Both the position numbers and the translations under genes were made by a program. From NCBI RefSeq assembly GCF_018143015.1, contig NC_054740.1, forward strand, positions 40,744,180-40,808,179: a stretch of 64,000 nucleotides of DNA, given 5' to 3'. The DNA is from Lytechinus variegatus. Taxonomy: Eukaryota > Echinodermata > Echinoidea > Temnopleuroida > Toxopneustidae. Position 1 is the stretch's first letter. Each line of letters starts with the position of its first letter. This document shows positions 1-64,000 of this stretch, piece by piece. The notes below the pieces were generated by a model. It made no database searches. It had not been told where the DNA came from and was given only the letters and a program-made list of their open reading frames with translations.

Positions 1-270
1 AGGAGACTGCGAAAGGGAAGGCTCTGGAGGTTGCTGAAAGGTTAAAAGGGGTAAGTATATTTATTTGGTATTGTAGGAATTATATAAAATAATAAGTAAT
101 GATAATAATGATGATGTTTTTTTTATTTTGATATTATTGTGTTATTAGTATTATTACTGTCATGATTATCATTGATATTACTATTGCTATTTTTATTATT
201 ATTATTGTTTTTGTTAGTAGTAGTAGTGGTGGTGGTGGTGGTGGTGGTGGTGGTGGTGGTGGTGGTGGTG

Positions 271-363
<93 letters not shown>

Positions 364-365
364 AG

Positions 366-420
<55 letters not shown>

Positions 421-3400
421 AAGTAGCAGTAGTAGTAGTTGTAGTAGTAGTAGAATGCTATCTAGTAGTAGTAGAATGCTATCTAGTAGTAGTAGTAGTA
501 TAGTAGAAGTAGTAGTAGGATAGTAGTAGTAGTAATAGTAGTAGTAGTAGTAGTAATAGTAGTAATAGTAGTAGTCTTTATTATTCTTAATATAATTATG
601 ATAATTAGAATTTAGAATTGCAATTATGATAAACTCTATATTTCAAGTTCATTTTCTTTTCATCAGAATAGATGTACTGTATTTTTTTTTATTTGAAATA
701 TTTTCAGCCTTCAATGCCAGACCTGATTATTGGAGCTGACACAGTGGTGGTAAGTCAATATTACAATTTAAACCGCAGATAGAAGCTCAACCTGGTTGGC
801 TTTTCAAAAAGCTGTTTGTAAGCTACAAGATACTTTATGAGTGACTGTTGATCCTATCTTAGGAGCTGAATCCATACCAATAAAATTTTGGTGAACGTGG
901 TTTACCTCAAGAAAGGATCACCAGTCATTCAATAAAGTCGCTCGTATCTTCTGAACAGCTTCATGAAACATCCACCAGTATTATTGTAAGTGTAATATAC
1001 TGGGGTAAGACCGGGCGTCCTTGATGAAACGGTACAAACCTGGGGGCTGTTTCATAAAGCTGTTTGTAAGTTAAGAATGACTCCAAAAACGACGGATGAT
1101 CCTTTTTGTGTGGTAAATGATATTCACCGTTAAATTTCATTGGTGATTATTTAGCGCATAAGAAAGGTTCACCAGTCATTCTTAAAGTCGCTCTCAGCTT
1201 ACGAACAGCTTTATGAAACGCCCGCCTGCTATAGCAAATACCTACATGATATAGAAGTACCACCTGTCTATAAAGACAACAGGTTTGGTTTGCTTTGAAT
1301 TATTTCCCCCATGGAAACATGCATAAGAATTCACAGGACCCTGTCCTTAAAGGTCAAGTCCACCCAAGAAAAATGTTAATTGAATGAATAGAGAAAAATC
1401 AAACGAGCATTTAACGCTGAAAATTGCATTAAAATCGGTTGTGCAATAAGAAAGTTTTTACATATTTAAGTTTCGCTTATTTTTCACAAACTCATGCACA
1501 ACTCAGTGACATGCAAATGAGTGAGTCGATGATGTCCATCACTCACTATTTTGTTTTTTATTGTTTGAATTATACAATATTTTGTTGTTTTTTTTTCCAT
1601 ACTTGACAATAAGGATCAACTTGACTGAACCATTAATGCTCATTTCACATGTTTAGGGAGGAATTAATCATTGTTTCACTTGACAATTAGGAGAAAATAT
1701 AATTATTTCATATAATAAAATACAAAAGAAATCGTGAGTGGATGACGTCATCTGTCTCCTCATTTGCATACCGACCAGGATGTGCTTAATTTTAACTGTT
1801 GTGTGAAATTAAGCGAAACTTTAAAATAGTCATAAATTTCTTATTTTACATCTGATTTTGATGAAACTTTCAGTGTTATGCTTGTTAGATTTTTCTTTTT
1901 ATTCCAATAAACTTTTTGTTGGGCTGGACTTTAAGGACAGGGTCCTGTGAATTCTTATGCATGATTCCATGGAGGAAATAATTCCAAGCAAACCAAACCT
2001 GTGGTCATTATAGATAGGTGGTACTTCTATAGCAGGCGGGCATTTTATAAAGCTGTTTGTAAGCTGAGGGCGACTTTAAGAATGACTGGTGATCCTTTCT
2101 TATGCGCTAAATAATCACCAATGAAATTTAATGGTGAATATCATTTACCACAAAAAACGATCACCAGTCGTTTTTGGAGTCATTCTTAATTTAAGGACCA
2201 CCTGCATGCTCAAAAAAAACACTTTACTTGTGTCCCTCGGGAGGTCTTACAGGAAAATGAAGGAGTGATTGATATTGTTATTTATGCTAGTTTTCTTTAT
2301 AATGATCCAGAAGGGTAATAATTCTTCATTACATATTGAATTTCAATTTATTTGATTATCAATTTCCTCATAATTTAGATAGGAATAACCATCATTTCTG
2401 GGGATTTATTTAACAATTTCTGACACTTTACTATCGTCCCCATTCATGTATTGGTGAGTGGACCCAACATAGTAAAATGTACAGAGACTGAAGCTTTTGG
2501 TCTACTCATATTGGTACTTTAGGTCTCCAAGCAAATGGGCCATATTTTATCTCTTTGCCCCATCTGCAAGGGATCTCTTGGTATTATATAATATTTCCTA
2601 TTTTTCAGAAATAATATCATGTTCTCTCTGATATTGAATGTCCAGAATAAATGGGATGAAATTAGAATGCTGATTTTTTTTTTACAGAAAAGTTGCTTCA
2701 TGAAAAATACTCACTCTTGTCCTTGGATTTTGAATACATATAATGATTATTTGTATAAATAATATTTCATCAATATTTGATTTATTTATATAGGCTCTTG
2801 GAAATAAGATTCTTGAAAAGCCTCAAAGTGAAAAGGGTGCCATTGAAATGCTTACGGAGCTGAGTGGATCAACGCACAAAGTTCATACAGGCATGATACT
2901 GATAAAACAATGTAGGTCAAGAAATACATTGGCCCGAATTTACAAAGGTGGTTTTGAAAACCCACTGTTGAATCCATGGTTTATGCAGATTTCCTGTATA
3001 AATTGCACTTAATTTAGCGTGTATCGGGCGCGTGTATAAACAATGTCCAATGCTGATGCGCGCTTTTGTCACAGTGCGCCAAATTGACGCCTGTTACCAT
3101 AGTTAGATATGCTATATTATTCATGAGTCTACCGTTTGAAGAGTGGACTCATGAATGAAATAGCGTGGATATCCACGGTAACAGGCATCAATTTGTGACA
3201 AAAGCGCGCATCAGCATTGGACATATTAGATATACACGGTTATCCACCTTTGTGGATTCGGGCCAATGTCTTCAGTTTCTGAGTTCCTTTCTCCTTGCCT
3301 CTTCCTCTTCTCATCCTAATTTTCCTTCCTCTTTGTCTTTTTCCTTCTCACCTTTTATCTTCCCCTCCATTCTTTGTGCTTACTTCTCTCTGGTTTCCTC

Positions 3401-5380
3401 ATCTTCTCCTCCTATTCCTTCTCCTCGTCACTCTCCTTCCTTCTTCCTCTTCTTCTCCATCCTTCTTTCTATTCTCCTACTCTTTCTTCCTCCCCTTAAT
3501 TCCTCTTTTTTCCCATCTTTATTTTTTTTCTCTCTCTCTTTTACCTTTCCTTTTGTATTCCTGTTAATCTACTCTATACTCTTTGCTGTATTTATTTCCT
3601 GTTTCTCCGTAAACATTGAAGAAATGTACTTCCCATTTCATATTTTGAATAACTCTCTGATTTATTTGATTGTTAGATTCTGTATATTTTACTTGATTTG
3701 TTCTATAATGTAAAATCACATGTTTTATTCTTAAAAACATCTGCAACACACCCTAAATATGAAAAAGACAAAAGTGAACATGAAATGATTCTAGATTCTT
3801 CCCTATCCATCCCATACCTGATCAAAATCAGGAAAAATTGTGTTTCTTATTTTCGAGGCCTACTTTTCAGGAATTACTGCCTAAATCTGCAACATTGGAT
3901 AGGCTTTACATTAGGGGAGACCGGGGTTAGTTGAAACATTGTAATTTTCTTTAACGCCTGTAAAATAAATTTATGCAATACTGCACTCAATTTATTGCTA
4001 TTAATAATACAACATTGTTGACTTATTATTGCAATAAATTGAGGGCAGTATTGCATAAATTTATTTTACAGGCGTTAAAGAAAATTACAATGTTTCAACT
4101 TACCCCATGTTCCAACTAACCCCGGTCTCCCCTACACTGAATGGGGATTTTCCAGGGGTGAAATCACCCCTTGCCCCCGTTTATTTTTTCCCCTGATTAA
4201 AGTGTATTTATTCCAGTAATCGACTCACAAGTTAAACATTGTATTTGTGCCCTGGTAGCAAGATGTTATATGTAGCATTTTGATTTTCGTTTTTACTTTA
4301 CCAGGTGATGGGGAATTGACCACAGTTAAATTCTTTGAGACAACCGAAGTCATGTTTGCTGAGCTTACACCAGATATTGTCAGAGGATATGTGGCTACAG
4401 GAGAACCAATGTAAGTTTGGTGGTTCCTTGACATTTGCTCTGGCGACAATTGCTCCAATGGAAAATCTGCTCGTTATTCAGCCAGATGTAAAATCTACCG
4501 GTAGCCTCCAAATTCTAAATAAACCCTAATCCTTGTCTTAATTACATTATTCTGCACCAGAAACTCTCTTGCAATCCTAGCTCTAACCCTATGCCCTCTG
4601 AGATATTAAGACATGAGCAAATGTAGCAGGAGCATATGTCGTCGATTGGTCTACCCACTTTGTCCATTTTCCATTTGGTCTTATCCCACATGGTTTAATC
4701 TTTATAGTTCATCTACTCTTACACCCAATTTGCCTACCAACCATTTGGTCTAATTGCTATTTAGCCCATTTACCATTTTGTCTAATAGTCTGTATGGCTA
4801 GACAAACTGTTTCTGAACAAAATTTCCATTTGACGCAGTGAAAAATTAATAGTAGTGTGTAGTAGTAGCAGCAACAGTGGTAGTAGTATTGGTAGTAGTA
4901 GTCCATGTATATCATGGACGGATCCATGGTTTTCAAAAGGGGGAATATGACAAGCAAAAAAAAAGGTTCTCACTTGTGTACGAACAGCATATCCCATAAA
5001 AATATTTGCTGTGACTATGAAGGAAATATGAAGGACATATTTACATTATAAATGTTGACTACGACTCTCAAGGGGGGGGGGGGGGCATGGGCTGGAAATC
5101 CCCCCTTAGATCCGCCACTAATGTATATGACGGTAGAAGAAAACAATGGAACCAAATTTATCAAATCATCTTAAATTTCCCTCGAGTACATGTCAGCTTG
5201 AACTGATGATCTTATTATCGTATTGTTGTAATCATTCACAGGGATAAAGCAGGAGGCTATGGGATCCAGGCAATAGGGGGAACGCTGGTGAAAGGCATCA
5301 TGGGAGATTATTTCAACGTGATGGGATTCCCGCTTCATCACTTCTGCTGTAAGATGCTTGAACTCTTCGGGAAAAGCTGA
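1..5380 (+). CDS. ASMTL: Maf-like dTTP/UTP pyrophosphatase, ASMTL N-domain relative (3' part)
   Basis: Five exons are seen: 1-50 (5' truncated by the window), 708-749, 2794-2911, 4305-4410 and 5242-5380, stop TGA 5378-5380. All junctions are GT-AG and phases agree throughout. The ~150 visible residues hold Maf signatures: IGADTVV (the catalytic-loop Asp of the family), ILEKP, and [14 protein letters not shown] followed by [15 protein letters not shown]. Maf proteins hydrolyse non-canonical or excess nucleoside triphosphates, with dTTP/UTP the usual substrates of this branch. The N-terminal SxSPRR motif must lie upstream. The match is closest to the Maf half of vertebrate ASMTL, but here the frame stops about 11 residues after HHFC and no methyltransferase exon was found, so this is probably a stand-alone Maf protein. 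Caution: a GTAAGA donor-like site at 5349 could splice to an unseen exon. The introns are filled with MITEs and a microsatellite. Confidence 0.85.
213..575. repeat. (GTA/GTG)n trinucleotide microsatellite
   Basis: An interrupted TAG/TGG triplet repeat of about 360 bp lies in the first visible intron of the Maf gene. A pure GTG block (about 227-280) is followed by a long AGT block. Open frames across it read as poly-Ser, poly-Val or poly-Gly and are not genes. Confidence 0.95.
794..977. mobile_element. Palindromic MITE, family 1
   Basis: Imperfect palindrome of about 180 bp. One end reads like AAAAAGCTGTTTGTAAG and the other like its reverse complement (GAACAGCTTCATGAAAC). The middle carries GATCCTATCTTAGG and AAGAAAGGATCACCAG, the same internal motifs as the copies at about 1045-1220 and 29381-29552. 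It has no coding capacity. Intronic, in the Maf gene. Confidence 0.7.
1072..2190. mobile_element. 1.1-kb nested palindrome of MITEs
   Basis: The stretch is an inverted repeat with arms of roughly 500 bp around a centre near 1640. From outside in: a family-1 MITE copy on each side, a shared block containing CTATAGCAGGCGGG and AGGACCCTGTCC, and a family-2 palindromic MITE (about 1348-1936). Matching landmarks are AAGAATGACTCCAAAAACG at 1074 and its complement ending near 2188, and GAATTCACAGGACCCTGTCC at 1328 mirrored at 1931-1950. It lies inside the second visible Maf intron and has no coding capacity. It may be one composite transposable element or the result of an inverted duplication. Confidence 0.8.
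2928..3267. mobile_element. 340-bp palindromic MITE next to a splice donor
   Basis: Terminal inverted repeats of about 24 bp (ATTGGCCCGAATTTACAAAG at 2928; complement ending at 3267) enclose a longer palindrome, with GCGCGCTTTTGTCACA and TGTGACAAAAGCGCGC mirrored around a centre near 3120-3150. The left end lies 16 bp past the donor of the Maf exon ending at 2911. Confidence 0.8.
3287..3560 (+). repeat. Polypyrimidine (CTT/CCT) tract
   Basis: About 270 bp made almost wholly of C and T on the plus strand, in the Maf gene intron. Two overlapping open frames through it encode only Ser/Phe/Leu/Pro-rich low-complexity peptide and are rejected as genes. Confidence 0.85.
3912..4134. mobile_element. 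Palindromic MITE with TAGGGGAGACCGGGG ends
   Basis: Arms of about 100 bp around a centre near 4010. Left end TAGGGGAGACCGGGGTTAGT; right end is its complement ACTAACCCCGGTCTCCCCTA. The right arm has about 18 extra bases. Further in, ACGCCTGTAAAATAAATTTA is mirrored. Intronic, just upstream of the Maf exon at 4305. Confidence 0.85.
4637..4810. repeat. Dispersed repeat rich in ATTTGGTCTA
   Basis: The stretch repeats variants of CCATTTGGTCTA and ATTTGTCTAC. A related copy is at about 47512-47620 (both share ATCCCACATGGT) and a degenerate inverted one at about 52925-52995. Intronic; no coding capacity seen. Confidence 0.5.
4912..5123. mobile_element. Probable short TIR element with GGCGGATC ends
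   Basis: The right end, CCCCCCTTAGATCCGCCACT, and the left end, near GGACGGATCCATGG, are roughly complementary. A 14-G run lies inside. The termini resemble the CAGTGGCG-type ends common in animal hAT-like non-autonomous elements, but the left boundary is uncertain. Confidence 0.4.
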
Positions 5381-6809
5381 TGTTACATCATGCCCATCAA
5401 TGCCATTTTTGGTCGCATGTCGTAAGGTGGTCCAATTTCGTGAACAGGGTAAAAATGGTCAAAAATTCTATTTTTTGATATGTTATAGCCATTACCATTC
5501 TCTAAATAATGGAAAAGTTTTAAGTCTCAAATACCTTTATTTTTCCTTAAAATGACTAATTAACAGCTAATTATTACATAGACGTCAATGTAAATGTGAA
5601 TTTTGAAATGTGTTTTTCTCAAATTGGACCTGCTGCACATAAAATGGTGACAAAAGTTTATGCAACATTGGATCACCCTAGTAAATTGTAGTTATAATCT
5701 TGAAACATCAATAATTAAATCTGTACCAAAAATCGAATAATTATCTATTATTGTATGCATATTAATTATACTAATTAACAGTATTTAATTTCACATTTTA
5801 CCCCTAAAATAAAAGTCACTGTATTTATATGCTTGGCAAAATGACAACATCATGGGTAGAAATGTTTGTTGCAATGATACACAACATTTGTACTAAAAAT
5901 TAAGATTACAAATTAGATAATTAATCAAATCTCTCCGGTTTACTAATTGATTAGGTTGCAGATCAGAGCTGACATACACATGTATTCCATTGCTGCATAT
6001 TTTCAAAATTGTCAAATTTTTATGACATTTAGTTGTTCCCTGCTTTAAAACGCCCAGAAATATGAGGATAACAGTCATATTACATATTATAGGAAGTTGT
6101 TAATTAGGTTTAATTAATATTTTATCATTTACCGCATCCACCGGCTCCGCCACCCCTATTACTTCAAACTTAATGTGCTATAGTTTTTGTTCCTGATATT
6201 GTATTGATCTAATTCATAGTAATATATTTAGCCTATAGTTCTAGCTTCAAAATGAGATATTACTCAATAAATTTGGTCAAGATGCTGTGATGTAGCAACA
6301 ATTTATCCATGGCACCGTGTGGAAAATTGTTCATACGCCACCCTTTTTTCATACCCAACTTATGAAATGCGACCTTTTGGTCGATCACAGGGCAAATTGT
6401 TGGCTATTCATTCAAATTTTAGAGAAACTCTGAATAAACAAAGAAAAAAGGTTTCTTTATAAAAGACACTTTTAATCCTCCTCTTGCATAAGTGCTGCCA
6501 TTACAGTTTTTTACCTGTTGATGAAGCAGGGGAACTGAGGATCCTACATCCAGAGCTAAACCTTATACAAGAAATACCCCATTATATGCCTTTTTCTAAA
6601 CTTCAGCCACAATACACGTGGTCTGCTAAATTCTGTGTAAAAATCATGAGAAGTCAAAAAATATCCAAACTTTGATTACACAGTATATTTCACATATTTC
6701 CTGGCCCCCTTTTCACGTTTCATGTTTCAATGGTACAGAAAATTATTGTTAGCAGATAATATTGAACTATTTGAGGACCAAAAGTGCTGTTAAAGGTATA
6801 CGTTTGTGG

Positions 6810-7219
6810 GATTCAAGAGGGCGCTGTTGGACATACGTACCCGCTGCACGCGGTTCCAGCTGCCAATTGTCAACAACGTTATAATACGCAGATGCCATGT
6901 TCTGAATGCCCAAGCTCCCGACGACAATTCTGAGTTTGAGTATGCTTCGGCTGCTGTTTGAAGATCCTGGCATATTGGCTTCACCTTCTACTGTGTGAAG
7001 TGATGTCAGCAGATGTTTGGACCAATGCTGATGTAGCCATAAGCAGCACAGCGTATGTGTACTGTTCATGTGTGCATCTGCTTCGCGACTGGCTGATGAT
7101 TGACAGCTGCATGCAAATTTCATCAAGGATCTTTGTAAAGAAAATGTTCTTAAATATTTCAAAATATTCTGCTTACAGTACAGCTTGTGACAAAACCATC
7201 CAACATCGCCCTCTTAAAT
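6810..7219. mobile_element. Probable 410-bp element with AAGAGGGCG inverted ends
   Basis: About 22-bp terminal inverted repeats with two mismatches: CAAGAGGGCGCTGTTGGA at the left and TCCAACATCGCCCTCTTA at the right. The interior is not obviously palindromic, and the overlapping small frames on both strands look like chance. Confidence 0.5.
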
Positions 7220-8290
7220 CTCTTAAATGTAAAAGTTTAGTCTCATTTTAACCACACATTTGTATCAGACTTCAGAATAGTGGTTAATCTATACATCCCT
7301 GTAGATTTCCAGTGTGGCTTGGCATGAAAGATATGCAGTGTAATTAATTAATGGACTATCTTTTAACTACATGTGTTTGGTTCCTTCGAAGAAATGTCAA
7401 AAAATATCAAACAAAGCTTAAATATTTTTTTTTTCTGTTGCCATTAAGGGCAATGATGTGAAGTATGAGTGTTTTGGAATCTTATCTGAGATATCCGGTT
7501 ACCCATTCACCTCACCTGGCTTGTAATATTAGTTTTGATACATTTTGTTGTGCAAAGTATTTCTATTTCCTTTATACTTCATTTTCCTCTCTCTCAACCG
7601 CTTAGAGGCAATTTTGCGATTTTGCGGTATATAAAAATTGTTTATTATTATTATATCCGTGTCATTTCTAGGCAAGTTGCTTGTCAAAATATGTCAAAAC
7701 TTATTTTGTTTACAATATTGTATGAGGTGATACATCATGAACCCAGCTAATAACAAGATATTTGCAATGAGAATTTGCTTTAAATAAAAGAATATATTCC
7801 TTGAAACGCAGTGCGAGTAACAGCTGGTAAATCCCAAATTATTTTGCTGCATTACTGTACAGAACTTACAGACTTTCTACAAAGTAATTATTAAGTGCTA
7901 CACAAAGCAAGTATATTTATTGTCAATATTGATGTTTAATGACTTTGCTGTCCAAGTGAAAAATGAATGTGTCTTCTGGCATTTTGGTTTTGAAAATAAT
8001 TCAATTTTAGTCACATCTAATCTGAAAACATTCCAAATAGTACGACCAAACAACCCAGTATTAACTTTGCTCAAGAATTACTTGAAAGTGAGATTGGAAA
8101 AGGGGGGGTGGGCTCCTTTAAATTGTGTTTGGATAATCGATTATTGATAATATACTTTAAAAATTGAAGCCCAAAGATGTTATTCGAATTGCCTTGTATA
8201 AATTTGTACCAGCTGCTCAGAAATGATGTTGGCACTAGCAGAGGCCTAATATCACAACAACACTTTATAATGATAACAGTATATTTATCT

Positions 8291-8533
8291 AGGGTAGCCA
8301 CTTCAGTTCCGAAAAGTTCTCCCAGCGGGCCCTGATCTTAATTATTACCCCGGCTTTAGCTTGGCTTTAGCATGCATGGAATTTCTTCCTACCGGTTACC
8401 CATTCACCTCACCTGGGTTGAGTGCAGCACAATGTGGGTAAATTTCTTGCTGAAGGAAAACACCCCATGGGCAAGGAATCGAACCCACGTCCCTCAGACG
8501 AGATTCGTAACCACTAGACCACGACGCCCCCAC
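8291..8533 (-). mobile_element. tRNA-derived SINE (GGCGTCGTGGTCTAGTGG family)
   Basis: Read on the minus strand, the right end begins GGGGGCGTCGTGGTCTAGTG (A-box-like), followed by GTGGGTTCGATTCC (B-box-like) and the family body: CAGCAAGAAATTTACCCACA, then a CCCAGGTGAGGTGAATGGG-like segment. It shares this body with copies at 38081, 40957, 41960, 49541 and 53163. The 3' part is diverged. Not a functional tRNA. Confidence 0.85.
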
Positions 8534-9935
8534 TTATTACTTATTTACTTCTTGGATTAACGTTTTACATGCATCATAATTGAAAAGATGTGACTTGACC
8601 TACTGTTACTGGTTAGCACTAAAAGCGGTTTCTGTGTAGCTGGTTCTGTTTTTTTTTTAGAGAGAGACTCCCTGAAAATTTGATTTATGATACATAAGTG
8701 GTGTTCAATCAGAGCTGCTACCCTGTACAAGAACATTTCTATATTTTAAAAGCTGAAATTTTTTTTTTTTGTGAGGAAGGTAGTTTTTGCATGAATGAAA
8801 CCATCAAAACTATTATTTTTTTTCAGTACTAATTACTCAAAGTCAGTTAGTTGGCAGCTCTGTTCAATTTTCCATGGCATTTATAAGAATGACCTCCATT
8901 CAATTCAAGTTCAGAAAGATCTCCCTGATTTTCACTCCATTTGTGCAAATGGATGATTTTGACAATTCCCAGATTTTGAACTTATCAATTTAATTGTAAA
9001 GGCAAGGGTGGGGCTGTACTCACTGAATCAGCATATTTTGTATGTCGTAATGTATCAACGGAAAATGAACAGTACTATGTATGATTTTTTTTTATCAACA
9101 TGTACATGAATGTATCAATATCATTGTGAATAATGTAATAAATTGAAATTTGATTTTAAGATGAAATGTGTACCTCTTTTTTTCTGTTTTTGGCAGGTTT
9201 TTTAGGGGGGGTTGCTCATTTTATTCTGATTTTGCAAAAAAAAGTCATATAAAAGTCTCTCGAGAAGGTTAAAGCCTGGCTAGCTTTGTTAAAACCCCAA
9301 ATGCATTTATAACTAGTGCATTTTCATTCTTAGATTATATGAAAGTATATACCCTAAAAAGGTTATGATGTGGATATGAAAAGAATACAAGATAAATTTT
9401 GTGATTTTATATTGAATTTATTTTGATTGGTTGCCCAATCGTTTATAGGCAAGAGTAGTGCCATTTGCCTCGCCATATCTGAACAATAACCTTTGGAAAA
9501 TGTTGCTGAGGTTTTTCGCACCATCTGAAAGGGTTTCAGCAACATCTGAGAGGGTTTTAACAAATCACAGGTCCGATGCAAATATAATGAATTTTGCCAA
9601 GAAAATTTACCTCCTTGCTCATAGCATTCTGCAATTTATTTTATTTAATGTGCCATATATCTTTTATTTGACAAATTCTGCCTACACATTGTTGATTCTA
9701 CCCCCCTCCCCTTCCTCTTTCTCCATTTCCCCATCTCTCTTTCACTCACTCCATGTACTCACATGTCTCCCGTCTTTCTATTCTTCATGTGTGGAACAAT
9801 GATAGATCCGATGACCAGGTTAATAGTAACTACAATGTAAAGTGCTTAGAAACTCAAAAAATGCCATTCGACATGCCTGGAATCCACGATTCTGATCAAC
9901 TTATAAACATTATCATCACAGCAGTTACCGTCAGA

Positions 9936-10164
9936 CACTAGCGTACCTAAGGGGGGGCAGACTGCCCCCCTGACAAGTCGCAACTCGTGCAAGGGACATA
10001 TCCCTACCCTCCCTAACGAACTTGAAGACTTTTTTTTGCTTGTCAATTTTTTTTTGGGTACGAAATCATTTATTTGTGGTTGAAGCCTTTTTTTTTTGCT
10101 TGTCAAATTTTTTGGCGGACAAAATTGCCCCCCCCCCTTGGAAAATCCTGGGTACGCCACTGCT
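9936..10164. mobile_element. Short hAT-like non-autonomous element
   Basis: Ends CACTAGCGTACC (left) and GGTACGCCACTG (right) are near inverted repeats. The hexamer GTCAGA lies just outside both ends (9930-9935 and 10165-10170) and may be part of a target-site duplication. The interior has G/C runs and two TTTTTTTTGCTTGTCAA segments. Assignment to hAT rests only on the end sequence. Confidence 0.6.
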
Positions 10165-11204
10165 GTCAGATGATAACAAAAACAATAGTAGTATTCTTCA
10201 ATACAACTTGACCCGTCTCTCTCCCATCAATCAAGATCACTCTTCTCCATCTCTCTATCTCGCCAATCAAAATAATCACTTCAAATCTTAAACCAAACTA
10301 CACAGACAAACAATTAAAAATAAAATCCTTTAGTTAGTGCTTAGCAAGAAACTTAATGTACATTTATTTACAAAAGGTGTCTTGAGACTCCTCGTACAAC
10401 ACATACATGTTGAGACAATATATGAGCAATTAAAATGATCACAAAATTATTGGGTCAATCAAAAAAAGTACAAAATGGATCTGGCTATAAAGTAACTTTG
10501 GTTTCAGTACAGCAGAATTTAAAAGAAATCCTTCCTCCCCTATTAGGTCTTGGAACAGAGCTAATTGTGATTTGTTTAATAGCCATATGGTTGTTGATTG
10601 TATCTGAACGTAGAATAAAATTACTAGACATTTTTTGCTCTTTACAATTGTGAACAATTAACATTTTTGTGTGTCACAGGTACAAAATTTGCGTGTAATT
10701 AACAACACATCTTTCTTTTCATTACCTCCATCAGAGTTTAAAAGAACAAAGCAATTATTGCACTTTGGGATAAATCAAAAAGAGGTAGGCTGATGGAGGG
10801 AAATGGGGGACATGCCTTCAATTCTCTTATGACAATATAAAGCAAATAATGTAAAAAGTGAATTTACAGTCTGTACCCTGCCTCCATAGCATCCGACACA
10901 GTTCTGTTACATTAATAAATCAAAGAATATGGATTGCTCCTGTGTTAACGAAGAGTGTTTCAAGAAAATATATATTGGGCATGGCTAGTGCCAGAGAAAA
11001 AAGGCTATTGGAAGAAGACCAGTCAATAGCATACAAATGATATACATTAGAGGGGGCACTGGTACAAACTATTCACACAAGATACCTCTTGAAGTTCTAA
11101 CCTGTGTGACGCAATAGCCGAAGATGTCTAACTATCTTGGAGATAATGAATGCCAAAAACACTGTATTATTTGTTTTATTAAAGAACCAATCAGTCCATT
11201 TAAA

Positions 11205-11660
11205 ACCATGAGCAGTCATAATGTTTTACAGGTAAATAATGCAATACCTGAAGGTAAAATGAATCTTAAAGGTAAATGCTAGTTTTGGTAACGATATCAA
11301 AATGAGTTCGTATAGAATCCAATGAAATGACCACCGAAGTGTCTGTTTGTATAAATAAAACGCATGTGACAAAGGATTCTGGAAGAAATTGTGCAATTGC
11401 TGAGAAATCAGCAAATAAGCACATGATTCGGGTAGAGCGTCGGGCCCGACGCTCTAAGCAATAATTATACATTGTCCCTTATCTGTGTTGGGGATCTTTG
11501 GTGTTAACATTTTTCAGCGTAGATTTCAAGATTCACAAAGTTCAGTTAATGTAACTGTACCAGATCTAGATCCTCAATGATATACTGACAATTCAGCCTT
11601 GTTTTACAGACTTTTGCATGAAATCAGTGTTTACTGCGACTACTGGAATTTCTCTTTAAT
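11205..11660 (+). repeat. Dispersed repeat family D, longest copy
   Basis: A ~450-bp unit with landmarks GGTAACGATATCAAAATGAG, ATGACCACCGAAGTG, TACACTGTCCC-like, TCTGTGTTGGGGATCTTTGG and AATCAGTGTTTACTGC. Same-strand relatives are at 14778-14900 and 16625-17010; inverted relatives are at 36560-36912, 38356-38590 and 42365-42510. It has no long frame and no clear terminal repeats, so its class is unknown. An exact palindrome of 20 bp (AGAGCGTCGGGCCCGACGCT) sits at about 11434-11453 inside this copy only. Confidence 0.7.
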
Positions 11661-12140
11661 TGTTCAACAAAAAAGGGAAATTTGTTTTCCCTGTCCCATT
11701 GTGGTGACCCTTTATGGAAACTATTAGAAGTATCATGTCCTCTTCTACTGTGCAATTCCATAGAATAATCAACAGTTTAATACATCTGATCCCCATCTTT
11801 CTCAATATTTAACCCCAATTCATGGACTTCTCAGGCCATTATCATTTGAGAGCATTACAACTTACAAATCAAGTGAATTAGAAAAAAACAGAAATGATTC
11901 ATTCGGAAAGGTCCCACCCACAAGGGGTCAGACTTAATGTACATAGCTTTATGGAATTTCCCTATAGCAAGATAGGCATCAGTGCTTTATACATTGACAC
12001 ATACAGTTGTGCTCAAATGTTAGTGAACCCTACTGGAAAATGCACTCCTTCATACCGAGTGTTGAATGTAGACAGTAGACAACAATATGATCGAAACAAA
12101 CTTTATTGAATGTAATATTATATCACATGAATTCACAATT

Positions 12141-12696
12141 AAAGGACAAGTCTACCCCAATAAAATAATCCAACAAGCATAACACTGAAAATTTCATCAA
12201 AATCGGATGTAAAATAAGAAAGTTATGACATTTTAAATTTTCGCTTAATTTTACAAGTTATATGCACATCCTGGCTGGTATGCAAATGAGGAGACTATGA
12301 CGTCATCCACTCACTATTTCTTTTGTATTTTGTTATGTGAAATATGAAATATTCTAATTTTCTCCTCATTGTCAAGTGATGCAACGATTAATTCCTCCCT
12401 GAACATATGGAATTTGCATTGTTTAATACTATATGGTTCAGTCAAGTTGGTCCTTCTTGTCAAATCTATAAACATGAAATATTGTATAATTCAAACAAAA
12501 AAAAACAAAAGAAATAGTGAGTGATGGTGAGTCACCTAGTTGTGCATATCACTGTTTTGGGAAAAATAAGCGAAACTTTAAAATGTCATAACTTTCTTAT
12601 TTTACATTCAATTTTGATGAAATTTTCAGCACTATGCTAGTTTGATTTTTCTCTATTTATTCAAGTCACCACTTTCCTGGGGTGGACTTGAACTTT
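12141..12696. mobile_element. Palindromic MITE, family 2 (intact copy)
   Basis: Ends AAAGGACAAGTCTACCCC (left) and GGGGTGGACTTGAACTTTT (right) are inverted. The body is a long imperfect palindrome, with TCATCAAAATCGGATGTAAA mirrored by TTTACATTCAATTTTGATGA. Other copies lie in the 1.1-kb palindrome (1348-1936) and at 53628-54617. No coding capacity. Confidence 0.8.
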
Positions 12697-14090
12697 TAAT
12701 ATCGAAATTATGGTAGGCCTTGAACATTCTGTCTGGTGGGGGTTCACCAACTTTTAAGCACCACTGTAGATAACATCCATATGGTTCCAAAGTCACAAAA
12801 AAATAAAAATATCATCATATCATGATTTGAACAATGAATGACAAACAAAGTGTATAGACTGTATGTACAAAAAACAAGAGTACATGTAGATGCTTTGACA
12901 CAAGACAAGTTCAAGTTAAGTGGCAAAAAACATCCATTTCGCCTCACCCCCTGCAAACTTGTTCTCTTATTGGCAAGCTGTCAAAACTTGCCTATGCAAA
13001 CCTCATGATTTGTACAAGAAGTCACAAATTGTGCTTGTATCAAATGTATGAAGATTTTATAGAAATACTGATGTCTATAGAAGAATGTGATTATCAATAC
13101 ACTTGCAGCATACTGGTTGAATTACATTTCAGTAGAAAAACAAGGATTGCTACAACATGGAATTTCGATCACCTTTGCGTACTGACATTTCCATAATTTT
13201 TTTTTTCATTGTGGATCCAGTTTATTATCACATTATTACAAAAAGGACATAGGCTGTAATCAAAACGAAGTTTTGATTCACTTACAAAGTGCTTTACACT
13301 AAACCAAAAAAAAGTAGATAAAAGAACCAAACTTCATTTTTTGCACTTGATGAAAATGAAAATGGCAAGTTCCAGTAGAGAAATAATTAGCTAATGAAGT
13401 TACCTGCATTTTTACTATCAATTAATCCTTTCCATCTTTTGCTTGGTCAATTTTCATAAATCTGAAGGCAAAAATATCTTTCAATATGCAGTCCGAGGGG
13501 TTCCCAACACAGATTCAACTTTCATTGAGTTCAAATACCATGTTTTCATTAGCAGACAATCTTTTACCAAAAGTTCCACAGCAGTTTCAACCAAAAAGTG
13601 GTACAATTTTAACCTATTTTGGACCCTCTGTAATATCCCAGCTTTAACATCGGTGAGTTTTCACATTTACAAACGGGACGGATACTACAACATAGCAAAT
13701 CTATTGAAAATGTCTGTCAAATCCCAACGAACAGCTCAGAGGACTTTGTCAAAAACTGGCGAACGGGGCCAGCAGATCGTCCCAAGATTTGGAGCTGAAG
13801 AAAATTTGCTAATACGTCAATTGCCCAGAGTCCAAGATGACACCGCTGTTTCAATTAATCAATTTTCGACAAGGGCTGCTTTGTCAATAGACTCTCAATG
13901 TTCCAGAAAACATCTGTGTAGTGGCTGTGAAAGCTGCCTATTGATTTCAACATATTCGAAATCAAGCAAAAGCCTGAATACTCATATCTCTGGGTACGTT
14001 TGATAAGAGGTACCTGATTACAGAAAATACGGACATTCCAGCATATGATGAGGAGGGTTGAGAGTTCAGTGTTTCATGAACAAACAGTCG

Positions 14091-14096
14091 TTTATT
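14091..14096 (-). terminator. Candidate CNOT7 poly(A) signal
   Basis: AATAAA on the minus strand, about 275 nt beyond the CNOT7 stop codon. It is the first good hexamer downstream; the true 3' end could be much further. Confidence 0.3.
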
Positions 14097-14295
14097 TTCA
14101 CTGACTTATTCGTTCTAACCAATCAGATGCAAGGATTTGCCATAGCTTTTAACATCACCTTGCTATCATTATAAATGTATCCTTAGTTTCATACTTTAAC
14201 AAGACAAGTGGTTTGGAAAACAAAAGGCTGACAAGAAGACGTTGGAAGAAACACTGAAGCACCCTGGGTAATGTCAAAGGTCATGTTAGATTGTG

Positions 14296-14357
14296 AGGAG
14301 TGGGGAGGAAGGGAGGAGGAGGGGAAAGTGGAGGAAAGGGACGGGAAGGGGGGAGTG
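14296..14357 (-). promoter_or_regulatory. CU-rich tract at the start of the CNOT7 3' UTR
   Basis: In the CNOT7 sense direction this is about 60 nt of nearly pure C/U with repeated CCUCC and CUUCC, beginning about 14 nt after the stop codon. Such tracts are typical binding sites for polypyrimidine-tract or poly(C)-binding proteins; a regulatory role is inferred only. Confidence 0.35.
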
Positions 14358-14370
14358 GTTGGGGCTCGGG

Positions 14371-17300
14371 TTACGTAGCTGTAGTCGTAGGAGCTGTGTT
14401 ATTCTCTTCCGTGTAAGCCGATCCGTTCTGCATGTAAGCCGATCCCAGACCATACAGGTGACCGCAATACTTGTCATCATCAATGTTATCTTCAAAATAG
14501 CACTGGGAAAGAAAGTATAAGATGAGGATTAAAATAAATATGCACATTTTTTTTACAGTGAACATTCATAAAGATGTACATGTAGGGTTCTGGACAATCA
14601 TCATTGATGTTATTATCTTAATGAAACCTAATTTACAATATCACAACAGAGTAAGAATGCATCCTTACAACAAGTTACTGCAAATTTATTTGATTTGGAT
14701 TTTTCCATGAAGTTGGTTTACAAATATTGACATTCAGCATAACTCAATACTAATTATCATAAACATTCGTTAGTAGGCTTTACATTAGTACAAAGACCAT
14801 GTGTTTTACAGGTAATTTTGAGCCATTTAGATTAATTTTTATGAAGTTAAGGAGCAAATCAGTGTTTACTGCTGCTACATGGCCACAGTATCCAAGTAGC
14901 ATCTGGGTATTTACATTTGGTCCTAAAAATGGAATTATGGCAATTAGGTTGACTAAAACTTGATATAATACGCACATTGACTTTCAAGTCAGGTAGCTGA
15001 ATACCTCAGACTTCCTATGCATAGTTTTACATGTATTTTTAAAAGAGAGTCTGTAAATCATAAAACTAGTTTCATTTTAAAACCTACTTACCTCTCTCAT
15101 TTTAAGGAATGTTTGTACAGTGAGGAGGCTATCACTGCCAGCTTGATGTTGAGGTCCTATCCTCTGGATCTATGAAAAGAAGGAATAAACATTTTAATGG
15201 AGGTACAGGTACAGGTTGTGCATAAGTTGACACAGAGTGATAGGAAACAAGGAACAGGATAAACACCGAAGTAAATACATAGTAACAAGAGTTTCATTAG
15301 ACATAATGATGAAGGGATCAACATTTTTGGCTTGCAAAAGATTAGCCCAGAGTTAGATCATTGCCCAAGTTAAACTGGATTTCAGAATACGGGCCTCAGT
15401 GTCCAGGATTTTTTTTGCTACATGTATGTTTTGAACTCACCTGCCCAATTTTACTATTGTTTATATCAAACCCCTTGGCAAATTTAGGGGCTCTTTATTA
15501 GTTTTTCCAGGGCTCTGTAGGTCATTTCAGGGGCAACTTCGCCCAGAGCCCCACTGTATTTTTCCCCCCCTTGTGTTTACCTGAAGGATATCAGCTACTT
15601 CTTGAAGACCCCCCTTGAGGTCTTTACAGCTCTTCATCAGGTATTTCACATCATAGATACATGGGAAGAAGATCCTCAGGAGCTCAAAGAATTCTGACTC
15701 CTCTGAAGGCAGGTTGGTCGCCGTCATCAGCTTGACCAGGTAGGCAAAGTCGTAACTACTGCTCAGACAAAAAAAAAGAAATAACACAGGATAGTATTCA
15801 GCATGGCTGGGTGAAAATGACCTTTAATCTCATTTTATAATGAAAAGGATTGATTAATGATGATTACCATACTTGCCAACAAGACAACCAAGAAACAGAT
15901 TACTAAGAAATTCCCCAATAGAGGAATATTCTGATACTTCCTATTCATTACTACAGGAAAATGTTTGTATCAATTGGAACACACAAAATGGCATGTTCCT
16001 ATGTAGGAGCACTTGGAACTTTCCTGGCAGGTAGGGATTACTCATCAAACACAATACAAATTTAGAAAGTTTAGTCATCTGAAAGAGAAGCGCTTCCTAC
16101 AATGTGGTACAACTGAACCATAAATGAAATGCAACTATATTTCTGAAAATCTTTTTTTTTCATACTGCAGGAGAGCATTTCATGAAAGGACTTGCAATTA
16201 TTTTTAAGAATCTTACAAAATGTTGCCTAGACTGTATACTGATCGATTATAAAAATAGACAAGTTACCTGTGGAAGGTGACCCACTTGACACTGTCATTG
16301 AGAACCACTCCCGATGTCATCAGAAGCTCTGCAAAGTGATCAACCTCGATTCCTTCATCTTCATGCTTCTTGAACTGGATACCTGACCCAGATAGGAGCT
16401 CTATTGAATCTTTAGCGTACATGTCTTCACTGCAAAGTTAATTACAAAGGCATTCAGAATTATTAAAACTCCGTAATATAAGTTTCTACAGATGATTTGC
16501 TGTGCAGTATCAAGAGGGTTCTTACAACTAGACAAAATGCCTCAAATATTTGTTCACTGCGTATTGATGGTTTACCCAAGGTTAAATTGGCATTATATAA
16601 TAAACATGAATCCCATAGGAAGATAAATGCATCTGGCATGTGAAAGATGAATGCCATTTGTGGTAACGACTTCAAAATGAGTTTGTACAGAACTCAATCA
16701 AATGACCACCCAAGTCCTTATACAAATAAAATAAATTGTATTACTGCGGAGCAATTAGCAAACCAATACAAGCATGATATTGTTGGGTCGTTTACCAAGT
16801 ACTAATAATACACTGTCCCACACATGCTTATCTGTGTTGGTGATCTTTAGTGTGATTGATTTTAAGCTTAGATTTCATGATTCCACAAAGCTCACTTAAT
16901 ATAAAACTGTACCTGATCTAGACCTACGATGATGTAGTGACAATTTCATTACTTGGTTTTAGACTTTCCCATAAAATCAGTGTTTACTGCAACTACATTC
17001 ATCATTATCTTTTAAGAATTAACAGGCTTTTTTTTTTATTCTACAAAATGACATGCAGTATCCGGTGAGTTCTTGCATCAACAAACTGATGTCCCGACAG
17101 GACTTGTTGTATCATGATGGTTTACCTGAGATTAAACCTGAAGTTGAACTGGAACGTTGAGCCCGTCTTCGGAAAATTACCCTGTTCATCACAGAAGGTA
17201 ATGCCTAGCTGTATTATCTTGAGCAAGTCTACGTTGCATCGATGCAGCTGGTATTGATATTCGGAGTTGGTGCGGAACTCGCCCAGGGGCCGGGCTACAA

Positions 17301-18429
17301 CGCCAGGAAACTCTGTATCCTGGTGAAATAAGGATTTCAACAAGGGAATCACTGGTATAGAGAGAGACTAGTTAACAACAAAGCATTGTAATGAATGAAG
17401 TAGCCAAGATAAACACATCAGTGATGCTTTATTATGCATGAATACTAGTAATGTAGATTGAATTTATCATATTCTTTGCTAAAATGTGTTAATGACTAGT
17501 TTGACCCAATTTTTACAATAAGTCGAGCTATTTCATAAAGCTACATGTATTAATGACGTTATACATAACTTTAACTGGTGATCTATTCTTGATCTGATAT
17601 GCTTTAAATACACTATCAAAACAAAATCATACTAAAAATATCATTAATTTAATACTCCTTCCCTATCATAAGAGCCTTATGAAAGAAATAATTTTAATGA
17701 AAATTCAATTTTCCTGATTTGTTTATCGTGGAAATGTGGTACCCAACTACAGTGAGCATTGGCAACTTTACTCAAAAAGAATTTTCCCTCATTTATTGCA
17801 TATATATACTGTTACCATGGCAACCCAGTACCACACACTTATCATGCAAAATGTGTATTGCACATATATCCACTCTCCAAGACAAATGTATGTAATACAT
17901 ATAAGTCTTGAGGGCAACGGGTGAAAACTGTACACTGTGACTGATTAAAACATTATAAATACCCCATTTACAATTTGTTTGGCGGCACGTATAAAAAATG
18001 AAACAAAATTAAGAGAGTCCATGTACAGTAGGCTTCAAGTTCCCTTCTAAACTCAGTCAAACTGCCAATTTATATCTAGTGCACTGTCACAATTCACATC
18101 ACAAATGAAAATGTAGTCTTCATCGTGAAATAATTGTAGTGATCATTTCAGATAAGTCATGACTTTTGTAAAGATCATTAAAAAATTATGATAAGGTAAA
18201 AAAATTTTGGGATCAGCTACAGAAAGCCAATCAAGGCATTCGTAATGGATCACATGACGGTGGGACTGAGGTATAAACTCTATATTTCACAGAATGCACA
18301 TAAATGAGTAATAATTACCATGGCCACATATTTGTATTTCTGTATGATGATGCGAATCTTCCTGAACACATCCTCTAAATTTGTGTTCCAAACGTCAACA
18401 ATGTGAGGTTCATTAGTCTGAGTTGGCAT
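14371..18429 (-). CDS. CNOT7: CCR4-NOT deadenylase subunit 7/8 (CAF1/POP2)
   Basis: Six coding exons on the minus strand: 18429-18319, 17319-17126, 16429-16268, 15758-15581, 15169-15092 and 14502-14371 (stop 14371-14373). They join in phase to 284 aa, against 285 in human CNOT7. It is the 3'-to-5' poly(A)-specific exonuclease of the cytoplasmic CCR4-NOT complex. All DEDDh residues are present: Asp38 and Glu40 in MDTEFPGVVARP, Asp159 in YDFAYL, His223 and Asp228 in QHQAGSD. Also visible are NVDLLKIIQLG and the C-terminal KYCGHLYGLG. The start is the ATG at 18427-18429; the in-frame extension upstream begins only with TTG. The exon extends 5' as UTR to 18566 (acceptor CTACAG), and a donor at 19801/19800 suggests a non-coding first exon. 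CNOT7 and CNOT8 cannot be told apart; invertebrates normally have one gene. Confidence 0.97.
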
Positions 18430-18566
18430 GGTGTCTGTACTTGTCTGTACTTCTTTATAAAACACACTCTTCAATACTCTTCTGGCTCTTTCTCTAACTT
18501 TCTCAGCCGGTGTTATACCATTGTATTCTCTTTGCTTTCACCAAGAATGAGTTCCTTTCCTGTGCC
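18430..18566 (-). other. CNOT7: CNOT7 exon 2, 5' UTR part
   Basis: The minus strand shows a pyrimidine-rich tract and TACTACAG acceptor ending at 18567, then 137 nt without an ATG in frame with the coding sequence before the start codon. This implies a spliced 5' leader. Confidence 0.6.
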
Positions 18567-19009
18567 CTGTAGTATATAAAAAAAACACATATTGTAATAT
18601 GATTCTTTTTTTCAATTGTTGTTGGTTGGAAAACTAATAGAAATCACATAATTTGGATTCACATTCAAAATATACTCAAGTTTCATACAAATAAAATCAT
18701 CTTTTTTTTCACTTAAACTCATTTGATACATCGAAATGCAAAATTTACCCACCCTCGATTTAGGAGCATCGTGTCACACGCAAGAGTAAACATGAAACTT
18801 TCCTTTGAACGATCAAACACATTTTCAAGATTTCATTATGACACATATTTTTACCCTGAAATTCATTGAATTCATTAATTCACTACAAGCAGTCATGACA
18901 ATTAAATAAACAACACATTTCAATTCAAACAGGCACTTCTTATTGAAAGAGAGAAAAAATCAATCGCAAATAACATCAGAATTAAAACAAAGTAGATTAA
19001 TTGGGGAAA

Positions 19010-19290
19010 GATCAAAGAAGAATTGAAAGGAAAAAAGATACAGAAAAGATGAAAAATATAGTAAAGAGATTGAAGAGAAGAATGAGAAGAGGAAAAAGAG
19101 GAAGGAGAAAGAAAGGTCTTCTTTTATGGAAACAGTATAGGCCACCATCTTGTGTATTGTCATACCAGTGGTCAAAGGAAATAGCAAAAATTAGAAAGAA
19201 AAAAAAAGAAAATACACAGAAAAGACAAAAAAATGAAAGAACAAATGAAAGAAAGAAAGAACAAATGAAAGAAAGAAGGAAAGAAAGAAA
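19010..19290 (+). repeat. Purine-rich (GAA/AAG) tract in CNOT7 intron 1
   Basis: Two A/G-only stretches (about 19010-19120 and 19190-19290) are split by a short mixed segment. The CNOT7 sense strand is therefore polypyrimidine here. The Arg/Lys-rich open frame on the plus strand is an artefact of this composition. Confidence 0.75.
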
Positions 19291-19800
19291 CTAGCATTCT
19301 GCATTGTAGCAAGCAAGCAAGGAGTTTGGAAATAAAAGAAAATTATGAAAGGGAGAACAGAAGATATGAACTAAATTTAGGAACAAAGAAAAAGGGAAAT
19401 AAACGACAAGGAGATGGCTATGGCTATGCTTTGCTTTGGATGGGAAACAATCACACAATAAAAAAATGAACATGATCTCTTTCATTCCATGTGCTATTCT
19501 CACAGATTTAATCGTAAGCAATTTGAATTACTCTGTCACAACAATGTGATTTTCCCGTTCAACCTGTGTGCATAAATATCGCATAAGGCAATAGAGCCAA
19601 TGGTCTCCACATCCGTGTCATGGGTCTCCGAACTTAGCTTTACCTTTAGTGCGCCCATGCAGCGACAAGGACTGAAAATAAATGACCGGTACGAGCGGAG
19701 TCCGTCGTTTCATTATCACTAAATATACATGAGTCAAATTAAAAAAACAAAAACATCATATATTCAGGACAAAATATCTTATAAAATTCAGAAAAATTAC

Positions 19801-20187
19801 CTTCCAGCAGTCACGACCAAACCCGAGTGTCTCTTCCAACGAACTCTAGCTGGCGCGCTTCAAAAAGGTGAGCAAATCCTCCGCGCCCCCCCCCCCCCGT
19901 CCCTCCCGGCCTCCCCACCCCGATCGACGGCAGCGTAGTCATGTCAACAAATTCATTGAAACACCGCGCCGCGGCGCGGCCATCGGGGCGATATCGAAGC
20001 AGCAGGTAACTCTGGTGGCCTAGAACCCCGGTACTTGTTGTGTATGATCTGGCCGGCTGGCTAGCTAGCTTGTTGCGCTGCGGCTCATATCTCATGCCAA
20101 TTGTGTCGGGATCGATCGCGTCGTGAGCTTTGTTGCTTCACTGTCTTTGAGTTTCAGAATCAGATTAATACTTGTTAAATTTACAAA
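19801..20187. promoter_or_regulatory. Bidirectional CNOT7/SPATA4 promoter and first exon
   Basis: Only 387 bp separate a minus-strand splice donor (GGAAG/GTAATT, exon side ending 19801) from the SPATA4 ATG at 20188. The interval is strikingly GC- and CpG-rich for this window, with a 14-C run near 19890, a GCGCCGCGGCGC palindrome near 19964, and no obvious TATA box. It should hold both transcription starts, including the non-coding CNOT7 exon 1. The exact start sites cannot be seen. Confidence 0.65.
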
Positions 20188-23100
20188 ATGGCAACGAAAC
20201 TACCGAGAGATGTTTTGAAATGGATTCAAAGTCTGGATCTCACATCTCCTGTCAGAAACGTCAAAAAGTGAGTTTTTAGTTGGAGACCTTTTTTTTCAAA
20301 GGAAAATAATAGGCCTTTGGGGCCTATATAAAAATCAGACATGTCTCTTTTGAGACTGATGGGTGAGTGTGACACTTATCCAAAACTAGGTTATGATCTG
20401 AGAGTGAGAGTGTGTCTGTCTGTCTGTCAGTCACTCACTGACTCAGGCAGAGTCAGTGAAAGACCTCAGTTTTCTTGAGTTTTGTCAGTGTTTTTACCTT
20501 CCGAAATAAGATTAAGAAAATCTTCATTTCAGAAGCCAAAACTAGTGAAGTCAAGTCAGACAAATTTGTCTTCTTGTTCAATTAATTGTGCGCATTAAAG
20601 ACAAGGCAAATTTTCCAAAACCCAATGAAATTTTAAATAGATCTAGGCCCTATTTCAGAATGTAAAAGACAAAAATTAGATTCTGAACACATTGTCATTG
20701 AGAAAAAAAAATAAAATGTGATGTCATTCATCATTGTCAATTGTAGTCAATGCTCTGACTGAGACTGAGACACAGGTCAGAGCCAGCAAAATCCATCTGT
20801 TTTGCTTTTGGAGGAATATTTTTTTATACTTTTTTTAAATTGATCAGCGTTGTTGATCAGTGTCTGCACACCTAATTGCTAACAAAGTTGAGACTAATCA
20901 CAAATTTCTTTGATATTTCATATAAATTTCAGTAGATGTTAATCCTTAATGATTTGAAGATTTATTTTTAATGAATGTGCCATAAATCTTAAATTCTGTA
21001 AATAACAGAATTTTAAAAATTCTATTAAATAGGGTGTCTATAGACAGAATTGATCGATATTAGTAAAGTGGTAATCCACAGATCTACATTTAATCTTGCT
21101 GTTTATTTTCTCTTCCACGACACAGAGATTTTTCAAATGGCTACCTTGTGGCCGAGATATTTTCATGGTACTACCCCCAGGACATCACTATGCACTCTTA
21201 CGACAACTGCAGCGGAATTCAGGGCAAATTGGGCAACTGGTCCTTGTTGCGTACTTTCTTCAAGAAGAAGAATATTGATATTCCAAATCAGTTGATCGAT
21301 GGGACTATTCATTCAAGACCTGATGCTGCAGAGTTGCTTGTTCAGTACCTGTATACAAATCTCACAAATCGGAAGTAAGATATTCCCTAATTTCTGTTTT
21401 TAATCTGGCAAATTAAATTGAAACAATAGGTTAACTCTTTGCGTGCTGAATTAATTTGGGGGGACAATGACAATTGTTTCCATGTTTTATTTAATTTGAG
21501 ATTTCCATATTGCACCATTGATACTTTTTATTATTATATAGATGTTATTCAAGAACTATTGCCTTTTATCAGCTTATCTAATTTGAAGGTAGGGTAGACA
21601 ACGCAAAGGGTTAAAAAAATAAAGGGGTAAGAAGAAGATAAGAGATATTTAATAGTTCCATGACTGCTGCTGCCTTGTCACTGATGATGATAATGATTTA
21701 GTGATGATGATGATGATAACTATACTAGAATCCTATAATTGTGATCATAAGAATGATAATGATAACATTGATGATGGTAAAATGATGATTGATAATGATG
21801 GCGATAATGATTATGATATTGATAATCATAATGATGACAATGATAATCATGATGATGATGATGGAGATGGAGGTGATGGATGAGAATCATCCTGGATGGT
21901 GGCGATGATTATGACCGTGGATGCTGCTGCTGATGATGATCATGATCATGATGGATGATTATGGTGATGATAATGATGATCATGATCATGAAGTTGATGA
22001 TGATGATGTTAAAGATCATGATGATAATCATGACCATCATGATAATCATGATCATCATGATGATCATCATAATCATGATGATGGATGATGATGGTGATGA
22101 TTATGATGATCATGAAGTTGATGATGATGATGATGATCATGATCATCATGATGATGATGATCATGTTCATGATGATGATCATCATCATTATCATCATGAT
22201 CATGATGATGATCATGATGATGATCATCATCATCATGGATGATGATGGTGATGATTATGATGATCATGATCATGAAGTTGATGGTGATCATGATCATGAT
22301 GATTATGATGATGGATGATGATGGTGATGATTATAATGATCATGATGATCATGATAATGATCCTGATGATGATGATTATGATGATAGTGATGATTATGAT
22401 GATCATGGTCATGAAGTTGATGATGATGATGATGATCGTGATCATGATGATTATAATGATGGATGATGATGGTGATGATTATGATGATCATGATCATGAA
22501 GTTGACGATGATGATCATCATCATCATGATCATCATGATCATAATCATGATGATGATCATGATCATGATGATGATGATGATAATGATCCTGTTGATGATG
22601 ATGATCATCATCATTATGATTTTGATGATATTGATGATTATGATGATCATTATGATGAAAATGGTGATGGTGATGATTGTGATGATCTGGATGGTGATGG
22701 TGATTTATCCCTGTCTAAGCTAAAAGTTGGCCTTATTGTTCAGATACCAATGATGAGCCACATGCATTGCCATGATTCTCTTTTATAAAAGGGAACTTTG
22801 ATGTAATTTTTAAAGGGGATGTTTGAGTTTCATGCTGAATTTGACTTTGGGTCACTTGGCTTTCTTCAGTATCATGTTTCTAAAATGATTGATAGTGTAT
22901 CTTTAACTACTAAAGTTTAGTTCATATTTGTGTATGATTAATTTATGATCGAATATCTTTGAACTGGATTTTATTTTGCTCCATTTATTTCTACATAATT
23001 CTTACATATTCATGTACATCTCACACAGCAAAGTGTTGGATTTGACTTACTGTTACTTGATATTGATAGTTAAAATTCACAGGTTTTACCGAAGTAAGTT

Positions 23101-25375
23101 TTGCAATATCTGCAGATCTACTTCTCAGTTTATGCAGAAAAAATATTCTTGGAATCAATTGTAAAAAAAAAAATCCATACTAGCTCGACTATAGTCCTGT
23201 TAATGTCAATTCTGACAATGAATTCAATATATTTTTTCTCTTTTCTATTTTTATTGTTTTTTGGCACAATCTCAAAATTTATCTGTTATCCTTCTATGCT
23301 AATCTCTCAGATTGAAGCGTCTAGCTTTAGACCGTGACATCGACTTCACGGACCATCACTACCAGCAGACCTTGCCGATACATGCCAGGAATACTGCTGC
23401 AATGGCAGTTAGAACAAATCTCAAGATCACAGAGTTTGAAACGGAACCAAACATCATCACATGTCAGCAAAAGGTATAGGCATGCAGTTACCGCACCCAA
23501 GAGTGGGCGGGGTCGGCAGGCAGAGTGGGGTGGTATTTTTTTCATTGAACCTGAATTTAAAAGCCTTCTTTTGGATGAATTAATCCCCTATAGTGTTTGT
23601 CAGTATTCCACTTTATTTCTTAATTATTTGAATGAGGATCTTAAAACTGTGACGTTGAGGATGATATGAAATAAAACTTATTTTAGTGGATTTGTTTTGG
23701 TCATGATCCCAATAAAAATGACATACAATTATTGGGGGAATATAAAACCTTTTTTTCCAAGAATAGAACAGGCTGGAAATTCAGGATATAATCTTTGCTT
23801 TCTGGTAAACGCGATCACTTATTAATGTTCAAGAGTCTTTGTAATGGAAGAAGAAACATTACCGAGAGCATATTTGAAACTATGAAGAAATAAAGTGGAA
23901 GATAGAAAAAAATGATAACTTATATTTTCTATATATTTTGCTAAACCAAAAACAATATTTTGCCTGCATTTTGTCAAATGTCTTTTTAATTTATTTGTTC
24001 CAAACCCAATGCTAAAATGATATACTTGTCCTATTTCTTTTATTTCATAAGTTGCTTGTAAATTTTTTACTCTTTATGAAAATATTTTTCAGGTAAATAA
24101 TAAATAGTAAAAATATAAATTTTGATCTATATTTTATGCTCTTTCACCTAGCCCAGGGTAATATATTGTGTGCCATTGGATTGTCAACTACATTGATGCT
24201 TTATTAACATCATTAGTATTATCAATATGTTTACGACCAGGCTCAGGATATCATTACGCGTCACAGTCAGCATCGGCAGGAGGATCGTTTAGAAGATCCT
24301 GCACGATTCAACATCAAACCTACTATAGGACAGAAGTGTGTGAGAAGACCCGTCCCCCAAACACCTCATTCCACCCAGGCCAAGAACAGCCCACAGCGGG
24401 AATACCTAATCAAAGAAAGTAAGTTAGTTTAATGGCCACCGCACACCTTACGACCCGACTGGTCGGCGACTGGCTTGCGACTTAGTGAGGGGAGATGAAT
24501 CGCAAGGCAGTCATAAGCCTCGACACCGCACACCTTGCGATCCGATCTGCGACTCACGCATGCACTTTTTGCTTTTTGGCATAGCATCTGAGAAATTGCG
24601 CTTACTACTGCGTATGCGCGTTGTTTATCATAATACGCGTTATGCAACTCTGCTGTCTGATTGGCTGGGGGTTGGATTGAGCTTGCGATCCAGTCATAAG
24701 GATTAGACATGTCAAATCCTTCCGATTTTCCTTGCGACTTGTCTCTGACCGGTCTGCGACGCTCAAGCTGACAAGAACTGTGAAGTCACATCTCCCCTCA
24801 CCCAGTTGATATATCTATTTTGAAGTGATATTTTGTTGGTACTCAGAAGCAGGCTAGCAGAACCAAAATTTGATTTCATTTTCTGTTTTGATTTGCAAAA
24901 GTAATCAATGATGTAGTTTGTATTGAGAAATGTGGACTTTAGAGATTACCTGATAATCTTTTGTTTTTTTATACTTATATCAGTATATATCTCATTAACA
25001 TTGAGTATTATAATGATAATAGCAATACTATAAGTATAAAGCATTTGGAGATGCTGTATATAATCTTCAAATTAACAATACTAAAGTCTGCATATTTGTT
25101 GGACAAAGGCGAGTTTTGAACTGTTTTGTAAATCGTTCAAAAGAAGTATCATTGAGGTTACTATGATGTATATTATGGTCATTGAATTCATTTGTTTGGG
25201 TTTTTTTTTTAATCTTCCAGACACTAATTCAACCCCCATGCAAACCACCTCATCACCCAGCGTTCACTTCAAGGAAATCAAGGTCAATCAACTTGATCAT
25301 GTGACACAACAGGTGATCCGACCCACCAGCATGTCGCCAAGCAACGTCCTCCCTCCAATCTCTGGAAAATCATAA
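20188..25375 (+). CDS. SPATA4: Spermatogenesis-associated protein 4 (CH-like domain)
   Basis: Five exons: 20188-20267, 21126-21374, 23311-23473, 24241-24418 and 25221-25375 (stop TAA 25373-25375). All junctions are GT-AG with matching phases, giving 274 aa (human about 305). Residues ~6-110 form the SPEF1-like calponin-homology domain: LPRDVLKWIQSLDL, DFSNGYLVAEIFSWYYP, NWSLLRTFFKKK and LIDGTIHSRPDAAELLVQ all match SPATA4 block by block. The remainder is polar and basic, with LPIHARNTAA corresponding to the conserved segment after the domain. The start ATG has a good context (AAAATGG); no upstream exon is needed. Vertebrate SPATA4 is testis-enriched; the related SPEF1 binds axonemal microtubules, so a sperm-flagellum role is inferred. 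Intron 2 carries a large GAT minisatellite. Confidence 0.93.
21684..22700. repeat. GAT/ATGATC minisatellite with higher-order units
   Basis: About 1 kb of ATG, GAT and TCA triplets in SPATA4 intron 2. Above the triplet level, a longer unit containing CATGATCATGAAGTTGATG recurs near 21986, 22111, 22271, 22411 and 22496, so the locus grew partly by duplicating 75-160-bp blocks. Open frames in all six phases encode His/Asp/Met/Ile polymers and are not genes. Confidence 0.9.
24432..24800. mobile_element. Probable non-autonomous element in SPATA4 intron 4
   Basis: A comparatively GC-rich island that begins 14 bp after the exon-4 donor (24418/24419). CACCGCACACCTTACGACC near 24438 recurs as CACCGCACACCTTGCGATCC near 24525, and the right side has CTTGCGACTTGTCTCTGACC, roughly complementary to the left. 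Boundaries are uncertain. Confidence 0.5.
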
Positions 25376-25379
25376 TGGA

Positions 25380-25640
25380 ACATTGGGCTTATTAAAGAAC
25401 ATTTCAATGCCTTGGAGCCGTCCAATCACAAAATCAAGTGAAGTGTATTCTGTTGTATTTGTTGGGTTTTTTTGGGGGGGGTTTGCTGATCTGTATGTTC
25501 AGCTTTGTTAGCAGAGAGAGATAAAAAAAGTTGAGTGCAGTCGAACATTGGGCTTTGATGGAAAAGAACATTTCAATGCCATTGTGCCATCCAATTACAA
25601 AATCACCCAAAGAGCATTCTATTTTTACATTTTTTGTTGA
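25380..25640 (+). repeat. Direct duplication in the SPATA4 3' flank
   Basis: A ~75-bp segment just after the SPATA4 stop (ACATTGGGCTTATTAAAGAA near 25380) recurs at about 25550 with the shared string AGAACATTTCAATGCC. The copies are diverged by substitutions and small indels. Confidence 0.65.
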
Positions 25641-25689
25641 TAAATATGTCCATTTCAGATTATGCCATCCTCTTAGTAAGCGTTGGTAG

Positions 25690-25933
25690 CACATTGGGTG
25701 ATTTCAAGTTCGGTGTTGGCCTTGGTGTTGGTGTTAGTGTTGGAATTTTGATTGCTTCCCCTAGCTTCAAAACTTATTCAGAGTTTTTGAAACTGATCCA
25801 GATCACATTATTGACATATCAAAAACTAGTGAGTGACATTTCGGGACCATCCTAATGTTATGTTTGGTGTTATAATCGTGTAAAAATTGACCCAACACCA
25901 AAAGGTCAACACTGAACTTGAAATCACCCAGTG
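25690..25933. mobile_element. 244-bp TIR element
   Basis: Thirty-base terminal inverted repeats with few mismatches: TGGGTGATTTCAAGTTCGGT at the left and ACTGAACTTGAAATCACCCA at the right. It lies within the probable SPATA4 3' UTR. Confidence 0.75.
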
Positions 25934-26878
25934 AGATGGGAAATAGTTGAGTGTAAAAAGTTGAATACAAATAGTAAATAGGATTTCACTGAATTGTCAG
26001 AGCTGACATTTTTACTAACAACTTTCAGGAATTCCTTCTGTCTAGGTAGATTTTGAAGCTAATGGAACAGACAGACAAATTTCAGTCCACTTACATGTGA
26101 TTCATTAACTATCTCGAGCCTGCGCACATGTGTAGTGTCTTTAAAATTTGTGTTACAGCATAATCTGCCAGGCTCCAACAGGTATTTGGTGGGATTGTAG
26201 GTGTTTGTCAACTTGAATTATTGAAAATGTCATTTTAACTTATTATTTGCTCTTGTGGTGCCAAGGCAATCGGTTCAAGTAATAGAGGATTTCTGAAATG
26301 TTTGACACTGTAATGTAGATGGTTCATATATTAATGTAAATATCCTTGTTGATGTATTATTTAATTAAATGGCTTGTTATAGTAATGCACTGCTTAGGAT
26401 CACGTGCATGTATATTATGAAGTAATATTTATCGATTGAACTAATTTTTCATCTCACTTTCATTGAGGCACCTGGTATTTTCTTCATACTGATTTCATTA
26501 AAACCTGTCTAAAATGTCATTGTGATAAGAGTTGGGGCAACTCAATAATGGCTGTGTAACTCAGAATGACTACAATGTAATCTTTTTGAAAAGTTTAACT
26601 CAAGATTTTTTTTTCTTTCTGCGGCCATAAGATAATGTTAATTATGTTTAGATTTTCATCTTTCCCCCAAAGAAGAAGTTTCTTTTACCCCTACCAACAG
26701 ATTTCTGATAATAAAGTACTTTACAAATTGATAAATTGTCCCTACCACTTGTCACTACAGATAGTCTCAGTGATACAATACTACACGATAACTAGAGAGA
26801 TCTTATTTATATTTGCATCAAAATTCATGAATTTCATGTAAAAAAGAATCTATTTTTAGGTGTCGTAACATATGAGCC

Positions 26879-27019
26879 AAATAATGAATGTTCTATTCAT
26901 TTGTGCAATGAACAGAATACTTAATTCAGTGAAAGATGAAATGGATGATCCATAAATCATTTCATCTTTCACCTCATGAAGTATTCTGCCCATATTGCAC
27001 TCATAAATATTCATTATTT
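26879..27019. other. Long hairpin, arms about 65 bp
   Basis: AATAATGAATG near 26880 pairs with CATTCATTATT-like sequence ending near 27019. Further in, GTGAAAGATGAAATGGATGA pairs with ATCATTTCATCTTTCAC around a centre near 26950. Either a small palindromic MITE or a hairpin transcript; there is no evidence of a processed small RNA. Confidence 0.6.
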
Positions 27020-28189
27020 GTATATCATTGAACAGCAAAACATTCTTTGATTACTTCTTCTTTCTCATTCTCCTGCTTTTAAAAATATATTTCTTTTTCA
27101 AGGTTGGATTCCCATTTCGATTTACTAATATTTTCTTAATTATGCAATTTAAATACTTTTCTGCTCCATCAAAATGTGAATGACTGAAGTTGAATACTTA
27201 TCTCTTAATATTGATGCTAACTTTTGAAGAACAAACAGCTAAGAACACAATATCAATGTTAATTTCAGCTAAAATTCAGCATCCACTGTTTCTAATTTGC
27301 AAAAAAATTTTATCTTTTGTTGGAACAGCATATACGCAGGTTCTTAAATGTATCCAAATGTAATTAAAGAAGGAATAAATTCAACAGAGATAAACGTAGG
27401 TACAATTAAATTTATATTCCTATAGCAGTTGGGGTCTTCAGCACTGAAAACTGCCATTGATATTGCAACATGTAGTTTATAACTGTATTATTGAAACATG
27501 TACAGTGTAGATGATACTGATATTAACATTTATTAATTGCTATAATATGGATATAGGAACTAAAATCGGAATAAATAGAATAATGTGGCTGAGGGTTTTA
27601 TCTATAGATTGTGTAAATTTTTGCAGTATTTCTTTGACATCGCCTTTAACATGTACATGTTATGCAATAATAGCTTCTAATGTGTATTGAAATGTATTTC
27701 AGGAAATTAATTAATTCAAGAGATGACATGTTTGTATTATATGTTAATATTGCCTTTCAAGAAAACATGCATGATAATAATAAATTGTAATTGTCTGTAC
27801 AAATAAGTTCAACAAAATGTGTCTTTTTACAGTACAGAAATCCTCAAGTTAGATTGCATGAATATGATGTATAGATTCAGCTGAGAACCAAATCCAGAAA
27901 AAAGTGTATATTTTCATACATTTTGAAACCCAAAATGAAATCATAACAGAGAAGTTCAACAGGCCTTCAAAGAGATTGTTGTGTAGGATATAACACATAC
28001 AGGGCCCCACTTTTGACTGATTTTTCTGATCTTTCACACATGATAGAATACCACAGATTCTTTCAATGAGAGAAAATTTATATTCCTCTAAGGTGGCATC
28101 CCTTTTGCTAGCTTTGAAGAATGTTGAGATGAATAACACGTACTTGTAGGGGGAGGGGCTACCGCTTCAGGGAGCACATTGAAAGTTTT

Positions 28190-28316
28190 CTGAAAAGCAC
28201 CTCAGGAAGAGTATCATTGACAGACGTTACCAATATTTGGGAATCCTTGCATCTGATTGGCTTAGAGCAAGTTAATCGGTGAAAATCAATGACGAAACTC
28301 TTCATGAGATGCTTCC
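28190..28316. repeat. Dispersed repeat with CTGATTGGCT core
   Basis: The segment shares GCATCTGATTGGCTTAGAG-type sequence and flanks with about 43055-43190 (GCACCTGATTGGCTGAGAA). Both sides contain short complementary motifs (AGTTTTCTGAAAAG versus its loose complement). Weak MITE candidate. Confidence 0.4.
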
Positions 28317-29246
28317 ACCGGTTCACTGGACTTTGACACCCTTACAGAGCTTTACGCAATTCATTGGTTGTTTTGGTATTGTTGCATTTACTTTAATGTT
28401 TGTATATAGCTCTACATATTGTCCAAATAATCCACTCCTACAATGATTAAAAAGTAATAATGTATATATACAGCGTACATATACTGGTATAATTTTCATG
28501 TAAAAAAAAAATGCTCTACATGTATGTGCAGCATCCCCTCCCCTCCTTCCACACACACACACACGTAAGAAAAAGAACAAAGTTTAGTCACAAAAATATT
28601 CTTCATGTGTGATTTATTTCTTTGATGAAATTACTTCAAAATGTAACAAGTAAATACATTCACATAAGTTAACAAAAACAAAGCATTGTCCAATTTGTGA
28701 TATTATGCCATTGTTACACACACATACATGGCAGTATGCCAAAGAATTTCAGATATATTCAGATCTCGGATTTAAGAATCTTCAAAATCATGTAATTATT
28801 CAACCTTTGTAACAAATTAATCAGAAATAAAATGGAAACTTGTTTAGTTTCGGTATTACAATAACGTAAAACAAACGTATCAATTTATAAAAAAAACTGA
28901 GAGAAAATTAAAGTGGTTTCATAGGAGATGTTAAGTGGTCTCAGAATACCAATTTCTTTTAATAGATAACTTTTTTTTAATCAAAGATAAAAAGGATCTC
29001 AGAATACCGCATGATGGTTTCATTTCATACAATTTTGTTGCAGTAAAAAAAAAATTACAAAATTCTTGACAAAAGCTTTTAAACTTTATCTGACACCATG
29101 ATTTTAGTAGCAAATTAACAGTTATCTTTAAGCTTGCTATGATAAGTTTAACTGAAGTTCCCTGACTTTCAGTAAAGAGTTGCTTCTAATAATTTACTTT
29201 ATCACACCATACTGATACTAATGCAAACCACACAGATGTAAAAACC

Positions 29247-29380
29247 AGGGTCCTGTAACACATAAAACAGCGATTAATCGTACGCTTGATTTTCATGATT
29301 GATTGTACATTGTAGTCAATGCAATCAATTGTTAACAAAATGTTCTCCGATGATTGCTAAGCTTTGTGTTACGAGCCCTA
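29247..29380. mobile_element. Small MITE, family 3
   Basis: Ends GGGTCCTGTAACACATAAA and CTTTGTGTTACGAGCCC are near inverted. Internal TGATTGTACATTGTAGTC-like sequence also occurs in two tandem relatives at 51307-51420 and 51461-51598. It abuts the family-1 MITE that follows. Confidence 0.65.
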
Positions 29381-29552
29381 GGTGGGTGTTTCATAAAGCT
29401 GTTCGTAAGATAAGAACGACTTTAAGAAAAACTGGTGATCCTTTCTTTTGGTAAATGGTATACACCATAGGCGATGGTTTAGCGCGTAAGAAAGGATCAC
29501 AAGTCGTTCTTAAAGTTGCTCTTAACTTACAAACAGCTTTATGAAATGGCCT
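29381..29552. mobile_element. Palindromic MITE, family 1
   Basis: GTTTCATAAAGCTGTTCGTA at the left end and ACAAACAGCTTTATGAAAT at the right end are inverted; GATCCTTTCTT and AAGAAAGGATCA are mirrored inside. It is the cleanest copy of this family in the window. Confidence 0.8.
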
Positions 29553-30726
29553 ACAGTTATGTTTCAAAAAGAGTGTATCAGAATTAATGACTTAACAGCC
29601 AGCAGTGGATAATTTCCTTTGCCTTTTCCTTGATAGTAAAACAATTAAGTGAATAGTATTACAACCTTTCCAGGGTACAATTCGCAATTGTGTGTTCGAG
29701 TCATCTTTATACATGTACATTTCTTCTTTTAGGGGATATTCCCACATGGATTCAAAATACAAATTCCACTTCTGTAAGAAACCTGCAAATACTACCATGT
29801 CGGTGTTGATTTTGAGCTGCATTTCATAAATCATACCATACCCATACGTATTCACCGGACAGTACACACAATTCCTGAATACAAATCAATTAAGGTTCAT
29901 GCTTTGGCACCCGGCTGCACTGCATCAAATGCATGCTAATAGAATAGAATACAAGAAAAATATATCTATATATCTCAATAACCTTTCTCTTCTCTATACA
30001 CAATCAACTAAAACTTTTTACACAATCATATAAAAAAGAAGAAAAATCAAATATACAATTATTTACATCCATTTTTTACATTCAGCATATAATTTCAAGG
30101 TGCTTCAAATTAGGTGGTGCCATATATTTCAATGTGTATGCTAGGTCGATTCATTTCAATGCTAATATATACATTCAAGTTCACATGAATATTTATACAA
30201 GGAGACATACATCATCCCAATGCCCCCACAAATACAAAAAAAGAAACAGAGAATATTGTTTTGTAAAGACAACAGGACGAACAAAACATGTCAATATTCA
30301 TTAAAAAGAATACAATGTACTTTACAATCATTCTCACTTAAGATGTCTTCTTAATCAAATTGGATATTTTTTTTTCAATAAAAATTAAATATGATTATTC
30401 ATCAAATTGGATGTGTACTTCTCATACATTTCTCTTTAAAAAGTTTGTTGACCTTCATACTGACACACAGGTGAATACCAAGAGAATATGCTTAAAAAGT
30501 ATAAACAATGAGTCAACAAAGACATGGCACCTCAATTGAACTGGGACAACACCCCTTTAACTTAAAACAAACTTCCAAGAGAAATAACTATCAACACTCT
30601 ACTACTAAAGATGATGATATGCACCATTCATACAGTGCACTTTAAATTTTATGGTTTCTAAGTTTATGTTTCAGTTTATGTTTCTTAAGCACAGCTCAAG
30701 TGATTCTATGGATGCTCAAGCAATCA

Positions 30727-30940
30727 AGGAGTTCCTTCCTACCAGGCGCACCCAAACCCAGGTGGAGGGTGGCAAATGTAAATCAACGGCTTACCTAAGA
30801 ATGCAAGTGCTGTGGTGGAATATGAACCCTGGACGTAAATAAACAGCTTACCAAAGAATGCAAGTGCTGTGGTGGAATATGAACCCTAGACTTTGTAGTC
30901 CAATGCCCAGCGATTTATTGACTGAATGGCCCACAGCATG
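30727..30940 (-). mobile_element. Diverged tRNA-SINE fragment with internal duplication
   Basis: A 57-bp unit containing AATGCAAGTGCTGTGGTGGA occurs twice in tandem (about 30793-30905). On the minus strand the B-box-like GGTTCATATTCCACC and an A-box-like region follow each other as in tRNA-derived SINEs. Confidence 0.45.
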
Positions 30941-31724
30941 TCTACTACAACAACAATTTCCAAATAATGCAGAAGACACCTTAACAAGGAAAACTGAAAA
31001 CCAGACTCTTTCTATCTTGGATTCTCAATGCATGTTTCACATGAAAATTTCCCTGTGTAATCAATCTTAATTACAACTTCTTATTTGATTGTTACTATTT
31101 CTATGTAATAGCAATCTAATAAAAAACATTAAATGTTATTCATTAACATTACTTTACAATATTAATGAAGCGTGCATGCAGCAGAACATGTATCTATTGA
31201 GTTGTGTCAGTCAAACTTTACAGGCATGTGGCTAAAATAAAGATGTATTTTTTTTTCAAAACAAACATTTAAAATCATACACACATTAAAATGTCAAACT
31301 TGCATTATCCCATGCAATTCTTTCTTGACTTTAAGAAATGAAATTATAAAGTGGTAGGGCACTCATTCACTTTAAAATATCAAAAAGCTGAATAAATAAT
31401 TCAAAAGAGAGAAGTTGTTATCCACATTAACCCGTGAAATACAACACTCTTCCCTCAATTGAACAAAAAAAAAATTTGGACGGACTCTAAAAAAACATCT
31501 TCTTTTGAAATTTGATCAAAGCAAGTTGAACTACACGAACAAGAAAGATGACGAATCTCGATGGGTTCTAGACTGTGCACAGTCAAATTTATGCCTCCTG
31601 TCATTTCCACATTTGCAAAAAAATCTAATCAATACATTTCAATGAATTATAATCATTATGAAAATTGTGTCGGCAATACTACACATTCATTAAATTAGGA
31701 TTATTTTCTATTTTAAAATATATA

Positions 31725-32476
31725 CAGTCCGACCTCTCTTATCTGGCCTCCCCTTATCCGGATCTCTCTATTATCCGGACGCACACTTGCCAAGATTTTT
31801 TCTTTTTAATCCAATCTAGTACGTGAGTAAATGAGGTTGCAATCTAAACTCAATCCTATACGCAAACTCCCTTTGATTACATATATTTTTCAAGATAGTC
31901 TACCTACAACAACATTATTTTTCATGAAAATATCTCACCCAAATCACCGAAAGAACTTAGGCAGGATAATTTTCCAGGAAATTGGGGCGCAGTGCAAACA
32001 TTTCATCACGTTCTCTTTTTGCTTCCCGGGAAACACAACACATGTCTCACTAGCTTACGCTAGGCCTCATACGGACAGCGCCATCTATTATGTTCAAGCC
32101 TACAGTCAGTGTAACAATGGCTGACATTGCAAAGCTGCGATAGCCGCCGCGATGATCCAATTGTAAAACTTAGTTTCATTGAGTCATTCATTCTCTTTCT
32201 CTCGAGGTATGCTCGATTTATACCTCAATCATTTGAGCAGGTAAATTATCCAACAGTTTTGGCCACCACTCGATTTTATTTCTGTAAAAATACCGCCTAT
32301 AATTTGCACTGACACTGCAGTGAATTCTGTCTGTGTATGCCCACTAAATAGACTACGTGCAGCTACTATTGTGGAGGCAGCTGTGTGTATTTAATATTGG
32401 GCCTCCCAGATCCAGATAAATCCCTTATGCGGATTCGTGCTGGTACCAACACGTCCGGATAAGAGAGGTCGGACTG
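31725..32476. mobile_element. Pogo-like non-autonomous DNA transposon
   Basis: Terminal inverted repeats of about 23 bp: CAGTCCGACCTCTCTTATCT (left) and GGATAAGAGAGGTCGGACTG (right), flanked on both sides by TA, the target duplication of the Tc1/mariner superfamily. The end sequence is typical of pogo/Tigger-type elements. At 752 bp it has no transposase frame, so it needs a helper. A second CCGGA-rich motif is repeated just inside each end. Confidence 0.85.
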
Positions 32477-32698
32477 TATATATATAATTGATTTGTTCAT
32501 ACAGGTGTCAAGTGAGGTATTGCCATAATATAGACAAACTATTGACCAAAGACGATGTCAAGATATGACAACAATATGAACAAACTACATGTACACAAAC
32601 AGAAGAGAGATTGTGAATTATCCACAATAAGCCATAAATACAGTATCTCTCTTGAATGTGCTTTGAAAAGATTAAATTTCATACCCTGCTCAACAGTT

Positions 32699-32940
32699 AT
32701 GAATCATTCCTGCACAACAATTAAAGGTAGTTTTCAAGATGCATTATATTGTTATTTTCTACAAGATTTTTCATCAATATGAATCATTCTTGCACGAGAC
32801 ATTGAAGGTAGTATCCAAGACAATGTATATTATTATTTTCAACACGATCTTTAAAAAGATTTTTTATTAATATGAATCATTCTTGCATGAAAAATTAATA
32901 ATGGTTTTCAAGACAATTCTTATTATTTTTCAACAAGATT
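32699..32940 (+). repeat. Three-copy tandem repeat (~80-90 bp)
   Basis: The unit begins ATGAATCATTCTTGCA and continues with AGGTAGT and TTTTCAA(G/C)A. Copies start near 32699, 32779 and 32871. Located downstream of WDR17, possibly within its 3' UTR. Confidence 0.75.
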
Positions 32941-33079
32941 TTGTCTCTTTTGCCCATCAGAAAGTGGTCTCGATATTACCAAAGATGAGTGAACTATCTC
33001 GCAAGAATTTGATCTGACTGCTCATATATACTGTACATTTATATGATTCAATGCAAGTGAACTGTTCTGCAAGTATTTG

Positions 33080-33415
33080 ACCTCTGACCTCTCGTATGAC
33101 CTATGCTGTGTGAACTCTCTCACAAAAAATTGAACTCACTGCTACATATATTTGACCTATGACCAGTACTTTAGTGCACTGTCCTATAACAATGTGACCT
33201 CTGACCTGCACTTGAGTGTACTGTCCGGCAAAATTTGACCTCTGACTCGCAGTTGAGTGCACTGTCCTGCAAAACTTGACCTCTGACCTGCACTTGAGTG
33301 TACTGTCCTGTAAAAAGAATTGACCTCCGACCTGCAGTTGAGTGTACTGTCCTGCAAAACACTGACATCTGACCTGCAGATGAGTGCACTGTCCTGTAAA
33401 AATTTGACCTTTGAC
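33080..33415 (-). repeat. Tandem TGACCTCTGACCTGCA array
   Basis: Six or so units of about 42-50 bp, each with TTGACCTCTGACCTGCA followed by GAGTGYACTGTCCTGYAA. The array lies just downstream of the WDR17 stop. Two overlapping minus-strand frames (140 and 72 codons) come from the repeat and are not genes. The repeated RGGTCA half-sites are discussed in the findings. Confidence 0.85.
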
Positions 33416-33474
33416 CCCTACACTGTTCATCCTTGGAAAGAGAACTGTGCTGAAGATTGAATCTATTATAATCA

Positions 33475-36400
33475 TTAGAAAGGATTGATGGGCCTTCCTG
33501 ATCCTACCGGTGAGAACATGCACACTTTAGCCCACATGAGGGCACTGTTCAGTGATATCACAGACTTTCCATCATCCAGGAAGAATGTAGGGCCCTGCAT
33601 AAATGGAGAAACAAGTGTTAAAATACACATTGTTAAATCTTGTTTACATGTAGATGTAAAACCTGTAGTGACCAATTTCAGAGAATCCAATCATTAAAAT
33701 CTTGATTTTAATGAAGTATTACAAAGTTTTTTTTCATATATCTATTTGTTACAATTTCTCTATAAAAAAAATACATGTAGAATGCGTGAATTTGTTATTT
33801 CAATTTAGAGCCAGATAACACAATTCTTTGTCATGCGATCTCTTTAAATATATACAGGCAAGGTCATATGTCAATGATCTTCCTCATCAGATCACCTTTA
33901 ACAGATATCTGAGGTCAACCTGCATCCTTTTGACATTCAACAGAAAAGGATGAAAATCTGAATGATTTGGGAGACCCTGTCACAAAAACATGACCTGCTT
34001 CAAGGTCAAAAGTCAATGACCTCCATCAACTTATTGGTAATACATGTAGATACATGTACATGTAAATAGATCAGATATTTCATTCATTACCAGCCTGTGT
34101 CCTTTTGCCAGTCAGCAGATAATCGGTCACTGATGACACATATACGATATTTCATTCATACTAACCTGTATTCTTTTGCCAGTAAGCAGACAATGGTGCA
34201 CATCTGAATGAGTTGAGGAGATGCAAAACTGTCATGAGGTAATGACCTTCTTCAAGGTCAAAGGTCAATGACCTACCTCATGAATTTCATTAGCAATAGA
34301 TATATTGCTCTTCATTCACTCTGACATGTATCCTTTTGCCAGTCAGAGTAGAATGATGAACATCTGAATGAATTGGAAGGTACAATACAGTCACATAGTC
34401 ATGACCTGCTTCAAGGTCAAAGGTCAATGACCTACATGTACCTCCTGAATTTTATTGATAATAAATATCAGATATTTAATTACAACTGACCTGTATCCTT
34501 TTGCCAGTCAGCAGAGAATGGTGAACATCTGAGTGACTTGGGAGATGAGAACCTGTCACAAAGTCATGACCTGCTTCAAGGTCAAAGGTCAAAGATTCTC
34601 CCCGTCGTATAAGATTGCGGTAGAAGTCTTCTTGGAGTGGAGTTGGAGGGGCACATTTGGTATGATCAACACTGTTCAATTTGAACCATAAGGAGAAACA
34701 TGAAAACCAACACAGATGAATGATGCTAACATTATTGATAACATATAGTTTGCAGCTTTTCAATTCATCTGACATACTCTGTCAAATATAAACATTATAT
34801 TTTATTAAAGAGTTAGCATCAAGAGCTCTACTCTTGTTCAATAATGTAATGTTGCATTTATGTACCCAAAGGGGCCATTCTACTATCACAATCTAAACCC
34901 ATATTGAGAGCGGGATAGGAATTGGTTGAAATCGGGAACAGCGTAATAACAATGTTGTGAAGATGGAGGTAACAGAGGGCATTTTATTTAGATCGGCGTG
35001 ATTGTCTAAACATTTTGAAAATGTTCAAAATTTCATGCCGATCTTCCTGATCAGAATGCGCCCATGTTGAATCATGGGGGAAGCAGGAAAAGCGTAAGAA
35101 GCGCGGCGCGCAGACGTAATGAATCCCTGTTCCTTTGGAAAACTAAAAAAAAAAATTTGCTGGCTCCCCGTAAAATGGTTCATTATCCCCCCCAACCCTG
35201 CCTGATCTGGAGGTTTGCTAAATCATAGCCAAATCGGCATAATGGAACATGGGCTTACGATTAATTTTCGTAATATCTTCTCTTTTCTGTCAAGCTTATT
35301 CATGAATTGTGAATGCATCTTGTGTCACAAAATTGTACTCTTATCTTTTAATAAGTGGAAACATAACTTTTGATTTGAAACATGAATTACTTTTGAATAT
35401 ATTCATTTTGAAACATGAATTACTATTGAATATATTCATTTTCAAACATCAATTGATTTCAAGTTTTAAAGTGTTTGTAAGAATATATATTATATGCTTC
35501 ATGAACCTACCTACCTCTCTCCCTAAAAAAAGGAAAAATAATGAAAAAAATAATTGTAAAAAATACTAACAATGGTGAGTTATTCCTACCTTACGTTAGT
35601 CCCAGATACAGCATTCCATGCTTCTAATTCAGTCTGAACAAGAGGGTCTGAAAGAGGGAGATCTGACCCAAAGCCACCTTCCCTGATAAGCCTCAATGCT
35701 ACACTGAATAGATGGGCAACTATAGAACGGTAACCCCTTCGTATAGCTACTAGAGCTCCAACATAGCAAGACAAGATGACCAACTCACATCGCTGCCTGA
35801 AATACAATAAGAGAAACCTCATAAAGAATATTGAGTACTGTATCATAAGGGCTTCATGGAGTAACAAATGACTATACATGTAGATCTGAAAAAGGAAGGC
35901 CTGATCTAAATCTACCTTCCCTGATAAGCCTCAATGCTACATTTAATAGATAAGCAACTATATAATGTGTCCCCTTCGTAAAGTTACTAGAGCTCCAACG
36001 TAGCAAGAAAAGATGACCAACTCACAATGCTGAGTGAAATACAAGACAAATAATATCAACATTTTATCAGGGGCTGCTCCATAAACCTCCAAAGGTCTCC
36101 AGATCACAAAACTTTCTGAGATTCAAATTTTAATTATATTATCTCTTGGGGCCAAAACTAGCCACTTTACCAGGGATATGTTGTGATACGTGTTTCACTA
36201 AGTTGTTTGTAAGTTATGGGTGTCTAGTCGATGCATGTTCTGGTTGTTTAAACAGTTCCTAAATCACTACGTCCCATTAACTTACACTGAAATAACGTTT
36301 CCATTAACGGGAATCTTTGTTGTTAAAAACAGTTCACTTCAAAGTTGATTATTTGTGCAAAATCAATTAAGGTTTGAGAAACTTCACTCCCACTTTGTTA

Positions 36401-39400
36401 AAATACTGATAAATGTTCTAAGTATCACTCAGGGCATGCGGACACACTGGAATGCAAACTTTTATACTAGAAGTTGCATATTGAAGATAAACTAGAAATA
36501 TCACTGAAATAGAACGATACCCCCGCCTATGTCACTACCATGATAGTGGAGTGTCCACCTAGTGTCCAACATACGAAAGTCTGTGAAACCAAGATTGTCA
36601 TTATAGCATCGTGAATCTAGGTGGCACAGTAACATAAACTGAAATTTGCAAAATCGTGAAATCTAATCTGAAAAAGGATCACACTGCCAACACAGACAAG
36701 CACATGTGGGACAATGTATCACAATTGCTTAGAAATATACCTGGCATTTGGCTCAAATCCCATGCTTATTTTGCTAATTTCTCAGTAATTACACAATTTC
36801 TTCCAAAATGATTCAGCACTTAGCTTTTGTATGCAAATGGATGCTTGGGTGGTCATTTTATTGGATTCTGTACAAACCCAATTTTGAAATCATTACCACA
36901 GCTGGCATTTGTTTCCAAGCAAAGATGGGCATTGTTTGCAAAAAGGACTTACTGAGCGACACTCTGCATCATGATCCTGTCTGTCCTTATACAGCCCATT
37001 AATTGCAGAAGGTCGTAAACATCGCCAACGACCCAGTCAGACTGATTCATTTTTCCTGAAAAAAACATCAAAGAATTTGAAAAAGGGGAATTTTGAAAAT
37101 GAGATACAAAATACACAAACATGCCTGAAGAAGCCTTGATACAGCACACATGTAATATTATAACAAAGCATGACAAATACCAAAACATAATAACATAAGC
37201 ATATTATGTACATGCACCATGTGTTAATCTACACAGGAGTCTAGCGCTCTCAAGTTTAACTCATTGAATGCTTCGTGCACGCTACGTATCCTACTATAAC
37301 ATGCCACACTCGTGCTCGCACGCCTACTATTGATTGCTTTGTGCTTGCATTGTTTCCTACCCTCGCCTGCTTCGTGCATGACTGCGCACATTTGGAATTA
37401 CGATCATTGTTACGCCGTTTTGCATTGTATTGCGCACCACATGCACGCCGTAATTAGCACTATTGTGTGCAGTGCGAACTCTGCTTTCTGACAGATCAAC
37501 TTACTCACGCGGCTTACATTCGACTTTTTCGAGTATTTCTACATTTTTTACAAGATATGGCTCCGCCTCTGAGAGGGAAGAGACCTAGGTTTTTTGATCC
37601 ATACAAACACTCCACAAAATGGAACAACTTGATACAACTCATATTTTAGCGGTAAAGATAATAACCAATCCATATAATGAGGACACCATTATAAGGGGTA
37701 TGAAATTTCCTACAACTTTACTACACAATATTTTGTGGATAAACTAATCGTTAGAGAGTTACAAGCAATTATAATCATGACTATTGAAAGGAGTGAATAC
37801 GACTCGCGATCCCAAAATCAATGTGGCACAGGGGGGTTTTGTGGCTGGCACAGGGGATTAGCATCGGATTAGCACTGTGGCGTTGGGTTAGTAGTGTGCG
37901 TGGCATGTTAAGAGTTAATGCTACATGTAATTAGTCTGCAGCAGACAATGATTTCATGAGAAAGTATTTGAAATCAAGGTTACTTGTTAGTCATCATAGA
38001 TCTGGGTCATTTGAATTTACATCACCCTAACTCTGTAAAACCATAATATCCAAGCTGTAAAATAACCACACTATTATGAAGGCGTCGTGGTCTAGTGGTG
38101 AAGACTTCCGTCTTTCAACCTAAAGGACATGGGTTCGATTCCAAGCCATGGCGTGTTTTCTTTTAGCAAGAAAATTACCCACATTTTGCTTGCACTCAAT
38201 CCTGGTGAGGTAAATGGGTACCTGGCAGGAAGAAATTCCTCAAAGAGCTTTACACACCGGAATCGGTAGACTAGCTTAGCCGGGGTAATTATAGGAGCGA
38301 GCGCCTTGAGCCCCTAGCAAGGTGGATACGTGCGCTATACAAATCCTATATTATTATTTAAAAGACAAGCACATGTGAGGCAGTTTATAATCCTTACTCA
38401 TAAGAATACCCAACACCTGGCTATAATGCAATGTGTACTCTGTCCATTTCTCAGCCATTACACATTATCTACCAGAATATCTAGCAAAAGCCATATTTCT
38501 CATTTATACATACAAATACTTAAGTGGTTATTCTATTGGACACTGTTCAGATAACCACCACAAATCATTTTCAACAAGCCATTAACATGCATTTTTTGAT
38601 CCTCCCAACAATGATAATTGTATTACATGTGATGATGATGACGATGATCCACAGCTCTTACAATGCGCCATATTTCTCTTAAAAACAATCATAGGCGCAG
38701 GCTCATCCAATTAAGCTAATTATTACACATCTGCTGAAATAAGTTAGTTTCGAGAGACAATTTGAAGAGTTCAATGTTCAAATCATCTCTCAAAACTTAC
38801 AGTGCCGCTCACGGTAAACTTGATACTATGGTTTATCACGTGTTTAACTTCGATCACCACAGAGCATAAGAATGTTTTCATCTTGGAGTCAAAATTATTA
38901 TAACCAGAAAATAAAATTCATGTTCAAGACTTTATAAAAAGAATGCAAAAACTTACTTCTGACTTCAGGGAGACCCACAGACATGGCAGCCTCTGGTGTA
39001 GAAGAGAGTAGATAATAGCATACACCCTCCCTCACATTCCCTGCATCTAACAGGCTCTGGGCCTTCACTTTGCAATCTTCCAGAGGGGGGAAACCCACCT
39101 GTTGGATCAACAAAACAAAATTGTGAACACAGACTGAGGTAGATGTTGAACTAAAATTCATCAGTTTGAGTTTGAGAAAGAGAGAAATAAGCAAAGGGGA
39201 AGAGGGAGAGAGAAGAAGAGAGAGAGTAATGGAAAGAAAGAGAGGGAGAGAGGGGGTATGTCCTCCAAATAGAAAGAGAAAATTGAGTGAGGTAGAGGAA
39301 AAACAGAAAGTAGTGAAGAAGAGGAGGGTGACATGGAGAACATAGAAGTCAAAATACTTTCAATTATGATTGACACTACATAAAGATATGAATATCCTAT

Positions 39401-42400
39401 ATGAGATACACAATGAATTATACATATAGATTCAACATAATAATACAAGCCATATAATCATGGGCATAGTCCATAGTTCTGTACCATGGTGCAATTGAAA
39501 CCTCTTTTGAGAAAATGGACCTATGAGGAAATTAATGTATATTATACAATTGAATATTATAGTTTGAAATAAAAATAATAACAGTAATAAAGATTTTGGG
39601 GTACATATATTTACCTTTTCATGCATATGGTTGATCTCAGCTGCACTTCCTACACACCTCGCACAAAGCCTGACCTTCATATCATGGTTGTTAGGAATGT
39701 CTTCAATTAGGTTATAGGCTAGATCCCTATTATTGAATTGAATAACAATACATGAAAATAAATAATAATCATTTAATATTTTGAATGGCTCAAAATAAAA
39801 TACCAGAGATATTCCACGAATCGCTGGTTTCTGGTTTTCAATGAAATAAATCCATCCAATATAATTATCATTATCTATCCCCCCCACAAAAAAAGGGGGG
39901 AATTTGATTGAGCAAGTCATGTCACTTACCACCATCAGTTAATATGGCCTCACTTCATAGGATAAAACTTGATCGTAGAACTGCAACTTACATGGAGTTT
40001 ATTACAACATCATTTAGTATCATTGATTGTTGTACGCATTTGTAAATAAGGAAGTGCAATCAACCTTGCTTTAGCAACCAATTACAATATCACAATATGT
40101 TTGAATTTGCTTGAAATCTCACCAGTTTCCCTGTCCTTCGCATCTTCTTGATAGCATCTCAGTTGCCATGGTAACCAAACTCGAGATCTTGCCTCCTTTC
40201 AGTGACTCTCCTATCGATATGACCAGCTCTAACTCGTGTCCCCTTATTAATTTGGACAAAGCAAGCTGAAAGAAAAAAAGAAAAATAACAATACCTGTCT
40301 AATGAATCATTGCAATAATGATGATGATGATGATGCACAGCATTTGTATAGCGTCATATATCTGTCAGAGACATTCAAAGGCGCATTGGAGGAGCCAGCC
40401 AATCTGGGTCACCTACAAGGGTGCACACACAGAACTGTGACCTGTGATAACTGGTTGGGGGAATGCAGGTGGACGACTACACCGGGGTTTCCCCCTACTC
40501 TTCAATAGTGCAGTGGGTTCTTAACGTGCAAGGTGGCGATTCTCCTCTACATGGGGCCTCCATTTAACGTCCTATCCGAGGGACGGAGTGTTTTCCACTG
40601 AAACATAGCCTGCATTACACACAACGCACTGGCTTCAGTCATCTTTAGTTCGACGGGCAGACACTTTATCGACTGAGCCAACTTCACTCTCTCTCAATAA
40701 TAATAAAGGCCCTGTCACATCAATCCGTGCAAGCCTTGCGGGTGAGTTGCAAGTGATTGCCCACAACTCACCCGCAAGAATGTTTGAGCATCAGACTCGT
40801 TACGCTTCTGTGTCTGAGTTGTGTGCGGGGTACTGTCAATGCACCCGGACAGCAGGCGACATGCGGGTAGCAAAAATAGTTACATGTACCCACAAGTCAC
40901 TCGTAAGGCTTGTTTGAAAAAATGTGACAGGGCCTTGATATAGGATAATTGTATAGCACATGTATCCACCTTGTTAGGCATTCACGGCGGCCCTATATTA
41001 ACCCAGCTAAACTCGACAACCAATTCCGGTTCTCACAGACTATTGAGGAATTACTTCCTGCCGGTACCCACTTACCTCACCTGGGCTGAGTACAAGCACA
41101 TTGTGTATCAATTTCGTGCTAATAGAAATCACGCCATGATTGGTATTCGAACCCACGACCCTCTGTTTCAAAGTCCAGAGACCAATCCACTGGGTCACAC
41201 AATGCTCCATAATCAAAATGAATGAGCAACTGATCAACTTTATAACAAATCAATGTATATTTCCTGATGCAATAAGGATATACATGTAGCCATCAGTTTA
41301 ATCACTCAGAATTGATTTATTTTGGGATCAATAATTTGACTTGCAAATGACTACAAATATCTTGCAATAATTTCTAAAGGAGCTGCCAAATTCAGCCCAT
41401 GTATGATGATGTATGGACATGTACATGCATGACAAGCCAAAGTTCAAAGTTTGTGTTTATTCATCCAAATCGGAAAATTGAATTTCGTTCACAACTTTGT
41501 TTACTTTTAATATCTAACCTTTCGCTTTGGGAAATCAATTCTTGACATTAAGAATTCATATCTTGATATCAAAATTTGATAATAATTACAAAAAACAATT
41601 CTCTATTGAAATGAATACTTAATATAATGAGATTTGATTAAACAGACGACAGTATACAGTAAACATACGGCAGTATACACTGGCTAATTGTCCAAAAGTG
41701 GAAGCTCCTTAGCAGAGCTGCTAACTTTAATATTCACATCTCACAGATAATTTTTTGAGAAACCAGCAAAATCTTTCAAAATTACATCCAATCCAATAAA
41801 AGAAATCAATACATGATTCAGGGAAAGTTAAATATCTGCAGTTTTTTGCACAAAATCTTTTCTTAAAATCTGTAATTTTTTTTACAGAGTCTCTCTGACA
41901 ATCAGAGGGAGCAGGCAGACTTGTTTTGATGAGTGATATGAAGAATAAGTTTGATATGTGGGGGCGTCGTGGTCTAGTGATGATGACTCTTGTCTTTCAA
42001 TAAGAGGGAAATGGGCTCAAATCCCAGCCATGGAGTGCTTTCCTTCAACAAGAAATTTACCCACGTTGTGCTGCACTCAACCCAGGTGAGGTGAATGGGT
42101 AGCCTACCCAGCAGGATTAATTCCTTGAAATGCACTGAGCACTGGAAGGCAGCTCGAGCTAAAGCCTGCCTGGTAATATTAATCATAACAAAGCATGTTG
42201 GATAGATGGCGCTATATAAATGCCGATTAGTATTATCATTATGCATACCCTTTGTTGCCCGGCAGCAAGATGACAGCATGCAGATAGTACAGGTGACCCA
42301 TTGTGAAAGAATTTATTAGCCATCAGATCAACCACAGACAGAAGCAATCTGTGAATCAAAGATAAACGAAAGTAGTTGCTGTAAACAATGACTACATGAG

Positions 42401-45052
42401 AAATTCTGTAAGACCAAAGTTAATTGTCACCGTATCATTGTAGATATCTACATAAATTGAACATTGTGAAATCATGAAATCTAAGCTGAAAAAACGATCA
42501 CACTCCTCCACTCTCGTTAAGTAATAGTATTTTGTATTTGGGTGTATGTTGGGAGTTGTATTTTATATAATTTACGGTGTAATCAGGTGTCAATGATGTC
42601 ATATCATCCCCCTTTTTAGCTCCAATAATGATTGTGTCTGTATTAAACAAAAAAGTACTTTATATGGTATCTTTCTACGAGTGGAAATAGACTTGAAACT
42701 TGTGACAATTCAAATGCTTCACTCTCCAAACTTCTTCACCATTGTCACTCACTTGTTAGACTCCTCCTCATCCTGCATTCCGTTCATCCTCGGGACCGCA
42801 TCCCCTTCCTCCTCGTGCCCCGCCGTCGTCCTCCCGTTGACAACCCCTCCTCTGCTTCTTGTATCCATGGTAATGGGTCCCTCGCTGGCCACCTGCGCGA
42901 CGAGGAGCGCATCGTTGAGCTGACCACGGTGGCAGTAAAAGCGGACCAGTTTATCGACGTTGTGAGTGATGAGATAATAAGGCACACAGTCAAGATTCTC
43001 ATCAGCTGACAGATTCTCCGCATATCTGCAAAGGGGTTGGACAATTGGGGAGGGTTTCATAAAGATTATTGTAAGAGCTTTTCCTTTATAAACTACTGAA
43101 ATCTTTGCACCTGATTGGCTGAGAATTAATTAGTCAGTGAAAGTCGGACAAAACTTTTCACAAAATGCTATCCTGAACTTATGAAATCATTATCCATTGA
43201 TATGTAACATCATGCATCCCCCTCCCTGTGCATGAAATTATTTTAGCAGCAGACACTAGTCTAGGTTCTCAGACACTCTCTTACTTCACCAGGTTAGAGC
43301 TATGGAAAACATGACTGTGGTATAGCACAGCCATTCAGTCTCGAAAGGGTTAATTACCCAGATTGCTACAATTCACTTCTGGACGATATGAAAGGACAGA
43401 TGCATTCTCGACAGCTTGCATTCAAAAGCATTTGCAATTTTCAGATCAAAGCCAATTAATATTGTGCAAGTGGTAATAAAAAATCTTATATTTTCTTGAA
43501 TTTATAACATGTTGCTTTACAAAAATAATACATGGCAACTACCATTTTCTCACCTCTCAGCCAATTGCTTCCAGTAATCCATGGACACTCCCGGGGCTAT
43601 TGCCAAAGCTTTCTCCCACTGCCGACGAGATAAGAAATAATGAAAAGTTTAAATCATTCAAAATGAAGTCTGAAACAAAAATACTGCCATAATCCTGTTT
43701 GCCCAATTGATCATGGGCCCGGCAGCCACTGTGTAGCGCCAGATCAACGTAGCTCTATCCCTTGAATTGTTGAATGCCAAACAGGGTAGCAGCAACTCCC
43801 ATCTTTTAATATCTTTTAGTCTCACGCGGCCAGGGCTTGAACTACGTACCGACCTCCCGCTTGTGAGACGGATGCTCTACCAACTGAGCAAACACAACAG
43901 TTAACATCAATGCTAATACAAAACCCAACAGGTCAGTATTCTGAACATCACTGGCTGAAAGACATGGCACACTTATGAATTCAAGCATATCAAAATACTT
44001 GGGTTAGTGGGGTTAATCGCATTAATAGTCCTGAACTATCTGACCCAGGTCAAAAGCAGGGTTTAGCCCTCCAATTTGCTGTGCTAAATAAACACTGCAG
44101 TACTAAGCTTCATGGTGTAAACACATAGTCTGGGGCTGGACATTCTACATCAGCCAATGAAACAACAGCAAGTAATGTATTCTTAATTGGCCCAGTGCGT
44201 GGGATGCCCAAGAAGTACATGTATGCTCATCTTTATCCACGTTGTGTGAAAACCATGTAATTTCTAAGTTTAGGCCAGGTGGCAAGTACGGGACAAAAAT
44301 TTAAGGTGTGAAATGCTAAAATGAATACTTGTAGCCCAGGGCTAAGCTTATAACAGTACTAAAATTAGAGATGCAATTTGAGCTTCTTGGAATGAGCTAC
44401 CAATCAAAATCAGCACAAAACCAACGAGGTTGAATTTTCGTAAAGCTGTCGTGAAACATCCGTTAGAAAACTGAAGATATGGGATTGTGTTATCATTTAT
44501 ATATCTTTAATATTGTGAATACTTTTAATCTTTGCTAAATTATGCTATGTAGGCTTTGCTTATAATATACATGTATTTCAGACTATACTTAGTAGAGTCA
44601 CAATTTGTAATGGGGCCAGACTTGACTCCCATTCATGCTATTTTTTTTTCCTATCATCCTTGCTTTTCTACAGAGTATGTATTCGTAAGTATTTGACTAT
44701 AAACTTTTAAAATTGTTATTATCATTGCATTGGATAATAAATTCATCATGTGAAAAGCCTAATAGAATTATGTATTTAAAGAATGAGACTCACCTCTCCC
44801 AACTCTACCATGAGCTCACAGTATCTCTGCGTTTCACCCAGCTTCATATGCAGCACAGCAGCTTCTCTCACCTTCTCTTCCCGTAGCCGCGATGTCTGGC
44901 CTCCCCGCCCTCCCAGCTTTGCTAGCTCAAGTTCTTTAGCTTCAGACTTCATATGAAAACATCACAAGTAAAAAGCATACATCTGGCTCACATATTCATT
45001 GTTGAACATTATGACAGACATGAAAAGAAACCTATAAAAAGTATACATATGG

Positions 45053-45093
<41 letters not shown>

Positions 45094-48000
45094 TAATTTG
45101 AAATACAATGTCATTTAAAAATAATATGAGATTGTAACAACTTTAGGTCCCAAGAGGAAAGTTATATTGAAATACAAAATCTAGGCCCACACAAACACAT
45201 TTTTTTGTAGTGTTGAAGCTATGGTCTGAACTATTGGTCTAGAACGATGGTTTATGCAGACTTCATGCATTGAATTGTGCTTAATTCAGTAATAATATAT
45301 TAATAAAGTATCAAAAAGTGAATGTAGGCTTTTGTCTTTCATTCATTGTTAAACAATTATGTTCCAGTGTGCTGGGTTAGCAGTTCAAATGCACAAAAAA
45401 ATTGATGACATACAACTTTGGAACACTATTGAACTACATTTATCTTTTCTAACATTTGCAGAAGGGCTTACCGATCTGAACTTGATGAGATGTTTTCTGT
45501 GCATGATTCCTTTACTATAATCCTCTGGTAGAAGGCTATCGTCTTGACCGTTTATAATGGACACGAGTTCCCAGAGATTAGCTGTATCGCCAGGGGACTG
45601 AATCCAAACATAAAATAACTATGAAGCATCAATGCAAAATTATATTTTTAAACAGTGAAACCTGTAAGTGAAACCATAAAGACCACTTGACCATCGGTGA
45701 TGAACACCACATCACAAAGTATCTCAATCAGCCACACACAGATAAACAACGTACTCAGATTATCAGAGCTGCCAACCTCTGGGAATGAAAAACTGTATTC
45801 TGTGATTAAAAAAAAAGGATTTTTCCCAAAAAAGTTTATTTCATAATAAAATGCTTGGCGCACTCGCTGATCGCAGTGCTCAAGCTGCATGCAAGCTAAA
45901 ACAAGCACTGCTCTTGCAGATGAAAAAAAAACATCGAAACATGTGTATATCTTCACCCTGGTCTTAACAAAATGATTGAAAAAACAAGTTACCTGAAATT
46001 ACATTGATCTAATAACCATATTTGTGTACGTTTTATGAAATAGAGACATATAGGGATGATTTTTCTCAATGAATTACGTTTTTGTAAAAAAAAATTTTTT
46101 TTTTTCTTTTTTCAACAAAAATCATATTTTTAAAGAAAAAGCGTACTGCAGTATTTTGCAAAAACATACTAAATACGCCAAAAACGTATACTGATTGGCA
46201 GGTCTGGATTATCCCTCGCTTACCAGGAAATCCCCCAGGTCATCTGTCTGAAGATGAGTGATTGTTTCAGTCATTTGAAATTTTGATTTAAAGTGATTGG
46301 TTAACATTGGTTTGACTTTTAAAAAATCTGAGCTAGGTCACACTTGTCACATGTGTCTGTGATATGTTACAAAAATGAAGCCCAGAAAAAATTGCGTTCA
46401 AAAATAATTATTTAGTGCTTCAAAAATTGAAATATAAAGTGACCGGAAACACCATCTTAATTTCATCACATACACTTATGTGTAGTATTTAGGTGTCTAT
46501 AAGACGCCTATTTACAAAATCGGGGTTTGCCTTGTAGTTTTAGCTTTTCATTCTCAATAATGGTTGTTTTCAGGGTTTATTAGTTCTAATACATGCACTT
46601 GTACACATGTTTCATCTTGGTTTGAGAATTTTTTAAATTGGCTGCTCACAAAGTTAAACAATACCTTTAACTTCCTGTAGCTTCTTTGTGATCAAGCCAA
46701 TCACTTGACATGCCTGAGAAGGGCATGCGTGATTAACTGAGAAGTTTGTTTAATCCCATCTCATTTTCATTGGTCTTTCTTTTGGCATTTTGTAACTTTG
46801 GATTCTGAAACCGACTGATGTGAAGGGCTATAGCCCCTCTGTAATTTAACCAATCTCTTAATTATTGACATGTGCTTAGTAAAGCTAGCCTGTGTACAAA
46901 TATTGTTAATTTTGATTGAGTGGAATTTGTGCAGTGCCTGTGTGAAATTTGGTCAGTTTCTTTTGGAACCCAGTTTATACTGAACAATGAGGAAACAGCT
47001 ACAAAGAAAAGGCCTTAATATTAGTGTCACCACCTTCACAAAAAAATAGAAACTGAGAAATGAGAGTGAGGTTGAGAAAGAAAGCCCTGTAAAAAACTCA
47101 CTGCAAAGAGATTAGAGAACCACCGGATTATTGTCTTGAATTCCACGTTACCACGGTAATGATCTATCTTGGACTTGAGGTCTCTGGAAGCCTTGCCCGA
47201 CATCAATGTGCTGGTGTTGACAGCCATGGCATGATCTGAGAGGGAAAAAAATGAAAATCCATATTTTATTGTTCGAAATAGAAATCAGATATAGAAATCA
47301 TACGAAAATTCATTTTGCCCAATTGATCGTGGGCCTGGCAGACCAGATCGACGTTGCTCTATCACTTAAATCGTTGAACGCCAAACAAGGTAGCAGCAAC
47401 TCCCATCTTTTATTGTCTTTTGATCTGATGCAGCCGGGACTTGAACCCCGACCTCCCGGTTGTGAGTCAGACGCTCTACCATCTGAGCCAACCAAAGCGA
47501 ACAGTAAATTGATTGGTCTACCATTCATTTGGTGTCATCCCACATGGTCAAATCCTTCTTCATCTGCAACCAGTTTGTCTACTTACCATCTGGTTAAATT
47601 GCCATTTAGCCAAACACATCAGGATGGCTTACACAGCAGCTTATAGACCGAGATCATCACACCAGATTCTTCTAAAGATTCCCCTCCTCACCTCCCCCCA
47701 GAAAAAAAAAACATAAACAACCCACGCTGAATGGGCTATCTATGCTGCAGCACCTTCTCTTTGCAATAACATTCTACCAACAAAATTGAGAAATATTCAA
47801 TCAATACAAACTTTCAAATCTAAACTGAATTTTTATTTTTTTTACATTTCCAGTTCTTGGCATCATGACACTCATGCAAACGCGACTCTTTCTTCCACTT
47901 TACTTGGGCACCTCTGAAAAGAATATTTCTAGATGGTACTTGTACTAATACCAGCTCTACGCACAATAAAACTCTCTTCTTATCATTATTACCTGTTGTT

Positions 48001-51000
48001 GTGACAATCTCTTGCCATGGTCTCCTGGCGATCACTCTCATCTGTGATGACATCACCAGTGATGTCAGAGACCAGATCCTAACGGTGGAATCCCTTGAGC
48101 AGGATGCGAGTATAAAGGGTCTATTGGGATGCATGGCTAGACCATACACATCAGCACCATGATCTAATACCTTATCAACACATGCACCATCCCTGTTTAA
48201 TAGGAAAAGGAACAGAATATGGTAAAATTAAATAAACAAATCAAAAAGGAAATATTTCTTTATTCTAAATGCAGCCATACCTGCTAACCCTCAAACTGAA
48301 GAAAGTTTATTTATTATTTATTTGTCTTACTTTAGTAGGGTGGCTCCATCAGTAATTGGCAAACATGAAATCAGAAGAGAAAATGAAACAACACAAAGGG
48401 CCAGTTTATTGATTAAGGCTATTGTATCAGACTGTGGCTGAATATATGGAGATTACCAAATTTCCTATGTACATGTATATTGATACAGACAGATTATTCA
48501 CAGGAATAGTTGAAATGACCCTCTTTCTTCCACAATCTCTGTGAGTGAAAGAAGCAGGCAATACTTTTTTTTATTTTTGGGGGACCTATGTACCGTTTGA
48601 AATAAGAGGGCAATTGCTGATTTTTTTATAGTGTAAGGGCCACATTTTGCACAAGAAGGAATTATGTGGGAAGTGCAAATATCATTATTCTGCCATATGT
48701 AGAATATCGATTCTCTAAACACCCTTGAATATTGTTTGCAGCAGAATCTGGGGCAACTTTAGAAAGAAAAGTTGCCCCAAAATATTTGATTTCGGAAATT
48801 TTAGGGGTGACTTAGGCTGGGATGAGGACAAAAAGGCAGAATCACCCTCATCTTACACTGAAAATAAATACAGTTTATTTTTGAAAAAATTAATAAACAT
48901 TTCAAATACAGATTTCTTCAATTTAAATGCAAGTTAATGACCCAATGGAATCATATGTTCATTTATTTTGATGCAATTCATTTTGTGAACCTTTCAATTG
49001 TCTGCTCCAGGAAAGTAAAACACTGTTTGACTTCTCATGGACAAATTAAAATTATAATGGATCTAAAAATGAAACATACATAGAAGAACCAACAACCATT
49101 TAAAGTTTATGACATCATAAGATCAAAAACTAACATATGGTCCGTTGGTATGCTGATTTGAAGAAACGATACAAACTTTAAAATCATCCAACTTTCAATC
49201 ATTCCTCAAATTTGAATGAAAATGTACGGTAAGTTTTTCTTTTTTTATTTTCCATGTTTTTGTCCATAATCTTGGTAGAATACTTCTTAATAGATGGCAC
49301 TTTATACAGTTGTGGTAAAAGTTGTGAACCCCACCACATATTGCACCATATCATGCCAAGAGCTGAATGTGAAGAACAACACTCCAATGTTTGGCAAGCC
49401 CAGAGAAACAAACTTCATTGAATGTAGTAGTTTATCACCTGACATCACAATTAAATCCTAAAACATGGCAGAACTTGAACACTTTAATAGATATGCCCAT
49501 TTTCTGGTGGGGTTCACTAATAAAAATAATAATAATATAGATATATTTACCCAGGAAGCCGCTTCAGTTCCGAAAACTGTTCTCCCAGCGGGCCCTGCTA
49601 TTATTATTACCCCGGCTTTAGCTGGGCTGCCTAGGCGCTCAAAGCATTCAAGGAATTTCTTCCTACCGGGTACCAATTCACCTCACCTGGTTGAGTGCAG
49701 CACAGTGTGGATAAATTTCTTGCTGAAGGAAACTACGCCCTGGCTGGGATTTGAACCCACAACCCTCTGTTTCAAAGTCAGAAGGCTAATCCAATGGGCC
49801 ACAACACTCCACACTAACCTTTGAGCACCACTGTAAATGCCTACAAATATTACTTCTACAACCAATGAATCCATCATCCTACCTGGTATCCCATACTCTA
49901 ATAGTGTAATCCCACGAGCCCGAGATGAGAAGATAGGGTATCTCTGGATTCCACATTAGCCCTCTCACATGAGCACCATGACCTACTAATATGTTTACAC
50001 AGCTATCCTGAGTATAGTCCCATATACGTATTGTCCTGTTATGGCAACCACAGAATTCAAGAAACAAAAAAAAAATCATGAACCATTTAGGTTAAAACTC
50101 TCATCATTCATTATGAACAGTATGTTCAAATAGAAAAGGAGTCTACATTAAATACATGTAAGACATTAAAGTACTATTAGGAAAAGGTAATTGATTCAAA
50201 GTCGGGTGGAATTTATAAAACAAGAAGTCACAATAGCTTGGTATAAAAAATCCCCACATTAATCATGACAGAGAGAATGTTCAAATGAACAGACGTCTTC
50301 TCATATTAATTTGCAGACATTTTTCTAGGTACTATTAGGAACATTTAATTGTTTCAAAGTCGGATGAAAAAAGCAATTACAAAGCCTGGACTCTCAGCAT
50401 GTTTGAAGAGTGTCATGATTAATGGCCAAGACAGGGTGCAAATTACCACATTTGTGCAAACAAAGGTATGATTAATTGCTCAATTAGAAAACTTGTAAAC
50501 CTGGACCCAGTCTCATGAAGAGATGCGACTGATTCAAATCAATCTCAAATTGCTATTGTCCCACAATTGTGCAGTTAAAAGGAAAACCCATCACCAAAAA
50601 ATTGGTTTTAGATAAATATTAAAAAAATAAACATTTCTTGAAATTTGGATGTATTTTTTTCCTCAAAAATGCTGCTTATCTTTAATTTAAAAAACCCTCT
50701 ACATTTAAAACAAGCAGGACAATATACAAAAAAGGATGATAGATAAATAAGAAACCAAGTGACCTATAACCAATTAATTGTTGTGTTATCGAACGCTTGG
50801 CGATCATTCATGGGCCCTTATTCTGAACTCTGGTTGAACTTAAACCATGGTCTACAGCGGCAGTTTAACTATGGGAAGCAAAATGTGACATCAATCTCAC
50901 AAATTAGGTGATCAGTTTATCAAATTTTGCATTCAAAATTAATAAGAAACCCAGTGACCTATAACCAATTAATTGTTGTGTTATCAAACGCTTGGCGATC

Positions 51001-54000
51001 ATTCATGGGCCCATATTCTGACCTCTGTTTTAACTTAAACCATGGTCTACAGTGGCAGTTTAACTATGGGAAGCAACATGTGACATCAATCTCTCAAATT
51101 AGGTGATCAGTTTATCAAATTTTGCATTCAAATCATAAACAAATTTCTCAAAATAATGAATACATGAACATTAGTTTTCTTCTTTGTTTAACCACCAAAA
51201 GGATCCCAGTAAACACAAGAAGCAGTACAGTGTTAACAAGTATTTTACTCTCGTAACTTCCCATAACTTTTAGCCTTGACTTGGCCTCGGTTAAACTAGA
51301 CTGTAGAATACAGATCACGGGGTTTGATTTTTACGAATGATCAAACACAATAATGGATGCAATCAAACCTAGAAAACAGCCCAACAATCAATCGCTAGGC
51401 TTTATGTTACAGACCCCTGATGTAAGTCCCTTCATTAAGACAGGGTCTTGTACCTTCAACCCTGGACTCCGTAACATAAAGCTCTGTAATTGATCATAAG
51501 GCTGATATCTATGATTGATAATACACAATAATCAATGCAATCAATCATAGAAAACAGCCTAATGATCAATCACTAGGCTTTATTGCAACATGGCCCTGTA
51601 CTCACCCGTCATCTGAGCCACTACATAGTATACCATCTCTTAAAGGAGACCATCGTACATGGAATACCTTAGCTGTATGACCGGGGAAGGTTTTTAATGG
51701 TTGCTCGTTGGCCGTTGCTATGTAATATACTCTTACCTTGCCATCGCCGCACCCTGTGGCAAGCATGTCTCTGAATAGAAAAAAGAAAAATTATGTCCTT
51801 ATTGGTATCATCATCATCATTATCGTCACCATCGTCATCAACTCCATCATTTCCATCATCTTCATCATTTCCATCATCTTCATCATCACTGTAATCATAG
51901 TCATCACCACAATCATCATTGTCATTATCATCATTACCACCAACATTATCACCATACATCATAGTCATCACCGCCATCATCATCACCACCATCATCATCA
52001 TTACCATCATTATCCATGTCATCATCATCATTATCATCATTGCAATAATCGTCATACTTAATAGCATCAGCACAGGCATCATAATCATCATAGAAACCTC
52101 TAATTTTATCATCTGTCATCATGTGTTGTTTTTTTTAAAGTAAGCATTCCTATCTACAGTAAGAAACTCACTCAAACCCCCACTTCTACCTCTCTCTACA
52201 TTATCCCTAACTCGGTCCCCTCCCCCCCCACTTTCCTAATGCCCCTTTCTAATCTATTTGTATGTGAGTTTCCTAGGTGTGACTGTCGCTTAACCATCAT
52301 TCTTACTTGTTATTAGGACTCCAATCGCATCCAAACACAGCTGATGGATGCCTGTATCTCTGCAGCATTTTCCCATCAATCTCACGAACAATACTGTCAG
52401 TTAAACATATCATATCAAAATAAAGTAAAACTGCTTTATTGATCACTTTTATAGTAGACAAAGTGGATACACAATCAGCAGTGCACTGTTCAGTGTCGAA
52501 AATACAAAGCTGATTATTTGTTGACCGTCTTTTAATTTCCCCCTTTCGTAAGCGCAGCTTTATCGCGCAGTTTGACCCATCACAAGAAAGGTAGCAAATT
52601 CTGGTACCTGCCTGTGTAGGGCTTCCACCGCAAGAGCAAAATTAAACACATTTCAAAACTCAATCGTGCTCAATGTCGCATTTGCGATGCTGTAGGTCAT
52701 ACATGTAAAATCTTAGCTAATTGTGTTTGCAAATGTATCTTCTTTTTTTGCCTTTCAATTTTCCTCCCAATCGGATCTGGAAGACTTTTACTTTTATGAC
52801 CGGGAACGAGGAACATTGAAAACACCTTTTGTTTCTCCAATATCCATGTATTTTAATAGTATTTTCAATCATGATTTATGTTGCTATTTCAATTTGAAAA
52901 TTGACAATTAACAAACCTAATACACCAATGTGGTACTAATAGACCAACTACCTTTAGACCAAAGTGAACATAGACCAAATATTTTAGTCTAAACACTATT
53001 GGATGCGGCTTACCAGTAGTTATCAGCTCCACATGACGCAACTCTTCTTGAGTCTTTATGGCACCATGCTACAGAGTAGACACTAGTTCGTCCATGCTAT
53101 TAGAGAGGAAAAGATATGGTATGGAAACTACATTTACATGTAATGTCATGAATTGATATACTACAGTCGAGTGGTTTTGACTCTCGCCTTTCAAACCAAG
53201 GGACGTGGGTTCAAATCTTCCCAATGGCACATTTTCCTTCAGCAAGAAAATTATCCACACTGTGCTGCACTTGACCCAGGTGAGGTAAATGGGTACCCGG
53301 AAGGATTAATTCCTTGAATGCACTGAGTGCCGGTGATGGTAGCTCGAGCTAAAGCTGTCCTCAGGCAAAAAGCACTATATAAATCAAGCTATTATTTTTA
53401 TCATTATTATTAAATTACCATAATTAAAGTTATAATAACAAATGTACAATTTTCGTAACAAATTATTATTAGCCAATCAAATTGAATAATTTCAGTAGCA
53501 TTTTAATCATTGCAAATTTATGACAAGTTATATGAATGCTTCCCTAATCTAAATGTAGATCTACCACGATATAGTGGCTTGACATAGAGTTTAAATACTT
53601 TCTCATGAAACAATTCTTTGTTTTAAATGTCAAGTCAACCCCGAAAACAATGTTGATTTAAAACAACAGAGAAAAATCAAACAAGGATATCGCTGAAAAA
53701 TTCATCAAAATCGGACATAAAATAAGAAAATTATGACATGTTAAAGTTTTGCTTATTTTTCACAAAACAGTTCATGCTTAACCCAATAATATGCAAATGA
53801 GAGAATCGATGATGTTCCTCACTCATTATTTCTTTTGTTTGAATTATACAATATTTGAATTTTTACGGAATTGACAATAAGGACCAACTTGATCAAAACA
53901 TAAACTATTATAACAAGGGTAATTCAACATGTTCAGGGAAGAATTAATCTCTGTTTCACATAACAATGAGGAGAAAATTAGAATGTTTCATATTTCATAT

Positions 54001-56693
54001 TATACAAATAGCGAATAGGCACCATTGCACGAATAAGAATATTCGCTATTTGTGTTGTACAACGCCTCGGAATCTAGCAAAGATATGAAAAAAACAAGAG
54101 TTTTTCCCTCCAGTAATCTATGAAAAGGGAGCAAAAATATTGAAAGCGAAAAGCAAAATCCCAAAAGCCGGGCCCACAAGCGCACATGATCTTGGACAGC
54201 ATTGCGCATTTAGCCAGCGGGCTGTAACGCGCATTGTTACCTTATTCAATGAAATCGCATTGTGACGTCACCTCCTAAAGCCGTGCAATGGTACATTTTG
54301 GATGGTACGTCTTGTGTGCAACGGTACGAATGTGTGACATTCAGCCTCCCATTTGATCGCGTACAACAAGCTAAGTAGGCGTTGTACAAAATAAAATACC
54401 GAAGAAATAGTGAGTGGGTGACATCATCAGTCCCCTCATTTGCATACTTACCAGGATGTGGATATAACTGTTACCGGTATGTGAAATTAAGCAAAACACA
54501 AAAATGTCATAACTTTCTCATTCTACAACCGATTTTGATGAAATTTTCAGTATTATGCTAGTTGAATTTTTCTCTTTCTATTCAAATCAACTTTTTGTTG
54601 GGGTTAACTTGTCATTTACGTACTCACCTCAGTATATCTCTTGATTATTTTCCCCTTTGTGATGTCCCATATGAAAGCCCCATTCCTTGATGTGCCTGCC
54701 ATCAAACAGTTCAGGTCAGCTGCAGAAACAATAGTCACATTTTCAAGAAATCACATACAAATAAACACCAACTATTCAGTAGCAACTGCATTTCTAACAT
54801 TTGTACATATATCCTATCCAAAGAATGAACAATCCACTTAACAATTCAACAGAAAAATTAACATAATGAACAGTAATAAAAATAATAAAAAATATGAAAT
54901 CATACATGTATAAAAAAAAATATATACTGCAATTCATAGAGAGAGGGAGGTTATAAGGGTATTTTTTTTCAACTCAATTCAATTCATATATTTGACATCC
55001 TTAAAAAATATATACAAATACATGTACAAGATAATATAATACAACAACAAAAAAGTAAAAGAATTTAAATAACAATATAAGCAATAATAAGTATTAATGC
55101 ATCTACTTTGATATAGATGCCTGGACCAGGTGTTTTGTACGGTAATGCTCACCAGGTGCCCATGAGATGGAGTATATGATGCCTTCATTGCCTGGTGAGG
55201 AGTCTACAGCGGTCCAGGAATTGATGTTCCATACCTTCATGGTGCCATCAAATGATGCCGTCGCCAAGAGATCGGGGTTGTCAGGTTTGAATTTGCAGTC
55301 GAAGATTGTCTCTACATGACCCTTGGAAAGTATGAGATAAAGAGATGGAAGTAAATATGTAGTATCCACATTGCTAATACTACTTTCTTGTCAGTAAAAG
55401 CCCTGTCACATCGTTCCGAGCAAGCCTTGCGGGTAACTGTTCTCACAACCCGCAGGTCGCCAGCATTGACAAAGTCTTGTACGCATCTCTCACATAGTTG
55501 CCCAAAGAAGTGCACACAAGTCTGACTTGCATGCAGAAAATGCTCAAAACTTTGTTGCGGGTGAGTTGTGGGCAATCAGCCGCAAGGTTTGCACGGTATG
55601 ACGTGCCTCCACAATACCACATGCAAACACAGTGGGCAAAGCTGCAAAAAATTGAAAAAATTAGTCATTTGCAGCCATTTTCTAGACATTTTAAGAAAGC
55701 TTACCAACTCTCTGAGGAAATCCCATCGTCTTTTCCCCAAATCATAGAGCCCCACCCCACCATCATCAAATGTACACACAGCATGGCCGGGTGGAAGGGC
55801 GTACGGTGAATAAAGATCGTTCGTCCGTCGTGGAGCTACCGCTTGACTCGTCGATGATACATGGTTATTGCTATGAGCCGGTGAGGACGACGTGGAGGAT
55901 GATGATGAGTTGGTGGCCGACGACAGGGAATCGTAGTCGTCAGAGCCGGTGGGTGATGCGTTAAAGACGCATAGGGAATGGAAACCAGTGGTCTTTAGTT
56001 TGAGGCTAAGGATAGGTGTGGGCTTAGAGACATTCCAGAGACGAAGTACCCCTTGACGTGCATCTGGATAAGGACAACAAAAGCAAAATAAAACTGCAAA
56101 TTAAAAGTCAATATCAGGTTATGTACCACTTTTCATATAAATTTTGAAAATCTTGTGTAATAGTTAAGTTACTGAAATTGATAAATTGTTTGAATAAAAA
56201 AAAACCTCTCAAATAATCAGTCACAAGATGTCACTTACAAACTACATGACTATACTGAGCAATAATCAAACTTATTCAAGAAAACCTGCATTTTATCCTA
56301 TCTCTGCTCATGGCTTAAACAATATGAAAAAAAATATGTTGCCTCTTTTGGAAACAAATAAATATAGATTAGACTGGCTAAGAACATAAGTCAGTGAAAA
56401 ATCACTATTTCATGAAATACTGCCCATGATGACCCTTGACCTACCTCCTGATACAAACATGCCTGGAGCAGTAGGAACCCATGCCATGGTGCGGACGCTG
56501 GTGGCCGTACTTGGTAGAACAAACGTCACAATGACATTCAGGGAAACACTGTCTATCATCCGCATCTCACCCTGTTCATTGATGACGAGAAGGTAGTCCT
56601 CCGATAACGGATCCCATTCCAAGGCGACAACGGGATCGTCTTCGTCTTCATCCTCGGATTCGGGTTGGAGAACGTGCTTGGAACACTTCTTAC
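33475..56693 (-). CDS. WDR17: WD repeat-containing protein 17, C-terminal 1137 residues
   Basis: Twenty-two minus-strand exons (w1-w22): 56693-56445, 56063-55705, 55321-55153, 54719-54628, 53096-53014, 52393-52307, 51770-51606, 50035-49883, 48192-47993, 47235-47102, 45597-45472, 44946-44794, 43618-43554, 43025-42753, 42348-42249, 40265-40123, 39726-39615, 39098-38957, 37055-36953, 35796-35590, 34671-34491, 33594-33475. Phases agree at every junction and the total is exactly 1138 codons. Residues ~1-540 carry WD40 blades (RLWNV, KVWNI, FIWDI, RIWDY, RVWDT, RIWSL) forming beta-propellers; ~560-1137 is the helical tail, with ACCHLA, LIRGHELEL and RCELVILSCYVGALVAIRRG, ending PINPF as in vertebrate WDR17. 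About 200 N-terminal residues are missing, presumably off-window. Low-complexity loops sit in w2 (Ser-rich) and w14 (acidic). The w20 donor (GTAGGA, 35589) was chosen over GTAAGG at 35594 only to keep phase. The protein's function is not established. Confidence 0.95.
33919..34445 (-). pseudogene. Decayed tandem copies of WDR17 exon w21
   Basis: Between w22 and w21 lie three or four degenerate copies of part of exon w21 (34491-34671): 34321-34440, 34160-34278, 34092-34140 (short) and 33919-34035. They share TATCCTTTTGCCAGTCAG (the exon 3' end and donor) and GACCTGCTTCAAGGTCAAAG. The copy at 34160 keeps a GT donor, but a 1-bp insertion relative to the exon shifts the frame. They are therefore non-coding relics. 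Confidence 0.75.
35884..36050 (-). pseudogene. Decayed duplicate of WDR17 exon w20
   Basis: Lies upstream of exon w20 (35590-35796) in the gene's direction, and matches it over nearly its whole length: CTTCCCTGATAAGCCTCAAT and ACTAGAGCTCCAACGTAGCA are shared with one or no changes. The acceptor-side TTTCACTCAG survives and translation begins QHCELVIFSCYVGALV, but a 1-bp deletion then creates an in-frame TAG. Intronic relic rather than an alternative exon. Confidence 0.8.
36560..36912 (-). repeat. Dispersed repeat family D (inverted copy)
   Basis: Reverse-complement match to the unit at 11205-11660: ACACAGACAAGCACATGTGG, TGGGTGGTCATTTTATTGGA and AAATCATTACCACAGCTGGC. It ends about 40 bp from the exon-w19 donor. 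Smaller inverted copies are at 38356-38590 and 42365-42510. Confidence 0.65.
37256..37920. other. Atypical CG-containing stretch in WDR17 intron
   Basis: Compared with flanking DNA this stretch has many CG and GCAC motifs (TGCTTCGTGCACGCTACG near 37269, TTCGTGCATGACTGCGCAC near 37372) and a 30-codon ATG frame at 37557-37649 beginning MAPPLRGKRPRFF. GTTTAACTC near the left edge and GAGTTAATGC near the right are loosely inverted. Possibly a decayed transposon; no family recognised. Confidence 0.3.
38081..38360 (+). mobile_element. tRNA-derived SINE, full copy
   Basis: Starts GGCGTCGTGGTCTAGTGGTG with an A-box, then GGGTTCGATTCCAAG (B-box), then the family body (TTAGCAAGAAAATTACCCAC, CTGGTGAGGTAAATGGGTAC, GCGCTATACAAATCC) and an ATT-rich tail. 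It cannot fold as a complete tRNA because of the long 3' body. In intron w18/w19. Confidence 0.9.
40310..40690 (-). mobile_element. tRNA-derived SINE, second family
   Basis: On the minus strand it begins AGTTGGCTCAGTCGATAAAG (A-box-like), runs through a ~300-bp body, and ends at an (ATC)n tail seen as GATGATGATGATG at 40318. A truncated relative with the same tail lies at about 38625-38720. In intron w15/w16. Confidence 0.75.
40706..40936. mobile_element. MITE with AAGGCCCTGTCACAT inverted ends
   Basis: Perfect 15-bp terminal inverted repeats (AAGGCCCTGTCACAT / ATGTGACAGGGCCTT). Inside, CTTGCGGGTGAGTTG and CAACTCACCCGCAAG form a further inverted pair. A partial relative is at 55393-55609. 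Confidence 0.85.
40957..41208 (-). mobile_element. tRNA-derived SINE, first family
   Basis: Minus-strand head GGAGCATTGTGTGACCCAGT, B-box-like GTGGGTTCGAATACC and the CCCAGGTGAGGTAAGTGGG body segment place it in the same family as 38081-38360. The tail (GGATACATGTGC side) is diverged. Confidence 0.75.
41960..42240 (+). mobile_element. tRNA-derived SINE abutting WDR17 exon w15
   Basis: Begins GGGGCGTCGTGGTCTAGTGA, with B-box region GGGCTCAAATCCCAG and body CAACCCAGGTGAGGTGAATG, and ends in GGCGCTATATAAATGCC plus an ATT-rich tail. The tail stops about 8 bp from the w15 splice donor (42248 on the minus strand). Confidence 0.88.
43055..43190. mobile_element. Small MITE-like repeat
   Basis: GGTTTCATAAAGATTATTGT at the left and TGAACTTATGAAATCATT at the right are roughly inverted. 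The core GCACCTGATTGGCTGAG is shared with about 28240. Located about 30 bp from WDR17 exon w14. Confidence 0.45.
43689..43900 (-). mobile_element. tRNA-derived SINE, third family
   Basis: Minus strand reads CTCAGTTGGTAGAGCATCCG (A-box), then GTAGTTCAAGCCCTGG (B-box-like), then a body shared with 47320-47495 (ATGGGAGTTGCTGCTACC). In intron w12/w13. Confidence 0.8.
45055..45092. repeat. (TA)n microsatellite
   Basis: About 18 uninterrupted TA dinucleotides in WDR17 intron w11/w12. A shorter TA run is at about 57238-57258. Confidence 0.95.
45765..46150. repeat. Dispersed repeat family E, copy 1
   Basis: Closely matches 56736-57057: both contain CCAACCTCTGGGAATGAAAA, CACTGCTCTTGCAGATGAAA and GAAATAGAGACAT. 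Copy 1 sits in intron w10/w11, copy 2 upstream of w1. Neither has clear terminal repeats or a long frame. Confidence 0.75.
47320..47495 (-). mobile_element. tRNA-derived SINE, third family, well-preserved head
   Basis: On the minus strand GGTTGGCTCAGATGGTAGAG, a CTCACAA anticodon-loop-like stretch, then TCGGGGTTCAAGTCCCGGCT give near-complete tRNA-like internal promoter boxes. The body continues past the tRNA-like part as in 43689-43900, so this is a SINE rather than a tRNA gene. In intron w9/w10. Confidence 0.85.
49541..49812 (-). mobile_element. tRNA-derived SINE, first family
   Basis: Minus-strand head GGAGTGTTGTGGCCCATTGG, B-box-like TGTGGGTTCAAATCCCAG, body GTGAATTGGTACCCGG, then CCGGGGTAATAATAATAGCA. 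Its 3' side matches 8291-8360 (TTCTCCCAGCGGGCCCTG). It lies about 70 bp from exon w8. Confidence 0.85.
50752..51136. repeat. 193-bp tandem duplication of a small element
   Basis: Two adjacent units at 50752-50944 and 50945-51136 are about 90% or more alike, sharing AGTGACCTATAACCAATTAA, GGCGATCATTCATGGGCCC and TTAGGTGATCAGTTTATCAA. Internal TTAAACCATGG and complementary TTTAACTATGG-type motifs suggest that the unit is itself a small palindromic element. Intron w7/w8. Confidence 0.85.
51307..51598. mobile_element. Two adjacent family-3 MITEs
   Basis: 51307-51420 and 51461-51598 both carry GAAAACAGCC, CAATCA and CTAGGCTTTAT, the latter framed by CTGGACTCCGTAACATAAAG and GGCTTTATTGCAACATGGCC. 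Same family as 29247-29380. They end a few bases before the w7 donor at 51605. Confidence 0.65.
51800..52110. repeat. (ATC)n-rich microsatellite
   Basis: About 300 bp of interrupted TCA/ATC triplets in WDR17 intron w6/w7. Overlapping frames on both strands encode Ile/His or Asp/Met polymers only. Confidence 0.9.
53163..53400 (+). mobile_element. tRNA-derived SINE, 5'-truncated
   Basis: Retains GACTCTCGCCTTTCAAACCA, B-box GTGGGTTCAAATCTTCC, the CCCAGGTGAGGTAAATGGG body and CACTATATAAATC near the end, but lacks the GGCGTCGTGG head. Intron w4/w5. Confidence 0.8.
53628..54617. mobile_element. Family-2 MITE interrupted by a second insertion
   Basis: Left half 53628-53998 and right half about 54386-54617 match the halves of 12141-12696 (ATCGGACATAAAATAAGAAA mirrored by TTTTGATGAAATTTTCAG). 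Between them is about 385 bp absent from the other copies, starting ATACAAATAGCGAATAGG, with GTTGTACAACGCC and GGCGTTGTAC near its parts. The outer right end is 9 bp from the WDR17 w4 donor. Confidence 0.75.
54967..55110 (-). repeat. Possible LINE 3' tail
   Basis: CAACTCAATTCAATTCATAT is the complement of an (AATTG)n-type tail, followed by an A/T-rich untranslated-like stretch. A plus-strand tail, AAACCTGAATTGAATTGAA, ends near 63706. No reverse transcriptase frame remains. Confidence 0.3.
55393..55609. mobile_element. Partial relative of the GGCCCTGTCAC MITE
   Basis: AAAGCCCTGTCACATCGTTC at the left resembles the end of 40706-40936. GCAAGCCTTGCGGGTAACTG and CAGCCGCAAGGTTTGCACG form the inverted pair. 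The right terminus is lost. It fills most of intron w2/w3. Confidence 0.6.
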
Positions 56694-56735
56694 CTGAAAA
56701 TAGAATCAGGTAGGAATTGTGAGTAAAATGCAGAC

Positions 56736-57057
56736 CTACCAACCTCTGGGAATGAAAATTTGTGTTCTGTGATTAAAAAAGAACTGTATTTTACCCCCAA
56801 AAATGCATTTCATAATCAAATGTGTGGCGCACTCGGCTCATTGCGGTACTCAAGCTACATGTAACATGCACACTGCTCTTGCAGATGAAAAAAAAACATT
56901 GAAACATGTGTACATGTATATCTCACCCTGGTTTTGACAAAATGATTGAAAAAAAAAGAAGTTACATTGATCCAATGACCATATTTGTGAAAGTTTTATG
57001 AAATAGAGACATTTAGAGATGATTTTTCTCAATGAATTATGATTTTGTAAAAAAAAA
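56736..57057. repeat. Dispersed repeat family E, copy 2
   Basis: Same order of landmarks as 45765-46150: ACCAACCTCTGGGAATGAAA, GTGGCGCACTCGGCTC, TGCTCTTGCAGATGAAAAAA, TTTCTCAATGAATTA. The left end is about 40 bp from exon w1. Confidence 0.75.
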
Positions 57058-57709
57058 AATATATGCCTACATCCTTCGTAAGGGCGAAGTCTATGAATGA
57101 ATTTATTGCGTCATAATAGACATTTCGACGTATAGGCGAATGTAGAGGGCGTTTAGGTGAATTGTGAACTATGAAAAAAGACAAAAGAATTTGCCTTCCT
57201 GGCGGATCTAGTATATATGTACATGTACATGTATACTATAATATATATATATATATACAAATAAACAATCTTCAAGTAATTTGCAAAGAAACAGAAAATG
57301 TGTACTGTACATATGTCAATGCAATGCACTCTGGAACACATTTAATGAAATGTAGGTTCTATGTACACGTAATGTATATCTAATGTACATGAAAATGGGA
57401 CATCTGGAAATGTATACACAGCTGTGTACATTAAGGTATATTCTGAGACAACTGTCTATCATGTAATTGTATTGGTGGCTAAAAAATGTCATCATTTTGA
57501 GGAATGGGTAGAGCATGCTATATTCTGTGTCTGAAGTGAAATTCAGACATACAAGTACACGTACATGTTAGGTATTAACTCCCCCCCCCCCCTCACACAC
57601 ACACAAAAACTGCTTCCACATTTTGCAAGATCACTTTGAAGTTTGGTGAATGTACAATATGTAGGCCTACAACCTAACTCTGGGTTGAAAAAAAATTTAT
57701 CTAATAACT

Positions 57710-58290
57710 AGCACATCAATGATGTGGAGCTCATCCGGCATCTCGCAACACAATTTAACACAATTTTAATTTCAGCCCAGTTGACACTGTAGTGAATTAT
57801 ATTGGTGACATAAATTGAGGATATAGAATTGAAATTGATGAAGAAATGACATACAAGCATTTTTTGTGATGTATGAATAAATTTCATATGAATTAAGTAT
57901 TAATTATTATCTAGTCAAAGTTTCTTAACTCTATGTAGAACCTTGGTGAACCTAATGTAGCTCTCAGATAGAACAAAAATAACCAAAATAAATCAACAAA
58001 TAAAAAATTTTTGTGAGTTTTGAAAATATATGAATAAATAGCAGATTCAATGAATTTCAAAATTCTATGTTTAGATTTGGTATCACCACCTCGAGCTATC
58101 ATATAAAGCAAACAAAACTGAAATTGATCAACAAATGAAGAAGAAATTTTTTTTTGTGATATATGAATAAATTTTGCATAAATTAGAATACACAAAATTT
58201 CAAAAAATTTTGTACAAGTTTGGTGAACCTCATGCAGCTCTACCAGATGGAAGAAAAAAAAACAAAATCTGTCAACAAATTGAGAAAAAG
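57710..58290. repeat. Degenerate repeat preceding the 157-bp array
   Basis: Loose copies of TTGATCAACAAATGAAGAAG, TGTGATATATGAATAAATTT and GTTTGGTGAACCT(A/C)ATG recur at roughly 170-bp spacing. It may be the 5' part of the same mobile element as the array. Confidence 0.5.
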
Positions 58291-58291
58291 G

Positions 58292-59560
58292 TGTTAGGTG
58301 TCATAAGAGAGTTTTGCATGTAAACTTTAAAGTTGACCTGAAAATGACCTTTGACCTTATCATGTGACCTCCGACTGCAGCATAACATGCAGGTCCCCCA
58401 AGCCAATCCACCATCGAAGTTTGGTTGAAATAAAACTTACGGTTGCGGAGTTAGGGGTCATAAGAGAGTTTTGCATGTAAACTTTAACGTTGACCTGAAA
58501 ATGACCTTTGACCTTATCATGTGACCTCCGACTGCAGCATAACATGCAGGTCCCCCAAGACAATCCACCATCCAAGTTTGGTTGAAATACCACTTACGGT
58601 TGCGGAGTTAGGCGTCATAAGAGTCTTGCACGTAAACTTTAACGTTGACCTGAAAATGACCTTTGACCTTACCATGTGACCTCAGACTGCAGCATAACAT
58701 GCAGGTCCCCCAAGCCAATCCACCATCCAAGTTTGGTTGAAATACAACTTACGGTTGCGGAGTTAGGTGTCATAAGAGAGTCTTGCATGTAAACTTTAAC
58801 GTTGACCTGAAAATGACCTTTGACCTTACCATGTGACCTCCGACTGCAGCATAACATGCAGGTCCCCCAAGCCAATCGACCATCCAAGTTTGGTTGAAAT
58901 ACAACTTACGGTTGCGGAGTTAGGTGTCATAAGAGAGTCTTGCATGTAAACTTTAACGTTGACCTGAAAATGACCTTTTACCTTACCATGTGACCTCAGA
59001 CTGCAGCATAACATGCAGGTCCCCCAAGTCCATCTACCATCCAAGTTTGGTTGAAAAGTGACTTACGGTTGCGGAGTTAGGTGTCATAAGAGAGTCTTGC
59101 ATGTAAACTTTAACGTTGACCTGAAAATGACCTTTTACCTTACCATGTGACCTCAGACTGCAGCATAACATGCAGGTCCCCCAAGTCCATCTACCATCCA
59201 AGTTTGGTTGAAAAGTGACTTACGGTTGCGGAGTTAGGTGTCATAAGAGAGTCTTGCATGTAAACTTTAACGTTGACCTGAAAATGACCTTTGACCTTAC
59301 CATGTGACCTCAGACTGCAGCATAACATGCAGGTCCCCCAAGTCCATCTACCATCCAAGTTTGGTTGAAAAGTGACTTACGGTTGCGGAGTTAGGTGTCA
59401 TAAGAGAGTCTTGCATGTAAACTTTAACGTTGACCTGAAAATGACCTTTTACCTTACCATGTGACCTCAGACTGCAGCATAACATGCAGGTCCCCCAAGT
59501 CCATCTACCATTCAAGTTTGGTTGAAAAGCGACTTACGGTTGTGGAGTTATGTGTCATTA
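58292..59560. repeat. 157-bp tandem array, about eight units
   Basis: The string GCAGCATAACATGCAGG recurs at 58377, 58534, 58689, 58846, 59003, 59160, 59317 and 59474, so the period is 157 (one unit is 155). Units are highly similar; each contains TTGACCTGAAAATGACCTTT, and some read TTGACCTT where others read TTACCTT. Minus-strand frames of 72-77 codons are repeat shadows. Confidence 0.97.
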
Positions 59561-59640
59561 CAGGTTTGTGACGGACGGACGACATTTGGATCCCTAAGTC
59601 TCGCCTTCACCTCCGATGGGCGAGACAATAATATATCAAT
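59561..59640 (+). mobile_element. Terminal hairpin of the array-bearing element
   Basis: After the last unit comes GTGACGGACGGACGACATTT, then a hairpin GTCTCGCC (59598-59605) / GGCGAGAC (59619-59626), then AATAAT. A terminal hairpin after an internal tandem array is typical of Helitron-like non-autonomous elements; the class is inferred. Confidence 0.45.
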
Positions 59641-61059
59641 ACTTAATCAAGGAAGTATTTAACAGTAAATCATATATGTTTACCAACTCCAACTTTCATT
59701 AGAAAGTATATCTTATTCTTCTTCCAGCTAAACTTCTGACGCACACACACTTTATGGGTTTGTTATTCACTATATTTCATGTTCTCCCTAAAACGTTAAC
59801 TCCCCCATTTCAGAGTAAAGTTATGACGTACAGATTAATTTAATTGAAAAGAGTCTAGATCAGACCAAAATAAAAGGGGTTCACTTCTGAATCCTAATCA
59901 GATTGCAGTTTCAGAGATTTGAGCTCAGAGCTACAGAAAAGTATACCACATCAGTTTGCAGCATTTATATTATCTTCATCTTCAGAGTATAGTCACCATC
60001 AGACTTACTCATGTATTTGTCATTATCATCAAGTAATCATCTTTAAATAATAAATGTATATGGACTGTACATCCTGCAGTGCTTGTCTCATTTAAGTCTG
60101 GTTGAAAGTTAAAGAGCAATAAGATCCAACACAACACGAGTAAAACTTTTCATGTTCTCTTTGTGTACGCTCTCAATGCAACAACCTTGAGACAAGGAAT
60201 ATTATACATAATTACACCTCTTCCTTCTACTGTCAGGTTTAAAACATGTTTCTAAAAAATATGTTCTTCACTACTCTAAATAAGCACAAGTGTTTCTCAC
60301 ATAGAATGCACCACACCTAGTCTAGGTCAGTAGAAAATGAGGAACACCACAATGACACATTAAATTAAAAACATTTTACACTTGAGTGCTGATTGCTTCA
60401 TGGCCTAAATGTATTGAAGTGGTTGCTTTATTGCTTTAAGTCACGGGTAAAATGACAGAGTCATCACTAATGTTGAGCAAAAGTCATATCAGGTACATCA
60501 GTTTCCCCTTTTCTTTTATATCTTTCTCCCTCTCTTTCTCGTATTACCTTGTATTAAGTGCACTAACAGACTTTTGAATGTTATTTGTGCTGTATGAAAA
60601 TTGAGTGTCCTTTATTATTTATCATTTTCACACACTCTAAAAGGACTGACATTTGAAAAACTTTGCACATTTTTCAATTTGATGATCTACTCGGCTACAT
60701 ACATGTACACATGAACTCTATCCATGAATAATTGAGGAGTATAAGAAAAAATTATTGCATTAAAATGCCAAACCATGGAATCCAATTGAGACCTAAACCA
60801 TCTAAAGTATTTCTTAAAAGGTTATGTATTTCCACGCATCAACAACCGTTTAATTTGAGAGTGTTATTCACTTAAAGTAGAAATATATTGAAAATCGTAA
60901 AAATGGAGAATCATATATCACAATAAAGGAGAAAATAAGGAGAACACGATGGTGTACATCATTTATCATGGAGACCGATGAAACTCAGTTAATTGATAGT
61001 TTAAAGTTCTCTCTCTGAATGTTTCAAACACGCAGAATTACGTCCGCGAAATTGGGGAT

Positions 61060-62700
61060 ATTTGATGACGTCACTGTCTGTACGAGAGGCATGATTGGCT
61101 CTCCCATGTGAAGCTCCACTTGCATGCAAAACCTGTTGTAAGGGTACATTTTCTCCACATTATCACTGAATACTTCTATCACGAAATGAAAGAAAACCCA
61201 GAATTTAAGTTGTCTAGATTTGGATTTCCAAATTGATGATTTTAAAGATGAAGAGAATGATGATGAAGTGAACAACACAGCTCAGTGACGTAGTTGGGGG
61301 TAAATTTGGGGAACTATGCCGATGATGATGATGACGATGGTGAAAATTCAACTTGCCTGACGATCACAAGTCATGTACGGTACATGCCGATTCGCTACCA
61401 ACTCATGCAGCTGCTGCTACAAGTGCTAGCTACACCGCGCGGGCCAAATTAAATCCATGAAAATGAATAACCACATCCAGACAGAGTCTATCATAAGAAG
61501 GAAAATAATGATATAACTGTACTTACAAACAAGTGAATAATCCGAACCTGAAGGCAAATCAACTCAACGAATAGTAGCAGACGATATGGCATATGCACTG
61601 ACGATAAACTTCATGTGGCTGGGATAGATTGTCACTCGTTATGTAACTTTTATCTCATTAATTTGACAAAATTACGAAACTCGGGGAATTATTTATCTAT
61701 ATAAAAATATAGTAACATCTCTTATCATTTTTTGAATTACGATAAAACCTGTTTTGAAGGAAAACGTTGAGGTAAATTAAAATTAGATGTAAAAGATCAT
61801 CCCCGGCCATCATGCGTAGCATTATGTGATCGTAAACAAACCATCACAACAACACATGCCGTATTGTTTGCTCGCCTTGGCTGAGACTGAGAGAATAGAT
61901 CTATGCACGTGTTGCACAGCTCTCAATCACACATACAAGCTACGCATGTTGGGGGATGATCTTTTACATGTAATTTTAGTTTACCTCAACGTTTTCCTTC
62001 AAAACAGGTTTTATCGTAATACAAAAAATAATAAGAGATGTTACTATATTTTTATATATATAAATAATTCCCTGAGTTTCGTAATTTTGTCAAATTAATG
62101 AGTTACAAATTACATATAACAGAACGAGTGACAATCTATCCCAGCCACATGAAGTTTATCGTCGGTGCATATCGTCTGCTGCTATTCGTTGAGTTGATTT
62201 GCCTTCAGGTTCGGATTATTCACTTGTTTGTAAGTACAGTTATATCATTATTTTCCTTCTTATGATAGACTCTGTCTGGATGTGGTTATTCATTTTCATG
62301 GATTTAATTTGGCCCGCGCGGTGTAGCTAGCACTTGTAGCAGCAGCTGCATGAGTTGGTAGCGAATCGGCATGTACCGTACATGACTTGTGATTGTCAGG
62401 CAAGTTGAATTTTCACCATCATCATCATCATCAGCATAGTTCCCCAAATTTACCCCCAACTACGTCACTGAGCTGTGTTGTTCACTTCATCATCATTCTC
62501 TTCATCTTTAAAATCATCAATTTGGAAATCCAAATCTACATGTAGATAACTTAAATTCTGGGTTTTCTTTCATTTCGTGATAGAAGTATTCAGTGACAGT
62601 GTGGAGAAAACGTACCCACGCAACAGGTTTTGCATGCAAGTGGAGCTTCACGTGGGAGAGCCAATCACGCCTCTCGTACAGACAGTGACGTCATCAAATT
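61060..62700. mobile_element. 1.64-kb palindrome with 118-bp spacer
   Basis: Arms 61060-61820 and 61939-62700 are inverted copies about 760 bp long with few differences. Outer ends carry TTTGATGACGTCACTG and its complement. Each arm contains a CRE (TGACGTCA at 61066 and 62686), a CCAAT box (complement at 61094; 62661), an ATG/GAT run, GCCCGCGCGGTGTAGCTAG and an outward-facing GTAAGT (donor at 61526 on minus, 62230 on plus). An 84-codon minus frame at 61024-61278 has no known homologue. It could be a large foldback transposon, an inverted duplication of promoter DNA, or an assembly artefact. Confidence 0.85.
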
Positions 62701-64000
62701 CCAGTCAATTCAGAGACCGATGTGAGGCATATTTCGGAGGGGCATTTTAGCGTTTTTTGATCGGCGATTTTCACCTTTTTGTATTATTCTCTGTATTTTG
62801 AATGACCCACTGATGATCCCCACATCATTACCTTTCCATTGATATATAATAAGACCACATTCATAATCAATATATTTCTCCTTTAATTCTTTCAAACATA
62901 ACTTAAGACTTTTTCAGAATGATAATCAAGCCTGTATGTAATTTTCTTTTATCATTCATACCATACCACTTGTGTATCTCTGTCTTTTTTACGCCTTCTT
63001 ATTGTTTAATATAAACTCAAAAAAAGTTTGGAAATCTGACTGATCAATAATCCCTCCTCTGTTTTCGTAAATATTTACGTGTTATCTATTAGAATGAATA
63101 GATCATTCAATTTTCTTTAAAATGATACATGATATGATAATGGTTCACATGGAGGTGCAGTGCCTTGAAATTTGGGGCAAGGTCGAAATTCAAAAGTTGC
63201 AAAATGACACAATATTGAAAGTCACTGTTCTTTTTTCTGTGGTGATTAGTGAGTTTCTCAGCAGTTTCTTTTAATTGTTTTCATGCACCTTAACATTAAT
63301 ATGGAATCAAACACACCTCTGCACAAGCAAACACAGAACAAACAAACAAACCATCACTACATAAAACTACAACAAAACATTAAAAAAATGAAGAATTAGG
63401 GGCTTGGTTTGAATGGATTTTCATCTCTATTGACACAGACAAAAGAATCATGTTCTGTACTGTGTAAAATTGGGAGTTGGGAGAAATTGACGGCCAAACT
63501 CAGATTTCCAAACTTTTTTTGGGGGTTTATTTTGTAAGTCCTGATATTGTAAAAATTGTTATTTTTCTAAAGCAGCTATATTATAAAGAAATAATTTATG
63601 GCTGCTTCCCTCTCAATGTCTTTTATGTCATTATTCTTTGTTCCTCATGCATTTTACTATATATGTTCATTTTATGCAGAGAGAAATAAACCTGAATTGA
63701 ATTGAACGTTCTCATAAAACATTTCCCATTTTGTCTTGAGCTTCTTAACTTCTTTGCTTACCTACAAATAAATTGTACATGTATCTGTCCTTGATGGAGT
63801 CATGTAGTCTATTTTCCCACTAATACGCTGTAAAAATAATCCTACAAATCTTTTGCTGTAGAGTATGAAAATGAATTACCCTAATATATTTACATGTCAA
63901 AATTACTGGCAATGGACTAGCAATGTAACTATTTTTCCTGAGGGAAAAATAATAATTGCCAGTCCAACCTCGGATAAATAATTCCTATTATATCCCTTAC

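Follow-up and report, generated by a model that had tools for sequence, protein, structure and literature searches.

The intron that adjoins exon w21 of a minus-strand gene, which we take to be WDR17, holds an array of repeats that quite probably arose from w21 by one duplication crossing the exon/intron border, followed by amplification and neutral decay. The window (the whole stretch of 64,000 nucleotides that was analysed, C1:40744180-40808179) also contains an upstream part of the gene encoding WD40 repeats, and the Pfam WD40 cut-off was passed by two of the five pieces searched. The C-terminal piece had no Pfam match and only two weak matches in the PDB, both to designed proteins, and a pattern scan of bacterial and archaeal genome contigs returned 80 matches with no relative among them. 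WDR17 is discussed in PMC4773986.

The minus-strand frame of w21 is open throughout and runs in phase into the terminal exon, w22. Its donor was read from the sequence as CAG/GTCAGT, with the GT at 34490-34489, and the position of its acceptor was inferred from phase. The intron separating w21 from w22 is about 896 nt long, and the array takes up about 70% of it.

Layout of the array

A direct-repeat search, TRF and self-BLAST all put the unit at about 165 bp, and TRF counts 2.8 copies of it in the array (score 504). The self-comparison of 33400-34800, proposed by an earlier reading of this DNA made without database searches (hereafter, the sequence-only reading), gave a best match of 220 bits, whereas none of 200 dinucleotide shuffles exceeded 29.2. 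That reading had placed repeats of w21 in the next intron, and they are found there, head-to-tail, as the exon parts of units U2, U3 and U4 (Table 1) plus a short remnant of exon sequence in U5 (about 34095-34121). It had also called the copies partial, which stands: in the alignment, the larger ones run from the last ~105 nt of w21 through the donor region into intron sequence. Its view that the exon as such was copied does not, as the duplicated segment crosses the border. Both TRF and the alignment give a tandem unit of ~165 bp spanning the exon/intron border, and no copy comprises the whole exon with both splice sites, the acceptor and the first ~76 nt of w21 being absent from every extra unit. 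Start-to-start spacings, earlier put at roughly 120-220 bp, are 165, 160, 71 and 175 bp, and truncated U5 has a part in the last two. The two strings quoted as shared with the exon are exact in w21 and U2 but altered in the other copies.

Table 1. Exons, array units and related features of the window
Feature	Position	Strand	Description	Basis
Exon w20	35590..35796	-	Open frame	Limits inferred from phase and splice consensus
Partial copy of w20	35885..36044	-	Decayed; upstream of w20; 84% over 161 nt	Alignment
Exon w21	34491..34671	-	Likely source; 1 nt + 60 codons, phase 0 end	Open frame; splice sites read from sequence
Unit U1	34431..34595	-	Duplicated segment: last ~105 nt of w21 + ~60 nt of intron	Unit alignment
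Unit U2	34272..34430	-	Exon part 34326-34430, open frame of 53 aa, donor CAT/GTCAGA; intron part	Alignment
Unit U3	34125..34271	-	Exon part 34166-34271, 1-nt insertion, donor CAG/GTTAGT kept; intron part shortened	Alignment
Unit U5	34020..34124	-	Truncated: exon tail only (ends ~34095); intron part with an extra stretch	Alignment
Unit U4	33879..34019	-	Exon part 33920-34019, 5-nt deletion, weak donor CAG/GTTGAC; last intron part	Alignment; far limit approximate
Array edge	33859..33878	-	ATCATTGACATATGACCTTG; unit homology stops beyond	14/16 nt match the exon's TTGACCTTTGACCTTG
Exon w22, coding part	33475..33594	-	Terminal exon; phase 0 start, TAA end	Limits read from sequence; matched by protein query

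Decay of the copies

Changes unique to one sequence were counted over the 97 gap-free columns of the exon part, in which 4 further columns vary otherwise. The exon itself has one, at a third codon position and synonymous, as against 8 in U2, 8 in U3 and 10 in U4; 12 of the 26 in the copies lie at third positions (5, 4 and 3, as raw counts). This disparity agrees with the earlier proposal that w21 was the source and that the copies decayed beside it, and w21 is most likely the source exon. The three larger copies are about equally decayed and form no series of stages; with 8, 8 and 10 unique changes there is no gradient, and the claim that many stages of decay had been caught is not borne out.

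All copies had been described as frame-disrupted, which is incorrect for U2: its exon part has neither an indel nor a stop when set against w21, and the frame is shifted in U3 (1-nt insertion) and U4 (5-nt deletion). The statement that the copy at 34160 (here U3) keeps its donor was upheld. Scored with a weight table, the donors of w21 and U3 both reach 8.64, while those of U2 (3.76) and U4 (0.98) are lower. The last exon G ahead of the donor has been lost in U2, and in U5 a GC replaces the donor GT.

Between U2 and U3, 21 of 102 exon-part sites differ, against 18 of 41 intron-part sites. This greater divergence of the intron part is not predicted by simultaneous neutral decay, and speaks against it. 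The unique changes of the two copies are uneven and do not clearly echo the exon/intron contrast (16 in 97x2 columns versus 8 in 41x2): they number 8 + 8 in the exon part and 7 + 1 in the 41 intron columns, which are few, of uncertain alignment, and include 12 more columns that vary otherwise.

The junction and a founding duplication

In the alignment, U2, U3 and U4 share a single 5' start, GGTCATTGAC, at a place where w21 has GAATCTTTGACC. At the other end of the array, the match of the edge sequence to the exon's TTGACCTTTGACCTTG reaches a score not attained once when the 120-nt flank was shuffled 100 times. This match (14/16 nt) suggests a homology-seeded exchange, of which the array edge is the likely intronic partner, or else it may be the stub of another unit. 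The window has 13 occurrences of the motif TGACCTNTGACC, three of them inside the array (chance 0.03), and 200 kb of sampled sequence has 12, confined to 4 of 20 stretches; when the whole sample was shuffled 20 times, 19 shuffles had none and the other had one. The motif is over-represented but clustered, and the seed of the duplication was probably a short motif over-represented in the genome.

The junction common to U2, U3 and U4 makes one founding duplication with subsequent amplification the better reading. It is not proof of a single event, since the two motif sites could have exchanged more than once and so remade it. The sequence-only reading had the exon shedding copies repeatedly, and if this had happened at different times the intron part of U2 and U3 would be expected to have diverged more than the exon part, as it has, the exon having stayed constant between events; the junction could have been used again if that motif pair exchanged repeatedly. 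The one junction common to the three larger copies is nevertheless best read as a single founding event, and the similar numbers of unique changes also weigh against repeated shedding, which we consider improbable.

For the single border-crossing duplication, we infer one unequal exchange or replication slip, in which an intronic GGTCATTGAC...TGACCTTG site was joined to the similar TTGACCTTTGACCTTG in w21. The resulting head-to-tail duplicate would span the sequence from the middle of w21, across the donor and into the intron; the remaining units would have come from later exchanges among units, and the extra ones would then have decayed neutrally. The gene would tolerate such an array because the first unit retains a complete w21 with its acceptor and donor, and the extra units, lacking the exon's acceptor, would be removed along with the intron.

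Distribution of the unit in the genome

A repeat dispersed genome-wide, away from this gene, had been named as the observation that would speak against an origin from the exon. It was sought in two ways and not seen. As DNA, w21 had four matches in the 869.6-Mb genome (33 contigs) by a search that skips very common words, and all of them lie in the array; w21 itself is the sole full-length match. A pattern search for TGACCTGCTTCAAGGTCAAAGGTCA, allowing at most one mismatch, also found four matches, again confined to the array; the reversed control had no match. With no unit detected outside the array by either search, and four of four matches inside it in both, a dispersed-repeat origin was rejected. 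The genome was also queried with the protein sequence of w21 plus w22, which recovered both exons, U2 and a single weak match elsewhere (E 0.47).

The direction of copying could also have been the reverse, with a pre-existing intronic tandem repeat captured as the 3' part of w21. The unit contains TGACCTTTGACC, which is over-represented across both the window and the sampled stretches, and both the 5' junction common to U2, U3 and U4 and the few changes in w21, which could reflect constraint after capture, are compatible with such an event. A captured repeat would, however, have to supply a donor in the right phase. Of all the units, the one closest to the common sequence forms an open frame of 34 to 35 codons and joins w22 in phase, and neither genome search found further units; capture appears quite improbable, and copying from w21 remains the preferred direction.

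Local duplications elsewhere

The background of local duplication was estimated by sampling ten contigs at two points, 5 and 20 Mb, with a 10-kb stretch at each (20 stretches, chosen by position, not by exons). Direct duplicates at a spacing of 40-1000, at least 50 nt long and with E <=1e-6 were counted at any identity. They occur in 13 of the 20 stretches, as 23 clusters covering 5.9% of bases, figures that describe the genome background and not a rate for exons; the window has 8 clusters, covering 7.6%. With local duplicates of any identity making up 5.9% of sampled sequence, the suggestion that such a duplication is rarely encountered is not supported. For a 180-nt interval, the probability that at least 50 nt lie in a local duplicate is 0.073, or 0.059 at identities of 70-90%.

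Exon w20 has a partial copy of its own (Table 1), which takes in sequence on the acceptor side and most of the exon's 5' part, with the donor side unmatched. The acceptor AG is kept and the frame is broken. This copy would be the mirror-image case, in which the segment covers the acceptor and the 5' exon, and so fits the duplication of border-crossing segments. Two of the 17 listed exon cores overlap duplicates (105 and 150 nt), for which the probability of two or more is 0.21-0.40 at rates of 5-8%; these cores are approximate, were read from frames and need not include all of the gene's exons, and the count used limits for w20 and w22 that are a few bases away from those in Table 1. Such a number is unsurprising against the background and a special tendency of exons to duplicate is unneeded. 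Border-crossing duplication looks ordinary in this genome.

Several other repeats were noted in the window. A 42-bp minisatellite of 6.3 copies lies just past the terminal exon (33152-33416) and includes several TGACCTNTGACC, and a 157-bp array of 8.1 copies with 96% matches (58293-59558) also has TGACCTTTGACC. A 195-bp duplication at 50746-51132, with two copies at 95%, is probably young. The repeat at 38081-38351 belongs to a family with more matches at 8378, 40938, 41963, 49602 and 53166, in both orientations and at 73-81% identity. A 57-bp doublet (30778-30891, 92% matches) is situated downstream of the terminal exon, and no reason was found to call it another copied exon.

Predicted effect on splicing

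The copies are most likely neutral debris that is silent in splicing. Translation that continued past the w21 donor would meet a stop after four codons, and as the copies carry the donor region without the exon's acceptor, and with this stop in place, we infer that they should leave with the intron. Could they instead serve as alternative or cassette exons, or as decoy donors, and so produce or regulate other C-termini? The open frame of U2 and a U3 donor that scores as the real one would allow it, but every copy lacks the exon's acceptor, the stop stands four codons beyond the w21 donor, U3 and U4 carry frameshifts, and the last exon G is gone before the U2 donor. Were w21 spliced by way of the U3 donor, the protein would end before w22. 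A role of this kind is highly unlikely. It is just as doubtful that the U3 donor or the open U2 is used in some transcripts, with duplications of half an exon forming a nursery for alternative C-termini; if it were true, border-crossing half-exon duplications would be a source of such C-termini and not inert debris.

Comparison with known exon duplications

Tandem exon duplication is listed among the routes to new exons in PMC2592719, and has been surveyed more than once. According to the Exonize paper (PMC12343006), which aims at detecting unannotated or degenerate exons, full-exon duplication affects about 4-7% of vertebrate genes, fewer than show partial, inter-boundary or intronic events. 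For human genes, PMC9013439 counts 4,027 intronic targets, and it refers to a 2002 study that put tandemly duplicated exons in about 10% of animal genes. Against this record, the array adds little to what exon-duplication surveys already report.

As in the intronic and degenerate duplicates of the Exonize type, exon sequence is matched here within an intron of its own gene. The array differs from them in having only ~58% of the exon (105/181 nt), several times over, with intron included in the unit. It is also like the tandem exon duplications of PMC9013439 in that homologues of an exon lie head-to-tail in the adjoining intron, but none of its copies is a whole exon with both splice sites. A third likeness is to minisatellite-like local tandem duplication: the array has a ~165-bp unit in tandem, and local duplicates are also seen elsewhere in the window and the genome, but here the unit has one of its ends within an exon. 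The array is a worked example of a local tandem duplication that crosses an exon border without breaking the gene.
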